Positions 1-62,562 of a stretch of 62,562 nt of DNA are shown here, piece after piece. Source of the DNA: an uncultured Acidobacteriota bacterium (GTDB taxonomy: Bacteria > Acidobacteriota > Thermoanaerobaculia > Gp7-AA8); the NCBI GenBank assembly GCA_937870635.1, contig CALMZP010000097.1, positions 1 through 62,562 of the forward strand, in the 5' to 3' direction. The notes beneath the pieces are model-generated. The model searched no databases and had not been told where the DNA came from. It saw nothing but the letters and a program-made list of their open reading frames with translations. Positions within the stretch are counted from its first letter, which is position 1; every line of letters begins with the position of its first letter. Both the position numbers and the translations under genes were made by a program.

Positions 1-810
1 CACAAGCTCGTGGTCGAGACACAGGCGCCGCTCCGTATCGCCGCGGATCAGCATCAGCTTCACCAGGCGTTCATCAATCTCATTCTCAACGCGCGCGATG
101 CAATGCCCGAGGGCGGCGTGATTACGCTCGGGGTATCGCGCGAAAGTTCCGGCGCGAAGTTCGTGTTTGGAGAGGTCCCGCATGTGGAGCGGTTCGCTCA
201 TCTCGTCATCGAAGACACGGGGATCGGAATGTCCACCGAAACGCTCGATCGCATCTTCGAGCCGCTCTTTACGACCAAGAAGAACGGCACCGGCCTGGGG
301 CTTCCCGTTACCCGCCAGGTCGTGACTCGGCACGGCGGCGAGATGTTCGTCGAGAGCAAGCCCGGCAAAGGGACGCGATTCCACCTCTTCATACCGCTCA
401 CCGGCGTACCGCAGACCGCGGTGGCTGCTCAGGCGAACGCCCACTTCACAAAGTGCCGCAAGGTCCTCCTGGTCGAGGACGAATCCTCCGTGGCCGCCGG
501 GATCGCCGCGCTGCTCGAATCGGAAGGCATCGCAGTGGAGGTGGCCGCTACCGGCGAGGCGGTCCTGCCGGCGCTCGCCGTCTCGCGTCCGGACGCTGTC
601 ATTCTCGACATCGGTCTGCCCGATATCGAAGGAACGAGAGTGTACGAGCGGATCGCCACGCAATACCCCGATCTCCCGGTGGTGTTCTCCAGCGGCCACG
701 GCGACGCCTTGAAACTGGAGCAGTACCTTTTGAACCCGCACGTGGCTTTCCTTCTCAAACCCTACGAGATCGAAACGTTGCTGGAGACGCTGAATCGCGT
801 GGTGGCGTGA
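1..810 (+). CDS. Hybrid sensor histidine kinase, C-terminal part (5' truncated)
   Basis: The frame is open from the first base, so the gene begins upstream of the window. The visible part is the HATPase domain: N-box NLILNARDAMPEGG, G1 box DTGIGMS and G2 box GTGLGLPVTRQVV. After a short linker comes a receiver domain (from KVLLVEDE) with acidic pocket ED, phospho-acceptor Asp in LDIGLPD, and the conserved Lys in LLKPY. The kinase would pass phosphate from its (unseen) His to this attached receiver or to another protein. There is no output domain after the receiver and the protein ends at 810. The input domain is outside the window, so the signal is unknown. Confidence 0.93.
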   Translation, partial: HKLVVETQAPLRIAADQHQLHQAFINLILNARDAMPEGGVITLGVSRESSGAKFVFGEVPHVERFAHLVIEDTGIGMSTETLDRIFEPLFTTKKNGTGLGLPVTRQVVTRHGGEMFVESKPGKGTRFHLFIPLTGVPQTAVAAQANAHFTKCRKVLLVEDESSVAAGIAALLESEGIAVEVAATGEAVLPALAVSRPDAVILDIGLPDIEGTRVYERIATQYPDLPVVFSSGHGDALKLEQYLLNPHVAFLLKPYEIETLLETLNRVVA

Positions 811-831
811 CGACTCGCCGTGCACCGGGCA

Positions 832-863
832 CCGTTAACCGTTAACCGTTAACGGTTAACGGT
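832..863. repeat. GTTAACC/GGTTAAC heptamer palindrome
   Basis: Tandem 7-nt words CCGTTAA switch orientation to GGTTAAC half-way, giving a palindrome. A run of ten C follows at 864-873. The same heptamer is arrayed at 23350-23380. Confidence 0.85.
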
Positions 864-872
864 CCCCCCCCC

Positions 873-898
873 CGCGGGCGAGGTCGCCCGCGCTCCAC
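873..898 (-). repeat. GC-rich REP-like palindrome, copy 1
   Basis: Core CGCGGGCGAGGTCGCCCGCG followed by CTCCAC. This is the reverse orientation of the copies at 2501, 26993 and 38635. It lies between the kinase and the prenyltransferase gene. Confidence 0.85.
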
Positions 899-935
899 AG
901 ATCTGCCTACGGTCCAGGGTCCAGGGTTCAAGGTC

Positions 936-941
936 TACACT
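936..941 (+). promoter_or_regulatory. -10-like hexamer TACACT before the UbiA gene
   Basis: TACACT ends 9 nt before the GTG at 951. No Shine-Dalgarno is visible, so a leaderless transcript is possible. Confidence 0.45.
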
Positions 942-950
942 ACGCACCGC

Positions 951-1907
951 GTGCCCAAGCCTTACATCGCTCTCGCCCGTCCCTTCACGCTTCTTCCACC
1001 GCTCCTCGGCATCATCTCGGGAGCGATCTGCGCCTGGGGCTCCGCGCACAATCCTGATCCGTCACGACATCTGACGGCGTCGGTGGTTCTCACCGTCGTT
1101 CTGGGCTCGCTCTGCGCGTCATTTCTCAACGCGGCATCGAACGCGATCAATCAGATCTACGACCTCGAGATCGATCGGATCAACAAGCCGGGGCGTCCGC
1201 TGGTCACCGGCGAGCTCACCCTGCGCCAGGCGTGGATCTTCACGTGGGTGACGTACGCGCTGGCGATCGTTCCGACATGGCTCGTCGTCGTTTATCCATA
1301 CACGGAGTGGACGCAGAAGCTCTTCGCTCCGCTCTCCGCGCACGAATGCTTCTGGATCTACATCGCGGGCATGGTCTTCACGTTCATCTACTCCGCTCCG
1401 GCGATGGGACGCACGAAGCGCCACGCGATCCTGGCGAACGTGACGATCGCCATCCCGCGCGGATGCCTGCTGAAGGTCGCCGGATGGACGATGGTCGCCA
1501 GCGCAAGGCATGCGGAGCCGTGGTTCATAGGCGGCATCTTCATGTTCTTTCTGCTCGGAGCCGCATCGACGAAGGACTTCAGCGACATGAAGGGAGATCT
1601 CGCCGGCGGATGTCACACGCTGCCGATCCGTTTCGGCGTGCGCCGCGCGGCGTGGATGATCGCGCCGTTCTTCGTTCTGCCGTGGCTCCTGATGCCTGTT
1701 GGCGTTTCCCTGGGCGTCCTGACAGGAAACGCGACGTTCATCTCGGTGCTGGGTGTCGCCCTTGCGATCTGGGGCGCGTACACGGTGTACCTCATCGTGC
1801 GCAACCCCGATGAGTTGACGGCCACTGAGAATCACCCGTCGTGGCGGCACATGTATCTGATGCTGATGGCGGCTCAGATCGGGTTCGCGATCGCCTATCT
1901 CGTCTAG
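951..1907 (+). CDS. UbiA-family prenyltransferase
   Basis: A 318-residue polytopic membrane protein that transfers a polyprenyl chain to an aromatic or other acceptor. The first Asp-rich motif is NQIYDLEIDRINKPGRPLV (D71, D75); the second is STKDFSDMKGD (D209, D212, D216). Both are needed in the family to bind the prenyl diphosphate through Mg2+. The YSAP segment near residue 148 and the KDFSDMKGD form resemble the chlorophyll-synthase/DGGGP-synthase branch more than UbiA itself. No quinone or pigment genes are adjacent, so the acceptor cannot be named. The GTG start is chosen because it begins the conserved N-terminus (LARPFTLLPP) and follows a -10-like box. Confidence 0.88.
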   Translation: MPKPYIALARPFTLLPPLLGIISGAICAWGSAHNPDPSRHLTASVVLTVVLGSLCASFLNAASNAINQIYDLEIDRINKPGRPLVTGELTLRQAWIFTWVTYALAIVPTWLVVVYPYTEWTQKLFAPLSAHECFWIYIAGMVFTFIYSAPAMGRTKRHAILANVTIAIPRGCLLKVAGWTMVASARHAEPWFIGGIFMFFLLGAASTKDFSDMKGDLAGGCHTLPIRFGVRRAAWMIAPFFVLPWLLMPVGVSLGVLTGNATFISVLGVALAIWGAYTVYLIVRNPDELTATENHPSWRHMYLMLMAAQIGFAIAYLV

Positions 1908-1923
1908 TGTGGTGAAATGAATC

Positions 1924-2853
1924 ATGCTCGACCTGAGCGCTGAGATGGAGCGGCTGGGAGCGACCCCAGCGGCGCTTGCCCGCGAGCGGCGCGAAGTCTT
2001 CTCGATCTTTCCTGAGCTGCGCGCGATGTCGTGGGGCGGGGCGACGCTCATCGCCACGGGCGCGGGTGTCCTTCTCTCGAGGAATCTCGACCGCATCGGC
2101 CCCTTCGCTCTGGCGACGGCGGTGCTCGTTGCCGCCGCTGCCGCTTACGGCTATGCGATCTGGCGGAAACGCTCGGCACGCACCTCCCTCGTCGATGAGT
2201 ACATCCTTCTTCTGGGTGCGCTGCTGCTCAGCGCTGACCTCGGATACATCGAGGCGCAGTTTCATCTCCTCGATCATGGCTGGCCGCGCCATCTGCTCGT
2301 GCTGACGGTGATCCATGCTGCGGGCGCGTACTACTTCGGCTCGCGCACGCTGCTCGCCCTGTCGCTGATGGCGCTCACGGCGTGGATGGGGATCGAGCGC
2401 CGCGTGGACGCCGTCTTCGATTCCGGAACGGAGACGGGAATCCGGGCCATGGTGACGGCCGCCATGATTCTGCTCTGGCGCGCCGCGGATTCCAGATGGC
2501 GTGGAGCGCGGGCGACCCCGCCCGCGCATTCTTTCCAGCGTGTCTTCGAGCACGCCGCAGCGAACGTGGCACTCGCGGGAGCGATGATGCTGGTGTTCCA
2601 GAACGGCACGCGGTTCATCGGCACGGTCATCGTCCTCGCATTCGCGGCGTTCACGATGCGCTACGGATTCAAGGTGCGTGTCGAGTCGTTCGTGATCTAC
2701 GCGTACGCTTATGCCGCCCTGGCAGTGCTCGTCCTCGGCGCGGATCTGATCCGTGTCGATGAACTGATCATGCTCTTCCTGATCGTCGCTTCGATCGCCG
2801 CCATCGCCGGCCTGTTTTTCCTCCACAGCGAATTCCGGAGAAGAAAGGCATGA
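1924..2853 (+). CDS. DUF2157-like multi-spanning membrane protein
   Basis: 309 residues. A soluble N-terminal segment of about 45 residues is followed by roughly eight hydrophobic helices. It resembles the predicted membrane proteins of the DUF2157 type, whose function is unknown. It overlaps the next gene by four bases (ATGA), so the two are probably translationally coupled and their products may work together. Residues 193-202 (WRGARATPPA) are encoded by a copy of a dispersed GC-rich palindrome (2501-2527) and fall in a loop between hydrophobic segments. Family assignment rests on topology and pairing, not on a motif. Confidence 0.7.
   Translation: MLDLSAEMERLGATPAALARERREVFSIFPELRAMSWGGATLIATGAGVLLSRNLDRIGPFALATAVLVAAAAAYGYAIWRKRSARTSLVDEYILLLGALLLSADLGYIEAQFHLLDHGWPRHLLVLTVIHAAGAYYFGSRTLLALSLMALTAWMGIERRVDAVFDSGTETGIRAMVTAAMILLWRAADSRWRGARATPPAHSFQRVFEHAAANVALAGAMMLVFQNGTRFIGTVIVLAFAAFTMRYGFKVRVESFVIYAYAYAALAVLVLGADLIRVDELIMLFLIVASIAAIAGLFFLHSEFRRRKA
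2501..2527 (+). repeat. REP-like palindrome, copy 2, inside a coding sequence
   Basis: GTGGAGCGCGGGCGACCCCG followed by CCCGCGC. It lies in frame in the membrane protein gene and encodes the peptide GARATPPA without breaking it. Confidence 0.9.
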
Positions 2854-3833
2854 CCGGGCCGACTGTGGCGGACGAGCGCGCGCTCGAACTGCGCGCGCGA
2901 GGGTTCGATGCTCCGATGGAGGTGGCGTGGCGCCGGAACTCTCTCGGACTGTCGATTCTTTTCTTCGTTCTGGCGAGCATCGCGGTGTTCGCGACCTTCG
3001 GGTTTTTCAAGTTGATCGACATGCCCGGTGCCGGATACATCACCGCGGCGGTCTGCCTGGCTCTTGCAGAGGGTTTGATCCGCACGCGCCGTTTCTTCGG
3101 TACAGGGGTCGAGTCCGCGCTGTGGCTCGGCGGCCTCTTCGCGTTCATCTTCGGGCTGCCGGGCAGCGGCAGCGAAGAGGTGATCCTGCTGTTTGCGACC
3201 GCATCTGCGATTGCCGGATGGCGTGTGCGCAACGCACTTTTCGGCGGGTTCGCCTGCGCGCTGACGATCGGGTACTTCATCGCGAAGAATGAGCACATCG
3301 TTGCGGTCGTAGCAGCGATCGTCGTGACTCTCGTCGCAGTCGCCGCAGTTGCCCGCGAATGGCGGCGCCCGTCCACCGAAGCTCTGTGGATGGTCCTGGC
3401 CCTCGTATCGATGCCTGTCGCGACACTCGGCGGTCTCCGGCGGATCGAGGCATGGTGGTCGATTGTTTTCACGCTGCTTGCAGCCGCGTTGATCACAATC
3501 GGCCTCAAACTCCGATCGCACACACCGCTGATTGCCGCCGCGGTGAACGCGGTAATCGCCGTCGCCGTACTGGCCGCGCACGACCTTCTTCCTTTCGCTG
3601 TCGAATGGCGGCTGGTCACTGCCGGCGCAGCGCTCCTTGCTGCCAGCGCTCTCATCGCGCGCGCGATGCGCGAACGCACAACAGGCATCGTCGCCACTCC
3701 GGAAGCGTTGACGAAAGCGGACGACGATCTCCAGATCCTGGCCACCATCGCCGCCCAACCGCACGTCGAAGTTCAGCCCGCTACATCCGAGGGTGGCCGT
3801 TTCGGCGGAGCGGGTTCCACGGGCGAGTTTTAG
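2850..3833 (+). CDS. DUF4401-like membrane protein, partner of the preceding gene
   Basis: 327 residues with a short cytosolic N-terminus, about eight to nine predicted helices, and a polar Gly-rich C-terminal tail of about 40 residues. DUF2157 and DUF4401 proteins are often adjacent; here the start codon overlaps the previous stop (ATGA). No catalytic motif is visible and no function is known. The reading frame stays open into the region before the oxidoreductase at 3847 but stops at 3833. Confidence 0.7.
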   Translation: MTGPTVADERALELRARGFDAPMEVAWRRNSLGLSILFFVLASIAVFATFGFFKLIDMPGAGYITAAVCLALAEGLIRTRRFFGTGVESALWLGGLFAFIFGLPGSGSEEVILLFATASAIAGWRVRNALFGGFACALTIGYFIAKNEHIVAVVAAIVVTLVAVAAVAREWRRPSTEALWMVLALVSMPVATLGGLRRIEAWWSIVFTLLAAALITIGLKLRSHTPLIAAAVNAVIAVAVLAAHDLLPFAVEWRLVTAGAALLAASALIARAMRERTTGIVATPEALTKADDDLQILATIAAQPHVEVQPATSEGGRFGGAGSTGEF

Positions 3834-3834
3834 T

Positions 3835-3840
3835 TACACT
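3835..3840 (+). promoter_or_regulatory. -10-like hexamer TACACT before the molybdopterin oxidoreductase
   Basis: It sits in the context TTAGTTACACT directly after the previous stop codon. Six bases separate it from the ATG at 3847 and there is no Shine-Dalgarno. Confidence 0.5.
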
Positions 3841-3846
3841 CCCGGC

Positions 3847-6021
3847 ATGGCTCGCCCAGGCTATTCCGCGGGCGGCGGCGTCGCCGCCGTCTTCTACGTA
3901 CTTCGTCTCGCTCTTCAGGTCGGCCCGTTCAAACTGTGGAAACGATCCCGTTCCCGCAACGCGTGCAAGACATGCGCGGTGGGCATGGGAGGTCAACGCG
4001 GCGGCATGGTCAACGAGGAAGGGCACTTCCCCGAGATCTGCAAGAAGTCCATTCAGGCCCAGGCCGCGGACATGGCCGGCGCGATCAGCGAAGAGTTCTT
4101 CCGCACGACCCCGATCTCCGCTCTCGAGCGCCTGACCTCCGCTCAGTTCGAAAAACTCGGCCGCCTCACATTCCCGATCATGGCTTCCGAAGGTGATTCA
4201 CATTTCCGCAGGATCTCGTGGGACGAGGCTTATGAACGTGCTGCCGGAGCGTTCCGCGGCGCGAAGCCGGAAGAAACGTTCTTCTATTCGTCCGGCCGCG
4301 CGAGCAACGAAGCGGCCTACCTGATGATGCTCGTTGCGCGCGCATACGGCACGGCCAACATCAATAACTGCTCCTACTACTGTCATCAGGCGTCCGGCGT
4401 CGCGCTCTCCCACGTCTACGGCTCGGGCACGGCTTCCATCACTCTGGATGACCTTCGCGAGGCCGACGTCGCTCTCGTCGCCGGTGCCAATCCCGCCAGC
4501 AATCACCCCCGCCTCATCACGCAGCTCGTCGATCTCCGCAAACGCGGCGGGAAGGTGATCGTCGTCAATCCACTGCGCGAGCTGGGTCTGGTGCGCTTCC
4601 GGATTCCATCGAAAGTCGGGAGCATGCTCTTCGGGTCGACCGTCTCCGACGTGTACCTTCAGCCGCATATCGGCGGCGACATCGCGCTCTACAAAATGCT
4701 GCTCAAGGAACTGGTGGGGCGCGGTGCAATCGACGAGCATTTTCTCGCCGCACACACCACGGGTTGGGACGAAGTGCGGCGCGACCTCGAGGCCTCGTCG
4801 TGGGAGTCGCTTGCCGCGGCGTCCGGTCTCTCACGGGCCGACATCGCCGGGGCGGTGGAGATTCTCGCCGCGGGGAAGCGCGGGATCTTTCTCTGGGCGA
4901 TGGGCCTCACTCACCACACCTTCGGAACGGACAATATTCTTGCGCTTTCGAACCTCGCGCTCGCGCGGGGATGGCTTGGGAAACGCGGCGCGGGTCTTCT
5001 CCCGATCCGCGGCCATTCGAATGTGCAGGGCGTCGGATCGATGGGCGTCGCACCCGAATTGCGCACCGCGTTCCGCGAGCGGTTCGAATCGATGTACGGC
5101 ATCGCGTCGAAGGCAGGAGGATTCGACACCTACCAGTCGATGAACGCCGCACACGACGGCCGCATCAAGGCCGCCCTCCTCCTCGGCGGCAACCTCTTCG
5201 CGAGCAACCCCGACCGTGACTGGGCGGGCCGCAGTCTCCGCAACATCCCCATGACGTTCTCGATGACGACGAAGCTCAACGAAGGCCACGTTCACGGGCG
5301 AGGTGGCACCGCCGTCATCGTTCCCGTGCTCGCGCGCGACGAGGAAGCGCAGGCCACGACGCAGGAATCGATGTTCAACTTCGTCCGGCTGTCGGACGGC
5401 GGCCTTCCGGCCATGCCTGGCGAATTCCGCTCCGAGGTGGAAGTGCTGGCGTCGCTCGCGGAGAGGATTCTGCCGCCGGGGCGTTTCGACTGGCGGCGTC
5501 TCCGGTCGCACGCGGCGCTGCGCGAGGAGATTGCCCGCGTGGTTCCCGGCTTCGAGGCCATGGGCGGCATCGATCGCTCGAAGGAAGAGTTCCAGATCGG
5601 CGGCCGCACGTTTCACGAAGCGAAATTCAAGACACCGGACGGGAAGGCGCACTTCGCGGTCATTCCTCTTCCCGAGACCGCCCCCGCGCCGGGCGGGTTC
5701 AAACTCATGACCATTCGGTCCGAGGGACAGTTCAATACGGTGGTCTACGACGAGGACGATGTCTATCGCGGAGCGAAGACCCGCGATGTGGTCCTCATTT
5801 CACAAGCGGACGCCGACGCCCTCGGCGTCGGCGAGGGAGACAAGGTCGTCGTGAGAAGCGAAGCAGGGCAGATGGCCGCGCGCGTCTCCATCGCCGAGAT
5901 CCGCCCGCGCAACCTGGCCATGTATTACCCGGAAGCGAACGTGCTCGTCCCGCGGCGCCTCGATCCGAGGTCGAAGACGCCGGCGTTCAAGTCGGTGGAT
6001 GTGCGCATCGAGCGGGTCTGA
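3847..6021 (+). CDS. FdhF/YdeP-family molybdopterin oxidoreductase
   Basis: 724 residues. This is a bis-MGD oxidoreductase of the formate-dehydrogenase-alpha-like branch typified by E. coli YdeP. The N-terminus has a Cys motif ACKTCAVGMGGQRGG (C40, C43) with a further Cys at about residue 65, as in YdeP, rather than the complete four-Cys Fe-S set of true formate dehydrogenases. Large molybdopterin domains follow (GRASNEAAYLMM, ARGWLGKRGAGLLPIRGHSNVQG), and a C-terminal molydopterin dinucleotide-binding domain (FNTVVYDEDDVYRGAKTRD, ADALGVGEGDKV). No partner subunit, FdhD or membrane anchor gene is adjacent, so substrate and electron partner are unknown. I prefer the ATG at 3847 because an upstream ATG at 3793 would overlap the previous gene and add unconserved sequence. 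Confidence 0.88.
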   Translation: MARPGYSAGGGVAAVFYVLRLALQVGPFKLWKRSRSRNACKTCAVGMGGQRGGMVNEEGHFPEICKKSIQAQAADMAGAISEEFFRTTPISALERLTSAQFEKLGRLTFPIMASEGDSHFRRISWDEAYERAAGAFRGAKPEETFFYSSGRASNEAAYLMMLVARAYGTANINNCSYYCHQASGVALSHVYGSGTASITLDDLREADVALVAGANPASNHPRLITQLVDLRKRGGKVIVVNPLRELGLVRFRIPSKVGSMLFGSTVSDVYLQPHIGGDIALYKMLLKELVGRGAIDEHFLAAHTTGWDEVRRDLEASSWESLAAASGLSRADIAGAVEILAAGKRGIFLWAMGLTHHTFGTDNILALSNLALARGWLGKRGAGLLPIRGHSNVQGVGSMGVAPELRTAFRERFESMYGIASKAGGFDTYQSMNAAHDGRIKAALLLGGNLFASNPDRDWAGRSLRNIPMTFSMTTKLNEGHVHGRGGTAVIVPVLARDEEAQATTQESMFNFVRLSDGGLPAMPGEFRSEVEVLASLAERILPPGRFDWRRLRSHAALREEIARVVPGFEAMGGIDRSKEEFQIGGRTFHEAKFKTPDGKAHFAVIPLPETAPAPGGFKLMTIRSEGQFNTVVYDEDDVYRGAKTRDVVLISQADADALGVGEGDKVVVRSEAGQMAARVSIAEIRPRNLAMYYPEANVLVPRRLDPRSKTPAFKSVDVRIERV

Positions 6022-6086
6022 CTCATCACCCGAAAAAGCGGTGAAGGTCGTCCCCGTCAAGGACGGCCACACCCGTTACACTGCCG

Positions 6087-7862
6087 GTGTTGAGCGCGCG
6101 GCAACTCACGATGCACTGGGTTTGCGCCTTTGTCCTTCTGGGCGCTTTCTTTCTCCGGGCGCCGGTGCTGTGGGACCTCGACTCGTACTACCACCTCGCC
6201 GTGGCGCGCCATTATCTGGAGAGCGGAGTTGCTGCCCCGGTACCGTGGCTGCGTTTCAGCCTGCTCAGCAGCGGGGCTGACAAGGAGTGGCTGTTCCATC
6301 TGCTGCTGATGCCCTTCGCGGCGTTGGCCGACCCGGCGATCGGCGGCCGCGTCGCGCTCGCGGCGATCAACGCAACGATCGCCACGGTCATCGCCGCGAT
6401 CGCTGGACGCGCCCTCGGCTCCGCGGCACTCGTGGTGCCGCTCTGGCTGTGGATCGCCGCTCCGCCATTCTTCGCGCGGATGATGCGGCTGCGGCCGGAG
6501 CTGCTGGCCCTGCTCATCATCCTGTGCGCGATCGTCGCCGCCGCGAAGGGCCGATACCGCATTCTCGGGCTGCTCGCCTTCGCGTTCGCGTCCGCTTACA
6601 CCGCTTTCCACGTGTTCGTAGCGCTGGCAATCGCCTGGCAGGTGTGGCAGTGGTTCGCGGCGCGGGAGCGGAACTTCCACATCATCGGCGCAACGCTCGC
6701 CGGGACGGCCGCGGGACTGTTCCTCCGGCCACATCCGATCGAGAACCTGAAGCTCTGGTACGTCCAGAACGTCGAGTTCTTTCAGCACGTCGATCGGCTC
6801 GACGTCGGCGCGGAGATCCATCCGCCCGCGTGGCCGCAGACGATCATTCGTTCATCGGTGTGGATCGCGACGCTGATCGTCATCGCTCTGCTGGCGACGC
6901 GGAAAGGACACGCGGTTGATCGTGAGGCGAAGCTTTTCGCGTTCACCGCGATCAGCGCCGCCGCGTTCCTGATCCTGTTCGTTCGTATGGGCCGCATGGC
7001 GACGTATGTCTATCCACTCCTGACTCTCGTCGTTGTGCTCGCCGCGTGGAGGCGCGTCCGCGTGCGGACAGCGGCGATCATCTTTGCCGGGGGCGCTGCT
7101 CTAGCGCTGCCGCTGACCTTCGATCGCGGCGTTCGCGATGTCATCGTGCACCTCTCCACGGCGGTGTCGGAGCTCGACTGGTTCACGTTTGGCCGCGCCG
7201 TGCCGTCCGGCGCGAAGGTGGCCGCCACATGGGCGAGTACCGAGGCGTATGTGTTCTGGGCTCCGCAGGGCCGGTATTTGAACGCGCTCGATCCGCTGTT
7301 CATGGCCCGGCCGTATCCGCGCGCGCATGCAGCGCAGCGCCGGCTGTTCAGCGGTCTCGATCCGGACGTGCCGTTCACCCTCCAGCGGGGCCTAGACAGC
7401 GATTACCTGGCACTCGACTGGACCACCGCGCCGCCGCTTCTCGTCGAACGTCTTCGCGGCGATCCGCGTCTCCAGGTCGTGTACGGCGGATACAACGCTC
7501 TTTTCCGCGTGCGTGCCGCGCCGGGCTTCATCACAGCGTGGGATCCCGCTGCAGCGAGTGCCGGCGATCCGATCGCGGCATTCGTCGACGTCACGGAGCT
7601 GGCGAAAGACGGATGCGCGACAGTTCGTCACCAGTTGAACGCCGATGTTGGCTCCAGCGTCACGCTGGCGTTCGCTCCATGGGGTCCTTCCGCGCTCATG
7701 ATCGACGGCATGGAGCTGGTGAGGGAGGACGAATCGCCGCTGGCGATCCTCGCTCGCGAAAAAAAAATCGAGATTCTTCTGTCCGCGGGTGTGCATACGG
7801 TCGAGGTGAGGACGTGTCGTGACCGTGGAACCGCCGGCTTTTTCCTGCGGCGCGTTCGATAG
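6087..7862 (+). CDS. GT-C-like polytopic membrane protein
   Basis: 591 residues with about ten hydrophobic helices in the first 370 residues and a soluble C-terminal half. Near the N-terminus, after the first helix, is WDLDSYYHLAVARHYLESG. This resembles the acidic Asp-x-x-Tyr-His motif in the first external loop of GT-C glycosyltransferases such as STT3/AglB and PMT-like enzymes. That suggests a lipid-linked sugar transferase facing the periplasm. The C-terminal 230 residues are not recognised. The start could be the GTG at 6087 or the TTG at 6090; a TACACT box lies at 6077-6082. There is no glycosylation cluster nearby, so the substrate is unknown. Confidence 0.65.
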   Translation: MLSARQLTMHWVCAFVLLGAFFLRAPVLWDLDSYYHLAVARHYLESGVAAPVPWLRFSLLSSGADKEWLFHLLLMPFAALADPAIGGRVALAAINATIATVIAAIAGRALGSAALVVPLWLWIAAPPFFARMMRLRPELLALLIILCAIVAAAKGRYRILGLLAFAFASAYTAFHVFVALAIAWQVWQWFAARERNFHIIGATLAGTAAGLFLRPHPIENLKLWYVQNVEFFQHVDRLDVGAEIHPPAWPQTIIRSSVWIATLIVIALLATRKGHAVDREAKLFAFTAISAAAFLILFVRMGRMATYVYPLLTLVVVLAAWRRVRVRTAAIIFAGGAALALPLTFDRGVRDVIVHLSTAVSELDWFTFGRAVPSGAKVAATWASTEAYVFWAPQGRYLNALDPLFMARPYPRAHAAQRRLFSGLDPDVPFTLQRGLDSDYLALDWTTAPPLLVERLRGDPRLQVVYGGYNALFRVRAAPGFITAWDPAAASAGDPIAAFVDVTELAKDGCATVRHQLNADVGSSVTLAFAPWGPSALMIDGMELVREDESPLAILAREKKIEILLSAGVHTVEVRTCRDRGTAGFFLRRVR

Positions 7863-8235
7863 GTTTCCTCGGCTGCATCGCGGAAAAGGGGTCATCAGCG
7901 GGAGGGCGAACCGCAAAGGCCCGGTTTTCCGCAGATCGAGGCTCTCCGCCGCTTTTTCGCCATTTTTCTCCATGGCTCAGTCTGCTAAATCGTGCGGAAA
8001 TCATGCGTAAAAATCGATGAAAAATCATCTACGAAAAACATGTGCAAAAGGTGTGGAAAAGGGGCGGATAAACTGCGGATGGACGCCGGGAATCCTGTGA
8101 AAAACGCTGCGGATTTCCTGTCGGAAACCGGTGGATAAGTGGTGGAAATCAGGCTTGCACACCGTCGTGTGCGAAATAAGCTAAAGCCCTCAAACCAGAA
8201 TACTTACGCTAGGAATAGTGTTACCGGAGTCAGCC
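7863..8235. other. AT-richer intergenic region with DnaA-box-like words
   Basis: No convincing gene is seen here. The stretch 7985-8160 is richer in A/T than its surroundings and contains words close to the DnaA box TGTGGATAA: TGTGGAAAA at 8052-8060, GGCGGATAA at 8063-8071, GGTGGATAA at 8130-8138, plus GGTGGAAAT just after. None is a perfect box. dnaA, dnaN, gyrB and rpmH are absent, so a true oriC is not supported. The hairpin GCACAC-CGTC-GTGTGC lies near 8156-8171. Confidence 0.4.
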
Positions 8236-8253
8236 ACCACAAGATCTGGTGGT
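8236..8253. promoter_or_regulatory. Candidate operator palindrome upstream of the reductase promoter
   Basis: ACCACAAGATCTGGTGGT is an 18-bp palindrome with one mismatched pair, ending 7 nt before the -35 element. The position suits a repressor or activator site. It does not match the NrdR box as I know it. Confidence 0.4.
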
Positions 8254-8260
8254 CGTCCTC

Positions 8261-8289
8261 TTGACATCGCCGGGGAGCGAGCGTAGCTT
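8261..8289 (+). promoter_or_regulatory. Sigma70-type promoter of the reductase leader
   Basis: TTGACA at 8261-8266, a 17-bp spacer, and TAGCTT at 8284-8289. This is the best -35/-10 pair in the window. Expected transcription start is about 8296, about 35 nt before the small ORF at 8331. Confidence 0.75.
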
Positions 8290-8330
8290 GGGCCGCAACA
8301 CAAAACAACACGGTGAAGCGAGGGAGGACC

Positions 8331-8468
8331 ATGAAGGAATTGAAGCATTCGTCACGTCTTGCCACCCGTTCCCCGATGCGCTCGGTTTCTCTTCAGATTC
8401 GGGAGTACCAGGTCACGGTGAAGGTCAAAACGTCGGTGCCTCAGGCGGTCCGTCCGGCGGTTCGCTAG
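8331..8468 (+). CDS. 45-residue basic leader ORF upstream of ribonucleotide reductase
   Basis: ATG at 8331 preceded by a strong Shine-Dalgarno (AGGGAGG) and a consensus-like promoter, ending in TAG at 8466-8468. The product begins MKELKHSSRLATRSPMRS and is rich in Arg, Lys, Ser and Val, with net positive charge and no Cys or membrane helix. I do not recognise it. It may be a true small protein, or a leader peptide whose translation influences the hairpin at 8583-8615 ahead of the reductase. No run of a single regulatory amino acid codon is obvious. Confidence 0.6.
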   Translation: MKELKHSSRLATRSPMRSVSLQIREYQVTVKVKTSVPQAVRPAVR

Positions 8469-8488
8469 GTTGATATGAAGAAGGCTTT

Positions 8489-8563
8489 CGGCTCTTGGCT
8501 CTTGGCTCTTGGGACGCTCGTGGCACGAGCTCCCCAGAGCCAGGAGCCCAGAGCCAAGAGCCG
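8489..8563. repeat. GGCTCTT-word inverted repeat in the reductase leader
   Basis: Three copies of the 7-nt word GGCTCTT on the left face the complementary AGAGCCA/AAGAGCC words on the right, with about 25 nt between the arms. It lies between the leader ORF and the terminator-like hairpin. Confidence 0.8.
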
Positions 8564-8582
8564 GTAACAGGAAGACAAGGCC

Positions 8583-8615
8583 GGGGACGGGAAGCGCGCG
8601 CCCGTCCCCCTTTTT
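8583..8615 (+). terminator. Intrinsic terminator-like hairpin before ribonucleotide reductase (possible attenuator)
   Basis: Stem GGGGACGGG (8583-8591) pairs with CCCGTCCCC (8601-8609), followed by C and five T. It ends 25 nt before the reductase ATG at 8641. No promoter is seen between the hairpin and that ATG, so transcripts from 8261 must read through it. Confidence 0.65.
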
Positions 8616-8640
8616 GTCTCCGGAAGGGAGCGAGGAGAAC

Positions 8641-11520
<2,880 letters not shown>

Positions 11521-11574
11521 GGTACCGGCGCATGGCATAGTCCCGCCGGGAGACCCGCGGGGAAGTTGCAGTAA

Positions 11575-11601
11575 GGGGCGGCCGAGAGGCCGCCCTTTTT
11601 T
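11575..11601 (+). terminator. Rho-independent terminator of ribonucleotide reductase
   Basis: Stem GGGCGGCC, loop GAGA, stem GGCCGCCC, then six T. It starts about 55 nt after the reductase stop codon. This is a textbook intrinsic terminator. Confidence 0.93.
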
Positions 11602-11708
11602 GTTCTCCGCGAACGGGAAAGTCCTGACCCGCTGTCAGGTTTCAGGATGTTTTCAGGCCGTCAGGTGTGCGCGGCGATAGCTTTGCCCACGCAAAAGGAG
11701 GAGGAATC

Positions 11709-11828
11709 ATGGATACGAAAGAAGTGGGAATTTTTCTACGACATGTGAGGGGAAGTGACGGGTCTGGCCTGGTGGTGCAGCGCTTGCCTGCCCTTCTACG
11801 AAATTTGAACCGTCGCCGCAGGCTCTAG
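11709..11828 (+). CDS. 39-residue basic small ORF with perfect Shine-Dalgarno
   Basis: ATG at 11709 follows AGGAGGAGGAATC; a TAGCTT -10-like box lies at 11678-11683, the same hexamer as in the reductase promoter. The product begins MDTKEVGIFLRHVRG and ends in an Arg-rich tail (NRRRRL). There is no membrane helix or Cys. TTCTACGA occurs twice within the ORF. I do not recognise it; it could be a small protein or the start of an ancient deleted gene. It stands between the reductase terminator and a long inverted repeat. Confidence 0.5.
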   Translation: MDTKEVGIFLRHVRGSDGSGLVVQRLPALLRNLNRRRRL

Positions 11829-11829
11829 G

Positions 11830-11927
11830 GTCACGCACCCTGAGCCGCGGAGACGGCGAAGGGACTCAAAATGCGCCGCCGTCGCATCCTGAGGCCCTTC
11901 GGCGTCTTCGCGCCTTCAGGGTGACGT
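11830..11927. repeat. Long hairpin repeat, TCACCCTGAAG family
   Basis: Left arm ACCCTGAGCCGCGGAGACGG pairs imperfectly with right arm GGCGTCTTCGCGCCTTCAGG, total about 98 nt. It is a divergent relative of the hairpins at 44056-44144, 48493-48580 and 53419-53519. Confidence 0.8.
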
Positions 11928-11951
11928 GGCTCGTTTCTCCGTCTCGTGCCT

Positions 11952-11990
11952 CGTCACCCGTCACCCGTCACCCGTCACCGTCACTCGTCA
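11952..11990. repeat. CGTCACC heptamer array
   Basis: Four perfect tandem CGTCACC units (11952-11979), followed by degenerate GTCACTCGTCA. Confidence 0.85.
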
Positions 11991-12051
11991 CGCCGGGTCA
12001 GGCACGGCTACTGCTCAGTCCGGATTGAGTGAATCACGCGGAACGGTCTCG

Positions 12052-13389
12052 ATGAGCTTTGTCGGATGGCTGGCGCTGGCTGGCGTGCTCTTCCTCGTCA
12101 TGGCGCTTTCCTCGGCCGTGCTGAGGCGCCTGCCTGTCTCCACGTCCCTGATCTATCTCGGCTGCGGCGTCGTGGCCGGCCCTCTCGGTTTCGGGTGGAT
12201 GAGACTCGATCTGATCGAGCACGCCGGATGGATGGAGCGGCTCAGCGAGATCGCCGTGATCGTCTCGCTGTTCGTCGGAGGGCTGAAGCTCCGGCTTCCG
12301 CTGCGTGCTCCGGCCTGGAAGGCCGCTTACGTCCTGGCAGGGCCGGTGATGATCGCGTGCATTGCCGCCGTCGGCGTCGCCGGCCACCTCGTCTTCGGCC
12401 TCGATTGGTGGCTGGCGCTGCTGGTCGGAGCGGTGCTCGCGCCGACGGACCCTGTTCTGGCAGGCAGTGTGACCGTCAGCAAAGCCGGCGACGACGATCG
12501 CCTCCGTTATGCGCTTTCCGGTGAGGCCGGTCTCAACGACGGCGCCGCGTTTCCCTTCGTCGTGTTCGCGCTTTTATGGATGACGCACGGCTCGGTCGGC
12601 GGCTGGCTCACGCAATGGGCACTCGGCAAACTGCTCTGGGCTGTGCCCGCCGGTCTCCTCATCGGCTACCTGCTCGGACAGATGGGCGGACGCCTCACGA
12701 TTTTTCTCCGCCGCTGGCACCGGGACGTGGAGTCGCCCAACGACTTCATCGCCCTGGCGCTGATCGCGCTTTCCTACGCCCTGACGCAGGCCGTCGGAGG
12801 ATGGGGATTTCTCGCGGCCTTTGCGGCGGGCGTCGGAATGCGCAGCGCCGAACGTCGCATCGTCCGAGCCAGCCCGCATCCCGATCACGCGGCCCGCTCG
12901 GATCAGACCATTCGCGATCATCCGCCCGCCGAGACTCTCGTCGGGAGAGTCGTCGAGGCTGACGAGATGAGCGAGCCGGCTGTTGCTGCAGGCGTCGTCC
13001 TTCACGACGCCGTGACCTTCGGCGACACGGTCGACCGCCTCCTCGAAGTGTTGCTGGTCCTCGCGGTCGGGATTGCGCTCGGAACGCACTGGGACTCGCG
13101 TGCCCTGGTTCTGGCCCTTCTGCTGTTGTTCGTGATCCGTCCGCTGGCCACCCATGTCTTTCTCATCGGAACGCCGACATCCGTCCCGCAGAGGTGGTTC
13201 ATCGGATGGCTGGGCATTCGAGGGATCGGCAGCATTTACTACCTCACGTACTCGCTCAGTCACGGGCTGACTGGAGGGGCTGCGGAAACGGCCGTCAGCC
13301 TCACGATGTCCGTCGTCGCGGTGAGCATCCTTCTTCATGGCGCGAGCGCCCAGCCGCTCCTCGATCGCTACCAGGCCTCGTTGAGGTAG
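12052..13389 (+). CDS. CPA1-type Na+/H+ (cation/proton) antiporter
   Basis: 445 residues with about 12 predicted helices. It exchanges Na+ or K+ for protons across the inner membrane. The family ion-binding segments are visible: APTDPVLAGS (unwound helix Thr-Asp) and GLNDGAAFPF (Asn-Asp pair). The NhaP-like topology has a short hydrophilic loop after helix 9. The ATG at 12052 begins directly at the first helix (FVGWLALAGVLFLVM). An upstream in-frame start at 11926 would translate the CGTCACC array and is rejected. There is no regulatory TrkA-C domain at the C-terminus. It appears monocistronic. Confidence 0.9.
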   Translation: MSFVGWLALAGVLFLVMALSSAVLRRLPVSTSLIYLGCGVVAGPLGFGWMRLDLIEHAGWMERLSEIAVIVSLFVGGLKLRLPLRAPAWKAAYVLAGPVMIACIAAVGVAGHLVFGLDWWLALLVGAVLAPTDPVLAGSVTVSKAGDDDRLRYALSGEAGLNDGAAFPFVVFALLWMTHGSVGGWLTQWALGKLLWAVPAGLLIGYLLGQMGGRLTIFLRRWHRDVESPNDFIALALIALSYALTQAVGGWGFLAAFAAGVGMRSAERRIVRASPHPDHAARSDQTIRDHPPAETLVGRVVEADEMSEPAVAAGVVLHDAVTFGDTVDRLLEVLLVLAVGIALGTHWDSRALVLALLLLFVIRPLATHVFLIGTPTSVPQRWFIGWLGIRGIGSIYYLTYSLSHGLTGGAAETAVSLTMSVVAVSILLHGASAQPLLDRYQASLR

Positions 13390-13434
13390 CGGGCCCGGCA
13401 GGTCCTTTGCTCATTCCCGGGGGAGGAGGTCCCG

Positions 13435-13854
13435 ATGCGCGCCGCCGATTTACAGAAGGTTCTGGAAACACTGACCGATACGCTCACCGACTCGTTCGAC
13501 CACATGGCTCACAGATTCGCCGAGGGAGCCGAAAAACTCGGCGATGAGTATGGACACCTTGCGGACTTTTCCGCGGGATGGAAGAAGCTCTCCAGGAGCG
13601 GCCGACGGCTGTTCGTGGAGCAGCTCGTCAAATCATCAGGGCTGGTCATTGCCACCTCGGTCGCCACGAAGGCCGGCCTCAACCTCGCGGACAAACAGCA
13701 GAAGAAGCTGCGCGCGGCGGTCCTCGCCGTTGCGGACCTCGCCGCGCCTGCGATCAAGAAGGGAAAAAAGAAGGCGAAAAAGGCGAAGAAGGACGCCGAG
13801 AAGGGCGCGGAGAAAACGAAGAAGAAGTTGAAAAAGAAGCTGAAGAAGAAGTAG
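13435..13854 (+). CDS. Small protein with a lysine-rich C-terminal tail
   Basis: 139 residues, with a good Shine-Dalgarno (GGAGGAGG) before the ATG. Residues 1-105 are mostly helical and amphipathic, with a moderately hydrophobic segment near 65-85. The last 32 residues are almost only Lys, Ala and Gly in motifs such as KKGKKKAKKAKK and KKKLKKKLKKK, like the tails of bacterial histone H1-like proteins. The tail could bind nucleic acid, polyphosphate or membranes. It ends three bases before the next gene, so the two are likely co-transcribed. I do not recognise a domain. Confidence 0.75.
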   Translation: MRAADLQKVLETLTDTLTDSFDHMAHRFAEGAEKLGDEYGHLADFSAGWKKLSRSGRRLFVEQLVKSSGLVIATSVATKAGLNLADKQQKKLRAAVLAVADLAAPAIKKGKKKAKKAKKDAEKGAEKTKKKLKKKLKKK

Positions 13855-13857
13855 CCG

Positions 13858-14478
13858 ATGCCTGCCAATAACCCCGACCTTCACGGCAGCGTCCCCGAAA
13901 GCTCTCGCACCGTCCTTCTGCTCATCGACGTCATCAACGACCTCGAGTTCGAGGGATCGGAGAAGCTCCTGCGTCACGCCCTGCCAATGGCGCGGCGGCT
14001 GGCGAGGCTCAAGGCGCGCGCGCGCCGCGCCGGCATCCCGGCCATCTACGTGAACGACAACTTCGGAAGGTGGCAATCAGATTTCCGCCGCGTGGTGGAC
14101 CATTGCCTCGAGGACGGCGTGCGCGGAGAGCCGATCGTCAAGCTCCTCGAGCCGAAGGACGACGATTACTTCGTTCTCAAACCGAAGCACTCGGCGTTCT
14201 TCGCAACCACGCTGGACACGCTCCTTTCGTATCTCGGCGCGAAGACTCTGATCATTACCGGCATCGCCGGAAACATCTGCATTCTCTTCAGCGCGAACGA
14301 CGCCTACATGCGCGACTTCAACCTGATCGTCCCGTCCGACTGCGTCTCCTCGAATACCGCCGAGGAGAATCGACATGCCTTGAGGCAGATGAAAAAGGTG
14401 TTGAAGGCAGACATCACCCCGTCGCCGAAGCTGAAGCTCCCGGCGCGGCGGCGGCGCCGCGTGACTCAGAGAGGCTGA
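13858..14478 (+). CDS. Isochorismatase-like cysteine hydrolase
   Basis: 206 residues with the Rossmann-like alpha/beta hydrolase fold of the isochorismatase/nicotinamidase family. The triad positions are visible: Asp in LLLIDVINDLEF, Lys in VLKPKHSAF, and the nucleophile Cys in GIAGNICILFSA. It probably hydrolyses a small amide or vinyl ether, but the substrate cannot be deduced. The C-terminal tail is basic (PARRRRRVTQRG). The gene follows the Lys-rich protein by 3 nt, suggesting one transcript, and its last 13 bases overlap the 3' end of the convergent pseudogene. Confidence 0.87.
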   Translation: MPANNPDLHGSVPESSRTVLLLIDVINDLEFEGSEKLLRHALPMARRLARLKARARRAGIPAIYVNDNFGRWQSDFRRVVDHCLEDGVRGEPIVKLLEPKDDDYFVLKPKHSAFFATTLDTLLSYLGAKTLIITGIAGNICILFSANDAYMRDFNLIVPSDCVSSNTAEENRHALRQMKKVLKADITPSPKLKLPARRRRRVTQRG

Positions 14479-15031
14479 GACTCGAACAGCAGCGGTTCGT
14501 CACCGAGCTCGACGCCGAACAACTCCCTTGCGTGACGGCGAACCTGCTTTGGATCGATCGGCGTATCGCTGCGCACACCATTGCGATACCGCGTGATCAT
14601 CGTCGTCCTGAGGATGACCCGATCGCCCGGACGCAATCGCTGCATGGTGAATGTGCGGCGGAACACCGAAGAAGGATGCGTGGCGGTGTAGTAGTTGGCC
14701 ATCTCGATGTCGGCCGCCGAATGCGGCACATCGCCGAAGTCGTAGAGTTCCTCGCTCTCCTCACCGCAGTGCATCGAGAGCATCCAGAAATGACCGAGGC
14801 GGCGCAGAGAGTAGGCGAGGCCGTCCTGCACGACCCGGACACCGCCCCGGATCGGGATCGGTTCGAGAAGCCCCTGACCCCCGAATCCGACATCCGCGAG
14901 TTGTCGAAAGGAAACGCCGCGAGGTGCGCCACGTGGACTTGGCGCAATGTCTCGACCGTTGGTGGCAGCGGCCGGGCGAGGCCCAGGCGCGAGAGATAGG
15001 CATCGAGGCGCACCGCGTCATCGTATGACAT
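14466..15031 (-). pseudogene. Arylamine N-acetyltransferase (NAT) remnant with internal deletion
   Basis: Two pieces of one NAT protein are visible in different frames on the minus strand. From the ATG at 15031 comes the N-terminal piece DAYLSRLGLARPLPPTVETL to HLAAFPFDN, ending near 14895. From about 14880 the second frame gives LLEPIPIRGGVRVVQDGLAY to THPSSVFRRTFTMQRL and on to the stop at 14466. The middle of the protein, with the catalytic Cys (RGGxCxE) and the active-site His (DHL), is missing. The best explanation is a deletion of roughly 100 codons that also changed the frame. NAT enzymes are normally about 260-280 residues. Confidence 0.75.
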
Positions 15032-15073
15032 CGCTCATACCTGCGACCGCGGCCCCGCTCCATCATCGGTCTC

Positions 15074-15262
15074 ATGAGCCAACCTGTCTGTCTTCTCTGT
15101 GAGCGCGATTCGGAAGTCGTCCCCCTCATCTCGCTGATATACCAGCGGCGGAACATCCATGTATGCCCGCAGCACCTGCCGGTGCTCATCCACGACCCGG
15201 GTCAGCTCGTCGGCCTGCTGCAGGGAGCGGAGACGTTCCGGCCGGCGGATATTCACGATTGA
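15074..15262 (+). CDS. Small Cys/His zinc-binding-type protein
   Basis: 62 residues. CLLCERDSE near the N-terminus and NIHVCPQHLPVLIHDP in the middle supply three Cys and two or three His that could hold one zinc. The composition and tight length argue for a real gene, but I know no function. The start at 15074 is the only ATG before the motif. An inverted repeat follows at 15292. Confidence 0.65.
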   Translation: MSQPVCLLCERDSEVVPLISLIYQRRNIHVCPQHLPVLIHDPGQLVGLLQGAETFRPADIHD

Positions 15263-15291
15263 GAGGTACCACGGAGAGGCTGGACGACCAT

Positions 15292-15374
15292 AACCACAGA
15301 GGGCACAGGGTTCACAGAGACACACAGAGGTGAGTTCTCTGAGTATCTCTGTGACCTCTGTGTCCTCTGTGGTT
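15292..15374. repeat. ACCACAGAGG-word hairpin repeat
   Basis: Left arm AACCACAGAGGGCACAGGG plus ACACAGAGG words; right arm CTCTGTGACCTCTGTGTCC and CTCTGTGGTT. Inverted arrays of an ACAGAGG-type word lie around a short centre. Very similar elements are familiar from Planctomycetes and Acidobacteriota genomes. Confidence 0.85.
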
Positions 15375-15411
15375 GCTTTTCCTGAGATATGCAGCATGCC
15401 GCCCGTTCCCC

Positions 15412-15440
15412 CAGGTCCCTCGCTCACGCTCGGGATGACA
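15412..15440. repeat. Half copy of the GTCATCCCGAGCG hairpin family
   Basis: CAGGTCCCTCGCTCACGCTC followed by GGGATGACA matches one arm of the elements at 29025-29122 and 61710-61806. The other arm is missing. Confidence 0.7.
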
Positions 15441-15469
15441 CGCTTTAGGGCCTCACTCCGGATTACCAT

Positions 15470-15694
15470 ATGTGCATGCGCGCAATGGTCATCGTCGGTC
15501 TCATCCTCGTGGTTCTCGGTGTGGCCTCGCTTTTCGTTCCCATTCCGCGAAAAGAGAAGCGGGGATTCGATGCCGGCGGCGTCTCGATCGGCATCGAGAC
15601 CACGCGCCGTGAGATCGTCCATCCCGCTGTCAGCGCGCTTCTGATTGGCGGCGGCATCGCCCTGACGATCACCGGCACCCGCAGACGACGGTGA
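15470..15694 (+). CDS. Small two-helix membrane protein
   Basis: 74 residues: hydrophobic helix MVIVGLILVVLGVASLFV, a short soluble loop with KEKRGFDAGGVSIGIETTRR, then a second helix VSALLIGGGIALTITG and a basic end. Its TGA overlaps the GTG start of the next gene by four bases (GTGA), so the two are translationally coupled. Function unknown. In-frame alternative starts exist at 15476 and 15485. Confidence 0.65.
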   Translation: MCMRAMVIVGLILVVLGVASLFVPIPRKEKRGFDAGGVSIGIETTRREIVHPAVSALLIGGGIALTITGTRRRR

Positions 15695-16923
15695 GTTTCG
15701 ACAACCCGCTGGTCGATCTCGTCATCGCGCTCGGCCTCGGCCTGCTCGTCGGGCTGCAGCGCGAGAGCCAGGCGCGCACCGCCGGCCTTCGCACCTTTGC
15801 CCTCGTCACCCTCGGCGGCGCGATCGCGGGAATGCTCGTCCCCGCGGCCGGCGGGTGGGTCGTCGGCAGCGGTCTTCTCGCCGTAGCGATCCTGGGCGCG
15901 ATCGATCACTTCGCCGACAACAAGAATGGCCGCACAGGACTGACCACAGAGGCGGCCATGGTGGCGATGTACCTGATCGGGGTGGTGGTCACGGTCCTCG
16001 ACGAACGCCTCGGCGTCGTCCTCGCCGGCACCGTAGCGGTGCTCCTTCAGGCGAAAGCGCGCTTCCGCAGGGTGATGGATCGCCTCGGGCACGACGACGT
16101 CCGGGCCATCATGCAGTTCACCCTTCTCTCCCTGGTGATCCTGCCGATCCTGCCGAACCGCGACTTCGGACCGTGGGCAGTCCTGAACGTTTTCGAGATC
16201 TGGCTTCTCGTCGTTCTCATCGTCGGCATCAACCTGGCCGGCTACATCGCATGGAAGTTCGTACGCGCCGATACGGGCGCCCTGCTCACCGGAGTCCTGG
16301 GCGGTGTCATCTCGAGCACCGCGACGACGGTGAGCTATTCACGCCGCACCCGCGAACAGAGCGACGGCGCGGCAATGTCGGCTGTCGTCATCATGATCGC
16401 GACGACGGTGGTGCTGGTCCGCGTGCTGATCGAGATCGCGGTCATCGCTCCGCAGATTCTGCGAGGTGTGATGGTGCCGATCGCGATCGTGTTCGCCATG
16501 GCCGCGGCGCTGTCCGCTGCGATGTGGTGGCGCGTGCGCGGTCAGGCCGCGGACATGCCGCAGCAGAAGAATCCGACGATGCTTCGCGCCGCCCTGATCT
16601 TCGGAGCGCTGTACGCGGTCGTGCTGATCGCCGTGGCATGGGTGAAAGAGGCGGCCGGCGAGTCGGGGCTGTACGTCGTGGCCGCGGTCGCGGGGCTCAC
16701 GGATGTCGACGCGATCACGCTCTCGACGGCGCAGATGGCGAAGGCGGGAGAGATCGGTCCGGCACTGACGTGGCGGGTGATACTCGTGGCGTTCGTGTCG
16801 AATCTGGTGTTCAAGGCGGGGATCATCGCAGCGATCGGGTCGCGGCGGCTCCTCGCCACCGTCGCAATGCTCTTCGGAATCCTTGGTGCCGGCGCGGGAA
16901 TCGTGATGATCGTTCACCCCTGA
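15691..16923 (+). CDS. MgtC/SapB-type membrane protein with DUF4010 domain
   Basis: 410 residues. The N-terminal about 140 residues are MgtC/SapB-like (GLGLLVGLQRESQARTAGLRTFALVTLGGA, with the family Arg and Glu in the first loop). The rest is the DUF4010 polytopic domain (GVISSTATTVSYSRRT, GLTDVDAITLSTAQMA). Such proteins are inner-membrane; MgtC relatives affect Mg2+ homeostasis and ATP synthase, but the role of the DUF4010 fusion is unknown. The GTG at 15691 overlaps the preceding stop. Confidence 0.88.
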   Translation: MSFDNPLVDLVIALGLGLLVGLQRESQARTAGLRTFALVTLGGAIAGMLVPAAGGWVVGSGLLAVAILGAIDHFADNKNGRTGLTTEAAMVAMYLIGVVVTVLDERLGVVLAGTVAVLLQAKARFRRVMDRLGHDDVRAIMQFTLLSLVILPILPNRDFGPWAVLNVFEIWLLVVLIVGINLAGYIAWKFVRADTGALLTGVLGGVISSTATTVSYSRRTREQSDGAAMSAVVIMIATTVVLVRVLIEIAVIAPQILRGVMVPIAIVFAMAAALSAAMWWRVRGQAADMPQQKNPTMLRAALIFGALYAVVLIAVAWVKEAAGESGLYVVAAVAGLTDVDAITLSTAQMAKAGEIGPALTWRVILVAFVSNLVFKAGIIAAIGSRRLLATVAMLFGILGAGAGIVMIVHP

Positions 16924-17104
16924 GGCGCCGGCCACTGGGCGGGATCGGCCGGAAGGAAAAGCTTCTTCCCCTCGAACGCGAAAAGCCGCCGCTTTCGAAC
17001 TGCTTGAGCTCGGTGACGGGAATCGCGACCCACCGTTCGCGCGGCGCGCGTACGTGATGGATCGCGTCGAGGCGGATGCGCGTCTCGTCGAGCAGGGCGG
17101 GCAC
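16914..17104 (-). pseudogene. Small ORF broken by a one-base shift in a T run
   Basis: The gene starts at GTG 17104, one base after the stop of the dehydrogenase upstream of it on this strand, which suggests coupling. It reads naturally for about 40 codons (LDAIHHVRAPRERWVAIPVT, ELKQFESGGF). After a run of four T near 16981-16984 the good sequence continues in another frame as AFEGKKLFLPADPAQWPAPQ and then stops at 16914. One extra T would restore a 63-residue protein. It may be a real frameshift or a sequencing or assembly error. Confidence 0.5.
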
Positions 17105-17105
17105 G

Positions 17106-18128
17106 TCAGCTCACCGTCACCCCGGGAAACGTCGTGATGAAATCCGCTCCGAATCGCCGGGCCGGTGTGAGGCTGCCGGCCTGCACGGGCTCATGGAGGA
17201 CGCGCATCGCGGACTCGATCGCAGTCAGGACCGTCAGCGCGTAGCCTTCCGGTGTTCTCATCGACATCGCCGCCGACCCGCCCCGTGTGTTGGAGGCGCA
17301 GCCCCACAGCTCCATGTGCCCGCGTTCGCGAGCTCCTGCGTCGGGTCCGGCCTGTCGCGAGGCGCGGCCTCGCAGGATCCATTTCACCGGCGGACTTGCG
17401 AGGATCGGCAGGAAAGGACGGATCTTGCGGAGGCGCGCGGCGGCGCGCCGCGAAGTCGCGCGGTAGACGCGGATGTTCGGGATACCCGTCGTGTGAAAGG
17501 CGGTCGATACGTCGCCCCACGGGATCGTCATCGCCAGATGAGAGCCACTCGGAAACGGGATCTGCCGGGTATCGTGAAGAACGGGAACGCGGACGATCAC
17601 GCCGTCGCGGCGAATCGCACCGCCCTCCCGAAGGCCTTCGATGATCGTCTTCTGCGTGCCCGCGCTGACGCCGGCGCCGCCGGTGAACGCGAGAATCAGA
17701 TCGACTGCGTCGGGAACGCGGGCTTTGAGCATCGCCGCCAGACAGTCGGAAGGGACGACATCGAATCCGACACCGGGCAGCAGCGTGACCCCGCGCTGTT
17801 TCGCGTCGGCGTCGAGTTTCATGATCGACTCGAAGACGGAGATCTCGCCGGTGATATCGAGGTAATGCGCGCCGGCGTCCAGGCAGGCGCGGACCATCGG
17901 TTGGCTCGTGTGCACGAAAGGTCCCGCGCAATGCAGGACCAGTGAGATTCCGTCGAGCCGGGGCCGGTCGACATCGAAGACGCGCGATTCACATCCGAGC
18001 TCGGTGGCCAGCGTCCCGATGCGATGAGCGTTTCGTCCTGCGAGAACCGGCCTTTCGTTCCGGCGCACGGCCTCACGCGCGATCAACTCGCCGGTGTAGC
18101 CGTTAGCGCCGTAGATCATCCATTTCAT
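17106..18128 (-). CDS. Saccharopine dehydrogenase-like NAD(P)-binding oxidoreductase
   Basis: 340 residues. An N-terminal Rossmann fold (MIYGANGYTGELIAREAVRR) is followed by CAGPF and the GAHYLDITGE motif, typical of the saccharopine dehydrogenase/trans-acting enoyl reductase group. Members reduce or oxidise diverse substrates, including lipids, so the specific reaction cannot be given. The ATG at 18128 places the Rossmann glycine motif at the N-terminus; the frame stays open far upstream through the divergent ATP-grasp gene, which is a shadow. The divergent gene starts 30 nt away, so the promoters overlap. Confidence 0.85.
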   Translation of the reverse strand: MKWMIYGANGYTGELIAREAVRRNERPVLAGRNAHRIGTLATELGCESRVFDVDRPRLDGISLVLHCAGPFVHTSQPMVRACLDAGAHYLDITGEISVFESIMKLDADAKQRGVTLLPGVGFDVVPSDCLAAMLKARVPDAVDLILAFTGGAGVSAGTQKTIIEGLREGGAIRRDGVIVRVPVLHDTRQIPFPSGSHLAMTIPWGDVSTAFHTTGIPNIRVYRATSRRAAARLRKIRPFLPILASPPVKWILRGRASRQAGPDAGARERGHMELWGCASNTRGGSAAMSMRTPEGYALTVLTAIESAMRVLHEPVQAGSLTPARRFGADFITTFPGVTVS

Positions 18129-18146
18129 GGAGGCTCGACTGCGGAT

Positions 18147-18152
18147 CATAAT
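18147..18152 (+). promoter_or_regulatory. -10-like hexamer CATAAT before the ATP-grasp gene
   Basis: Six bases separate CATAAT from the GTG at 18159. The whole space between the two divergent start codons is only 30 nt. Confidence 0.5.
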
Positions 18153-18158
18153 CGCAGA

Positions 18159-18989
18159 GTGCGAGTGGGACTGGCGACGTCGGAGAAGTGGCCGCAGCTC
18201 TCGCCCGACGATCTTGGCCTGGCCCCGGCGCTTGCCGGACTCGGGATCGAAGCGGCGCCCGCTGTCTGGAGCGACCCTTCGGTCGACTGGAACCGGTTCG
18301 ATCTCGTCGTGATTCGGTCCTGCTGGGACTATCACTTCCGCATCCACGAGTTCCTCGGCTGGCTGGAGGGCCTGCCCGTCCCGGTGGCGAACTCCGCCGA
18401 AGTGGTGCGATGGAACGCGCACAAGGGATATCTGCTCGAACTCGAGAAGAAAGGAATCCGCATTCCCCCGACCCGGCTGGTGCGCAAGGGCTCGAGGCCG
18501 GAGCCGCTCTCGAGCGGCCACGTCATCATCAAGCCGGCCGTCTCGGCTTCGGCAAACGAGACGCATCGCTTCGCCGATGCCGCCGACGCCATCTCCGATC
18601 TGGAACGCCTCGCGGCCTCCGGCGACGTCATCGTCCAGGAATTCGTGGATGAAGTCGTCTCGGACGGAGAGTGGTCGCTCATGTTCTTCGACCGGGAGCT
18701 GAGCCACGCCGTGAGGAAGGTCCCGAAGGCCGGCGACTTCCGGGTGCAGAAGGAGCTTGGAGGGTCCGCACTGCCGGCCGATCCTCCGGCGGGCGTCGTG
18801 GAAGCAGCGCAACGCGCTCTCTCAGCCGTCGAGGACGACCTGCTCTACGCGCGAGTGGACCTCGTCGAGCGCCCGGGTGGCGTCGTGCTGATGGAACTGG
18901 AGCTCATCGAGCCGACGTTGTTCTTCGGCACGAGTGATGGGAGCAGCGAGAGGTTTGCGAGAGCTGTGAGACTGGCTGTCGGCGCGTAG
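18159..18989 (+). CDS. ATP-grasp ligase-like protein
   Basis: 276 residues. The pattern VVIRSCWDYHFR, GYLLELEKKGIRIPPTRLV, VIIKPAVSASANETHRF, VQEFVDEVVSDGEWSLMFF and YARVDLVER to LMELELIEPTLFF matches single-domain ATP-grasp proteins related to glutathione synthetase and DcsG. These form amide or similar bonds through an acyl phosphate. Substrates are unknown. The divergent arrangement with the dehydrogenase is compatible with a shared pathway but does not prove it. The GTG start is set by the -10-like box and the gene boundary. Confidence 0.82.
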   Translation: MRVGLATSEKWPQLSPDDLGLAPALAGLGIEAAPAVWSDPSVDWNRFDLVVIRSCWDYHFRIHEFLGWLEGLPVPVANSAEVVRWNAHKGYLLELEKKGIRIPPTRLVRKGSRPEPLSSGHVIIKPAVSASANETHRFADAADAISDLERLAASGDVIVQEFVDEVVSDGEWSLMFFDRELSHAVRKVPKAGDFRVQKELGGSALPADPPAGVVEAAQRALSAVEDDLLYARVDLVERPGGVVLMELELIEPTLFFGTSDGSSERFARAVRLAVGA

Positions 18990-19016
18990 TAAACATGGAG
19001 CCGGGGGCGATCAAAG

Positions 19017-19092
19017 TGGAGCCGCGGGCGATCACGCCCGCGGGTTTGTGCGCGTTTCAGTGACCGCGGGCGAGATCGCCGGCGACTCCACT
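19017..19092. repeat. Diverged REP-like palindromes
   Basis: GTGGAGCCGCGGGCGATCAC continuing into GCCCGCGG (19018-19045), and an inverted, weaker copy ending GGCGACTCCACT (19066-19091). They fill the space between the convergent ATP-grasp and helicase genes. Confidence 0.65.
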
Positions 19093-22000
19093 CACCGCGT
19101 CATTCTCCCCACGAACCCCCGCGTAACGGCCACCTTCCGCCCCGCCAGCGCAGTCGCTACTTCCTCATCGTCCTCCTCCGCGAGAGGGCGCAGGTAGTCG
19201 CCTTCCATAGCAGAGACGGCGACACCGTTGCGGTAGGCGATGCGGGTGGAGACGGTCGCGCGGATCCGTTCTCCCGAGGTGAGGATGCCGAGGAGGTTCA
19301 GTGGATCGGCGGCGCTGATCACGATGAGTTTTCCGTCGTCCCCTTCGCGACGCATCTCGCGAATGCGCTCGACCGCTTCCGGCAGCGCGAACTGCTCGCC
19401 GGACATCCCGTTGACGAAGCGGCCGCCGCGGATCTCGCCGCGAGCCTCGAGGACGCGGCACACGCGCGCAAGGTCCCGCCAGGGAGCGGCGTTCGGCTCG
19501 CGCGTGAGGAGGCGGCGGAAGATCACGCCATAGCGGCGCAGGAGAATCGTGGCCTGCTGCTCGATGTCGCTCGATGATTCCGTCGGGATCGTCAGCGACC
19601 ATCGTCCCGCCAGCTCCGCGCGCGCCGATCGCTTGCTGATCAGCATTCGCGCGCCGGCGAACCCATCGGACGAAACGAGGCCGGCCCCGGCGAGCTCGCG
19701 GAGCGCGTCGTAATCTTCGTTGCGGAAGAAAGACGCGCCGCGACGGCGGAGTGATTCGAGGATCTCGGTGGCTTTCTCACTCAGGGTGGGAGACGACGCG
19801 GGCGGGGTCGCCCGCGCTCCACCACCCCATACGCCGGCGTGCTCGCGCAGAAACAGGGCGACACCGTTGGAGAGCTTCGACCAGCCGACCTCACCGGTGA
19901 GGGTCAGGCTGTCGAGCATGGACGGTTGATATCGATCCATGCGCGCCGGCAGAATGTGCTTCTCCCAGGCCCTCGGAGCGGCTTCAAAACCTTCGAGCTG
20001 CGAAACGATCGCGCGCAGTCCCTCCGCGCCCGTGAGCTGCGCCGTCGGCGCGACGTGCTGCCATGAAAAAAGAAAACGCTGGAAGTCGGCCGCGCTGACC
20101 GGCTGGATCTCCGCGCGGAGGCGGTTGAGCGTGTATCGATGGATGCGCGCCAGAAGCCGGCGATCGCACCATTCGTTCGGGCCGCTGAACGTTCCGCGCA
20201 ACACGGCGCCTTCCGATTCCAGCTTCAAGAGCGCGGCGCCCGCTTCGGCTTCGGTAATCTCGAGAGAACGGGCCAGCTCTTTTGCGGTCGTTGGCCCGAC
20301 GATCGTCATGCGTCCACGGATGATCTCGACGATCGCGTCGTCGCGGGACCATTCGCGCATACGAGATGCAGGCGCCGCGAAATCGACGGCGACCGGGTGA
20401 ATGGCCAGGACCTCCGGAAGTCGTTCGGCGGCGACGAACATCGATCCCACTCGGCCCGCCGATTTCCGGAGTGCGAGTTGTCCGAACATCTGCGGGGGAA
20501 CTTCGTCCGCCAGAAGCACGCCTGCCGTGAGAAGCGCGTCGTGCAGTTCGTCGGCGTTGCGCGGATCGGGGCGCTCCTCGTCGCGCACACGCTCGATGGC
20601 TGAGGCATCAAGCTCACCGGAGCGCCCCGTCTGCACGGCCATCGTGCGGCGCTCCTCGAGCGGTGCGTCGTCGAGAAACGCGTAGGGCCTGGCGTTGATG
20701 ATCTCGTTGCAGAGAGGAGACGGCTCGGGCGTGTCGCGCGCGACCATCCGCGGTCCATTGTTGTGAATGCGGGTCAGCACCCGCGCGAGGCCTTCGAAAT
20801 CCATTGCTTCGTCCAGGCAGTCGCGTACGGCCTGGTTGACGAGGGGATGGTCGGGGATTGTGCGGTCACCGCCGATGTTCTCGAAGCACGCGGCCGCGTC
20901 GGGGAACACGGCCGCCATCAGGTCATCGGCCATCGTCCGCTGCAGTTGAGGCGGGATCTTTTTACCGCCGCGATGGCGGGGGACAGCGAGCGAGATCGTC
21001 GTGTTCCAGCGCCACCGCGTCTGCCAGACCGGCGCATCGAGAAAGGCCTGTACGAGGACGTCACGTGCGGTGGCGGGGTGCAGGTAGCGGAAGACGTCCG
21101 CGAGCGGAAACGAATGCTGCGGTCCAAGCGACAGCAGCAACGCATCTTCGGTCGCCGCGGCCTGCAGCTCGAAGTCGAATTGTCTGCAGAACCGTTTGCG
21201 GAGCGCGAGGCCCCATGCCCGGTTGATGCGGCTTCCGAACGGCGCGTGCAGGATGAGCTGCATGCCGCCGGATTGATCGAAGAACCGCTCCAGTACGAGC
21301 GTCTCCTGCGTCGGGATAACGCCGAGGATTCGCTTCGATTCTGCCAGGTACGTGAGGATTTCCTCGGCCGCCGAGAGCGGAATGCCGCTTTCTTCCACGA
21401 GCCACGCGGCGATCGTCTGAGATCCGTCCGACAGCTTTACGTCGATATCCCGCCGAAGATCGCTGACCGCTTTCGAGAGCTCGTCACTGCGCGCAGGGGC
21501 TTCGCCCAGCCAGAAGGGAATCGTCGGAGGAGCGCCCTTCGCGTCGGCAACGCGAACGACGCCGGCACCGACCTGCATGACCTGCCACGACATGTTCCCC
21601 AGCTGGAAGATGTCGCCGACGTTGCTCTCGATGGCAAAGTCTTCGTTGAGCGTACCGATGAACGTCTCCTCGGGCTCGAGCACGACACGGTAATCGGCGA
21701 CCTCCGGAATCGCGCCGCCAGAGGTGAGGGCCAGCATCCGCGAGCCCCGCCGGCCGCGGATGGTGCCGTTCACCTCATCGCGATGGACGAGCGCGGCGCG
21801 GCGGCCGCGCTTCGTCGAGTAGCCCTCTGCGATCATCTTCAGGACCGCGTCGAAGTCTTCGCGCCGCAGGTCGCGATACGGCCACGCTCTTCTGACGAGC
21901 GCATACAGCACATCTTCGGAATAGTCGTCACACGCGGATTCGGCGACGAGCTGCTGCGCGAGAACATCGAGAGGCGAGTCGTGAACGACGAGTGAATCGA

Positions 22001-23189
22001 GCTCCCCGCGCCGTACCTGGCGAAGGAGCGCCGTGCACTCGATCATGTCGTCGATCGACTGCGGGAAGATTCGCCCTTTCGGAAAACCCGAGACCGTATG
22101 GCCCGAACGCCCGACGCGCTGCAGGAACGTCGCGATGCGATGCGGCGATCCGATCTGGCAGACGAGATCGACGTGTCCGATGTCGATTCCCAGCTCGAGT
22201 GATGCCGTGGCGACGAGAGCCTTCAACTCGCCGTTCTTCAATCGGTGCTCGGCGTCGAGTCGCGCTTCCTTCGACAGGCTTCCGTGATGGGCAGTTAACG
22301 CGTCGCTGCCGAGACGGTCGCTGAGGTGACGGGCGACGCGTTCGGCCATCTTCCTCGTGTTCACGAAGACCAGTGTCGTGTGGTGCGACTGAATCAACTC
22401 CGTGAGGCGATCGTAATACTCGGTCCACACCTCGGCGGACATGACCGCGGACAGAGGTGAGCGCGGAATCTCGAGCCCGAGATCCATCGCGCGGCGGTGC
22501 CCTTCATCGACGATCGATACGGGCTCGCCGCCATTGCCCGCGAGATATTGCGCGACGGTCTCGATCGGCTTCTGCGTCGCCGAAAGGCCGATCCGGTGCA
22601 GCGGACGCCCGGCGATCTTCTGCAGGCGCTCGAGTGTGAGCGCGAGATGCGCGCCGCGCCGCGTCCCGATGACGGCGTGAATCTCGTCGACGATGACCGT
22701 CCGCACCGTGCGCAGCATTCCGCGGCTCCGTTCGGCGGTGACGAGCAGATAGAGGGACTCCGGGGTCGTCACCAGGATGTGCGGCGGGGTGCGGAGCATG
22801 GCCGCGCGTTCGGAGCTCGTGGTGTCGCCCGTGCGCACGGCGGCGGTGATCCGCGGAGCGTCGAGTCCCATCTCCTCCGCGAGCTTTCGGATGCCCAGTC
22901 TCGGCTCGGCGAGGTTCTTGTGAATGTCGGCGCTGAGAGCTTTCAGCGGCGAGACGTAGACGACGCGGACCTCGTCCGGAAGCGGCGACTGCAGTCCTTC
23001 CTGGAAGAGATCATCGAGTGCCGACAGGAAAGCGGCCAGGGTCTTGCCCGATCCGGTGGGAGCGGCGATGAGTGTCGGACGGCCTGCGCGGATCGACTCC
23101 CAGCCCTGGGACTGCGCGGGAGTGGGAGATCCGAGGGTCTGCAAGAACCAGGTTTCAACGGCGGGATGAAAGCGGGTCAGGGGCGCCAT
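19092..23189 (-). CDS. lhr: Lhr-family DEAD/DEAH-box ATP-dependent helicase
   Basis: 1365 residues. Superfamily 2 helicase motifs are present: Q-motif region, Walker A APTGSGKT, Walker B VDEIHAV, SATQKP, the strand-transfer motif TASLELGIDIG, and QRVGRSGH. They are followed by the winged-helix/beta-barrel Lhr core and a long C-terminal domain with DNA-glycosylase-like winged helices. Lhr proteins translocate 3'-5' on single-stranded DNA and unwind RNA:DNA hybrids in repair. A REP-like repeat (19797-19822) encodes GARATPPA at about residues 1122-1130 in a loop of the C-terminal domain without breaking the frame. The start at 23189 lies directly before the conserved N-terminus LTRFHPAVETWF. Confidence 0.92.
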   Translation of the reverse strand: MAPLTRFHPAVETWFLQTLGSPTPAQSQGWESIRAGRPTLIAAPTGSGKTLAAFLSALDDLFQEGLQSPLPDEVRVVYVSPLKALSADIHKNLAEPRLGIRKLAEEMGLDAPRITAAVRTGDTTSSERAAMLRTPPHILVTTPESLYLLVTAERSRGMLRTVRTVIVDEIHAVIGTRRGAHLALTLERLQKIAGRPLHRIGLSATQKPIETVAQYLAGNGGEPVSIVDEGHRRAMDLGLEIPRSPLSAVMSAEVWTEYYDRLTELIQSHHTTLVFVNTRKMAERVARHLSDRLGSDALTAHHGSLSKEARLDAEHRLKNGELKALVATASLELGIDIGHVDLVCQIGSPHRIATFLQRVGRSGHTVSGFPKGRIFPQSIDDMIECTALLRQVRRGELDSLVVHDSPLDVLAQQLVAESACDDYSEDVLYALVRRAWPYRDLRREDFDAVLKMIAEGYSTKRGRRAALVHRDEVNGTIRGRRGSRMLALTSGGAIPEVADYRVVLEPEETFIGTLNEDFAIESNVGDIFQLGNMSWQVMQVGAGVVRVADAKGAPPTIPFWLGEAPARSDELSKAVSDLRRDIDVKLSDGSQTIAAWLVEESGIPLSAAEEILTYLAESKRILGVIPTQETLVLERFFDQSGGMQLILHAPFGSRINRAWGLALRKRFCRQFDFELQAAATEDALLLSLGPQHSFPLADVFRYLHPATARDVLVQAFLDAPVWQTRWRWNTTISLAVPRHRGGKKIPPQLQRTMADDLMAAVFPDAAACFENIGGDRTIPDHPLVNQAVRDCLDEAMDFEGLARVLTRIHNNGPRMVARDTPEPSPLCNEIINARPYAFLDDAPLEERRTMAVQTGRSGELDASAIERVRDEERPDPRNADELHDALLTAGVLLADEVPPQMFGQLALRKSAGRVGSMFVAAERLPEVLAIHPVAVDFAAPASRMREWSRDDAIVEIIRGRMTIVGPTTAKELARSLEITEAEAGAALLKLESEGAVLRGTFSGPNEWCDRRLLARIHRYTLNRLRAEIQPVSAADFQRFLFSWQHVAPTAQLTGAEGLRAIVSQLEGFEAAPRAWEKHILPARMDRYQPSMLDSLTLTGEVGWSKLSNGVALFLREHAGVWGGGARATPPASSPTLSEKATEILESLRRRGASFFRNEDYDALRELAGAGLVSSDGFAGARMLISKRSARAELAGRWSLTIPTESSSDIEQQATILLRRYGVIFRRLLTREPNAAPWRDLARVCRVLEARGEIRGGRFVNGMSGEQFALPEAVERIREMRREGDDGKLIVISAADPLNLLGILTSGERIRATVSTRIAYRNGVAVSAMEGDYLRPLAEEDDEEVATALAGRKVAVTRGFVGRMTR
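19797..19822 (-). repeat. REP-like palindrome, copy 3, inside the helicase gene
   Basis: On the minus strand it reads GTGGAGCGCGGGCGACCCCG plus CCCGCG. It encodes the same peptide, GARATPPA, as the copy at 2501-2527 because it is read in the same frame. Confidence 0.9.
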
Positions 23190-23246
23190 AGGGGAACCTG
23201 CATCTTAACGCTCGTTGGAGTGCGGAAGCCGTTAGCCGTTAAGAGG

Positions 23247-23272
23247 CGCGGGCGAGGTCGCCCGCGCTCCAC
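23247..23272 (-). repeat. REP-like palindrome, copy 4
   Basis: CGCGGGCGAGGTCGCCCGCG followed by CTCCAC, upstream of the helicase gene. A half of the CCTGAGG hairpin family (GTCCTTCGGGCGTCGACGCG then CCTCAGGATG) lies at about 23298-23328. Confidence 0.85.
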
Positions 23273-23349
23273 TACTCAGGATTAGTAATCGGGAAGTCCT
23301 TCGGGCGTCGACGCGCCTCAGGATGCCATGATCTCGATTACGCTCTCGA

Positions 23350-23380
23350 CGGTTAACGGTTAACGGTTAACGGTTAACGG
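23350..23380. repeat. GGTTAAC heptamer array
   Basis: Four tandem 7-nt units plus a partial one, all in one orientation, unlike the palindromic version at 832-863. It lies between helicase and SEC-C genes. Confidence 0.85.
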
Positions 23381-23444
23381 GCTACGGCTCCTGGCGAAAT
23401 GATCTCCGCTCGATGCCGGTTCTGGGCGGCGATAAGGGGGAGCG

Positions 23445-23903
23445 ATGCCTGGACGAAATGATGCGTGCCCGTGCGGTAGCGGAAAGAAATTCAAGAACTG
23501 CTGCGTCGACAAGGGCACAGGCATTTCCAGAGGTCTCCTTCTTCTGATCGCCGCCGTCGTGGCCATCGCCGCGATCGGCATCGTTCCTTTCGTTCTCGGC
23601 GACAGGAAAGAGGCCGAGACCAGGTCCACTCTGGCCGGTCCCGCGCCGGTGACGCGCCGCACTCCGCAGCCCGGCCCGGCGCCGGCGGGGAAGGTCTGGT
23701 CGCCCGAGCACGGTCACTGGCACGATGCGCCGGCGCGCAACGTGATGCCTCTTCAGGCGGGTACTCCGACAGCGAACTCTCCCGTCCAGGTGCAGAGCGC
23801 TCCCGCCCCGACGTTCACGCCGGGGCCGCAGCCTCCCGGTCCGGTTCCCGCCGGCAAGGTGTGGTCGACCGAGCACGGTCACTGGCACGATCTGCCCCAA
23901 TAG
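23445..23903 (+). CDS. SEC-C zinc-motif membrane protein with HGHWHD repeats
   Basis: 152 residues. Residues 5-20 are a complete SEC-C motif (NDACPCGSGKKFKNCC), the zinc knuckle best known from the C-terminus of SecA. A single transmembrane helix follows at about 28-51. The remainder is Pro-rich and carries two copies of GKVWS(P/T)EHGHWHD, at about residues 81-93 and 137-149. With the SEC-C motif at the cytosolic N-terminus, the His-rich repeats would lie in the periplasm and could bind metal. Shine-Dalgarno GGGGGAG precedes the ATG. The function is not known to me. Confidence 0.78.
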   Translation: MPGRNDACPCGSGKKFKNCCVDKGTGISRGLLLLIAAVVAIAAIGIVPFVLGDRKEAETRSTLAGPAPVTRRTPQPGPAPAGKVWSPEHGHWHDAPARNVMPLQAGTPTANSPVQVQSAPAPTFTPGPQPPGPVPAGKVWSTEHGHWHDLPQ

Positions 23904-23983
23904 AGAGCAGTTGACAGTCTCCGGAGCGGCGGGAGATGCTTACCTCCTCGTAACTACAATTCGACAAACCTCAGGAGGTCTGC

Positions 23984-24841
23984 ATGCGGTCCAGATTTCT
24001 GCTCGTCGTTTGCATTTTGTCCCTCACCGCCGCGCAGTTGTTCGCGGCCGGTCCAGCCAAGGATCGTTGCGGTACCCGTCAACCAAGCGATGAAGAGATC
24101 GCTGCCATCGAGACCGCGATCCAGAAGACGCGCGGGCACGGCAAAGCCAGCGTCACAATTCCTGTATGGCTGCACATCATCATGGCGGGCGAGGGGTTCG
24201 AGAACGGCGACCTCACGCCCTCGATGATCCAGATGCAGATGAAGGTCCTCAACGATTCATTCAGCGGCAAGACCGGCGGCGCACCGACCGGGTTCGCTTT
24301 CGATCTCGTCGGTGTGACCCGCACCGTCAACCCTGAGTGGTTCACCGGAATCGCCTTCGACTTCGCAATGGAGTTCGAAGCGAAGAAGGCGCTCCGGCAG
24401 GGCGACGCCGGAACGCTGAACATCTACACCGTCGACGGCGGGCCGTGGCTCGGCTGGGCGTACTTCCCGCCGATCGTGAACGACCCGACCTACGCACCGC
24501 TCGACGGCGTCGTGCTCGACTGGCGCAGCCTTCCGGGCGGCACCTTCGCGATCTACAGCGAAGGCGATACCGCCTCACACGAAGTCGGACACTGGCTCGC
24601 TCTGTACCACACGTTCCAGGGCGGTTGCCGGCTCACGAACGACTACGTCGACGATACGCCGGCGGAATTCGGTCCGGCGTTCTACTGCCCCACGGGCCGT
24701 GACAGCTGCACGCAGCCGAATCGTCCGGGCCTCGATCCGATCACGAACTTCATGGATTACACGCAGGACTCGTGCATGTACGAGTTCACCGCCGGGCAGG
24801 CCGTGCGCATGAATGATGCGTGGGCCGCGTATCGGGACTGA
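23984..24841 (+). CDS. Secreted M43-family (pappalysin/cytophagalysin-like) zinc metalloprotease
   Basis: 285 residues with a signal peptide (LLVVCILSLTAAQLFA). The metzincin zinc motif HEVGHWLALYH (HExxHxxxxxH) and the Met-turn NFMDYTQDSCM fit family M43. The protein is about the minimal catalytic length, without the C-terminal sorting or PKD domains seen in many relatives. It is expected in the periplasm or outside the cell. The ATG follows the Shine-Dalgarno CAGGAGG. The gene appears monocistronic. Confidence 0.9.
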   Translation: MRSRFLLVVCILSLTAAQLFAAGPAKDRCGTRQPSDEEIAAIETAIQKTRGHGKASVTIPVWLHIIMAGEGFENGDLTPSMIQMQMKVLNDSFSGKTGGAPTGFAFDLVGVTRTVNPEWFTGIAFDFAMEFEAKKALRQGDAGTLNIYTVDGGPWLGWAYFPPIVNDPTYAPLDGVVLDWRSLPGGTFAIYSEGDTASHEVGHWLALYHTFQGGCRLTNDYVDDTPAEFGPAFYCPTGRDSCTQPNRPGLDPITNFMDYTQDSCMYEFTAGQAVRMNDAWAAYRD

Positions 24842-25012
24842 GAGACCTTGCTCACGTCATCCTGATGAGCCGCGCCGTCGTGACCTTCGTCACGCGACGG
24901 CGCGCGGCGATCTCCAGCCAGCGGAATGCCTCGTCTTTGTTATCGGGCGGGGATGCCTGCATCCTGCCCGCTGGCCCGCGTTGTGAACGCTCCGTAGGCA
25001 GGGAAGGACGCC

Positions 25013-25285
25013 ATGGCCAGAGGCTGGGAAAGCAAATCCGTCGAGTCACAGATGGAGGAAGGCGGACGGCGCGAATCGAGAGATACGCGCGACCGCGACG
25101 ACGTCGAGCGGAGCCGGAAGCGCGACAGCCTGGAGATGTCGCGGCGCGGCATCGCACACGATCTCGAGACTGCTCGCACCGACACCCATCGGGCCGCGCT
25201 GCAGAACGCGCTGAACTTCATCGATGGTGAGTTGAAGAAACTCGAGCGGTTAACGGGCAGCCTCGTGCCGCCACGCCGCGCGTGA
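25013..25285 (+). CDS. Small charged protein of the MARGWESKSVE type
   Basis: 90 residues starting MARGWESKSVESQMEE. It is very rich in Arg, Glu and Asp, with a predicted long helix or coiled coil in residues 45-85. I recall similarly starting small proteins in Acidobacteriota, but know no function. Its 3' end overlaps the end of the convergent beta-lactamase-like gene by 36 bases. There is no clear Shine-Dalgarno. Confidence 0.6.
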   Translation: MARGWESKSVESQMEEGGRRESRDTRDRDDVERSRKRDSLEMSRRGIAHDLETARTDTHRAALQNALNFIDGELKKLERLTGSLVPPRRA

Positions 25286-26134
25286 GATTGCGGCGATCAC
25301 CTTCTCCGCTTCACTCGACTTCGGGAAGTTGCGTGTCAGTACCACCAGGACGTACGCCGTTCCGTCCGGCCGCATCACCAGGCCGGCGTCGTGGGCGATG
25401 CGCGTGATCGTGCCGGTCTTGTGGGCGACTCGCGTTCCTTGAGGGAGGCCTGCCGGGATTCCGTCGTTGTGCTCCTGCGCGGCGAGGATCTCGATCATCT
25501 TCTTCGAATCGTCGGCTGAAATCACTCTGCTCTCGCCGAGAGCGCGGAAAATGAGCATGAGGTCGTAGGCGGTGGCGGTGTTGTTCATTCCGGCGTGATA
25601 GGCCTTGTCGTCCTCGACCCCGCGGAGGACCTGGATGTCGTTCGCGCCGATTCCCTGCATCAGTGCCATGACGCGCTGCGCACCGATCAGCTCGATCACG
25701 ATGTTCGTTGCCAGGTTCGAGCTGCGCACGATCATCCGGCGCACGAGCTCTTCGAGCGGCAGCTCGCGGCCGATCGAGTCGTAGAGCGATTTGTCGGAAT
25801 CCTCGCGCGCCTCGAGCGCGTACTTCGACCCGTCGAGGATGCTCGTAAACTCGTTGTGCACGCGAACCGGCTGATCGAGGCGCAGCTCGCCTCGTGACAC
25901 CGCCTCGAAGATGCCGAGCATTACCGGCACTTTCATGGTGCTCGCGGCGTGGAAGACCTCGCGCTCGTTCCGCAGGACCGTCTCCCCGGTCGCAAGGTCG
26001 TAGTAAGCGACACCGATCGACCGGTCCGGATTCGAAGCGAGAATCCGGTCGACTTCGCCGGCCAGGTCGGGGCGCGGTGAGGCGCATGACAGCAGCAGCA
26101 GAAACGAAGCGAGGGACAGGATTCGGCGAGTCAT
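25250..26134 (-). CDS. Class A beta-lactamase-like serine hydrolase (lipoprotein)
   Basis: 294 residues. The signal peptide MTRRILSLASFLLLLSC ends in a lipobox, so the protein is probably lipid-anchored. Motifs of the serine beta-lactamase/transpeptidase fold are HAASTMKVPVM (SxxK), VRSSNLATNIV (SxN) and VAHKTGTI (KTG). The E166-type deacylating Glu is not clearly placed, so it may be a D,D-peptidase-like hydrolase and not a resistance enzyme. The ATG at 26134 starts the signal peptide; earlier in-frame codons overlap the divergent gene and are rejected. It is divergent from the prephenate dehydratase gene with only 27 nt between. Confidence 0.85.
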   Translation of the reverse strand: MTRRILSLASFLLLLSCASPRPDLAGEVDRILASNPDRSIGVAYYDLATGETVLRNEREVFHAASTMKVPVMLGIFEAVSRGELRLDQPVRVHNEFTSILDGSKYALEAREDSDKSLYDSIGRELPLEELVRRMIVRSSNLATNIVIELIGAQRVMALMQGIGANDIQVLRGVEDDKAYHAGMNNTATAYDLMLIFRALGESRVISADDSKKMIEILAAQEHNDGIPAGLPQGTRVAHKTGTITRIAHDAGLVMRPDGTAYVLVVLTRNFPKSSEAEKVIAAISRAAWRHEAAR

Positions 26135-26148
26135 CGTCGTGAGTTTGT

Positions 26149-26154
26149 CATACT
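26149..26154 (+). promoter_or_regulatory. -10-like hexamer CATACT before pheA
   Basis: CATACT ends 7 nt before the ATG at 26162, inside the 27-nt space between two divergent starts. Confidence 0.45.
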
Positions 26155-26161
26155 GGACGCG

Positions 26162-26992
26162 ATGGCTCCCACTGTCTCTTTCCAGGGTGACCGCGGCGCG
26201 TTCAGCGAGGCTGCCGCGCACGCTTTGGTTGGCGATGAAATCGCCCTTCTACCGTGTCGTACCTTTGACGAGGTATTCGCGGCGGTCCAGAGCGGATCGG
26301 CAGACTGCGCCGTGGTGCCGATCGAGAACTCTCTCGCCGGCTCCGTCCACCGCACATACGAGCTCCTCGGGGGCGCAGCGCTGGAAATCGTCGGAGAAAC
26401 GCTCCTGCGCATCCGGCTCAGTGTCATTGCCCCGCCGGGCGTCGCGCTGACCGAGGTTCGGCGCCTGCTCTCTCATCCGGTGGCTCTGGCTCAGGCCCAG
26501 CGTTTTCTCGCGGCCCATCCGCAGATCGAGGCCGTGGCCACCTACGACACGGCGGGCAGCGTGAAGATGGTGATGGAGCACGGGCGCCGTGACGAGGCGG
26601 CGCTCGCGGCCGCGCCTGCGGCCGCCGTGTATGGAGCCGAGGTGATTGCGGAGGGAGTGGAAGACCACGCGGAGAACTACACGCGGTTTCTTCTGCTGAC
26701 GAAAACCGAGAATGCGGAAGCGATGCGATCGAAGTTCCGGCCAGGTCCCCGCAAGACCACGATCCTCTTTCGCACGCCGAACACCCCGGGGGCCCTTTTT
26801 CGTGCGCTAGCGGCCTTCGCTCTGCGCGACATCAATCTCACGAAGCTCGAGTCGCGTCCGATCGAAGGCCGTCCGTGGGAGTACGCCTTCTACGTGGACA
26901 TCAGCGGCGACGTCAGCGAAAAGAGCGTCGCCAACGCGCTCGGCCACCTGCGGGAGATGTGCGAGACCGTGGTGGTGCTGGGGTCGTACTGA
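26162..26992 (+). CDS. pheA: Prephenate dehydratase
   Basis: 276 residues. It converts prephenate to phenylpyruvate in phenylalanine synthesis. The N-terminal periplasmic-binding-like catalytic domain shows VPIENSLAGSVHRTYELL and the TRF motif (NYTRFLLLTKTE). The C-terminal ACT domain, which normally senses phenylalanine, includes TPGALFRALAAFALRDINLT and LESRPIEGRPWEYAFYVD. There is no chorismate mutase domain, so it is the monofunctional type. It stands alone without other aromatic genes. A REP-like palindrome begins at the base after its TGA. Confidence 0.94.
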   Translation: MAPTVSFQGDRGAFSEAAAHALVGDEIALLPCRTFDEVFAAVQSGSADCAVVPIENSLAGSVHRTYELLGGAALEIVGETLLRIRLSVIAPPGVALTEVRRLLSHPVALAQAQRFLAAHPQIEAVATYDTAGSVKMVMEHGRRDEAALAAAPAAAVYGAEVIAEGVEDHAENYTRFLLLTKTENAEAMRSKFRPGPRKTTILFRTPNTPGALFRALAAFALRDINLTKLESRPIEGRPWEYAFYVDISGDVSEKSVANALGHLREMCETVVVLGSY

Positions 26993-27018
26993 GTGGAGCG
27001 CGGGCGACCTCGCCCGCG
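26993..27018 (+). repeat. REP-like palindrome, copy 5, directly after the pheA stop
   Basis: GTGGAGCGCGGGCGACCTCG followed by CCCGCG. No base separates it from the TGA of pheA. Confidence 0.9.
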
Positions 27019-27034
27019 CCCCGTGACGAACCAA

Positions 27035-27349
27035 CTACGCCTTCGCGCGTTTGTACGAATCCGCGTAGCGCTTCGAAGCCTGCGGGTCCTCCGATACTCT
27101 TCGAATGGCCTGCTCGAACGACTCTTCGTTCAGGCCTTTCTCGGAGAGGATCTTCTTCGCGTCGTTCGGCTGTTTCTCGATCTTCGCACCGAGCTCGCCC
27201 AGCTCTTCAGGTGTGAGGTTCGCTGCCTGCGCTGACGTGGCTTCGGTCGCTGACGGCTCCGTCGTCGCGACGTTGACGCGCGAATCGTCCGAGCACGCGC
27301 CGGCGAAGAGGAACGCGCTCAGGATCAGTGCCATGGAAATCGCTTTCAT
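27035..27349 (-). CDS. Small lipoprotein
   Basis: 104 residues. The signal peptide ends in the lipobox LFAGAC, giving a mature 86-residue lipid-anchored protein. A low-complexity Thr/Ala/Ser linker is followed by a helical segment LTPEELGELGAKIEKQPNDA and EESFEQAIRRVSEDP, which looks like a small folded bundle. It starts 4 nt after the stop of the duplicated-domain secreted protein, so the two form an operon. Function unknown. Confidence 0.75.
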   Translation of the reverse strand: MKAISMALILSAFLFAGACSDDSRVNVATTEPSATEATSAQAANLTPEELGELGAKIEKQPNDAKKILSEKGLNEESFEQAIRRVSEDPQASKRYADSYKRAKA

Positions 27350-27353
27350 TGTC

Positions 27354-28502
27354 TCAACCCTTTCCTTTTCCTTTGCCTTTGCCGCCGCTGTGGCCCTGGC
27401 CCTGGTTACCCTGACCCTGGCCGCGGCCGGGGTTATCCACGCGGCCCTGCCCCTGTCCGCGATTCTCCGGTTTCACGCGTATGTCGGGACCGCCGCGTCC
27501 TCGCGGCTCGTTGCGATCCAGCACGACGCGGGGACGCTCACGGACGACGATCGGTCGTTCGCGGCGCTCTGCGCGCTGGACCGTTTCGCGCCGCGGGTTC
27601 CGCGCCGCGCCGTGGACGACTTCCGCGCCGGTCTGCACGCCGATCTCCTTCTTCAACTGGCCCGGAGGCCCGCCATGCGGGTGCGATCGCCGTTCAGCCA
27701 TCCGACTGATCACGACCGGCGGAACGAACTGGTCGTCGACGAACACGACTCGCGACGATGCGGCTCCGATCTGCGGATTGACGTCGTAGTCGCGAAGGCG
27801 ATCGGCGATCACTGTAACGAGTGCATCGCCTGTCGTCCCCTCGTTGAACTCCGTGCGCACGAACTGCACAAAGCTGCGGTCATCGGCTGCGAGAGCGACC
27901 GGCGCGTATCTCAGCACCTCGATCACCCGCACCGGCGCGACATTGGCGTTATTGAGCGTGGCGACGAGATTTGCCAGCTCACCAGCCGGGATGCCGGCGA
28001 TGTCGGCGATGGCATTGACGGCAAGCGGCATAGCCACGAGTGCCAGCAGGTCGTTCGAACCGAACTCCGCGCGCCGCGGCGATGTGACCACGTAGTCATC
28101 GGCCACCACGTACGTTGTTGCCGGCTCCTGCAGGGCGATGAACTGCGGCTGGACGTCGTATGTGCGCAGCCTGGTATCGATTACTTCGACCAGGCGCGTT
28201 CCGGTGACGCCGTTGGATACTTCACTCTGCACGAACTGCACGAAACGCGGACGTTCTTCCTCGACGACGAGTGCGACCGGAACGTACCGGACGACCTGAA
28301 CGAATTGTGTCGGCGCGACGTCCGCCTGATTGAGTGCTGCCACTACCTGCCCCAGCTCCGTTGCAGGGACTCCGGTGGCATCTGCCACCGCGGCGACCGC
28401 GAGCGGCATCGCCACCAATCCGAGCAGCTCAGTCGTATCGAGCGCCTCGGCCTGCATCGGAAAGAGCGCGAGCAGCAACACGAGAGTTGCCAGTCTTTTC
28501 AT
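27354..28502 (-). CDS. Secreted protein with two tandem domain copies and a Gly/Lys-rich tail
   Basis: 382 residues with signal peptide MKRLATLVLLLALFPMQAEA. Residues 23-120 and 150-245 are two copies of one domain: each runs LLxLVAMPLAV, ATGVPATEL or AGIPAGEL, then LRYxPVAL, FVQFV, and ends RLRxYDVxPQ. The remainder is basic and disordered, ending in (GQ) and (GK) repeats with a KGKGKGKG end. The protein is expected in the periplasm or on the surface. I do not recognise the domain. The Shine-Dalgarno GGAGGAG precedes the ATG at 28502. It is followed after 4 nt by the small lipoprotein gene. Confidence 0.8.
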   Translation of the reverse strand: MKRLATLVLLLALFPMQAEALDTTELLGLVAMPLAVAAVADATGVPATELGQVVAALNQADVAPTQFVQVVRYVPVALVVEEERPRFVQFVQSEVSNGVTGTRLVEVIDTRLRTYDVQPQFIALQEPATTYVVADDYVVTSPRRAEFGSNDLLALVAMPLAVNAIADIAGIPAGELANLVATLNNANVAPVRVIEVLRYAPVALAADDRSFVQFVRTEFNEGTTGDALVTVIADRLRDYDVNPQIGAASSRVVFVDDQFVPPVVISRMAERRSHPHGGPPGQLKKEIGVQTGAEVVHGAARNPRRETVQRAERRERPIVVRERPRVVLDRNEPRGRGGPDIRVKPENRGQGQGRVDNPGRGQGQGNQGQGHSGGKGKGKGKG

Positions 28503-28679
28503 CGGGCTCCTCCTTCTTCCAGCTACGAATAACTGCAAGACTCGCTCCCCGTCGCGCTAAGTCCTTTAGATCGTGTCGAGTCCGTTCGGAAGAGATGAGG
28601 CATGGCGCGCTGCCCTCCTGTCCATGCGAAGCAACTCTCGCCGCTCAGCCGTCGCGAGGCGCTGAAGAACATCGGCGAG

Positions 28680-28685
28680 TAAGAT
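28680..28685 (+). promoter_or_regulatory. -10-like hexamer TAAGAT before the XRE gene
   Basis: Six bases separate TAAGAT from the ATG at 28692; no Shine-Dalgarno is visible. Confidence 0.5.
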
Positions 28686-28691
28686 TCGCGC

Positions 28692-28976
28692 ATGGCTTCC
28701 CGCGCCGGCGGCACCGATCGGGTCTCGACGAAGACGAAACTGGCCGCTGACCTCGTGGTTCTGGGGCGCGCCCTGGTGAGGGCGCGCGAAACCCGCGGCC
28801 TCAAACAGAGCGAAGTCGCCGCGATCCTCGGCCTGCCCGCTTCCTACATGTCGAAGATCGAGAACGGGACGCGCCGTCTCGACGTGATCGAGTTCGTGCG
28901 CATCGCCGAAGCGATGGGAGTCGATCCTGCGGAGATCATTCGAGCCCTGCAGAAAGATCTGACTTCTGAACGATGA
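28692..28976 (+). CDS. XRE-family helix-turn-helix regulator
   Basis: 94 residues. A Cro/CI-type HTH spans about residues 22-75: LVRARETRGLKQSEVAAILG and PASYMSKIENGTRRLDVIEF, followed by VRIAEAMGVDPAEI. It binds DNA as a dimer. Target genes are unknown; no toxin-like partner is adjacent. The last residues, TSER, and the stop codon are encoded by the first unit of a tandem repeat array that starts at 28963, so the native C-terminus may have been replaced. Confidence 0.9.
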   Translation: MASRAGGTDRVSTKTKLAADLVVLGRALVRARETRGLKQSEVAAILGLPASYMSKIENGTRRLDVIEFVRIAEAMGVDPAEIIRALQKDLTSER

Positions 28977-29157
28977 CTTCTGAACGATGACTTCTGAACG
29001 ATGAACGATGAGGTGTGAAACACTGTCATCCCGAGCGTAGCGAGGGACCTGGGCGTGCGGGGGCGCGAAGAATGAGCTTCGAGCCGCCCAACCCACCAGA
29101 TCCCTCGCTAAGCTCGGATGACACCGCTCATCGCTCACCGTTCAGAAGTCATCGTTC
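28963..29157. repeat. Nested palindromic element A (GAACGATGA arms around a GTCATCCCGAGCG hairpin)
   Basis: Left arm: three tandem 14-nt units CTTCTGAACGATGA (28963-29004) plus ACGATGA. Centre: a hairpin of about 98 nt (29025-29122), with arms GTCATCCCGAGCGTAGCGAG and CCCTCGCTAAGCTCGGATGA. Right arm: inverted words CATCGCTCACCGTTCAGAAG, then TCATCGTTC (29129-29157). Both flanking convergent genes end inside the arms with the residues SER and a TGA. Confidence 0.9.
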
Positions 29158-30180
29158 TGAGGCGATCACGGAGCGCAGGTGCGTCGTTCCGTGATCCAGC
29201 TCATCGAGCACTTCGTTGATCGCTGCCGCCGTCCGCGGCACCTTTCGTGTGATCACGCGTGAGAGGTCAATTTCTCCGCGGCGTGCGATATCCATCAGCT
29301 CGAATAGCTCACCGCGCGTGTGATCCGAGCAGCCGATGATCCTGCGCTCGCGTCCGAGGATGTCCGCGTACCCGTCGAAGGTGAGGGAGCGGATGTTGAT
29401 CGCGACGAGCATCAGCCGCCCGCCCGGCGCGAGACTGCGCAGCGCGTCGATGCTGGCGGCGGCGTTGCCGCTGAAATCGAGCGCGACATCGACTCCGCGG
29501 CCGTTCGTCGCGGCGAGAAGCGCATCGCGGAATCCGCCGCGGCTCGATGGAATCGGCTCGGCGCCGAAGGTCTCGGCCAGCTCGAGTTTCTCGCGCACGA
29601 GATCGATCGCATAAATCTCGCGTGCTCCGAAGACTCCGGCCAGCTGCACGGCGGAAGCGCCGAGGCCGCCGAAGCCGATGATGGCGAGAGAGTCGTCACC
29701 GCTCAAGTCGGCGAGGCGCAGTGCGTGGTAGGCGGTGGCCGTCGAGCACATCATGACCGCGGCCTGGCTGAAGGAAATCTCTTCTGGAATGGGAATCACG
29801 TTGGCGGCGGGTACGACGATCTTCTCGGCCCAGCCGCCGTCGCGTTCCTTGCCGATCATCTCGCCGGTGACGCAGAACTGCTCGCCGTAGCGCTGGCAAT
29901 GACCGCAGCGTCCGCATGAAACGAAGTAATGCACGGCGACCCGATCGCCAGCGTAGGCATTGGCGACACCTTCACCGACGTCGGTCACGTATCCGGCGAT
30001 CTCGTGACCCAGGGTGATCGGCAGAGTCGCCCGTCCGAACTCGGCGCGGTAATGCGCGTCGCTGTGACAGATCCCGGCCGCGCGGATATCGATGACGATC
30101 TCCCCAGGTCCGGGAACAGGGTCAGGCAAGGTCGCATCGACGAGGGGTTTGCCATGATGAAACAATCGAACGGCGTGCAC
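29149..30180 (-). CDS. Zinc-dependent alcohol dehydrogenase (MDR family)
   Basis: 343 residues. It oxidises alcohols or reduces aldehydes with NAD(P). Catalytic zinc ligands are Cys and His in [10 protein letters not shown] and GHEIAGYV. The structural-zinc Cys cluster is [15 protein letters not shown]. The Rossmann motif is [16 protein letters not shown]. The GTG at 30180 lies 6 nt after a TAGGAT hexamer. The C-terminal residues ASER and the stop come from the repeat arm at 29149-29157. It is divergent from the aldo/keto reductase gene, suggesting related carbonyl metabolism. Confidence 0.92.
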
Positions 30181-30186
30181 GGCGCG

Positions 30187-30192
30187 ATCCTA
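30187..30192 (-). promoter_or_regulatory. -10-like hexamer TAGGAT before the alcohol dehydrogenase
   Basis: Read on the minus strand, TAGGAT is followed by CGCGCC and the GTG start, leaving 6 nt between. Confidence 0.5.
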
Positions 30193-30222
30193 CGCGGCAT
30201 TCCCCGTGCAGCGGGAGCTTGC

Positions 30223-31032
30223 ATGAAGAAGAATCAGGTGATCACAGCCGCCGACAGCGGCACCTTCGCCCTCGGCGGCGACCTCAAAGTGCACCGCCTC
30301 GGCTTCGGAGCGATGCGCATTACCGGAGACGGAGTCTGGGGTCCGCCAAAGGATCGTGCCGAAGCCATCGCCGTGCTGAGGCGGGCGATCGAGCTCGATG
30401 TCAATCTCATCGATACTGCCGAATCCTACGGCCCGCATGTGAGCGAACAGCTCATCGCCGACGCGCTGTATCCGTATCCCAGGGATCTCGTCATCGCCAC
30501 CAAGGGTGGCTTCGATCGGAGCGGGGCGGGGAAGTGGGAGATGAACGGCCATCCGAAGCGTCTGCGTGAAGGTCTCGAGGGAAGCCTGCGCCGGCTGAAG
30601 CTCGAGCGCATCGACCTGTGGCAGCTTCACCGCATCGATCCAAACGTCGATGAAGACGATCAGTTCGGAACGATTGCGGAGTTCCAGAAGCAGGGAAAGA
30701 TCCGGCATGCAGGACTATCGGAGGTCACGGTCGAGCAGATCGAACGAGCGCGCCGGTATTTCACGGTGGTCTCCGTTCAGAACCGCTACAACGTCGCCGA
30801 CCGGGAGTGGGAACCCGTCGTCGATTACTGTACGCGCGAGTCGATCGCATTCATCCCGTGGTATCCGCTGAAAGTCGGGAAGGTGGAGGACAAAGGGAAG
30901 GCGCTGGCCTGGCTTCTTCGCCGCTCCCCGGTGATGCTTCCGATTCCGGGAACCTCGAAGGTGAAGCATCTGGAAGACAACGTTGCTGCTGCGGCGATCG
31001 AGCTGAGTGACGAAGAGTTCGAGAAGATGTGA
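30223..31032 (+). CDS. Aldo/keto reductase
   Basis: 269 residues, a TIM-barrel oxidoreductase that reduces aldehydes or ketones with NADPH. The catalytic tetrad is visible: Asp and Tyr in [17 protein letters not shown], Lys in [10 protein letters not shown], and His in [10 protein letters not shown]. The cofactor end [15 protein letters not shown] is intact. It resembles the YdjG/Tas-like or PLP-reductase (AKR11/AKR15) branch. The next gene starts in overlap with its stop. Confidence 0.92.
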
Positions 31033-31475
31033 TGGCCGACGAATTTCTCGCCGCTGCGGTCGCCGAAGCCAGGAAGGGATTATCCGAAGGGGGCATCCCC
31101 ATCGGGTCGGTGATCGTTCACGAGGGAAGGGTCATCATCGGCCGCGGCCACAACCAGCGAATTCAGCGCGGCAGCGCCATTCTGCACGGCGAGATGGCCG
31201 CCCTCGAAGCCGCGGGACGGCTGCCGGCATCGACGTATCGCGAGTCCGTTCTCTACACGACTCTCTCGCCCTGCGCCATGTGCAGCGGAGCAATCCTGCT
31301 CTACGGCATACCGCATGTCATCGTCGCCGAGAATCGCAACTTCCTGGGCGAGGAAGAATTGCTGCGATCGCGAGGCGTTCGGGTGGAAGTTCTTCAGGAC
31401 GAACAGTGCATCGAGATGATGCGCCGGTTCATCGACGAAAACCCGAAGCTGTGGAACGAGGATATTGGGGAGTGA
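31032..31475 (+). CDS. Nucleoside/cytosine deaminase (CDA superfamily)
   Basis: 147 residues. Zinc-dependent hydrolytic deaminase with HGEMAALEAAG (His ligand and catalytic Glu) and SPCAMCSGAIL (two Cys ligands). The C-terminus (QDEQCIEMMRRFIDENPKLW) resembles fungal-type cytosine deaminase more than tRNA adenosine deaminase TadA. So free cytosine or a related base is the likely substrate. The ATG at 31032 overlaps the reductase stop (TGATG); a GTG at 31029 is an alternative. The 3' end overlaps the convergent BNR gene by 47 bases. Confidence 0.86.
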   Translation: MADEFLAAAVAEARKGLSEGGIPIGSVIVHEGRVIIGRGHNQRIQRGSAILHGEMAALEAAGRLPASTYRESVLYTTLSPCAMCSGAILLYGIPHVIVAENRNFLGEEELLRSRGVRVEVLQDEQCIEMMRRFIDENPKLWNEDIGE

Positions 31476-33177
31476 CCGCTCGCCGTCGTGAATCTCGCTT
31501 CGTGCCTACCCACACCCCCCAGCCGGCAGTGCCTGCCATCCGCAGGCTGCCGGAGGTCAGGGTGGTGACGTCGGTGAGCGGGGTGGCATTCTGCCAATGC
31601 GCTCCATCGGTCGATGCGTAGATGTCGCCCGCTGCTACGTAGATCGTGGTCCCGTCCGATGCGATGTCCTTGATCGCGCCGGAGCCGAGATGCGCGGTGA
31701 CGCCGTTGAAGATGACGTGACCGGAGGATGTCCCTGCGACGACGCCGCCACGGAACGCATGCAGAGCCGTGATGGAACCGGCGGCCAGCGGTGACCGATC
31801 GATCCAGGTCCGGCCACCATCCGTCGAGTGAAGGAGGCGCGGTCCACCGACCCAGATCGATCCGCCGTCGACAGCCATGGTCTCGAATGGCCCTCCCGGC
31901 GGAGTGAGCTCGGTCAGCTGCAGCGGCTCGGTGTTGAGGCGGAAGAGGCTCTGCGACATCAGGACGTATACCGCGCGGGAATCCAGCGGATCGATCGCCA
32001 CATCGACGATGGTCTGTGGCTCCCGGTCAGGCGCCCAGAAAAGGCGGTTGAAACGAACCCCGCCGTCACCTGAGAACCAGGCCGATATGCCCGCCGCGAT
32101 CCAGACACGGTTCGGGTCGGTAGCATCGATGGCGATCGCCGAAAACGGCCCGGGAAGAAGACGGAGTGTGAACACAGGATCCCAGGTCGCTCCGCGATTG
32201 GTGGTGCGGAACATCGAAGAGACGCTGCCGGCATAGGCCACCGCGCCTCCGGCCGACGCTGCGAGAGAGTGAATCTGCGCGGCGAGCAGTCCACGCCGGT
32301 CCGGCGACCAGGTATTGCCCCCATCGTCGCTGCGCATTACGCCGTCTTCGCGGAAGCCGGCGAGAAGCGAGCCGTCGCCGGAGAACGAAAGGCTCAGGAT
32401 CGGTCCGCCGTGAACGACGTCGAGCCAGTCGCCATCGTCGTCGCTGTGAAAGAGCCTGCCGGCGCTGTCGACGGCGAAAAAGTGATCATCCCTCCGCGGG
32501 TCGAACGTCAGTCTGCCCGTGAGGTAGTAGAGGAGAGTCCAGCGCTGGCCGTCCGTGGTGCGGAATCCGAGGCCGTTCGCGCCGATCGCGAAGGCCGTAC
32601 CGCTCCGGCGAGGGTGCGCATCGATCCGCTCGACCGCCCCACCCATTGGCATCGCAACCCACGTGACGCCGGCGTCGGTGCTTTTCTCGACGACGCCGTT
32701 CGTGCGAACTGCCCAGACGATCGCAGAATCGGCCGCATCGACATCGATCGACATCGCGCCCCCCGCGCGTTCGGACCAGGAAGTGCCGCCATCGCTGCTG
32801 AAGAGGATCGCATTCGACGTCGCCGCGTAAACGACCTGAACGTTCGATGGTGAGAGCGCGAACGAGCGGACATCTCGAAGGACGAGGACCCCGGAGCGGT
32901 ACAGCGAATCACCCGCCCGGACCCACGTTTCCCCGGAACCCTCGGCGATCTCCGTCACCGGACCGGCCAGTGTGGCGGTTTCGCTCCACTGGTTCTGATC
33001 CTCGAGGGCGAAGAGGCGCCCTTCGGCCGTCCCTGCGAGCGTGTGGGCGCCCGCGTGGACTGCCGTGACGGACGCGCGCTCAGGACCCACCGGAGACCAC
33101 GACGTGAAAGCGAGCAGAAGTATGAGAGGGAATGTCACATCGATGACGCGGAGCAATCTACGGGCCCGTGCGGTCAT
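31429..33177 (-). CDS. Secreted BNR/sialidase-type repeat (beta-propeller) protein
   Basis: 582 residues. An N-terminal hydrophobic segment (VIDVTFPLILLLAFTSW) is probably a signal peptide. At least five Asp-box motifs are visible: SSDGGTSW, STDAGVTW, SDDGGNTW, TTNRGATW and STDGGRTW. They indicate a six- or seven-bladed propeller of the sialidase/YCF48 type. No sialidase catalytic Arg triad is evident, so it is better seen as a structural or binding protein. The ATG at 33177 is preferred over 33207 because it gives a normal signal peptide. The basic C-terminal about 20 residues run into the deaminase gene and may not be native. Confidence 0.8.
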   Translation of the reverse strand: MTARARRLLRVIDVTFPLILLLAFTSWSPVGPERASVTAVHAGAHTLAGTAEGRLFALEDQNQWSETATLAGPVTEIAEGSGETWVRAGDSLYRSGVLVLRDVRSFALSPSNVQVVYAATSNAILFSSDGGTSWSERAGGAMSIDVDAADSAIVWAVRTNGVVEKSTDAGVTWVAMPMGGAVERIDAHPRRSGTAFAIGANGLGFRTTDGQRWTLLYYLTGRLTFDPRRDDHFFAVDSAGRLFHSDDDGDWLDVVHGGPILSLSFSGDGSLLAGFREDGVMRSDDGGNTWSPDRRGLLAAQIHSLAASAGGAVAYAGSVSSMFRTTNRGATWDPVFTLRLLPGPFSAIAIDATDPNRVWIAAGISAWFSGDGGVRFNRLFWAPDREPQTIVDVAIDPLDSRAVYVLMSQSLFRLNTEPLQLTELTPPGGPFETMAVDGGSIWVGGPRLLHSTDGGRTWIDRSPLAAGSITALHAFRGGVVAGTSSGHVIFNGVTAHLGSGAIKDIASDGTTIYVAAGDIYASTDGAHWQNATPLTDVTTLTSGSLRMAGTAGWGVWVGTKRDSRRRAVTPQYPRSTASGFRR

Positions 33178-33199
33178 ACAATCGCGCGCCGGAGGACCC

Positions 33200-34570
33200 A
33201 TGCGCACACGCCTCGGATCGATGATTCTCCTCGTGACGATGATTGCGGGCCTGGCCCACGGCCAGTTCCTTCCTTATCCCGTCCACAAACGCACGCTGCC
33301 GAACGGGCTCGATGTGATCGTCATCGAGACGCCCGAATTCAAGGACGTACTCAGCTTCAACACGCTGATCCTCGCCGGGTCGGGGCGCGAAAACGAGAAG
33401 GGGCGCAGCGGGCTCGCCCATCTCTTCGAGCACATCATCTTCCGCCACGATCACGACACCCCTCAGGCCTATCAGGCCGCGGTGGAATCGATGGGCGCAT
33501 TCAACAATGCGTACACGTGGTACGACGTGACGTACTACCACCCGCTGACGTTCACTTCGAATCTGGAGAAGCTTGCCGCGCTCGAGGGCTCACGCTTCCG
33601 CGAGCTTCGCTACTCCGAACGCGTCTTCCGAACAGAGGCCGGTGCGGTCTATGGCGAGTACCGGCGGATCGCGTCTGATCCGAGTCTCCGCCTCGAGGAG
33701 ATCCTCACGGATCTCATGTACGGAAAGGCTCACGGTTACGGCCATTCGACGATCGGCTATCTCGATGACGTGAAGGACATGCCCAACGCCTACCGGTCGG
33801 CGGTGGCGTTCTACAACGCTTACTACCGCCCGAACAACGCGGTCGTCATAGTGGCCGGCGACGTGAAGGCGGAGGAAGTCTTCCGTGTCGTCGAGAAACA
33901 TTACGGGCCCTGGGTGAAGAGGCCGATTCCCCAGCAGCCCGATCCCGGTCCCGTCAACGGGCCGAAGACTCACCACGAAGAGTGGCCGTCCGAAGTGCCG
34001 CCGCGCGTCGGTGTTTCGTACCGTGTGCCGGCTTTCAGCCCCGGCTCCGCCGAAGGAGCAGTGATTCAGGCGATGGCGGAGATCATGGGCGGCGAGACGG
34101 CACCGCTCTATCGCAAGCTTCGGTTCGACGATCAGGTGGCGATCGCGATGTATGTGGACAGCAACTCGGCCGCCGGCTTCGATGCGCGGCCGCTCTCGAC
34201 TGATGTGACGGTGGCCGAGGAGAAGTACGGGCAGCAGGGTCGTCCGCTGCTGAATCGGATTGCCGCGGATGTTTCCTCGGCGTTCGAGGGGCTGGCGAGC
34301 TTCTCCTCGCAGCCGGACGCGGCGAAGCGCCTCGAATCGATCAAGTCGCAGCTGCGTTTCGACATACTGGCGAGCCTGAACTCGCCGTCGAACATCGCCG
34401 AGAACTTCGCGAACTACTACCGGTTCACCCGCGATCCTCAGGTGTTCGAGAAGGTAGCCGCCGCGATCGCGAGCCTCCAGCCATCGGACGTCGATGCGTT
34501 CGCGAAAACCCACTTCCGACCGCAGAACCGCGTCACCATCACTCTGGCTCCCAAAGGAGGTGCGAAGTGA
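33200..34570 (+). CDS. M16 family zinc peptidase, catalytic subunit
   Basis: 456 residues with signal peptide RLGSMILLVTMIAGLAHGQ. The inverted zinc motif HLFEH (HxxEH) in GRSGLAHLFEHIIF and the downstream Glu in RTEAGAVYGEYRR define an active pitrilysin/processing-peptidase-like domain. The C-terminal half is the second, non-catalytic M16 domain. The ATG at 33200 follows a Shine-Dalgarno (GGAGG) and a TACAAT box at 33177-33182. It overlaps the next gene by four bases, and together they form a periplasmic heterodimer typical of bacterial M16B pairs. Confidence 0.93.
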   Translation: MRTRLGSMILLVTMIAGLAHGQFLPYPVHKRTLPNGLDVIVIETPEFKDVLSFNTLILAGSGRENEKGRSGLAHLFEHIIFRHDHDTPQAYQAAVESMGAFNNAYTWYDVTYYHPLTFTSNLEKLAALEGSRFRELRYSERVFRTEAGAVYGEYRRIASDPSLRLEEILTDLMYGKAHGYGHSTIGYLDDVKDMPNAYRSAVAFYNAYYRPNNAVVIVAGDVKAEEVFRVVEKHYGPWVKRPIPQQPDPGPVNGPKTHHEEWPSEVPPRVGVSYRVPAFSPGSAEGAVIQAMAEIMGGETAPLYRKLRFDDQVAIAMYVDSNSAAGFDARPLSTDVTVAEEKYGQQGRPLLNRIAADVSSAFEGLASFSSQPDAAKRLESIKSQLRFDILASLNSPSNIAENFANYYRFTRDPQVFEKVAAAIASLQPSDVDAFAKTHFRPQNRVTITLAPKGGAK

Positions 34571-36225
34571 AGCACCTGGTCATCCTCGCGGTCCTCTTCT
34601 TTTCGTTCGGTTGCACGACGGCCGTTGATCCCGCACCGCCGGTCGCGGCAGCTCCGCCGGCGACGTCTCCTGTCGTTCCGGCCTACGCGGCGGGTGAGCC
34701 GCGCGTCGTCACGCTCGACAGCCAGGCTCCGCTCATCACGATTCGCGTGATGGTCACCCATGGATCGACATCGGAGCCGCAAGGCAAGGAGGGTCTCGCC
34801 GGTCTGGCTGCCGAGATGATCACCGATGGGGGTTACCGCACCGCGTCGGGGAGCATGACCAAGGAACAGCTGGCGGAGCTGACCATGCCGTGGGGCTCGG
34901 GCGCGCGTCCGACGACCTTCCCCGCCGCGCGCACGACGACGTTCTTCTTCACCGCGCCGCGCGAGGTGATCGGCCGTTATGTGCGCGACGTCGTGCGGCC
35001 GATGCTCAACGAGCCTCTCTTCGAAGCGGACGAGCTGGATCGGCTGAAGAACGAACGGCTCTCGGCGATCACGGCCCTCCGCACGACGGACCTGGAGAAC
35101 CTCGGCCTCGCCGCAATCGACCAGTACGTCCTTGCCGGGACGTCCTATGAGCACGATGTGATCGGAACCCATGCGAGCATTCCAGGACTCACGCGCGACG
35201 ACGTCATCGCGTTTTATCGTGCGCATTACCGCCCTGAGAACATCATCGTCGGCATCTCCACGACGGATCAGGCGATCGTCAATCAGGTCAGGGAGGCAGT
35301 GAGCAGCGTCAATCGCGACGCGACGACTCCGCCGCCGCCGGCGCCAGTGGTGCAGCCCGCCGCATTCACCGGGCGGCAAGCCGTCGTGATCGAAGAACCG
35401 AACGCGCCGGCGGCGTCCGTTCACGCCGGTTTTCCCATCGCGGTGTCGCGTGCCGACTCCGACTTCTGGCCCCTCTACGTCGCCAACGTCTACCTCGGCA
35501 CTCACCGCGACTCGTTCGGCCAGCTCTATCAGAAGATCCGCGAGGAGCGCGGATACAACTACGGCGACTACTCATACATCGAATACTGGGCGGGAAGACC
35601 GGCCGCGCTCTTCCAGCTGTTCAATCAGCCGCGTGAGCAGCAGTACTTCTCGCTGTGGGTCCGGCCGGTGAAGCACGAGCACGCCGTGCACATGATGAAG
35701 GCGATCACGTATGAGCTCGACCAGATGGTGCGCGACGGCCTGACGCCCGATCAGGTCGAGGCTTCGAAGAACAAGGCGCGTGTGCTCTATCTCAATCTCG
35801 CCGAGACCATTCCAAGGCTGATCAGCGCGCGGGTCGACGATGCGTTCTACGGGATGGAAGGCCGCGGATTTCTCGATACCTATCTGCAGAACATCGATCG
35901 CGTCACCCCGGAGCAGGTCAACGCGGCGATCCGCCGGCATCTTCGTCCCGACAACGTGAAATACGTCGTGGTCACCAGCACGGCATTCGTGCAGCCGACG
36001 GTCGATCAGCTGCGCAGCAATGCAGCCGTTTTCGGCAAGACGTTCGAGGACTACGAGTTCACGCAGGCGAAGCTCGCGGACGGGACGACCGTGTGGCAGA
36101 TTCCCGAGGCCAAGGTGCCGACGGTGCAGCTCGACGCGGCGTGGGCGAACTACCCTCTCAACGTGCGCGAGGTGACGGTCGGACACGTGAACCAGATGTT
36201 CGCCGGACCGACAATGCTCAAGTAA
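34567..36225 (+). CDS. M16 family peptidase-like lipoprotein, non-catalytic partner
   Basis: 552 residues with the lipobox VLFFSFGC, so probably lipid-anchored. The M16 fold is recognisable (ITIRVMVTHGSTSEPQGKEG, GGYRTASGSMTKEQL, VIAFYRAHYRPENIIVGIS, REERGYNYGDYSYI). At the place of HxxEH it has LAGLAAEMI, so it cannot bind zinc. In known M16B pairs such a subunit supplies the Arg-Tyr substrate-binding site, and RGYNYG fits that role. The TGA-ATG overlap with the active subunit supports co-assembly. Confidence 0.92.
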   Translation: MKHLVILAVLFFSFGCTTAVDPAPPVAAAPPATSPVVPAYAAGEPRVVTLDSQAPLITIRVMVTHGSTSEPQGKEGLAGLAAEMITDGGYRTASGSMTKEQLAELTMPWGSGARPTTFPAARTTTFFFTAPREVIGRYVRDVVRPMLNEPLFEADELDRLKNERLSAITALRTTDLENLGLAAIDQYVLAGTSYEHDVIGTHASIPGLTRDDVIAFYRAHYRPENIIVGISTTDQAIVNQVREAVSSVNRDATTPPPPAPVVQPAAFTGRQAVVIEEPNAPAASVHAGFPIAVSRADSDFWPLYVANVYLGTHRDSFGQLYQKIREERGYNYGDYSYIEYWAGRPAALFQLFNQPREQQYFSLWVRPVKHEHAVHMMKAITYELDQMVRDGLTPDQVEASKNKARVLYLNLAETIPRLISARVDDAFYGMEGRGFLDTYLQNIDRVTPEQVNAAIRRHLRPDNVKYVVVTSTAFVQPTVDQLRSNAAVFGKTFEDYEFTQAKLADGTTVWQIPEAKVPTVQLDAAWANYPLNVREVTVGHVNQMFAGPTMLK

Positions 36226-36226
36226 C

Positions 36227-36254
36227 TGGAGTGCGGCAGCGGCTGCCGACTCCA
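36227..36254. repeat. TGGAGTGCGGCAGC palindrome, copy 1
   Basis: TGGAGTGCGGCAGC faces GGCTGCCGACTCCA with one base missing in the right arm. It begins one base after the M16 stop and precedes the phosphatase -10 box. Confidence 0.85.
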
Positions 36255-36259
36255 TCCTC

Positions 36260-36265
36260 TATAGT
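36260..36265 (+). promoter_or_regulatory. -10-like hexamer TATAGT before the histidine phosphatase
   Basis: TATAGT is separated by 7 nt from the ATG at 36273. It would drive the phosphatase and SGNH hydrolase pair. Confidence 0.55.
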
Positions 36266-36272
36266 TGCCCGC

Positions 36273-36770
36273 ATGTACCTGCTTGCGCTGCTCCTGACTC
36301 TTCTTCCCGTTGCGGCTTCGGACCTCACAACCGTCATCCTCGTCCGCCATGCCGAAAAGGTGGCGAGCACGGCGGATGATCCTGCGCTCAGCGAGACCGG
36401 GGTGGCCCGCGCTGCGGAACTGGCGCGCGTGCTGGCCGACGTTCCCGTCGACGCGATCTATACGACGCAGTACATTCGCACGCGCGACACGGCGGCGCCG
36501 CTGGCGAAGGCGCGCGGCATCAAACCGGTCGTGATCACGGCAGGCAAGACCTACGCGGCCGACCTCGCGAAGACGATTCGTGAGAAGCACGCGGGGCAGA
36601 CGGTACTGGTCGTCGGCCATTCGAACAGCACGTCGAACCTCCTGCGCGAGCTCGGAGTGGAGAACCCGCCGCGCATCGAGGAAACCCGCTACGACGATCT
36701 CTTTTTGTACGTCATTTCCGGAGAAGAGCCGCGCCTCTTCCCGCTCCGGTACGGCGCTCCGTCGCGATGA
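36273..36770 (+). CDS. Periplasmic histidine phosphatase (phosphoglycerate-mutase superfamily, SixA-like size)
   Basis: 165 residues. A signal peptide (LLALLLTLLPVAASD) precedes the RHG motif VILVRHAEK, with the phospho-acceptor His. The second catalytic His is in VLVVGHSNSTSNLL, and Arg in TQYIRTRDTA. Export argues for a periplasmic phosphatase and not SixA, which is cytosolic. Substrate unknown. The stop overlaps the next start by four bases (ATGA). Confidence 0.88.
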   Translation: MYLLALLLTLLPVAASDLTTVILVRHAEKVASTADDPALSETGVARAAELARVLADVPVDAIYTTQYIRTRDTAAPLAKARGIKPVVITAGKTYAADLAKTIREKHAGQTVLVVGHSNSTSNLLRELGVENPPRIEETRYDDLFLYVISGEEPRLFPLRYGAPSR

Positions 36771-37357
36771 CGCGTTTCCTGGCGCTCGGAGATTCGTACA
36801 CGATCGGCGAGGCCGTCGCCCCGGGCGATCGCTGGCCTGCCCTTCTTGCACAGCGCCTGCATCTGGACGAACCGGAGATCGTGGCGAAAACCGGATGGAC
36901 GACGGACGAGTTGAGCGCCGCGATCGACGCCGCGAGGCCGCAGGGTCCGTTCGATCTGGTGTCGCTGCTGATCGGAGTCAATGACCAGTATCGCGGGCGC
37001 GGGGCAGAGTCCTACCGGCCCGGATTCGTCTCGCTGCTCGACCGCGCCGTTGCCTTCGCTGGCGACGCTTCTCGACGCGTCGTCGTCGTGTCTATTCCTG
37101 ACTGGGGTGTGACACCGTTCGCCGCCGATCGCGATCGTGCGCACGTAGCCGCGCAGATCGATGCTTACAATCGTGTGAATCGCGAGGAAGCGGATCGGGC
37201 CGGCGCGCATTACGCCGACGTCACCGCCGTTTCGCGGGAGGCCGCCAGTCAGCCGGACCTCACCGCCGCTGACGGCCTGCATCCATCGGCGGACCAGTAC
37301 AGGCGGTGGGTGGAGATCATCCTGCCAGAGGCCCGGCTGGCCCTCGCTGCCCACTAA
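36767..37357 (+). CDS. SGNH/GDSL-type hydrolase
   Basis: 196 residues. Block I is FLALGDSYTIGEAV with the nucleophile Ser. Block III Asn is in LLIGVNDQYRG, and block V is DGLHPSADQYRRW with catalytic Asp and His. It acts as an esterase or lipase-like hydrolase on small acyl esters. There is no signal peptide, so it is cytosolic, although its coupled neighbour is exported. Confidence 0.88.
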   Translation: MTRFLALGDSYTIGEAVAPGDRWPALLAQRLHLDEPEIVAKTGWTTDELSAAIDAARPQGPFDLVSLLIGVNDQYRGRGAESYRPGFVSLLDRAVAFAGDASRRVVVVSIPDWGVTPFAADRDRAHVAAQIDAYNRVNREEADRAGAHYADVTAVSREAASQPDLTAADGLHPSADQYRRWVEIILPEARLALAAH

Positions 37358-37378
37358 CGGCCGCGCCTGCTTTGGGCG

Positions 37379-37384
37379 TATCCT
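37379..37384 (+). promoter_or_regulatory. -10-like hexamer TATCCT before the response regulator
   Basis: Six bases separate TATCCT from the ATG at 37391; no Shine-Dalgarno is present. Confidence 0.5.
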
Positions 37385-37390
37385 GCTTCC

Positions 37391-37777
37391 ATGTCAGGCA
37401 AGCCGACGGTCCTCGTGGTCGAGGACAACGAGATGATGCGCAAGCTCCTGTTCGCCGAGCTGACGCAGGATGGCCGTTTCACCGTCGAGCAGGCAGCGAC
37501 GGGAGAAGAGGGCCTGGAGAAGGCCGTCTCTTCCGATTGCAGCGTGATCGTCCTCGACATGATGCTGCCCGACACCGACGGGCTGCAGTTCATCGAGCAG
37601 CTCCGGATCAAACGCCCCGACTGTCCGTCGATCATCGCCATCACCGGCGCGCCGACCTCCGCGCTGCCGGACGGGGTCATCGAAGGCCCGTACCGCGGCT
37701 TCGTCAGCGCGATCTTCCGCAAACCGTTCGATCACGCGAAGCTTCGCGAAACCGTCGCGTTCTGCGTGACGTCATAG
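37391..37777 (+). CDS. Single-domain response regulator
   Basis: 128 residues, a receiver domain only. Acidic pocket VVEDNEMM, phospho-acceptor Asp in VIVLDMMLPDTDG, Thr in IITGAPT-like position, Lys in FRKPF. With no output domain it probably acts by protein contact (CheY-like or in a phosphorelay). No kinase gene is adjacent. Confidence 0.92.
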   Translation: MSGKPTVLVVEDNEMMRKLLFAELTQDGRFTVEQAATGEEGLEKAVSSDCSVIVLDMMLPDTDGLQFIEQLRIKRPDCPSIIAITGAPTSALPDGVIEGPYRGFVSAIFRKPFDHAKLRETVAFCVTS

Positions 37778-37778
37778 C

Positions 37779-38567
37779 TCACGGCGCGACCGTCCCGGCC
37801 ACTCCCAGCTCCGACCACGAATCGCCGGTCGTATTGTCGATCGATGATCCGTACGTGATCCAGCGATTGGAGCGCGCCGCGGCATCGGTGATGTTGCCGA
37901 CGAGGATCTGCGCCGCATCGTCGGTGACGGTCGCGAGCGCAACCTGCTGCATGCTCATCGGCGGAACCGTCACGACGTGAACCATGGGCGGGTTGGTCAT
38001 CACCGGATCCCACACCTGAAAGGTCTGCGTCCGCGTCGCGTCGAGATTGACGATTCCGACGTTCACTCGATAGCGCGCGTCGCGGCGCAAACCAAAGATC
38101 GACGCCGCAGGCGTATTGATCGCGCTCACCGGTACCGTCGAAAGGCTCTGCGACGTCGTACCACCCGTGGCCGGCTGCGGCGTCCAGATGCGTGAGGTCA
38201 CGTAAAGCACGGCGTTGAGATCGGCGGTATCGGCCGACGTCATGCCCGTGACGATGATCGATCCCAGGCCGTTCATCTGTAGAACCTCGCCGACGAAGTC
38301 TTCGACGCGAATCGCGCTGGAGGGAGCAATGTCGATCGTCAGCGGTGCGCGTGTCGCTCCACCGCTCTGCGGCAGCCAGTCGAAGCGCACGCGCTGCGTG
38401 ACGTTGCGGAGGTTGATCACCGCGATGTCCGAGCGGAAGTGCGTTGCATTCAACCCCGGGACGTTGCCGGCCACGGGAATGAGGACCTGAGGAGCGCCGC
38501 CGAGCGGCTGCACGAGATTGTTCACGGTGGACACAGCGAGGTAGAGGACGAGCGCGAGGGAGTTCAT
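37779..38567 (-). CDS. Secreted protein of unknown function
   Basis: 262 residues. A short hydrophobic N-terminus (MNSLALVLYLAVSTV) may be a signal peptide. The rest is predicted beta-rich: VLIPVAGNVPGLNATHFRSD, IAVINLRNVTQRVRFDWLPQ, then a second similar block RVNVGIVNLDATRTQTFQVW. Two such NVGIVNL/AVINL blocks suggest paired immunoglobulin- or jelly-roll-like domains, as in extracellular bacterial proteins with degenerate repeats. The ATG at 38567 is chosen because the longer frame upstream translates the repeat pair at 38635-38699. Ends two bases after the convergent response regulator's stop. Confidence 0.7.
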   Translation of the reverse strand: MNSLALVLYLAVSTVNNLVQPLGGAPQVLIPVAGNVPGLNATHFRSDIAVINLRNVTQRVRFDWLPQSGGATRAPLTIDIAPSSAIRVEDFVGEVLQMNGLGSIIVTGMTSADTADLNAVLYVTSRIWTPQPATGGTTSQSLSTVPVSAINTPAASIFGLRRDARYRVNVGIVNLDATRTQTFQVWDPVMTNPPMVHVVTVPPMSMQQVALATVTDDAAQILVGNITDAAARSNRWITYGSSIDNTTGDSWSELGVAGTVAP

Positions 38568-38634
38568 GCCCGTCGGTCGTACACGAGCGATGCCATGGGG
38601 TGGCTCCTGGAGACGCGTCCCTTCGGCAGACAGA

Positions 38635-38699
38635 GTGGAGCGCGGGCGACCTCGCCCGCGAAAATCGACACGGCGCGGGCGGGGTCGCCCGCGCTCCAC
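38635..38699. repeat. Inverted pair of REP-like palindromes (BIME-like)
   Basis: A plus-oriented copy (38635-38660) and a minus-oriented copy (38674-38699) face each other across 13 nt, like the bacterial interspersed mosaic elements of enterobacteria. Confidence 0.88.
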
Positions 38700-38721
38700 T
38701 GAACCCGTCAGGCTCCCCAGG

Positions 38722-40143
38722 CTACTGCCGGCCGAACACGCGCCGCCACCACGGACGCTTCGTGGGGTCCTTCGTCGACGGGGCGGGTTTCTTCGGCCGC
38801 TTCGCCGGCACGTCCACGGTTGAGTCCGCGCCGCGCGTCTCGGCGTCGAGTGCGAGTTTCACTTCCGCCCGCTCTTCCTTCGCCACCGGGCTGCCCGGGT
38901 ACTTCCCCAGATAGGCGTCGTAGGCCTTGAGGGCGCGGTCGTACTCGCCGGCCGAGTACATCGCCCGCGCGGCTTCGAGCGATTCGCGTTTCACGGCGAA
39001 CTCTTCGAGCTGGGCCTCGGTGAAGTACACCGCCGGTGCGCGATTCCCTTCGACGTAGAGCGCCGCTGAAACTCCGCCGAGAATGAGGACGAGCGAGCCG
39101 ACGATCGCAGCGAAGAGGCCGCCCGAGATCGGCCGGTCATGACTTCGCGCAGTCGTACCCCGGCTGCCGACGGCAGGAGTCATGTCGCTGTTCGATTTGC
39201 TCGTGACCGAGGGATATGTCTCAGGCCCGCGCCGCGAGGCCGCCAGTGTCGACACGGCTTCGGAGGGCCCGCCCTCCTCGATCGGTTCGGGAATGACCGT
39301 TGCGCTGATGGCCTGGAGATCCTGGAGCGCGGCTGCCGCGCTCTGATAGCGGCTCTCCGGGTCCTTCGCCATCATCTTCTTGAGAAAAGCCGACAGTGCA
39401 GGCGGTACCTGCGCGTGGACCTCGTGCGCCGGAGGAGGCTCGAGGTCCACGACGTTCCGGAGAATCGAGCTGACGTCGTTGGCGGCGAACGCCTTCACAC
39501 CCGTGGCCATCTCGTAGAGAACCGAGCCCGCCGAGAAGAGATCGGAACGGGCCGTGACGGCGGTGCACTTCACCTGCTCCGGCGACATGTAGCTCGGTGT
39601 TCCGAGCATTTCGCCGACCGCGGTCAGGTTCGAGTCGAGCGGCCGGGCGATGCCGAAGTCGGCGATCTTTGCTTCGCCCGACGCGGTGAGGAGGATGTTC
39701 GCGGGCTTGATGTCGCGGTGGACGATGCCCTTCGTGTGTGCGAACGCCAGCCCCCGCAGAATGTCCTCGGCAATCCGCAGCGCCTCGGCGAGGGGAAGCG
39801 GCTTCCGCTTCTTCATCCGCTCGCGGAGCGATTCTCCGTCGATGTATTCCGTGGCCAGCCAGGCGATCGTGTCGTTGTCGTAGCCGGGTTCGTAGAGCGT
39901 AACGATGTTCGGGTGCTGCAGGGAGCCGCACAACTCCGCTTCACGCTGAAGGCGTTTGTAGAACTCGTTGGCTTCGCTCTCGTCGTCGAAACGCTCCTCG
40001 ACATGGACCGTCTTGAGCGCGACTTTCCGGCCGATGCGGCGGTCGCGGGCGAGATAAACCATCCCCATGGCGCCGCGACCGAGCACGCTCTCGACCTCGT
40101 AAGGGCCGTAGTTCTTGCGGATGTCGCCCGCCGGGTCGGTCAT
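38722..40143 (-). CDS. Membrane-anchored serine/threonine protein kinase
   Basis: 473 residues. Kinase domain at residues 13-275: Gly loop GRGAMGMVY, catalytic Lys in KVALKTV, catalytic loop VHRDIKPANIL, DFG in IADFGIARP, and the activation segment LGTPSYMSPEQV. A Ser/Pro linker is followed by one helix (LFAAIVGSLVLILGGVSAALYV) and a C-terminal domain with a TPR-like helical pair (ARAMYSAGEYDRALKAYDAY). The C-terminus would be periplasmic and may sense a signal; the end is Lys/Pro-rich. It precedes no obvious target gene. Confidence 0.93.
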   Translation of the reverse strand: MTDPAGDIRKNYGPYEVESVLGRGAMGMVYLARDRRIGRKVALKTVHVEERFDDESEANEFYKRLQREAELCGSLQHPNIVTLYEPGYDNDTIAWLATEYIDGESLRERMKKRKPLPLAEALRIAEDILRGLAFAHTKGIVHRDIKPANILLTASGEAKIADFGIARPLDSNLTAVGEMLGTPSYMSPEQVKCTAVTARSDLFSAGSVLYEMATGVKAFAANDVSSILRNVVDLEPPPAHEVHAQVPPALSAFLKKMMAKDPESRYQSAAAALQDLQAISATVIPEPIEEGGPSEAVSTLAASRRGPETYPSVTSKSNSDMTPAVGSRGTTARSHDRPISGGLFAAIVGSLVLILGGVSAALYVEGNRAPAVYFTEAQLEEFAVKRESLEAARAMYSAGEYDRALKAYDAYLGKYPGSPVAKEERAEVKLALDAETRGADSTVDVPAKRPKKPAPSTKDPTKRPWWRRVFGRQ

Positions 40144-40177
40144 TGGTAGCCTGAAATGATACCTGTCGGGCCGAAAT

Positions 40178-42034
40178 TCACGGTTTCAGGCGCTCCTTGA
40201 AGAACCGGACGATGGATACCGTCGACCGGATGCGGTTCGGGGTCTTCCTCCACCCGTGACCCTCGTCGGGAAAAAGAATGTACTCCACGGGGACGTTTCG
40301 TTTCTTGAGAGACTCGACTGTCTGTTCCGCCTCGATGACCGGCACGTTGGTGTCATTGGCGCCATGGAGGACCAGCAGGGGAGTGCGAATGCGGTCGACC
40401 TTGTGAATCGGTGAGAGCGTGCGAAGCATCGCCGCTTCTGTAGCCGGATTGCCGTATTCGATCGTCGAGATCGCTGCCATCCACGGTTCGCTGTGCTTGA
40501 AGAATGTCTCGAAATTGATGATGCCAAACAGGTTCGCTCCCGCCGCAAAGAGGTCGGGATATTCGGTGACGCCGGCCATCACCATGTAGCCGCCGTAGGA
40601 GCCGCCCATGATTCCGAGACGCTTCGGATCGGATATGCCGGCCGTCACGAGATGGTCGGTCGTCGCCTTGATGTCGCGAACGCCGTTGACGCGCAGCGCG
40701 CCGTTGTCGAGGTTCACGAACTTCTTCCCAAAACCGGCTGACCCTCGCACGTTCGGGGCAAAGACGGCCATCCCGTTCATGGCCAGGGCCTGGTAGGTGC
40801 TGTTGAATGTCGGCCGCTCCTGTCCTTCGGGACCGCCGTGAAAGCTCAGGACCGTCGCGTAAGGAGGCTTTGCGTCGCGCGGGCGGTACAGCCAGCCAGA
40901 GAGCTCGAGGCCATCGTGAGCTTTGTAAGTGACGAGCTCGGGCCGCACGAACGAAGAGAGATCGATGCCGGGATGCGGACTGAACGTGAGCTGCCTGAAC
41001 GACGAGCCATCCGGCGTGATCCAGATGTCGACGATGCGGTTCGAACCTGAGAGGACGAAGGCCGCCGCAGATCCGGATCGCGCGACCTCGATGTCCGCGA
41101 CGATATCCGCGGGAAGCTCAGTGACTTTGCTCTGCTTCGCTCCGTCGACGACGAGCTTCGTCACCTCGCTGCGTCCGGCAACGTTCCAGACGAGGTAACC
41201 CGCGGCACGGGATTCATCCAGGGTGATCCCTGCGAGCTCGGCGTCGGTGCGGCTGGCAAGCACCTCCATCGGTCCCGGTTTTCCTCCCGCAATGCGCACC
41301 CGGAGAAGCGCGGAGCGATCTCGGTCCGGGTTCCCGGTCATGTAGACGACGTCGGGGGTCGCACCGAACTGCGCCTGGTCGAACTCCGCGGGCGGAGTGT
41401 GCCTCGTCAGGAGAATCTCCTCGCCGCCGGCCATCGAAACGCGGTAGATGTCGTTGTCGCCGCGATTGCGAAGACGATCAATCAGGGCGTACCGACCATC
41501 TACGCTGATGTCGAGGACCACGCTGATTCCCTGGCTTTGCGCGATCGAACGCATCTCGCCGCTGGCGATGTCGAGCACCCAGCTGTCGACCGAATCGCCG
41601 GACCGCTGATTCGATCCGATCACCAGCGCTTTTGAATCGGGCGTCCACTCGCCCAGCCAGTTGTTCTCTTTCCCACCCGCCGTCAGGCGCCGCAGGCCGG
41701 TGCCGTCGGGCCGCACGACGTAAATCTGCGAATTGAGCCCGCCGCCCGGAGCGACCTGGATCGCGATCCACTCGCCGCGCGGTGCCCAGAGCATCGCCGT
41801 GACCGGGTCTTCGAGCGCCGTCACCTGCCTCGGATATCCGCCGGCGGCAGGAATGATCCACACCTGCGGCGAACCGCTGATGTTGGTGATGAACGCGATC
41901 CGGCTGCTGTCCGGCGAGAACGAGGGGGCATACGCCGACCCCGTCTTCGCCATCAGGGCCACGGAGCGCTCGAGATCGTCGGCAGACGTCGCCGCCGCCA
42001 GGAACAGCGAGAGGAGCAGGGCGGTGGTTTTCAT
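40178..42034 (-). CDS. S9 family prolyl oligopeptidase-like peptidase (exported)
   Basis: 618 residues with signal peptide (LLLSLFLAAATSA). A WD40/TolB-like beta-propeller in residues 30-370 has repeated FSPDSSRIAFITN and WTPDSKALVIG-type strands. A C-terminal alpha/beta-hydrolase domain follows, with the nucleophile in IMGGSYGGYM, Asp in GANDTNVPV and His in DEGHGW. It cleaves short peptides, probably in the periplasm. The ATG at 42034 lies 7 nt after TACAAT on the minus strand. Confidence 0.93.
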   Translation of the reverse strand: MKTTALLLSLFLAAATSADDLERSVALMAKTGSAYAPSFSPDSSRIAFITNISGSPQVWIIPAAGGYPRQVTALEDPVTAMLWAPRGEWIAIQVAPGGGLNSQIYVVRPDGTGLRRLTAGGKENNWLGEWTPDSKALVIGSNQRSGDSVDSWVLDIASGEMRSIAQSQGISVVLDISVDGRYALIDRLRNRGDNDIYRVSMAGGEEILLTRHTPPAEFDQAQFGATPDVVYMTGNPDRDRSALLRVRIAGGKPGPMEVLASRTDAELAGITLDESRAAGYLVWNVAGRSEVTKLVVDGAKQSKVTELPADIVADIEVARSGSAAAFVLSGSNRIVDIWITPDGSSFRQLTFSPHPGIDLSSFVRPELVTYKAHDGLELSGWLYRPRDAKPPYATVLSFHGGPEGQERPTFNSTYQALAMNGMAVFAPNVRGSAGFGKKFVNLDNGALRVNGVRDIKATTDHLVTAGISDPKRLGIMGGSYGGYMVMAGVTEYPDLFAAGANLFGIINFETFFKHSEPWMAAISTIEYGNPATEAAMLRTLSPIHKVDRIRTPLLVLHGANDTNVPVIEAEQTVESLKKRNVPVEYILFPDEGHGWRKTPNRIRSTVSIVRFFKERLKP

Positions 42035-42041
42035 GGGGGGG

Positions 42042-42047
42042 ATTGTA
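42042..42047 (-). promoter_or_regulatory. -10-like hexamer TACAAT before the S9 peptidase
   Basis: On the minus strand TACAAT is followed by seven bases (C-rich) and the ATG. Confidence 0.55.
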
Positions 42048-42087
42048 TTGGGAAGGGGGAGCGGAAAGGTTCTTTGGAAAGGGGGAA

Positions 42088-42194
42088 CGGGAATGTTGAA
42101 TGTTCAATGTTCAATGTTGAATGTTGAATGTTGAATAGTGAGGTAATTCACCGTTCATCGTTCAACATGCAACATTCAACATTGAACATTCCCG
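42088..42194. repeat. AATGTTG-word inverted array
   Basis: The left arm is GGGAATGTTGAATGTTCAAT followed by further AATGTTG words. The right arm is inverted: AACATGCAACATTCAACATT then GAACATTCCC. The divergent space 42035-42337 between the S9 and GlnRS genes otherwise holds a small hairpin (TCCCCCAG/GGGGGA near 42261-42287) and the GlnRS -10 box TAGACT at 42323-42328. Confidence 0.85.
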
Positions 42195-42337
42195 TCTCTC
42201 TATAACCTCCCCGAACCTCACCCCTGACCGCCCCCCTCCTCCCTCGCTTCGCGACACATTCCCCCAGTCTTCGCCGGGGGAGAAGGGAATGGCCGAAATG
42301 GCGTGTGCTCCCGCCCGCGTTGTAGACTCCCGCGCCC

Positions 42338-44014
42338 ATGACCACCGTCGAGGCCCCCCGTTCGCTTGATTTCATCCGGGAGATCGTCGAGGACGATCTT
42401 CGCGCTGGAAAGCACGAGAGGGTGGTCACCCGCTTTCCGCCCGAGCCGAACGGGTACCTGCACATCGGGCACGCGAAGTCGATCTGCCTGAACTTCGGAA
42501 TCGCCGGCGAATATCGCGGCAAGTGCAATCTCCGCTTCGACGACACGAACCCGACCAAAGAAGAAGCCGAGTACGCGCACGCGATCGAGCGTGACGTGCG
42601 CTGGCTCGGATTCGAATGGGACGGCGAACCGCGCCACGCCTCCGACTACTTCGAGCAGCTGTACGGGTACGCGGAACATCTCGTCCGGGAAGGGAAGGCG
42701 TACGTCGACAGCCTCTCGGCCGAGGACATGCGGCAGTACCGCGGCACGCTGACGGAGGCCGGCAAGGATAGTCCGTACCGCAATCGTTCCGTCGAGGAGA
42801 ATCTCGACCTCTTCCGCCGCATGCGCGCCGGTGAGTTCGAGGACGGCGCGCACGTTCTCCGCGCGAAGATCGACATGTCCTCGCCGAACGTGAACATGCG
42901 CGATCCCGTTCTCTACCGGATCCGCCACGAGACGCATCACCGCACCGGCGATCAGTGGTGCATCTACCCGATGTATGACATGGCGCACCCGCCGTCCGAT
43001 GCGATCGAGCACGTCACGCATTCGCTCTGCACCCTGGAGTTCGAGGATCACCGGCCGCTCTACGACTGGCTGATCGAGAACCTCCCCGTTCCGTCGCGGC
43101 CACGCCAGATCGAGTTTGCGCGTCTCAACCTCAATTACACGGTCATGAGCAAGAGGAAGCTTCTGCGGCTCGTCGAAGAGCGTCATGTCAGCGGCTGGGA
43201 CGATCCGCGGATGCCGACGCTCGCAGCGATGAGGCGCCGCGGATACACGCCGGCGGCCATCCGGAACTTCTGCGACCGCGTCGGCGTGGCGCGCCGCGAG
43301 AACGTCATCGACGTCGCGCTCCTCGAGTTCAGCGTGAGGGAAGATCTGAACCTCACCGCGCGCCGGGTCATGGGGGTGCTTCGCCCGCTGCGGGTCGTCA
43401 TCGAGAACTATCCCGATGGGCAGACCGAGGAGTTCGAGACGCCGAACAACCCGGAGGATCCGTCAGCAGGGACGCGGCGCGTGCCTTTTTCACGCGTCCT
43501 CTACATCGAGCGCGACGACTTCATGGAAGACCCGCCGAAGAAATTTTTCCGCTTCGCGCCTGGACGCGAAGTCCGCCTTCGTTCGGCGTACTTCGTCACC
43601 TGCACGGACGTGGTCAAGGATGCAGACGGCGAGATCGTCGAGCTTCGTGCCGCATACGATCCTGCGACGCGGGGCGGTGATTCGCCCGACGGCCGCAGAC
43701 CGAAGGCCACTCTGCACTGGGTGTCGGCCGAGCATGCGATCGACTGCGAAGTGCGCCTTTACGATCGTCTCTTCCGTAGCGAGAACCCGGAGGAGAGCGG
43801 CGACTTCATCGCCGACATCAATCCGGATTCGCTCGAGGTCGTGACCCACGCCAGGCTGGAGCCTTCCGTCCGCGGAGCAGCTCCGCTGACGACGTATCAG
43901 TTCGAGCGCCTCGGATACTTCTGCGTCGATCCCGATTCCACGCCGGAGCGGCTGGTGTTCAACCGAACCGCGACGCTCAAGGACACCTGGGCGAAAGTCA
44001 GCTCGAAACAATGA
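42338..44014 (+). CDS. glnS: Glutaminyl-tRNA synthetase
   Basis: 558 residues. Class I synthetase that attaches glutamine to tRNA-Gln. HIGH motif in [20 protein letters not shown] and the KMSKS equivalent in [11 protein letters not shown]. The GlnRS-specific features [10 protein letters not shown] and [20 protein letters not shown] are clear. The C-terminal anticodon-binding beta-barrels include [19 protein letters not shown]. Presence of GlnRS means the organism need not use the GatCAB route for Gln. The stop TGA lies at the edge of the repeat array at 44010. Confidence 0.96.
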
Positions 44015-44212
44015 ACGATTCTTTTGAACGATGAACGAACGATGAAGGCAATCAACACGTCATCCTGAGCTGCAAAGACAGCGAAGGATCTCAGAATACG
44101 CAGATTGAGATCCTTCGCCGTCTGCGCGGCTCAGGGATGACGTGGACCCGGCGCCGCACTCACCCTCGATTGCTCTCATCGTTCATCGTTCAAAAGCATC
44201 GTTCGTTCAAAG
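44010..44212. repeat. Nested palindromic element B (GAACGATGA arms around a CGTCATCCTGAG hairpin)
   Basis: Left arm words ATGAACGATT, TTTTGAACGATGAACGAACG (44010-44047). Centre hairpin (44056-44144) with arms CACGTCATCCTGAGCTGC and the inverted GGCTCAGGGATGACGTG. Right arm words CATCGTTCATCGTTCAAAAG and CATCGTTCGTTCAAAG (44178-44212). It lies between the convergent glnS and small membrane protein genes. Confidence 0.9.
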
Positions 44213-44215
44213 GGG

Positions 44216-44413
44216 TCAATGCTCCCTGTCCGCGGGATCGGTGGCCGGCTGCTGCGTTTGCCTGTTGCGGTTGGCAGAGGGATTCGGCGCGTTCTCGCGG
44301 GCTTCCGCCTCGCGAAGGTGCCGGTGGTGGTTGACGAGGCCGTAGTGCGCTGCCAGCGCTGCCCCGAGGCCGACGGCGCCGCCGAAGACAAATCGTCTCG
44401 TGTCACGGTCCAT
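44216..44413 (-). CDS. Small membrane protein
   Basis: 65 residues. A basic N-terminus (MDRDTRRFV), one Gly/Ala-rich helix (FGGAVGLGAALAAHYGLV), then a His/Arg/Glu-rich and Asn/Gln-rich cytosolic or periplasmic tail. Shine-Dalgarno AGGAGG sits 5 nt before the ATG, which makes the gene credible despite its size. It is divergent from the zinc-ribbon gene. Function unknown. Confidence 0.65.
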   Translation of the reverse strand: MDRDTRRFVFGGAVGLGAALAAHYGLVNHHRHLREAEARENAPNPSANRNRQTQQPATDPADREH

Positions 44414-44489
44414 GACTGCCTCCTGAAGGGGGCAACTCTACTCCAAACCGCGGCAGGCGGCGTGATCCCCGTCATCATTCCGTGACATC

Positions 44490-44495
44490 TATAAT
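44490..44495 (+). promoter_or_regulatory. -10 hexamer TATAAT upstream of the zinc-ribbon gene
   Basis: Consensus TATAAT inside the AT-rich stretch 44484-44515. No -35 match is clear at 16-18 nt upstream. Confidence 0.55.
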
Positions 44496-44546
44496 TTTCA
44501 TCTGTTAATATCAGCCAACAAATGGATGGGGGAGGTGCCGGGAGAA

Positions 44547-44774
44547 ATGGCGGTGTGCTGGCGGTGCCCTGAATGCAGCGAAGTCAGCTGCGAGGACGAT
44601 GTAAATGCCGAGGGGAAGGCGCTGGCCTGTGACCATTGCGAACGGCCGTTCACTCCCCAGCAGACGCAGTGCCCCGTGTGTGACTCGCGCAACCCGTGGG
44701 CGCGCCGCGATTCAGTCCATTACTGGTGCCTCGAGTGCGGGCACACACAGACGTTCTACTCGCGCACGGCCTGA
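44547..44774 (+). CDS. Small double zinc-ribbon protein
   Basis: 75 residues. Four Cys pairs: CWRCPEC, CDHCERPF, CPVCDSR and CLECGHT, enough for two zinc ribbons. This is a common architecture for small RNA/DNA- or protein-binding adaptors. The start at 44547 has GGAGG 11 nt upstream; the in-frame ATG at 44526 would add seven residues and is possible. Function unknown. Confidence 0.65.
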   Translation: MAVCWRCPECSEVSCEDDVNAEGKALACDHCERPFTPQQTQCPVCDSRNPWARRDSVHYWCLECGHTQTFYSRTA

Positions 44775-44904
44775 AGTTTTCTGCGCCGCGTGGCGGAGGC
44801 GGAAGGGCCTGCGAGCGCCGCCGAGCAGCCCGAAGAGTGGTCCTGGAGCCGTCTGAAGCGCTAGAATTGACGCGGCGTCGAACGCTGATCGACGGGAGGG
44901 TGTG

Positions 44905-45417
44905 ATGGGGGAGATCAAGCTGTTCCAGATCTGCTACGAGGGAGACCTCACCGCGGAGCTGTCCTACGCAATGCGCCAGCTCGGCGCGGAACCAAATTTC
45001 GATCAGAGCTGGCATGTCTGGCTGCCGGAGGGACGACACGCAGCGCCCCTCGTTCGGTATCTGCGCACCCATGTGGCCGGCGACTCGCGCCTTCTCGTGG
45101 CGTGCACGCAATTCACGACGTCGCGTGACTTTCTTCTCGTGCGGCACAGCCTGACGCCGGACGCCGATTACTCCGAGCTCCACGACGCGCTCGACCGTCT
45201 GGGCACCGTCGTGGCGCTTCCGTTCGAGAGTACCTTCATCGTCAAATCAAACGATCGGTCGGACGTTCAGACGCTCGGACGGGCGCTCGGCGAGCTCTGT
45301 CCGGACGATTCGCTGATGGTCACCGGTGTAAGCCACGACTGGGCATATAGCGTCGCCGGGAAGAGTCTGATGTTCGTCGCACGCGACGCGCAGGTAGGAC
45401 AGTTTCGGGGCTTCTGA
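44905..45417 (+). CDS. Conserved-looking protein of unknown function
   Basis: 170 residues, probably a cytosolic alpha/beta fold: LFQICYEGDLTAELSYAMRQ, LLVACTQFTTSRDFLLVRHS, VVALPFESTFIVKSNDRSDV and LGELCPDDSLMVTGVSHDWA. Strands alternate with helices, as in a small ferredoxin-like domain. The Shine-Dalgarno GGGAGGG precedes ATG 44905 (GTG at 44902 is also possible). No family is recognised. An inverted array begins right after its stop. Confidence 0.65.
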   Translation: MGEIKLFQICYEGDLTAELSYAMRQLGAEPNFDQSWHVWLPEGRHAAPLVRYLRTHVAGDSRLLVACTQFTTSRDFLLVRHSLTPDADYSELHDALDRLGTVVALPFESTFIVKSNDRSDVQTLGRALGELCPDDSLMVTGVSHDWAYSVAGKSLMFVARDAQVGQFRGF

Positions 45418-45421
45418 CCCC

Positions 45422-45513
45422 GATTTTGGATTTTAGATTTTGGATTTTGGATTGGATCAGCGCGCCAGCGATGTAGGCGCAAGCAATCCAAAATCCAAAA
45501 TCCAAAATCCAAG
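45422..45513. repeat. AATCCAAAATC-word inverted array
   Basis: Left: GATTTTGGATTTTAGATTTT followed by GGATTTTGG. Right: CAATCCAAAATCCAAAATCC. They flank a 27-nt centre. The rest of the 371-nt gap 45418-45788 holds a GGTCGAA triplet array near 45640-45659, a half copy of the GCTGCCGCACTCCA palindrome near 45570-45584, and no gene. Confidence 0.85.
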
Positions 45514-45788
45514 AATGTCTCTCGTCACCGTTCCACCAACTCGATTCCCTGCGCCACGTTGAGCCAAGCTGCCGCACTCCACTCCTTCGACCGGTTTTTT
45601 GGAGAAACCGTCCTGAATACCGGAGGATCAAGGGTGAGGTCGAAGGTCGAAGGTCGAATCGCCCCGAAGCGACAGCCGGCTTAGCCTCTCGCAAAACGCG
45701 GGCGGAGCCTTCGGGTTTGCCCGTATCCCCCACATCCCCCATACTTGCGGCGCTTTTTGCACCGCCGGGAAAAAGGGAGAGCGATTGC

Positions 45789-47387
45789 ATGGCCGAAGAA
45801 GTCTTGGCGACTGACAAACATCCTCGCGGCTTGTATGTGCTGTTCGGGACGGAGATGTGGGAGCGATTCAGCTTCTACACCGTCAACGCCATGCTGGCGC
45901 TGTACCTCCGCGATTCAGTGCAGGGTTTCAGTTTTTCGAGTGCGCAGGCAGCCACGGTTCAGTCGTGGTACCTGATGTTCGTTTACTTCACCCCGCTGAT
46001 CGGCGGTCTCATCGCCGATCTCTTCCTCGGATTCCGGAAGGCGATCATCGTGGGCGGCGTCTTCTTCATCGCCGGCCATGCCCTGCTCGCCGTTCCCGAC
46101 AACCTGATGATCGTGTACGCCGCGCTGGCGTGTCTCGTCATCGGAAACGGTTTCTTCAAACCGAACGTGTCCTCGATGGTTGGGAACCTCTACAGCGAGG
46201 GAAGCCACCTGAAGGACAAGGCGTATCTGATTTTCTACATGGGCATCAACGTCGGCGCCGCGCTGGCTCCGATCGTCGCCGGGTTCATTCAGCCACGCTG
46301 GGGCTTCCACCCGGCATTCTTCATGGGCGCCCTCGGCATGTTGATCTCCATGGCGCTCTTCATGACGAACCGGCGTCACGTCGCTCATGCGGACCGCATC
46401 CGCGGCAAGAAGAACGACTTCATGCGTCAGGACGGCTCGCACGGCCATCAGGACGCCGTGGCCACGTCCGAGGATCTGCCGCCGGTGCTGAATGAAGAAG
46501 CGCGCAACATGCAGGCCGTTCCGGAATGGAAGCGGATCATGGCGCTGATCGTCATCTTCATCATCGTCATCGTGTTCTGGATGATCTTCCACCAGAACAG
46601 CCTTACGCTCACGTTCTGGGCGGACGACCACACCGAGTGGACCTTTATCCGCGCCGGCGGCATTCTCTCCAACGCCATCAACGCCATCTGGATTGTGGTC
46701 CTCTCGCTGCCGCTGGCCGGCTTCTGGACGTGGCTGGACAAGCGGGGCATGGAGCCGTCCACGCCGACGAAGATGATGTACGGGATGATCCTCACCGGCC
46801 TTTCGATGATCGTTCTGTATTTCGCCGCACAGAGCCACGGATACACCGCTCCCGTTTTCCGCGTGGAGAAAGTCGATCAGGCAGGGACGTGGGTCTCGAT
46901 CTCGCCCGAGGCGCGCGAGCATCTCGGAATTGCGATTCCGCCGACGAGCATCGAGGTTCAGAAGAGCGACACGACCGTGTCGCTCGAGGCGTGGCGCGTG
47001 AATCACAGCGGGCCGACGCCGAAACCGGGCGACTTCGTCCGCATCGACGGCCACGACGCGACGCAGATCAGCACCGGGCAGACGACAAAGGCCTCCCTGT
47101 GGTGGCTCATCCTCATGTACGGCGTCATCTCCCTCGGTGAGCTCATGCTGAGCCCCATGGGCCTGGCTCTCGTCTCCAAGGTAGCGCCGGTGCGCATGCG
47201 CGGACTGATGATGGGCGGCTGGTTCACCGCCACGGCAATCGGCAACAAGCTCACTGCGATCGGCGGTTACTGGGATCTGTGGAGCCACACGAAGTTCTTC
47301 ATGGTGCTCGCCCTGATGGCGTTCGCCACGGCCGTCGTGTTGTTCCTGCTCCTCCGTCCGTTGCGGAAGGCGATGCCCGGGGTCTGA
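45789..47387 (+). CDS. POT-family (PTR2) proton-coupled oligopeptide transporter with extra domain
   Basis: 532 residues. The POT signatures are clear: GTEMWERFSFYTVNAMLALY (ExxER-type helix 1 motif) and the PTR2 segment FYMGINVGAALAPIVAGF. It imports di- and tripeptides with protons. An insertion of roughly 90 residues after TM 9-10 (PVFRVEKVDQAGTWVSISPE to KPGDFVRIDGHDATQI) is soluble and unlike the core. The ATG at 45789 follows GGGAGAG. The stop overlaps the murB start by one base. Confidence 0.9.
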   Translation: MAEEVLATDKHPRGLYVLFGTEMWERFSFYTVNAMLALYLRDSVQGFSFSSAQAATVQSWYLMFVYFTPLIGGLIADLFLGFRKAIIVGGVFFIAGHALLAVPDNLMIVYAALACLVIGNGFFKPNVSSMVGNLYSEGSHLKDKAYLIFYMGINVGAALAPIVAGFIQPRWGFHPAFFMGALGMLISMALFMTNRRHVAHADRIRGKKNDFMRQDGSHGHQDAVATSEDLPPVLNEEARNMQAVPEWKRIMALIVIFIIVIVFWMIFHQNSLTLTFWADDHTEWTFIRAGGILSNAINAIWIVVLSLPLAGFWTWLDKRGMEPSTPTKMMYGMILTGLSMIVLYFAAQSHGYTAPVFRVEKVDQAGTWVSISPEAREHLGIAIPPTSIEVQKSDTTVSLEAWRVNHSGPTPKPGDFVRIDGHDATQISTGQTTKASLWWLILMYGVISLGELMLSPMGLALVSKVAPVRMRGLMMGGWFTATAIGNKLTAIGGYWDLWSHTKFFMVLALMAFATAVVLFLLLRPLRKAMPGV

Positions 47388-48460
47388 TGGCGGAGCCCAG
47401 GGTCCGGGAGAACGTACCGCTCGCACCGCTCACGACGATCGGGATCGGCGGTCCGGCCCGGTACTTCATCACGGCGGCGACAGTCGACGAATTGGGCGAG
47501 GCCCTTGACTGGGCCTCGCAGCGTTCACTGCCGGTATTCGTCCTCGGCGGCGGCAGCAACCTTCTCATCTCGGATGAGGGTTTTTCAGGCCTCGTCATCC
47601 AGATCGGCCTCCGCGGGGTGGTCGTGGAGAGCGAGGACCGTTACGCTACGGTGAAGGTCGCGGCGGCCGAACCGTGGGATTCGTTCGTGGAGACCGCGAC
47701 CGGCAAGGGATGGGCGGGGGTCGAGTGCCTCTCCGGCATACCAGGATCGACGGGAGCGACACCGATTCAGAACGTCGGCGCCTATGGTCAGGATGTGAGC
47801 GAGACGATCGTGCGCGTGGAAACGCTGGATCGGATGACCGGGCGCGTCGTACCGTTCACGAATGCCGAATGCCAGTTCGGCTATCGCGCCAGCCGTTTCA
47901 AGAATCACGAGCCCGGGCGTTACGTCGTTCTCAATGTGACCTTTCGGCTGGAGCGCGGAGGATCAGCGTCCATACGCTATCCCGAGCTGCAGAAGTATCT
48001 CGACGAGCACGAGGTCGCGGTCGCCGACCTGGCCAGCGTTCGAAAAGCGGTCATTGCGATCCGGAAGAGGAAGGGAATGGTCATCGACCCGTCCGATCCC
48101 GATACCCGCAGCGACGGCTCCTTTTTCATGAATCCGGTCATTCGCGCGGACGAGCTGGGGGAATTCGGCGGCCCTTCGTTCCCCGCGGGCGACGGTCTCG
48201 TTAAGCTTTCAGCGGCGTGGCTGATCGAGAACGCCGGATTCACGAAAGGCTACCGGCACGGCAACGTCGGCCTGTCTTCCAAGCACTCGCTGGCAATCAT
48301 CAATCGCGGCGGCGGCACGGCGGCGGAGGTGCGGGAGCTGGTGGAGTTGATTCAGTCGCGTGTGCGCGAACGCTTCGGAGTGGAGCTGCAGCCGGAGCCG
48401 AACTTCATCGGATTTGGTGCGAACGAACGATGGGCGATGGTTTGGAACGATGAACGATGA
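47387..48460 (+). CDS. murB: UDP-N-acetylmuramate dehydrogenase (MurB)
   Basis: 357 residues. FAD- and NADPH-dependent reduction of UDP-GlcNAc-enolpyruvate to UDP-MurNAc. FAD-binding LGGGSNLLISDEGF, the GSTGATPIQNVGAYGQ loop, the YRASRFK motif of type I enzymes, and the proton-donor region SDGSFFMNPV are all present. The ATG overlaps the transporter stop (TGATG), an unusual partner for murB, which normally sits in the division cluster. The last residues, WNDER, and the stop come from the GAACGATGA array. Confidence 0.95.
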   Translation: MAEPRVRENVPLAPLTTIGIGGPARYFITAATVDELGEALDWASQRSLPVFVLGGGSNLLISDEGFSGLVIQIGLRGVVVESEDRYATVKVAAAEPWDSFVETATGKGWAGVECLSGIPGSTGATPIQNVGAYGQDVSETIVRVETLDRMTGRVVPFTNAECQFGYRASRFKNHEPGRYVVLNVTFRLERGGSASIRYPELQKYLDEHEVAVADLASVRKAVIAIRKRKGMVIDPSDPDTRSDGSFFMNPVIRADELGEFGGPSFPAGDGLVKLSAAWLIENAGFTKGYRHGNVGLSSKHSLAIINRGGGTAAEVRELVELIQSRVRERFGVELQPEPNFIGFGANERWAMVWNDER

Positions 48461-48653
48461 ACGATGAACGATGAAGGTACCGAAGTCCAAGCCACGTGAT
48501 CCTGAGCCGCGAAGACAGCGAAGGATCTCAGGCTGTGTAACTTGAGATCCTTCGCCGTCTTCGCGGCTCAGGATGACGTGTTGCTCCATGCTTTGTTCGT
48601 TCATCGTTCATCGTTCATCGCTCATCGTTCATCGTTCATCGCTCATCGTTCAA
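48445..48653. repeat. Nested palindromic element C (longest GAACGATGA arms)
   Basis: Left arm: four tandem GAACGAT-type words (48445-48477). Centre: hairpin 48493-48580 with arms CACGTGATCCTGAGCCGCGA and CGCGGCTCAGGATGACGTG. Right arm: seven or more ATCGTTC words (48594-48653), including CATCGCTCATCGTTC variants. murB and the PilZ gene both end within it. Confidence 0.92.
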
Positions 48654-49327
48654 ATATCCGTCCGCATGCGGTCGAAGACTCGCGAGATCGTCTGGATGTC
48701 GATGCTTCGCTCGAGGTACTCCCACACGGCCAGGACTTCCTCACGGTTGCGGATCGATTCGATCTCGATGTTCGACGCGCCGTGCGTGATGGCGTACTTG
48801 GCTCGGTGATACCACTTCTGCGCTTCATCGGGGTTGGCCAGGAGCCTTTCGCGAGCGTGCTGCACGAGGAGCACCTGATCCGGGGGGATGTCCTCGCTCG
48901 ATGAAGGGAGGGTGCGTACGCCGGAACGGTTCTTCTCGGCCATGCGCTCGACGAGGCGGCGCCGTTTCCGCTCGAGCGTGTCGGCCTCGCGCTTCATCGC
49001 GCCGCTCTTGATGAGCAGGTGGAGGGCGAGCGCGTATTCCGCGTTTCCGCTCTCGATGCGCAGACCCGACCGGTAAACCTGCGCGCCGTCCGCCCCGGGG
49101 GTCTTCGAAAGACGGCTCCAGATGAGGAAGCCCTTGACGTCGACGGCGATGTCGCCGCGGCGGATCATGAACCGTCCCACCGTGCCGAGACGGATGGGTG
49201 CAGGATGCTCGACCAGCGCTCCGATGGTGCTCAGATTGACGATGGCAATCGGATACGCGGCAAATGTGGCGGGGAGTGGCTCGGACGCTGTGAACCGTTC
49301 CGCCGCCCGGAGCTCTTCGACGTTCAT
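48650..49327 (-). CDS. PilZ-domain protein
   Basis: 225 residues. Residues 10-95 resemble a PilZ fold (ERFTASEPLPATF, AIVNLSTIGALVEHPAPIRL, GFLIWSR and YRSGLRI), although the canonical RxxxR and D/NxSxxG residues for c-di-GMP are altered (NLSTIG is present). The C-terminal half is a charged helical domain of unknown type. Start ATG at 49327. The stop codon TGA is the first base triplet of the repeat arm. Confidence 0.72.
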   Translation of the reverse strand: MNVEELRAAERFTASEPLPATFAAYPIAIVNLSTIGALVEHPAPIRLGTVGRFMIRRGDIAVDVKGFLIWSRLSKTPGADGAQVYRSGLRIESGNAEYALALHLLIKSGAMKREADTLERKRRRLVERMAEKNRSGVRTLPSSSEDIPPDQVLLVQHARERLLANPDEAQKWYHRAKYAITHGASNIEIESIRNREEVLAVWEYLERSIDIQTISRVFDRMRTDI

Positions 49328-49346
49328 GGGCGAATGGGATTCGAGT

Positions 49347-49766
49347 TTACGCCTCTTCGACGTAGGGGGTCAGCCTCTCGCGCACGAGGTCCGGAACCGG
49401 GATGGGGCGGAACTCCCCGCGGGCGACTGAGACCAGAACGTAGTGGCCGGTGGCGACGACGACGTCCGGGACATCGCTTTGCCTCACCACGAAGTTCACC
49501 TTGATCGAGCTTCCGCCGAGCTTCCCGAAGAACGCCTCGACGATGAGCAGCTCGTCGAGCTTGACGGGATGGAAGAAGTCGCACTCGACATGGACGCGGG
49601 GGAGCCAGATGCCGATCTCCTCGAAGAGAGTCTTGTAAGACAATCCGCACGAACGGAACAGCTCCACCTCCGCCAGCGCGAAGAACCTCAGATAAGCCTG
49701 ATAATTGATGATCCCGGCGGCATCGATGTCCTCCCACCGGACGTACTCCCGCACCGAAAAGCGCAT
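49347..49766 (-). CDS. Acyl-CoA thioesterase of the 4HBT hot-dog family
   Basis: 139 residues. The motif VRWEDIDAAGIINYQAYLRF has the active-site Asp of the YbgC/FadM group, followed by the hot-dog beta-sheet (VHVECDFFHPVKLDELLIVE). It hydrolyses acyl-CoA or acyl-ACP. The ATG at 49766 lies 6 nt after a CATAAT box. It comes 26 nt after the truncated DUF2277 ORF. Confidence 0.9.
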   Translation of the reverse strand: MRFSVREYVRWEDIDAAGIINYQAYLRFFALAEVELFRSCGLSYKTLFEEIGIWLPRVHVECDFFHPVKLDELLIVEAFFGKLGGSSIKVNFVVRQSDVPDVVVATGHYVLVSVARGEFRPIPVPDLVRERLTPYVEEA

Positions 49767-49772
49767 GGGTGC

Positions 49773-49778
49773 ATTATG
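49773..49778 (-). promoter_or_regulatory. -10-like hexamer CATAAT before the thioesterase
   Basis: On the minus strand CATAAT is followed by GCACCC and the ATG, leaving 6 nt between. Confidence 0.55.
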
Positions 49779-49792
49779 GATCGAGCCACCTG

Positions 49793-49939
49793 TTAACCAT
49801 CCAGCCGCGACAGTCGTTCAGTGAGCGAGGGCTTGTTGAAGCCCGACAGCTTCCGTACGAACTGAAGGGACGCCGCCTCGATCTCTTCATCCGTGGCGGG
49901 AGGCTCGAAATTGAAGAGCGTTTTGATGTTCCGGCACAT
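49793..49939 (-). CDS. Truncated DUF2277 protein
   Basis: 48 residues, starting MCRNIKTLFNFEPPATDEEI and continuing to FVRKLSGFNKPS. This is the strongly conserved N-terminus of DUF2277 proteins, normally about 85-90 residues. After KPS the sequence departs (LTERLSRLDG) and stops, and only 26 nt remain before the thioesterase start. So the C-terminal 35-40 residues appear to be lost. It may still be translated. Upstream is an AATCTAAAATC repeat arm. Below the usual length cut-off, easily missed. Confidence 0.68.
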   Translation of the reverse strand: MCRNIKTLFNFEPPATDEEIEAASLQFVRKLSGFNKPSLTERLSRLDG

Positions 49940-49940
49940 G

Positions 49941-49970
49941 ATTTTCGGATTTTAGATTTTCGATTTGATG
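49941..49970. repeat. AATCTAAAATCC-type repeat arm
   Basis: ATTTTCGGATTTTAGATTTT followed by CGATTTGATG: one arm of the array family at 45422-45513. The stop codon and last four residues (IKSKI) of the DUF4442 gene lie in it. Confidence 0.75.
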
Positions 49971-50410
49971 CTTAGCAATTTTTCACAGGAAGCATGGATC
50001 TCGCCGGCGGCATTGACCAGCTCGACCGTATAGGTGCGTTCGGCGCGGCCATTTCTGTCCACTTCGCCGCGAATGGCGTCCAGCTCTTCCTCGGTGACTC
50101 GGAAGGTAGCCGTCAGACTTTCGCGCCCCGGTTTCCGGAAGCGGATCGTGGCCGCCTTGTCCCAGACGACGTAGCCCGGGCCGAGCAAGTGGATCAGCAT
50201 GATCATGTAGACGGGATCGACGGCGCCGTACATGCTCCCGCCGAAGATCGTGCCGACGTAATTACGCGTGCGCCAGCTCAGCGGCAGCCGCACGCGGATC
50301 TCCCTCCAGTCGCTTGCGATGAACGTGATGCGCGCACCGGTGCCGCGGTAGGCGGGGAACCAGTTGAAGCCCCATCGCGCCAACCGCGTGCGCCAGCTCT
50401 CGGGCATCAT
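49952..50410 (-). CDS. DUF4442 hot-dog-fold protein (PaaI-like thioesterase)
   Basis: 152 residues. NWFPAYRGTGARITFIASDW, LSWRTRNYVGTIFGGSMYGA and VDPVYMIMLIHLLG match DUF4442, a hot-dog fold related to PaaI thioesterases. The likely role is acyl-CoA or acyl-ACP hydrolysis, but this is uncertain. Two adjacent ATGs (50410, 50407) follow the hexosaminidase stop by 7 nt, so this is the downstream gene of that operon. The C-terminal LLSIKSKI derives from the repeat arm. Confidence 0.82.
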   Translation of the reverse strand: MMPESWRTRLARWGFNWFPAYRGTGARITFIASDWREIRVRLPLSWRTRNYVGTIFGGSMYGAVDPVYMIMLIHLLGPGYVVWDKAATIRFRKPGRESLTATFRVTEEELDAIRGEVDRNGRAERTYTVELVNAAGEIHASCEKLLSIKSKI

Positions 50411-50417
50411 CCGCGCC

Positions 50418-52043
50418 TCAGCGAGCTGCAGGAGGGGCCGCCGGCGGCGCATCCGGCACCGGCCTGAAATTCAGGTCGAGCGCGCGATAACGGCCCTCAT
50501 GGACCCGCATTCGTTTGAGAAAGTCCTCGTAGTTCCTTTTCGCTGCCGGAGTCCATGTCACCTCGGAGATCGCGGTCAGGCGAGGGAATGCCATGTACTC
50601 GACGTGTCCCGGCGACTGCATGTACTCGGTCCAGATGTTTCCCTGGGCGCCGAGGACGTGGCGGGCTTCGTCAGCGGTGAGGGCGGCGGGGACGGGCTCG
50701 AAGCTGTACACCTTCTCGAGCGGCAGGTTCCCGCCGATGTTCGGAAGCTCGCCTGGCTCCTGCGACTGCGCATAATCGAGATAGACGTGCGTGGTCGGAG
50801 CCATCACCACGTCATGGCCCGCCTTCGCCGCGGTGATGCCACCTTCCACCCCGCGCCACGACATCACCGTTGCGCCCGGAGCGAGACCGCCCTCGAGGAT
50901 CTCATCCCACCCGATCAAGCGGCGGCCGCGGTCGGCGAGGAACTTGTCCATCCGCCGCACGATGTAGCTCTGCATCTCGTGCTCGTCCTTCAGGCCGAGC
51001 TCCTTGATGCGCGCCTGCACCTCCGCGCTCGCTTTCCACTGATCCTTGATCGCCTCGTCTCCTCCGATGTGCACGAACGGTCCGGGAAAGAGCGTCAGCA
51101 CTTCCGTCAGCACGTCCTGGAGAAAGAGGATGGTTTTTTCGCTCGGATTGAAAATGTTCGCGTTCACACCCCAGCGCGGCCACACTTCGAGCTGCTCGCC
51201 CGTCACGCCGAGCTCGGGATACGCGGCGATGGCGGCCTGCGCGTGCCCCGGCATCTCGATCTCGGGGACCACCGTGATGTGGCGCTGGCGCGCGTATTCG
51301 ACCACCTCGCGAATGTCGTTCTGCGTGTAGAAGCCGCCGTGTGGCTTCCTGTCGAAGCCCTTTGGATTTCGTTCATGGCCGAGCCGCGTGTGTCTGCGCC
51401 ATGCACCGACTTCGGTCAGGCGGGGGTACTTCCTGATCTCGATGCGCCAGCCCTGATCGTCGGTGAGGTGCCAGTGGAACGTGTTGAATTTGTGAACGGC
51501 GAGGAGATCGATGAAGCGAAGAACGAATTCCTTCGGAGCGAAGTGACGGCAGACGTCGAGCATCGCGCCGCGCCAGCGGAACCTCGGCTGGTCTTCGATC
51601 TTCACCGCCGGGGCGCTCCAGGCCACATCCTTCTGCAGCGTGCTGGCGAAGATCGCCGGCGGGAAGATTTGCCGCAGGCTTTGCGCTCCATAAAAGAGTC
51701 CCGCTTCCTTCGGGGCGCGAATGGACACGCGCTTCGGCGTCACTTCCAGCAGGTAGCCCTCGTCGCCGAGCCGGGCGAGAGACGGGTCGAGTGCGAACTG
51801 AATCGTGTTCTCTGCGCCTTTTCCAGCCGCGACGCTCAATGTGTAACCGGTCGAAGGAGCCATCCAGCTGGTGAACATCTGCGCGGTCTTCTGCGCGGCG
51901 TTGTCAGCGATGACCCGTGTGTCCGCTTTCAGCGTGAAGGTCCCTTCGCCAGGCTGGACGCTCACCGGCCGCGGGAGGATCGAGATGTCGGCGTTGACGG
52001 TGAGTGGGAGGAACATGCAGAGAAGCCAGTGGTAGCCTCGCAT
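50418..52043 (-). CDS. GH20 beta-N-acetylhexosaminidase (exported)
   Basis: 541 residues with signal peptide (YHWLLCMFLPLTVNA). An N-terminal GH20b-like alpha/beta domain (SILPRPVSVQPGEGTFTL) precedes the TIM barrel. The catalytic Asp-Glu pair is in FVHIGGDEAIKDQW; other hallmark segments are FNTFHWHLTDDQGWRIEI and VPEIEMPGHAQAAIAAYPEL. It removes terminal GlcNAc or GalNAc from chitin oligomers, peptidoglycan fragments or glycans. The ATG at 52043 is chosen because TAATAC precedes it by 10 nt; ATG 52052 would add three residues. Confidence 0.93.
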   Translation of the reverse strand: MRGYHWLLCMFLPLTVNADISILPRPVSVQPGEGTFTLKADTRVIADNAAQKTAQMFTSWMAPSTGYTLSVAAGKGAENTIQFALDPSLARLGDEGYLLEVTPKRVSIRAPKEAGLFYGAQSLRQIFPPAIFASTLQKDVAWSAPAVKIEDQPRFRWRGAMLDVCRHFAPKEFVLRFIDLLAVHKFNTFHWHLTDDQGWRIEIRKYPRLTEVGAWRRHTRLGHERNPKGFDRKPHGGFYTQNDIREVVEYARQRHITVVPEIEMPGHAQAAIAAYPELGVTGEQLEVWPRWGVNANIFNPSEKTILFLQDVLTEVLTLFPGPFVHIGGDEAIKDQWKASAEVQARIKELGLKDEHEMQSYIVRRMDKFLADRGRRLIGWDEILEGGLAPGATVMSWRGVEGGITAAKAGHDVVMAPTTHVYLDYAQSQEPGELPNIGGNLPLEKVYSFEPVPAALTADEARHVLGAQGNIWTEYMQSPGHVEYMAFPRLTAISEVTWTPAAKRNYEDFLKRMRVHEGRYRALDLNFRPVPDAPPAAPPAAR

Positions 52044-52060
52044 GTTGCGCATCGTATTAC

Positions 52061-52095
52061 GGATGGAGTGCGGCAGCAGCTGCCGCACTCCATCC
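52061..52095. repeat. Perfect 17-bp-arm palindrome GGATGGAGTGCGGCAGC
   Basis: Two 17-nt arms, identical as inverted repeats, lie around a single A. Copy 2 of the family at 36227-36254. It sits immediately before the TAATAC box of the hexosaminidase. Confidence 0.92.
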
Positions 52096-52111
52096 TCCGC
52101 CCAGAAACGCT

Positions 52112-52465
52112 TCAGACGTCGACCACCACCTTGAAGCCGCCGTAGACCATGCGTTTCACGTCGAAGGGCATCGTCGTCGGCATCTTCGCCAGCCGAGGAT
52201 CCTTCATCACCTTCGCATTCACGCGGTCGCGATGCGCGCGGGACTTGAACACGATCCAGGCGAACACCACCGTCTCGCCCGGCTTGAGCTTCATCATCTT
52301 CGTGAACGCGACCGCGCCCTGAGGGGCAAGGTCGTCGCCGGCACATTCGCGGTATTCGAGCGCGCCGTGCTCGCGCCAGATCTTTCCCGCCTTCTTCGAC
52401 AACACGCGGTAGGCGGAAAGATTCTTCTTCGGGACCGGGAGGACGAATCCGTCGACGTAGCTCAT
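52112..52465 (-). CDS. DUF1428 family protein (YbaA-like)
   Basis: 117 residues. MSYVDGFVLPVPKKNLSAYR, WREHGALEYRECAGDD, VVFAWIVFKSRAHRDRVN and PFDVKRMVYGGFKVVV match DUF1428, a dimeric alpha/beta-barrel-like fold with unknown function. It overlaps the carbonic anhydrase stop by four bases, so they are co-translated. Confidence 0.9.
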   Translation of the reverse strand: MSYVDGFVLPVPKKNLSAYRVLSKKAGKIWREHGALEYRECAGDDLAPQGAVAFTKMMKLKPGETVVFAWIVFKSRAHRDRVNAKVMKDPRLAKMPTTMPFDVKRMVYGGFKVVVDV

Positions 52466-53082
52466 AACCCCTCCGTTGCGAAAAAATCGACCAGGCCGGT
52501 CTCGAGCGAATACTCCGCGCCGACGACTGCCAGCCCCTCCTTCGCGATCAGGTTCTCGAGAATCTCCGATCCGTGGCGCAGATGATTGGCCGAGACGCGG
52601 ATGTTCGCGCGCACGGCCTCTTCGATCAGGAGTTCGGGATTCTTCCTCATGTCCGTGGCCAGCAGCGCCTCGACGGACGGCCGCACGCGGCCGACGATCG
52701 ACTGGAGATTGCGCGACTGCTGTTCGCGCGGCCGTTGGAGCTCCTCGATGGTCGCCACGATCGCGCCGCAGGTGGAGTGACCGAGGATGATGACGAGGCG
52801 CGTGCCGAATCGCTCGACGGCAAATTCAACGCTGCCGATCTGCGACGGCGCGACGATGTTGCCTGCGACGCGGATGACGAAGAGATCGCCGAGACCCTGG
52901 TCGAAGATGATCTCGGCCGGCACCCGTGAATCGGAGCAGCCGAGGATGACGGCAAAAGGGGCCTGTCCGGTGGCCAGCTCGCGGCGGCGCGACTCGCTGG
53001 TGATCGCGTGACTGGGGATGTCGGCGGCAAATCGCCGGTTCCCTTCGCGAAGAAGGTCCAGGGCCTGTCTGGCGTCGATCAT
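52462..53082 (-). CDS. Beta-class carbonic anhydrase
   Basis: 206 residues. Zinc ligands: Cys in VILGCSDSRVPAEI, His and Cys in IILGHSTCGAIVAT; the Asp-Arg dyad is in CSDSR. It interconverts CO2 and bicarbonate in the cytosol. It lies between two genes with 4-nt overlaps on both sides (ATGA). The operon is small acidic protein, carbonic anhydrase, DUF1428. Confidence 0.94.
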   Translation of the reverse strand: MIDARQALDLLREGNRRFAADIPSHAITSESRRRELATGQAPFAVILGCSDSRVPAEIIFDQGLGDLFVIRVAGNIVAPSQIGSVEFAVERFGTRLVIILGHSTCGAIVATIEELQRPREQQSRNLQSIVGRVRPSVEALLATDMRKNPELLIEEAVRANIRVSANHLRHGSEILENLIAKEGLAVVGAEYSLETGLVDFFATEGL

Positions 53083-53360
53083 TCTCCCGACGCCATCCGC
53101 GACCAGGCCACCACCTTCGTAGCGAATCGCGAGGCATCGGCCGGCTTGCGGCCAAACTGCCCGGCGACCTCACGCTCCAGGAATGTGGTGACTTCTTCTT
53201 CTGAGCCGCCATCACCGAGCACATCCAGCAGTGCGTCCGCCAGCGGGCTGTAACGGTGGCGCCCTTCGCCGGCGCCGACGATGCCTGCCGGATCCCATTC
53301 GTTGAGAAGTGTCAGCAGCTGGCCGTGCTCATCTCTGAGTTTTCTTCGTTCTTCGCGCAT
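53079..53360 (-). CDS. Small DUF1871-like protein
   Basis: 93 residues. LTLLNEWDPAGIVGAGEGRH followed by YSPLADALLDVL and SEEEVTTFLEREVAGQFG recalls DUF1871 and related small helical domains (LNEWDPIGV...Y). Its function is unknown. The ATG at 53360 is favoured; a longer frame from 53414 would translate an AGCACCA repeat. It is the first gene of the carbonic anhydrase operon. Confidence 0.65.
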   Translation of the reverse strand: MREERRKLRDEHGQLLTLLNEWDPAGIVGAGEGRHRYSPLADALLDVLGDGGSEEEVTTFLEREVAGQFGRKPADASRFATKVVAWSRMASGE

Positions 53361-53385
53361 GATTCGTTCGTCGGCAATCCTATCG

Positions 53386-53552
53386 TGAGTGCTTGGTGCT
53401 TGGTGCTGAGCCATTGGTTCACGTCATCCTGAGGCGCGGAGACGCCGAAGGATCTCAAGTTGCCAGACTTTCGCATCTCGAGATCCTTCGCCGCGCTTCG
53501 CCGGCTCAGGATGACGTGAACTATTGACCCAGCACCCAGCACCCAGCACTCG
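53386..53552. repeat. Nested palindromic element D (GTGCTTG arms around a CGTCATCCTGAG hairpin)
   Basis: Left arm GAGTGCTTGGTGCTTGGTGC; right arm CAGCACCCAGCACCCAGCAC; inner hairpin 53419-53519 with CACGTCATCCTGAGGCGC and GGCTCAGGATGACGTGA. The architecture is the same as elements A-C but the outer word differs. Confidence 0.9.
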
Positions 53553-53554
53553 TT

Positions 53555-54292
53555 TCAAAACGACGCCCACAACAAAATTCTCTTGTAGGTATAAAAGAAA
53601 GGCGTGGCCGTGCTCAACCGCTCCATCAATCGTTCCGTGTACGTCTCCAGGAATTGCGGGAACCGGGCGCCGAGGCGTTCTTCGTAATCGGTGAGCAGCG
53701 CGCCGCGGTTCCATTCCACCACATCGGCCGCCGACGCAAGCTCGTGGCCGTACACGTGCAGCCGCACATGCTGCCGCTTGAATCCGAGCCGATGGAAGAT
53801 CGATGCGTATTGCTCAGGCGGCAGCACGTAATCTGCCCGTGGCTCGAATTGCATCTCACGGGCGACCTCCGCCGCCGTCGCGTGTGATGGGTGGTCGTCG
53901 TTCGCTGGCATCTGGATCGCGATCTGGCCGTGCGGCGTGAGGAAGCTCGCGAACTTCGCGAAAAGCTTCTCGTGATCCGGGACCCACTGCAGCGCGGCAT
54001 TCGAGAAGACGAGGTCATAAGGGCGGTCGGTCACGAACGCTTCGATGTCGCCCTTTTCGAATCGCATCACTTCGCCACCGGAGCCGCTGCGCAACAGCAT
54101 CGTCTCCGAGCTGTCGATCCCGAGCGTTTCTGCCGCGGAGAAGTGCTCATGCAGCTCGCGCGTCAGCTCGCCCGTGCCGCACCCCAGATCGACGATCTGC
54201 ATGCGCGGCCGGTGCTCGATCAGCGCGAGGAGATCGCGAAATGGCAGCGCCCGCTCGGTCTTGAATCGCTCGTACTGCTCGGGATTCCACAT
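53555..54292 (-). CDS. Trans-aconitate 2-methyltransferase-like SAM methyltransferase
   Basis: 245 residues. Class I SAM-binding motif IVDLGCGTGELTRELHEHF, motif II LVFSNAALQWVPDHEKLF, and the Tam-typical tail VVEWNRGALLTDYEERLGAR. E. coli Tam methylates trans-aconitate, which relieves its inhibition of the TCA cycle; this protein is close in length and pattern. It starts 6 nt after the M14 peptidase stop and is probably in one transcript with it. Confidence 0.86.
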   Translation of the reverse strand: MWNPEQYERFKTERALPFRDLLALIEHRPRMQIVDLGCGTGELTRELHEHFSAAETLGIDSSETMLLRSGSGGEVMRFEKGDIEAFVTDRPYDLVFSNAALQWVPDHEKLFAKFASFLTPHGQIAIQMPANDDHPSHATAAEVAREMQFEPRADYVLPPEQYASIFHRLGFKRQHVRLHVYGHELASAADVVEWNRGALLTDYEERLGARFPQFLETYTERLMERLSTATPFFYTYKRILLWASF

Positions 54293-54298
54293 GGGTTC

Positions 54299-57019
54299 TC
54301 AGCGAAGCTTGTCCCAGTTGATCACGGCGTTCATCACCAGCGGATACATACCCTGTGTGTTCATCCGCCACATCGGGTTCACGGCAAAGAGAAGGACATG
54401 GCCGCGGCCGCGAGGCGCGAGGATCACTGCCGGCTTGCCGGCCAGTTCATCGCCGCCTTCCAGCATGCCCGACATGAGCAGCTGGTCGGCTTTGTCGTGG
54501 AAGGTCACGAGGACCTTTGGACGGTCTTCCGGTCGAGGCATGTACGGCTCGAAGTTGTATGCCGCATCTTCCGGCGGCTGGAAGCCTTCTTCTCCAGGCT
54601 TCGGTTTCTCTCGTTCGGGAAGCGGAACGAACGGACGTCCCTGCGGAACATCGGGATCGTTTGCTCCGCCGCGGCCGCTGGGACGGCCCTGCGCACGCTG
54701 CTCTTCGCGCACGCCGACTTTCAGGATCGGCGAATTGCTGAAGAAAAGCGGAACCGTCTCGTCGTAGCCCGCCGTCACCGGGCTCTTCGTCACGGTGAGT
54801 TTTCCGCGAACGATCGTGCCGGGGGCTTTGAGCTTCGCCAGCGGGACGGATTGCACCCACCGCACGAGACCGTAATCGATGGCCCATTCCGCGGTGTCCC
54901 GCACGGTGATGAGGAGACCGCCGTCTTTGACGAAGCGCGTCAGGTGCTGCACGCCCGAGAGGCCGAGGCCGGGGCGCATGTCGTCGGTCTCGTCGATGCC
55001 GCCGAGGTTCGGTGTGAGCTCGGTGGTCTTCCAGGGTAGGGCGGGACCGGGCGCCATGCCGTTGACGATGTCGCCGGAGATCGACGACGCACCCACCGGC
55101 GGGAAGATCACGACGTCGTACTTCTCGCGCACGTTGGGCATGGCCGCGACGTCCTGGGTGGAGATGTAGTCGTAGGGGACGCCGAGACTTTCCAGCGCGA
55201 GGCGGTACCACCCTTCGTCCTGGGTGCGGAGCCAGGTGTGAAGGATGGCGATGCGCGGCTTCTTCGTGGACGGGTCCGCGAAGTATTTTCGCGCGTGCTC
55301 GATGTCCGAGGACGCGGGCGATGCCGGTGCTGCCGGCGGCGCAGCCAGAAGATTCATGGGGACCTCGAGAACGTCTGCATTCGCGACGCGCGTGAAATCG
55401 ACGTTCTTGAGATAGGCGAGAGTCCAGCCGGTGTCGTCGTAAACGCGGTCTTCACCGCGCACGAACTGCACGTCGAGGAGAGCATCGGCCAGCCGGCTGT
55501 AAGGCTGATCCATCCGTACGACGTACGAGCCCTTTGCGAACGTGACGTTGGGACTCTTCGGTTTCGGATCCTTCGCCTTCGCATCCGTCGCTTTCGCGTC
55601 TGCAGCCTTTTCGGCAGGTTTCGCCGGCGGCCACGCCGGATCGATCGTGAGCGCCTGCTGCGTCGCGTGAACCTCGACCCCGTGCTTCTGGAGGACGGTG
55701 ATCAGATCGCGGAGATTGCCCGATCGCTTCTGGTCGGCGGGAAAGACGTACGCGGCGGGCCCCTCGTTCGACGGCTTCGCAATCGACCGCTTCGACAGCG
55801 TCCAGAAGTTCTCGAGGAACCGCGCGCGGTTCTTCGCCATGTCGTTGAGCGCGAGAAGAAGTCCGCTCTGCTGGAAGTTCACATTGTTGCGGAGCGACCA
55901 GCGCACCTTCGGCAGCGGTGGATTCGGGCGGAACCACTGCCGTTCACTGGTTCCGCGGACCACGCGCTCTTCGGTCGTCGGCCAGCGATTGCCGAAGGTC
56001 TCGTAGAACCGCCCGATGGAGTTGTGCCCCATGCCGATCCAGAACATGTAGTTCGGTGCCCATCCATCGTAGAAGCCATGTGTCCACACGCCGGGCAGGC
56101 CGCGGCGGGTGAGCTCGTTGACCTCGTTGTAGGCCATGCGATGCCACTCGTCGATCATCAGCGGGTCCAGCGCCGGGTTGTACGGGCCTGTGCCGGTCGA
56201 GATGTAGAGGAACGGAATCGACTCGTGCAGGTCATGGACGACCTGCGGATGAAAGTCGAAGTAAGCCTTCATCACGTTGTTGCTGAGGTTGAGGGCCAGG
56301 CCGATGTTGTCGCGGTTGTTGTCGTGCGCAACGTGATGCCCCCAGTAGACGAGGGGCGGAGTGGGCACGCCGGGATTCTTCTCGCGGTAGCGCCAGAGAT
56401 CGACCTGGCGATTGCGGCCGTCGACTTCGATCACCGGCGTGAGCAGGGTGACGATGTTGTCGCGGATGCTGCGGATGAACGGCGTCTCCTCGACGGCGAG
56501 ACGATACGCGAGCTCCATGAGCATCTCCGGGCTTCCCGTCTCCGGCGAATGCATCGCGCCCGTGGCGTAATAAATCGGTTTCCCGTCGGCGATGAGCTGG
56601 CGTGCGTCCTCCTCGCTCAGCTTGCGCGGATCGCTGAGGCGCCGCGTGATCTCCCGATAGCGATCGAGATTCGCAATCGTCTCCTCGTTCGCGATCGCGA
56701 CCAGGATCATCTCCCGCCCTTCCTCCGATTTGCCGAGCGTGAAGACCTTCACCCGAGGCGACGCGTCATCGAGCGCCCGCATGTAGCGGTAGACGTCTTC
56801 CGCATACGTGAGCCGCCCTTCCTGGCCGGCGATGTACCCGTGAAACTTCAAAGGCGTGGGGACGGTCGCTGACGCCGGAAGGTGATCGACGAGCTCGGTC
56901 ATGAAGTTGGGGTCCGTCGTGTAACGGCGGATTGCGTCGGTGTAAGCCTGATCATTCGGCTGTTCCTGAGCGAGGACGGCCGACGCAGCGAGCAGGACGG
57001 CGGCGAAGATTTTCTTCAT
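54299..57019 (-). CDS. Large exported M14-family zinc carboxypeptidase
   Basis: 906 residues with signal peptide (FAAVLLAASAVLAQEQ). The M14 domain lies at about 55-400: zinc ligands in GAMHSPETGSPEML (HxxE) and a third ligand in FHPQVVHDLHES; the catalytic Glu region is nearby. A long C-terminal part contains a glutamine-amidotransferase-like/beta-sandwich domain (FVKDGGLLITVRDTAEWAID). An internal Lys/Asp/Ala spacer (KAADAKATDAKAKDPKPK, about residues 470-490) is low complexity. Probably a periplasmic peptidase acting on peptides or peptidoglycan stems. It is divergent from the DUF1028 gene. Confidence 0.9.
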   Translation of the reverse strand: MKKIFAAVLLAASAVLAQEQPNDQAYTDAIRRYTTDPNFMTELVDHLPASATVPTPLKFHGYIAGQEGRLTYAEDVYRYMRALDDASPRVKVFTLGKSEEGREMILVAIANEETIANLDRYREITRRLSDPRKLSEEDARQLIADGKPIYYATGAMHSPETGSPEMLMELAYRLAVEETPFIRSIRDNIVTLLTPVIEVDGRNRQVDLWRYREKNPGVPTPPLVYWGHHVAHDNNRDNIGLALNLSNNVMKAYFDFHPQVVHDLHESIPFLYISTGTGPYNPALDPLMIDEWHRMAYNEVNELTRRGLPGVWTHGFYDGWAPNYMFWIGMGHNSIGRFYETFGNRWPTTEERVVRGTSERQWFRPNPPLPKVRWSLRNNVNFQQSGLLLALNDMAKNRARFLENFWTLSKRSIAKPSNEGPAAYVFPADQKRSGNLRDLITVLQKHGVEVHATQQALTIDPAWPPAKPAEKAADAKATDAKAKDPKPKSPNVTFAKGSYVVRMDQPYSRLADALLDVQFVRGEDRVYDDTGWTLAYLKNVDFTRVANADVLEVPMNLLAAPPAAPASPASSDIEHARKYFADPSTKKPRIAILHTWLRTQDEGWYRLALESLGVPYDYISTQDVAAMPNVREKYDVVIFPPVGASSISGDIVNGMAPGPALPWKTTELTPNLGGIDETDDMRPGLGLSGVQHLTRFVKDGGLLITVRDTAEWAIDYGLVRWVQSVPLAKLKAPGTIVRGKLTVTKSPVTAGYDETVPLFFSNSPILKVGVREEQRAQGRPSGRGGANDPDVPQGRPFVPLPEREKPKPGEEGFQPPEDAAYNFEPYMPRPEDRPKVLVTFHDKADQLLMSGMLEGGDELAGKPAVILAPRGRGHVLLFAVNPMWRMNTQGMYPLVMNAVINWDKLR

Positions 57020-57031
57020 GGCTGAGAAGGA

Positions 57032-57037
57032 TATAGT
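57032..57037 (+). promoter_or_regulatory. Bidirectional TATAGT/TATATC -10 region between M14 and DUF1028 genes
   Basis: The 26-nt space between the divergent starts carries TATAGT 8 nt before the ATG at 57046. On the other strand it carries TATATC 10 nt before the ATG at 57019. The two hexamers overlap. Confidence 0.5.
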
Positions 57038-57045
57038 GACCGCCC

Positions 57046-58095
57046 ATGAAGAACATCATCTGGCTTCTGCTCGTCGCTCAGACGGCCGTGGCGCAGGTCC
57101 GGCCGGTGAATACGTATTCGATCGTCGCCCGTGATCCCGCGACCGGACAGATGGGCGTCGCCGTTCAGTCGCACTGGTTCTCCGTCGGCCCGATCGTGCC
57201 GTGGGCCGAGTCAGGTGTGGGCGCGATTGCGACGCAGAGCTTCGTCGACCCTTCCTACGGGAAACTCGGGCTCGAACTTCTGCGCGCCGGCAAGTCGTCG
57301 CCCGAGGCGATGCGGGCGCTGCTCGCGGGAGACGCGGCCTGTGAGGTGAGACAACTCGGCTTCGTTGACATGAACGGAAATGTGGCCTCGTTCACCGGGG
57401 GGCGGAACATTGCCGCGGCGGGCAGCGTCGCGGCAGGAGCAGCGGCGACGAGTGCGCCGGTGACGTGCGGGTCGGCGGGCGGCACGATATACATCGGCCG
57501 CGACTTCGCCGTTCAGGCCAACCTGATGCGCAACGACAAGGTCTGGCCGGCGATGGCCAAAGCGTACGGTGACGCGACCGGCGATCTCGCGGATCGGATG
57601 CTCGCGGCGCTCGACGCCGCGGAAGCGGCCGGCGGTGACATCCGCGGCAAGCAGTCGGCAGCACTGGTCATCGTCAGCGCGAAACCGACGGGGAAATCGT
57701 GGGTCGACCGCGTATTCGATCTGCGCGTGGACGACCACGAGCGGCCGCTCGTCGAGCTGCGCCGCCTCGTGAACATCGCCCGCGCCTACAACCACATGAA
57801 CGCGGGCGATCTCGCGGTCGAGCACAAGGACAACGACGCCGCCTTACGCGAATACAGCGCCGCGGCGAAGCTCGCCGCGTCGACGCCGGGCGTACCGCAG
57901 AGCCGCCAGGCGGAGATGATCTACTGGCACGCCGTCGCGCTCGTGAACATGAAGCGCGTCGACGAAGCGCTGCCTCTGTTCCAGAAAGCCTTCACTCTCG
58001 AGCCGAGCTGGCGCGAGCTGACGCCAAGGCTGCGGGCGGCAGGGCTGCTGCCGGACGATGCCGCGCTGATCGCGAAAATCGTGGACGTGAAGTAA
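57046..58095 (+). CDS. DUF1028 Ntn-hydrolase-like protein with TPR tail (exported)
   Basis: 349 residues. Signal peptide (IIWLLLVAQTAVAQ) then a DUF1028 domain: NTYSIVARDPATGQMGVAVQ, PWAESGVGAIATQSFVDPSY, GAAATSAPVTCGSAGGTIYI. DUF1028 proteins adopt an N-terminal-nucleophile fold and may be amidohydrolases. The C-terminal 100 residues hold TPR-like helical repeats (YNHMNAGDLAVEHKDNDAAL, VDEALPLFQKAFTLEPSW). Periplasmic. Confidence 0.86.
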   Translation: MKNIIWLLLVAQTAVAQVRPVNTYSIVARDPATGQMGVAVQSHWFSVGPIVPWAESGVGAIATQSFVDPSYGKLGLELLRAGKSSPEAMRALLAGDAACEVRQLGFVDMNGNVASFTGGRNIAAAGSVAAGAAATSAPVTCGSAGGTIYIGRDFAVQANLMRNDKVWPAMAKAYGDATGDLADRMLAALDAAEAAGGDIRGKQSAALVIVSAKPTGKSWVDRVFDLRVDDHERPLVELRRLVNIARAYNHMNAGDLAVEHKDNDAALREYSAAAKLAASTPGVPQSRQAEMIYWHAVALVNMKRVDEALPLFQKAFTLEPSWRELTPRLRAAGLLPDDAALIAKIVDVK

Positions 58096-58101
58096 GCCGC
58101 A

Positions 58102-58210
58102 GCATCCCGAGCGAAGCGAGGGATCTCCGGTACCACCGGCAGGGACCATCCGCATGGTGGCAGGAGGCATCCTGCCGGTGCTTCCGGAGATCCCTCGCTT
58201 CGCTCGGGAT
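58102..58210. repeat. GCATCCCGAGCGAAGCGAGG hairpin
   Basis: Arms GCATCCCGAGCGAAGCGAGG and CCCTCGCTTCGCTCGGGAT flank a second inverted pair (TCTCCGGTACCACCGGCAGG and CCTGCCGGTGCTTCCGGAGA). Total about 109 nt, and one of the best-paired elements in the window. Confidence 0.92.
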
Positions 58211-58240
58211 AAAGCCCTTACGGGATGAAGCCTTTACCCC

Positions 58241-58852
58241 CTAAGCCATGAACCCGTTCTTCAAGATGTCCGCGATCTCTCTCACCGCCTCCGTCGAATC
58301 CTTGCCGAAGGGCTCCTTCACTCCGAAAAGAATCTCGATCGTGAAGTAGCTGAAGAACAGGCGCTGCGTGAGCATCAGCGCGGAGATCGGCGAGACGCCA
58401 GGCCGCAGCCGGCGCTGAATGTCTGCCATGGCTTCGTCCGCGGCGATGAGGTCCGCGTAACGCCGCGCCATGTCGCCGTAGAAGTTCTTGATGTGCGTTC
58501 CCTCGAACTCGAGCACGTCGACATAGATGAGCGTGATGTACTGGCGATAGTCGCGAACGCTGTCGCGCACCGCGTAGCCGAGGCTCTCGAGGTTGTCGGG
58601 GAAGCGGCCGGCGGAGAGAGCGCGGCGGAACGGGAACGCGCGGGAGCCGGTGATCTCCGTCAGCTCATCGAGCAGCGTCTTGAAAATCGCCTCTTTGTCG
58701 GGGAAATGGTGGTAGACGTTGCCGATCGAGACTTTCGCGTCGTCGGCGATCTGCCGCACGCTGGTTGCCTTGAATCCCTGAGAAGAAAAGAGGGCCAGGG
58801 CCGCGTCGAGGACCTGTCGTCTGCTCCGCTCCGACTTCGACTCACGCAGCAT
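58241..58852 (-). CDS. TetR-family regulator
   Basis: 203 residues. N-terminal HTH: ALFSSQGFKATSVRQIADDA then KVSIGNVYHHFPDKEAIFKT. The C-terminal ligand domain is diverse, with no recognised effector. Divergent from the MFS transporter with 29 nt between starts, which is the usual arrangement of a TetR repressor and its efflux target. Confidence 0.92.
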   Translation of the reverse strand: MLRESKSERSRRQVLDAALALFSSQGFKATSVRQIADDAKVSIGNVYHHFPDKEAIFKTLLDELTEITGSRAFPFRRALSAGRFPDNLESLGYAVRDSVRDYRQYITLIYVDVLEFEGTHIKNFYGDMARRYADLIAADEAMADIQRRLRPGVSPISALMLTQRLFFSYFTIEILFGVKEPFGKDSTEAVREIADILKNGFMA

Positions 58853-58867
58853 GAGGGGCGCACAGTT

Positions 58868-58873
58868 TACACT
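58868..58873 (+). promoter_or_regulatory. -10-like TACACT within the tetR/MFS divergent promoter
   Basis: TACACT is 8 nt before the TTG at 58882. On the opposite strand TAAACT (58863-58868) lies 10 nt before the ATG at 58852. The two overlap by one base, so an operator here would control both. Confidence 0.5.
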
Positions 58874-58881
58874 CGAGCCCG

Positions 58882-60099
58882 TTGGCGCACGATCCCTACG
58901 CTGCTCTACGGATTCACGACTTCCGCTGGATCATCACGGGCCACGCAGCTTTGACCTTCGCCCGGGAGGCGCAGATCGTGGTCGTCGGATGGCAGGTCTT
59001 CGCGATCACCGGCGACCCGCTGGCCCTCGGGCTGATCGGCCTGGCCGAAGCGATCCCGCTTCTTGGGCTGGCCTTGTACGCCGGACACGTAGCCGATCGC
59101 CTCCCACGCCGCGCAGTCGCCCTCGGTGGAACTGTGGCGATGATCGCCGCCGCCATCGCACTTCTGGCGATGACATCACAATCGTCGTTCCTGACAGGCG
59201 ACCGGATCTGGCCGATTTACCTCGTCGTGCTGATTGGCGGAATCGGCCGTGCGTTCGTGCGCCCCGCCGTGAGCGCGCTCGGTGCCGAAGTCATACCCCG
59301 GGAGCTCTATCCGAACGGTGTCGCGTGGCGGAGCAGCGGGTGGCATCTCGCGGCCGTGGCCGGTCCCGCCGCGGGCGGCGTGATCTACGGCTTTGCCGGG
59401 GCAGTCACGGCGTACACGGCCGTCATCGTCCTCATGACGCTGTCGCTCGCTGCGCTGGCGACGGTGCGTCACCGCGTGCGACCGGTTGCGCCGGAGGAGG
59501 AGCCGGCGCTGGAGAGCATCAAGCAGGGATTGCGGTTCGTGATCAACGAGCCCGTGCTGCTGGCGGCGATGACGCTCGATCTTTTCTCGGTGCTGTTCGG
59601 CGGGGCCGTGGCGCTGCTCCCGGTGTTTGCGAAGATGCTGGGGGCGGGACCGGAGGGGCTGGGTCTTCTGCGGGCGGCGCCAGCTCTCGGTTCGATCGGT
59701 GTCGGAGTCTTTCTCGCGCACAGGCCGACGCTCCGAAGGTCGGGAGCGACGCTGCTCGTCGCGGTGGCGATCTTCGGCGGAACGATGATCGCCTTTGGAC
59801 TGTCGCGCAACTTCTACCTGTCGTTTGCGCTGCTGTTCTTCGGGGGCGCGGCCGATGGTGTCAGCGTGGTGATTCGCGGTCTTCTCCTTCAGTCGCGCGC
59901 GCCCGATCATCTTCTCGGCCGGGTGAGCTCGGTGAATCAGATCTTCATCAGCGCTTCGAACGAGCTCGGCGCTTTCGAATCCGGCGTCGCCGCCCGTCTC
60001 CTTGGTGTAGTGCCGTCGGTGCTGTTCGGCGGGGTCATGACCATCATCGTGGTCGTGCTCACGGCATGGCGTGCTCCACAGCTGCGGCGGCTGAGGTGA
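58882..60099 (+). CDS. MFS transporter (EntS/MFS_3-like exporter)
   Basis: 405 residues with about 12 helices. LRIHDFRWIITGHAALTFAR, the loop 2-3 signature GHVADRLPRRAVALGG and VVIRGLLLQSRAPDHLLGRV are typical of the enterobactin-exporter-like MFS_3 group. It probably exports a small molecule sensed by the adjacent TetR. The start codon is TTG, supported by the TACACT box and by the family N-terminus YAALR. Confidence 0.88.
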   Translation: MAHDPYAALRIHDFRWIITGHAALTFAREAQIVVVGWQVFAITGDPLALGLIGLAEAIPLLGLALYAGHVADRLPRRAVALGGTVAMIAAAIALLAMTSQSSFLTGDRIWPIYLVVLIGGIGRAFVRPAVSALGAEVIPRELYPNGVAWRSSGWHLAAVAGPAAGGVIYGFAGAVTAYTAVIVLMTLSLAALATVRHRVRPVAPEEEPALESIKQGLRFVINEPVLLAAMTLDLFSVLFGGAVALLPVFAKMLGAGPEGLGLLRAAPALGSIGVGVFLAHRPTLRRSGATLLVAVAIFGGTMIAFGLSRNFYLSFALLFFGGAADGVSVVIRGLLLQSRAPDHLLGRVSSVNQIFISASNELGAFESGVAARLLGVVPSVLFGGVMTIIVVVLTAWRAPQLRRLR

Positions 60100-60137
60100 C
60101 GGTTCTCTACCAACCGTAGCTTTCTTGACGCCGCCTG

Positions 60138-60143
60138 TACGCT
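60138..60143 (+). promoter_or_regulatory. -10-like TACGCT before the radical SAM gene
   Basis: TACGCT ends 7 nt before the GTG at 60151. TTGACG at 60125 is too close to act as its -35. Confidence 0.45.
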
Positions 60144-60150
60144 GATTTCC

Positions 60151-61191
60151 GTGACAGCCATCAAAGGCCGCGGTGCGAGCTGGAATCCACAGAACCGGTT
60201 CGAGACACTCGCCTACGTCCGCGACGACGAAGCGCCGCCGGACGAGGGATCGCCGAACACGATCTACCTGCGCGATCCCACGCGGACGCTCATCACCACG
60301 AACGACAGTCCTGACGTCGGCTTCGAAGCGAGCATCAATCCCTATCGAGGATGCGAGCACGGTTGCATCTACTGCTTCGCCCGCCCCACTCACGAATACC
60401 TCGGCATGTCCGCCGGCCTCGATTTCGAATCGAAGATTCTCGTCAAAGAGGATGCACCCGAGCTTCTACGGGATGAGCTGAATGCGAAGTCGTGGGAGCC
60501 GAAGACGATCGCGATCAGCGGCGTCACGGACCCGTACCAGCCCATCGAGCGCCACATGCAGCTGACACGACGGTGCCTGGAAGTACTCGCGGACTTCAGG
60601 AACCCGGTGGCGATCATCACCAAGAATCATCTGGTCAGCCGCGACGTCGATCATCTGGCGGAGCTAGCGCGGTTCCATGCCGCGCGCGTCTTCGTATCGA
60701 TCACGACGCTCGACCCGAAACTTGCCAACACGATGGAGCCGCGCGCCTCGACGCCCGAGCTGCGGCTCGATGCGGTCGCAAAGTTGTCCGCGGCGGGAGT
60801 GCCGACGGGCGTGATGGTCGCACCGGTCGTGCCGGCGATCACCGATCACGAGATTCCGGCGATTCTCAAGGCGGCGCGGGAAGCGGGCGCGAAGTGGGCC
60901 GGGTTCGTGGTGCTTCGCCTTCCCTGGGCCGTCGCACCGCTCGTCGAAAAATGGCTGGAGGAGCACTTCCCCGATCGCAAGGAAAAAGTGCTCAATCGGA
61001 TCCGGGACCTGCGCGGCGGAAAGCTCTACGACGCCCGGTGGGGTGTGCGCGGCCGCGGCGAGGGAATCTTCGCTCAGCAGATCGGCAGCCTCTTCGAAGC
61101 CTCGTGCCGCCGCATTGGCATGAATGAAGAAGAAGCGGAGCTGTCCGTGGCGTGGTTCCGTCGGAGGACGGCGCAGTCGACACTCTGGTGA
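60151..61191 (+). CDS. PA0069-family radical SAM protein
   Basis: 346 residues. The [4Fe-4S]-SAM motif is CEHGCIYCFARPTHEYLG (CxxxCxxC). SPL-like segments follow: GVTDPYQPIERHMQLTRRCL and VFVSITTLDPKLANTMEPRA. The reaction is unknown; relatives are annotated as Rv2578c-type and are distant from spore photoproduct lyase. The stop is 3 nt before the NUDIX start, so the genes form an operon. Confidence 0.93.
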   Translation: MTAIKGRGASWNPQNRFETLAYVRDDEAPPDEGSPNTIYLRDPTRTLITTNDSPDVGFEASINPYRGCEHGCIYCFARPTHEYLGMSAGLDFESKILVKEDAPELLRDELNAKSWEPKTIAISGVTDPYQPIERHMQLTRRCLEVLADFRNPVAIITKNHLVSRDVDHLAELARFHAARVFVSITTLDPKLANTMEPRASTPELRLDAVAKLSAAGVPTGVMVAPVVPAITDHEIPAILKAAREAGAKWAGFVVLRLPWAVAPLVEKWLEEHFPDRKEKVLNRIRDLRGGKLYDARWGVRGRGEGIFAQQIGSLFEASCRRIGMNEEEAELSVAWFRRRTAQSTLW

Positions 61192-61194
61192 ACG

Positions 61195-61695
61195 ATGAAA
61201 AAGATTGCAGAAGGAAAACGCGTCCTCATTCTCGAGAATGACGGATGGGAGTACGTCGAGCGGAAGCAGGGGAAGGAAGCGGTTGCCGTCATCGCCCAGG
61301 ACGATCGCGGCCGGCTCATCCTCACAGAACAGTTCCGTAAGCCTGTCGGAAAGCATGTGATCGACTATCCGGCCGGCCTCGTGGGCGACGAAGAAGGAAG
61401 CAGCGATCCGGCGGAGACCGCGCGGAAGGAGCTCGAGGAGGAGACGGGCTTCACGTGCGATGAGGTGGAGCTGCTCGCGAAAGGGCCGACTTCGGCCGGT
61501 ATCACCTCGGAACTCGTCAGTTTCTACCGAGCGCGAGGCGTTCAGAAGAAGGGAGAGGGCGGTGGCGTCGGTGGTGAATCGATCACCGTCCACGCCGTTG
61601 CGCTCGAAGACCTGCCGTCCTGGCTGAAAGCCCGGGAGCGCGAAGGAAAGCTGATCGACCTGAAAATCTGGGGCGGGTTGTACTTTCTGGAGTGA
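61195..61695 (+). CDS. NUDIX hydrolase (ADP-ribose pyrophosphatase-like)
   Basis: 166 residues. The Nudix box runs G-x5-E-x7-REUxEExGU across LVGDEEGSSDPAETARKELE and EETGFTCDEVE, with an intact Glu pair. Upstream VIAQDDRGRLILTEQFRKPV resembles ADP-ribose or nucleoside-diphosphate-sugar hydrolases. It starts 3 nt after the radical SAM gene. Confidence 0.92.
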   Translation: MKKIAEGKRVLILENDGWEYVERKQGKEAVAVIAQDDRGRLILTEQFRKPVGKHVIDYPAGLVGDEEGSSDPAETARKELEEETGFTCDEVELLAKGPTSAGITSELVSFYRARGVQKKGEGGGVGGESITVHAVALEDLPSWLKAREREGKLIDLKIWGGLYFLE

Positions 61696-61709
61696 ATGGG
61701 AACGCCGCT

Positions 61710-61806
61710 GTCATCCGAGCGCGAGCGAGGGACCTGGGGGTGGGCGGCACGAGGGATGATGTTCGCGCCGCCCGTCCCCCAGATCCCTCGCTACGCTCGG
61801 GATGAC
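61710..61806. repeat. GTCATCCGAGCGCGAGCGAG hairpin
   Basis: Arms GTCATCCGAGCGCGAGCGAG and CCCTCGCTACGCTCGGGATG around an inner GGGCGGC/GCCGCCC pair. It lies between the convergent NUDIX and oxidoreductase genes, 9 nt from the latter's stop. Confidence 0.9.
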
Positions 61807-61815
61807 AGCACGAAC

Positions 61816-62562
61816 TCAATCCCTCACGCGCAATACGATCTTGCCGAAATGGTCGCTCGACTTCATCAGCTGATGGGCTGACGACCACCGGGCGAGGGGG
61901 AAGCTCTTGTGGATTACGGGCCGGATGCGCCCGGCCTCGAGATCCTTTCCGAAGCGCGCCACAAATCCACCGACGATGGCCGCCTTCTCAGCGGTGGGCC
62001 GCGATCGCAGCGTCGACCCGATGATCTGCAGTCGCTTCGCGAGCACAGCGGTCACATCGATCTGAGCCATCCGCTCCGCGCCCATCGAGCCGATGACCAG
62101 CACGCGGCCCCCCGTTCGAAGCACGCGCAGGTCTTTCACGAGATAACCGGCACCGATGTGGTCCAGCACGATGTCCACATCCTTCGCCTTCTGTGTGAAG
62201 TCTTCGGTTTTGTAATTGATCGCTTCATCGGCCCCATGTTCGAGGCATCGCCGACACTTCTCCCCCGAACCCGCCGTGACGATCACGCGAAGGCCGGCGA
62301 GTTTTGCGAGTGTGGTCGCCGCCGTGCCGACGCCGCTGCCGCCGCCGTGAATCAACACGGTCTCGCCTTCGCGCGCGCGGCCGAGATCGAAGATGTTCAG
62401 CCAGGCGGTGAGGAAGGTGAGACCGAACCCGAGGGCGAGCATGTGGAGGCGCGTGTCGATGCCCAGGAAGCGGACTCCGCGGCTACGCGTCTCGATCGCG
62501 GCCCGAATGCCGGACAGCAGGAACTTGGTGCGAACCCAACTCGGATAGGATTCGACGACGCT
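61816..62562 (-). CDS. MDR-family quinone/NADPH oxidoreductase, C-terminal part (cut by window edge)
   Basis: The frame is open to the end of the window, so the true start is outside. The Rossmann domain GETVLIHGGGSGVGTAATTL and INYKTEDFTQKAKDVDIVLD matches zinc-free quinone reductases (QOR/TP53I3 type). The C-terminus HFGKIVLRVRD is typical. The about 40 codons before 62443 do not look like the usual MDR N-terminal domain, so the upstream boundary is uncertain. Confidence 0.78.
   Translation of the reverse strand, partial: SVVESYPSWVRTKFLLSGIRAAIETRSRGVRFLGIDTRLHMLALGFGLTFLTAWLNIFDLGRAREGETVLIHGGGSGVGTAATTLAKLAGLRVIVTAGSGEKCRRCLEHGADEAINYKTEDFTQKAKDVDIVLDHIGAGYLVKDLRVLRTGGRVLVIGSMGAERMAQIDVTAVLAKRLQIIGSTLRSRPTAEKAAIVGGFVARFGKDLEAGRIRPVIHKSFPLARWSSAHQLMKSSDHFGKIVLRVRD

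Follow-up and report, generated by a model that had tools for sequence, protein, structure and literature searches.

An element between two convergent genes

The 62,562-nucleotide stretch of DNA analyzed here (the window) corresponds to contig C97 in a 4.52-Mb, 171-contig MAG of an uncultured Acidobacteriota. At positions 48421-48653, between murB and a convergent gene on the opposite strand, this window holds a two-part hairpin of about 230 bases. The locus raises the question of what kind of element this is, how such elements arose, and why this one adjoins two stop codons. The reading that we favor, with a probability of about 0.6, is that two dispersed palindromic DNA elements, both non-autonomous, are combined here, with the second sitting in the loop of the first, and that they spread by copying and were kept beside stops. 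The outer one would consist of two tandem arrays of a short word that are inverted relative to each other and have defined ends, and the inner one would be a head-to-head REP dimer of the CGTC type.

The successive 9-letter words GAACGATGA shared a two-base overlap, and the true repeat unit was the heptamer GAACGAT. The left outer array (48445-48475, plus strand) consisted of (GAACGAT)4 plus GAA and was recovered by TRF with period 7 and 4.4 copies at 100%. The right outer array (48595-48652, minus strand) had the opposite orientation to the left array and contained about eight ATCGTTC/ATCGCTC units (TRF at 48597-48652: 8.0 units, 91% match), two of which were the variant GAGCGAT. The initial annotation described more than ten flanking words; there were nine exact copies of GAACGATGA (four on the left, five on the right), and the count exceeds ten only with the two GAGCGAT variants. 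It also placed the element at 48445-48653, and the sequence there was as described, but both arms reached further: in the predicted fold, degenerate units from 48421 paired with the extreme right end. This left extension (GAACGAACGATGGGCGATGGTTTG, 48421-48444, plus strand) also codes for part of an extra murB C-terminus.

Inside the arrays, the sequence showed a left spacer (48476-48492), whose similarity to the spacers of other GAACGAT elements was only partial, and a right spacer (48581-48594). Between the spacers were the two REP units, which an inverted-repeat search recovered as arms of 38 nt each that were 95% complementary and separated by a 12-nt loop (48531-48542). The left unit (48493-48530, plus strand) carried a CGTG variant of the CGTC tag and formed its own stem-loop, and the right unit (48543-48580, minus strand) was CGTC tagged and head-to-head with the left one. 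The whole element was predicted to fold into one long stem as RNA (-162.9 kcal/mol, z of -20.5 versus shuffles) and also folded as DNA (-95.2 kcal/mol, z of -17.9). Because GAACGATGA occurred 22 times in the window versus an expected 1.04, and because of these fold z-scores, a chance origin of the element was excluded. No Rfam family matched anywhere in the window. The element was indeed the largest nested one among the GAACGAT elements of the window, as had been claimed, but a nested element of 330 bp was found elsewhere in the genome (L070, 5432-5761).

The upstream gene (47279-48460, plus strand) was an open reading frame with MurB_C and FAD_binding_4 domains. Its stop codon was inside the left array, where the C-terminus read V-W-N-D-E-R-stop, in agreement with the initial annotation. 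Matches to murB orthologs ended at about residue 377 to 386 of 393, before position 48421. The opposite gene (48650-49327, minus strand), which is a conserved neighbor of murB in the family, used a TGA at 48650-48652 that was the outermost triplet of the right array. That part of the earlier description stood, whereas the naming of this gene as PilZ was not confirmed, with no Pfam PilZ match found even at E = 5.

The relatives used for the murB comparison were MAGs labeled Acidobacteria or Thermoanaerobaculia, none of the same genus as the host, and nearly all of the genomes compared were draft assemblies in which array lengths may be undercounted. In other genera, the murB junction contained heptamer arrays of other words (L020 and L024), octamer arrays (L018), REP-like hairpins (L022 and L032), or nothing. 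Based on this comparison with genera at about 67% murB identity, murB probably lost its original stop to an insertion at the site, and the stops of both convergent genes are now supplied by the array. We also observed inverted AGAGTTA arrays shortly after murB in a genome from another family of the same class (L053, G052), which suggests, from the sequence, that the array class reaches beyond the family of the host.

The inner hairpin

The inner arms belonged to a family with 103 arm matches in the host genome and the consensus CGTCATCCTGAGCCGCGAAGACGGCGAAGGATCTC. Thirty-nine arms aligned without gaps; 37 of them started with CGTC, and the other two, including the left arm in the window (CGTG), were one base off. 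The proposed stem had nine pairs, the first two being A-U and U-A in the majority, and was interrupted by a 2x2 internal loop; the first pair was broken in 11 of 24 distinct rows. The stem was formed in 93% of cells versus 83% in shuffled data. Four of the nine pairs changed on both sides, with 23 two-sided cells versus 6.2 in shuffles, and shifting the stem partners along destroyed this signal. The loop was 6 nt in the structure tested.

CGTC-tagged REPs are short palindromes with an unpaired CGTC (or TGTC/CCTC) at one end, a stem of 8 to 9 bp with A-T in the first two pairs, and a loop of 4 to 5 nt, with other lengths in a few species (Di Nocera et al. 2013, PMC3733652). They occur mainly as head-to-head dimers at gene 3' ends, are not associated with a transposase gene, and have been reported from five phyla, Acidobacteria not among them (PMC3733652). 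The inner hairpin resembled them in its CGTC tag (TGTC in a second REP family), head-to-head dimers, location at gene 3' ends, and absence of an attached transposase, and to some extent in its stem, of which the first two pairs were A-T in the majority. It differed in the internal loop of the stem, in the 6-nt loop, and in having CTC instead of CCA after the stem. Because of the 6-nt loop, we call the hairpin CGTC type and do not place it with certainty in any of the four published families. A search of the open-licence literature with the REP sequence string returned no relevant paper.

The REP family was common in four of the relatives (G002, G006, G008, and G010), sparse in four others (G001, G007, G011, and G014), and not found in G003, G004, G005, G009, G013, or G015. 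At the one REP site compared with G014, the match extended over one flank only. In the sampled host loci, there were 45 inverted REP pairs, a few of which were of the second REP type. A hairpin of this second type also occurred in the window without heptamer arms, as a near-perfect hairpin of 107 bp at 58104-58210 (ATCCCGAGCGAAGCGAGGGATCT).

Outer words and inner hairpins as separate modules

The initial annotation proposed that outer words and inner hairpins combine freely, like modules. The window itself contained several combinations. At 44021-44209, GAACGAT arms enclosed the REP dimer family also seen in the murB-site element, and GAACGAT/TGACTTC arms enclosed a different REP, of the GTCATCCCGAGC type, at 28960-29157, as read from the sequence. 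Other elements were one with GAATGTT/CAATGTT arms and a short interior at 42092-42191 (from the sequence), one with GGATTTT arms and a bare loop at 45422-45512 (from TRF and the array listing), and an ACCGTTA array palindrome without any loop at 831-863 (from the array listing). In addition, a REP dimer was located between two different heptamer arrays, GTGCTTG on the left and ACCCAGC on the right, at 53389-53549 (from TRF and the REP listing).

Across the genome, words and hairpins did recombine, and modularity was borne out: the same REP dimer was found inside at least five words (AACCGTT, AACGATG, AAGGATG, AAGGTCC, and AAGCACC), and AACGATG and AAGGATG each enclosed two different REP families. 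The combination was not free, however, as some words never held a REP. Interiors were bare loops in 24 of 24 classified elements with AAAATCC (15 bare), AACATTC (7 bare), or AACATTG arms, whereas 24 of 28 interiors of AACCGTT, AACGATG, and AAGGATG elements were REP or GC hairpins (Fisher p = 5e-11). Specifically, AACCGTT elements contained either a REP (12) or a GC hairpin (1), with 1 bare loop; AACGATG elements contained 6 REPs and 3 bare loops, not counting the element at 28960 in the window, whose REP is of the second family; and AAGGATG elements contained 4 REPs and 1 member of the second REP family. The AAGGTCC interiors were 5 bare, 2 REP, and 4 other. The REP-bearing loci were partly gathered by a REP search, which inflates their number but not the zeros for AAAATCC and AACATTC.

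Each module also occurred by itself. Ten of the 45 REP dimers in the host had no array within 200 bp, and in G006 this was true of 17 of 18 dimers at a distance of 250 bp, the exception having a two-unit octamer 137 bp away. Conversely, arrays without any hairpin were also found. One GAACGAT element (L080, 3017-3088) enclosed a 17-bp stub, CACGTCAGGATGACGTG, that was apparently a collapsed REP dimer. The window also contained a long GC hairpin palindrome at 38634-38700 (AGTGGAGCGCGGGCGACC...), of a type that was seen inside an AACCGTT element as well (L076, 1857-2101), and a perfect 35-bp palindrome at 52061-52095.

Heptamer arrays across the genome

Arrays were surveyed in 654 kb of the host genome. 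Besides the window, this covered two long contigs and up to 20 kb from the start of each of 25 further contigs; several of the contigs had been picked for holding GAACGAT. This sample contained 153 period-7 runs of at least 11, versus 0 in block shuffles, and only 2 runs of period 8 and 6 of period 9. About a dozen words dominated, with counts of 32 for AAAATCC, 22 for AACGATG, 21 for AACCGTT, 19 each for AACATTC and AAGGTCC, and 14 for ACCCTGG. The polarity of inverted pairs was fixed for AAAATCC (15/15), AACCGTT (8/8), AACGATG (8/8), and AAGGTCC (6/6); AACATTC, at 7 to 2, was the exception. Array edges were fixed in phase as well, with GATTTT outside and GGATT inside in the case of AAAATCC (chi-square p from 2e-10 to 2e-4), and GGATTTT arrays with the same edges were present in distant Acidobacteriota. 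The probe GATTTTGGATTTTGGATTTTGG for GATTTTG arrays had 361 matches in the host genome, a number in which overlapping matches within one array are counted apart, 0 matches in five genomes of the same family, and 1 to 4 matches in nine other genomes of 297. GAACGAT arrays were common to the host and G011 (38 matches) and rare elsewhere. Six stretches of G011 (L152 and L217 to L221) carried inverted tandem arrays of period 9 (ATGGGACCT and GATGGGACG) instead of period 7, and arrays in G009 had period 8, so a strict heptamer rule was ruled out as a general one.

These observations bear on a local origin, in which array pairs grow in place by slippage on a hairpin plus template switching between arms, the period reflects the polymerase footprint, and only the REP dimer was transposed. 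A polymerase footprint has been proposed as the cause of the heptamer period for heptanucleotide repeats in general, and in many bacteria no long simple repeats are as common as heptamers, for which slippage has been proposed (PMC4679880, PMC4692102). One element (L093, 5668-5770) had unit orders that mirrored each other perfectly between its arms, which is expected of arm-to-arm copying; many loops were unrelated; and sister species carried different words at the same site. Against local growth, the dozen words that make up most arrays recurred at many loci (well over a hundred for one word), the edges were fixed in phase, imperfect unit orders were common to different loci and genera, relatives had periods of 8 or 9, and empty sites contained no seed. 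We consider an exclusively local origin unlikely.

Shared unit order and differing words in sister species

A 30-mer with a variant second unit, AAGGATG-AAGGCGG-AAGGATG-AAGGATG-AA, was found exactly at unlinked loci of the host (L008 and both arms of L096), as well as in G013 and G004. The loops of three AAACCAG elements in G013 were homologous, one of them reversed. AACCGTT elements had an AGCGTAA spacer beside the left array, and some also had a common right spacer (GATGTGATAGGCG), in both orientations; one kept the spacer but carried a GC hairpin instead of a REP. Most loops of elements with the same word were not visibly homologous, and this weakened the case for copying of whole units for words like GGATTTT.

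Three congeneric species (G004, G013, and G017) were used for comparison of sites, with gene identities at the ribosomal-protein sites assigned by Pfam. Between rpsQ and rplN, there was a GAAGGAT pair in G004, a GGTTGTC pair at the same position in G013, and an empty site in G017. Between rplN and rplX, G004 had a 55-bp insert of the GGGTGTC type for which G013 and G017 had the exact empty site. At a site with a sigma-factor gene on one side and a gene for a zinc-finger, likely anti-sigma, protein on the other, we found AGAGATC arrays in G004, octamer AGTRGATY arrays in G017, and nothing in G013. In a longer syntenic stretch (contig C2 of G004 and contig C179 of G013), one element was common and had the same word, the words differed at one or two sites, four G013 elements were absent from G004, and one G004 insert had an exact empty site in G013. 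The comparison was unrooted as to gain or loss. No clear target duplication was present at exact empty sites, only an ambiguous 2 bp at most, whereas MITEs, the terminal-inverted-repeat elements of DDE transposases, duplicate their target on insertion. A change of repeat word between sister species at the same spot was not found in open-licence papers, although a description published elsewhere may have been missed.

Because different loci and genera had unit orders in common, edges were fixed in phase, and the same site was filled, empty, or taken by another word among sister species, dispersal is the preferred explanation for some of the words at least. At the sequence level, the composite, dispersed reading draws together modules that occur apart and combined, mostly fixed polarity and edges, recurring unit orders, loops, and spacers, presence/absence and word swaps, and placement at stop codons. 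Array units may have spread by a mechanism that copies hairpin DNA, and a Y1/HUH-type single-strand transposase acting in trans is the leading candidate. REP dimers would have inserted into the loop that some array hairpins expose, copying from arm to arm together with slippage would keep the arrays perfect and alter their length, and purifying selection would retain arrays near stop codons. A bolder version, which is tentative at best, treats the array-armed palindromes as a distinct mobile class in which sites are repopulated with other words from a lineage-private lexicon and an unrecognised enzyme copies arrays of about 30 nt with defined ends. The reuse of sites may be no more frequent than chance: there are few spacers next to stop codons, and selection by itself could steer insertions to them. 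Hundreds of elements in one genome, together with congeneric empty sites, offer a natural test bed for the spread of repeats and for the nesting of REPs in palindromes.

Placement beside stop codons and possible functions

Placement was determined with our own gene finder, whose predicted starts were the longest possible, so that distances to 5' gene ends are rough. Sixty of 66 placeable inverted elements were outside genes, though 88% of the sample was coding. These 60 elements were in co-directional (40), convergent (15), and divergent (5) junctions. The junctions of at least 30 bp numbered 164 co-directional, 78 convergent, and 70 divergent; thus, the elements shunned divergent junctions (p = 0.013, convergent plus co-directional versus divergent). 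A stop codon was within 25 nt of the array edge at 50 of 70 facing gene 3' ends, versus 12 of 52 gene ends of the 5' kind. The best reading is that both kinds of palindrome are tolerated next to stop codons.

A different explanation for this placement is that the element is a bidirectional terminator selected to end transcription of murB and the opposite gene. The element at 48421-48653 is a very stable hairpin that lies between convergent genes and adjoins both stop codons, and the initial annotation called for a test of whether it ends transcription from both sides. For intrinsic termination, this role was not supported. The murB-site element had no terminator-like site and, unlike an intrinsic terminator, no U-tract following its stem, and T-rich tails were found at 4 of 136 element ends versus 2.7% of random intergenic positions, which is no enrichment. 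In addition, the 40 of 60 elements between co-directional genes did not fit with this role, nor did the arrays of a relative, which occupied spacers of a ribosomal-protein operon (between rpsQ, rplN, and rplX) as well as the spacer that separates the sigma-factor and zinc-finger genes. Judged from the sequence, intrinsic termination by the element is unlikely, Rho-dependent or partial termination may occur, and we regard the terminator explanation as a whole as improbable. As modeled, the element would form a very stable 3' stem-loop on either RNA, and it is more likely that it acts on the stability of the mRNA 3' end or on post-termination events than on termination itself. By likeness to REPs, for which effects on mRNA ends and translation have been discussed (PMC12306157), a 3'-terminal RNA stem of this length, lying no more than about 15 nt from the stop codons, could affect mRNA end stability or translation.

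It is also conceivable, though very improbable, that the arrays are kept as multi-frame translation stops, since GAACGAT, GAATGTT, and GAAGGAT, when read inward, give TGA in every frame. In each arm of the murB-site element, every one of the three inward frames had stops but no outward frame did, and both flanking genes used these stops. However, the commonest word, GGATTTT, and also GGACCTT were free of stops in both directions and yet had the same fixed polarity and placement. Because GGATTTT contains no stop, inward stops are not the general reason for the polarity. G-quadruplex formation was likewise rejected as a general cause, since GAACGAT has no G-run.

Comparison with known repeats and transposases

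Heptamer repeats have previously been explained by slippage or quadruplex formation, and several of the words described here are without G-runs. One close comparison is with the GGGAATC heptamers of Xanthomonas, which are mostly arrays of four units, occur as inverted (convergent) pairs, 70 in one genome and 75 in another, and are intergenic and near stop codons (PMC4692102). They consist of one G-rich word that has been read as a G-quadruplex, and 83% were kept in place between two species (PMC4692102). The arrays of the host were also inverted heptamer pairs of fixed polarity near stop codons, but they comprised about 12 words, several without G-runs, and showed exchange of words between sister species and nested REPs. 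Cyanobacterial STRR and Beggiatoaceae TAACTGA repeats are intergenic heptanucleotide tandem arrays scattered among genomes; the TAACTGA repeats are direct and upstream of start codons, with one inverted case reported (PMC4679880). The host arrays were likewise intergenic period-7 tandem arrays but formed inverted pairs beside stops.

Nesting of REPs has been described before: Anabaena variabilis and H. neapolitanus have REP dimers inserted inside longer palindromes, and T. roseum has REPs inside small ones (PMC3733652). In the present case, the enclosing palindromes were arrays of tandem words, and they also existed without REPs. The inner hairpin resembled REPINs, in which two inverted REPs form a hairpin that is dispersed and non-autonomous and depends on RAYT transposases (PMC3116915), in being two inverted REPs that are dispersed and non-autonomous; it differed in that no cognate transposase flanked by the murB-site REP was found.

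We found no transposase linked to the arrays. The genome contained three Y1 transposase genes, none flanked by the murB-site REP family, and a Y1 transposase was rejected as the partner of this REP, although a gene may have been missed in the fragmented assembly. One of the three, on contig C170 (L134, G000:C170:22952-26269), had its own, different terminal repeats, with a long inverted repeat (GAGGGTCACGTCTGCACTTCGCACTTTC) on its two sides. This arrangement, a Y1 gene between long terminal repeats, is of a known kind (PMC3733652). Sixteen further, near-identical inverted pairs of this repeat were found elsewhere, with arms 39 to 80 bp apart from start to start (e.g., L222, L224, L226, L075 at 15636, and L065 at 11121). 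The C170 gene and the 16 pairs make up a clean transposase plus miniature-element family of probably recent origin, and most of the miniature pairs that were read began at or beside a stop codon (TTTGAGGG).
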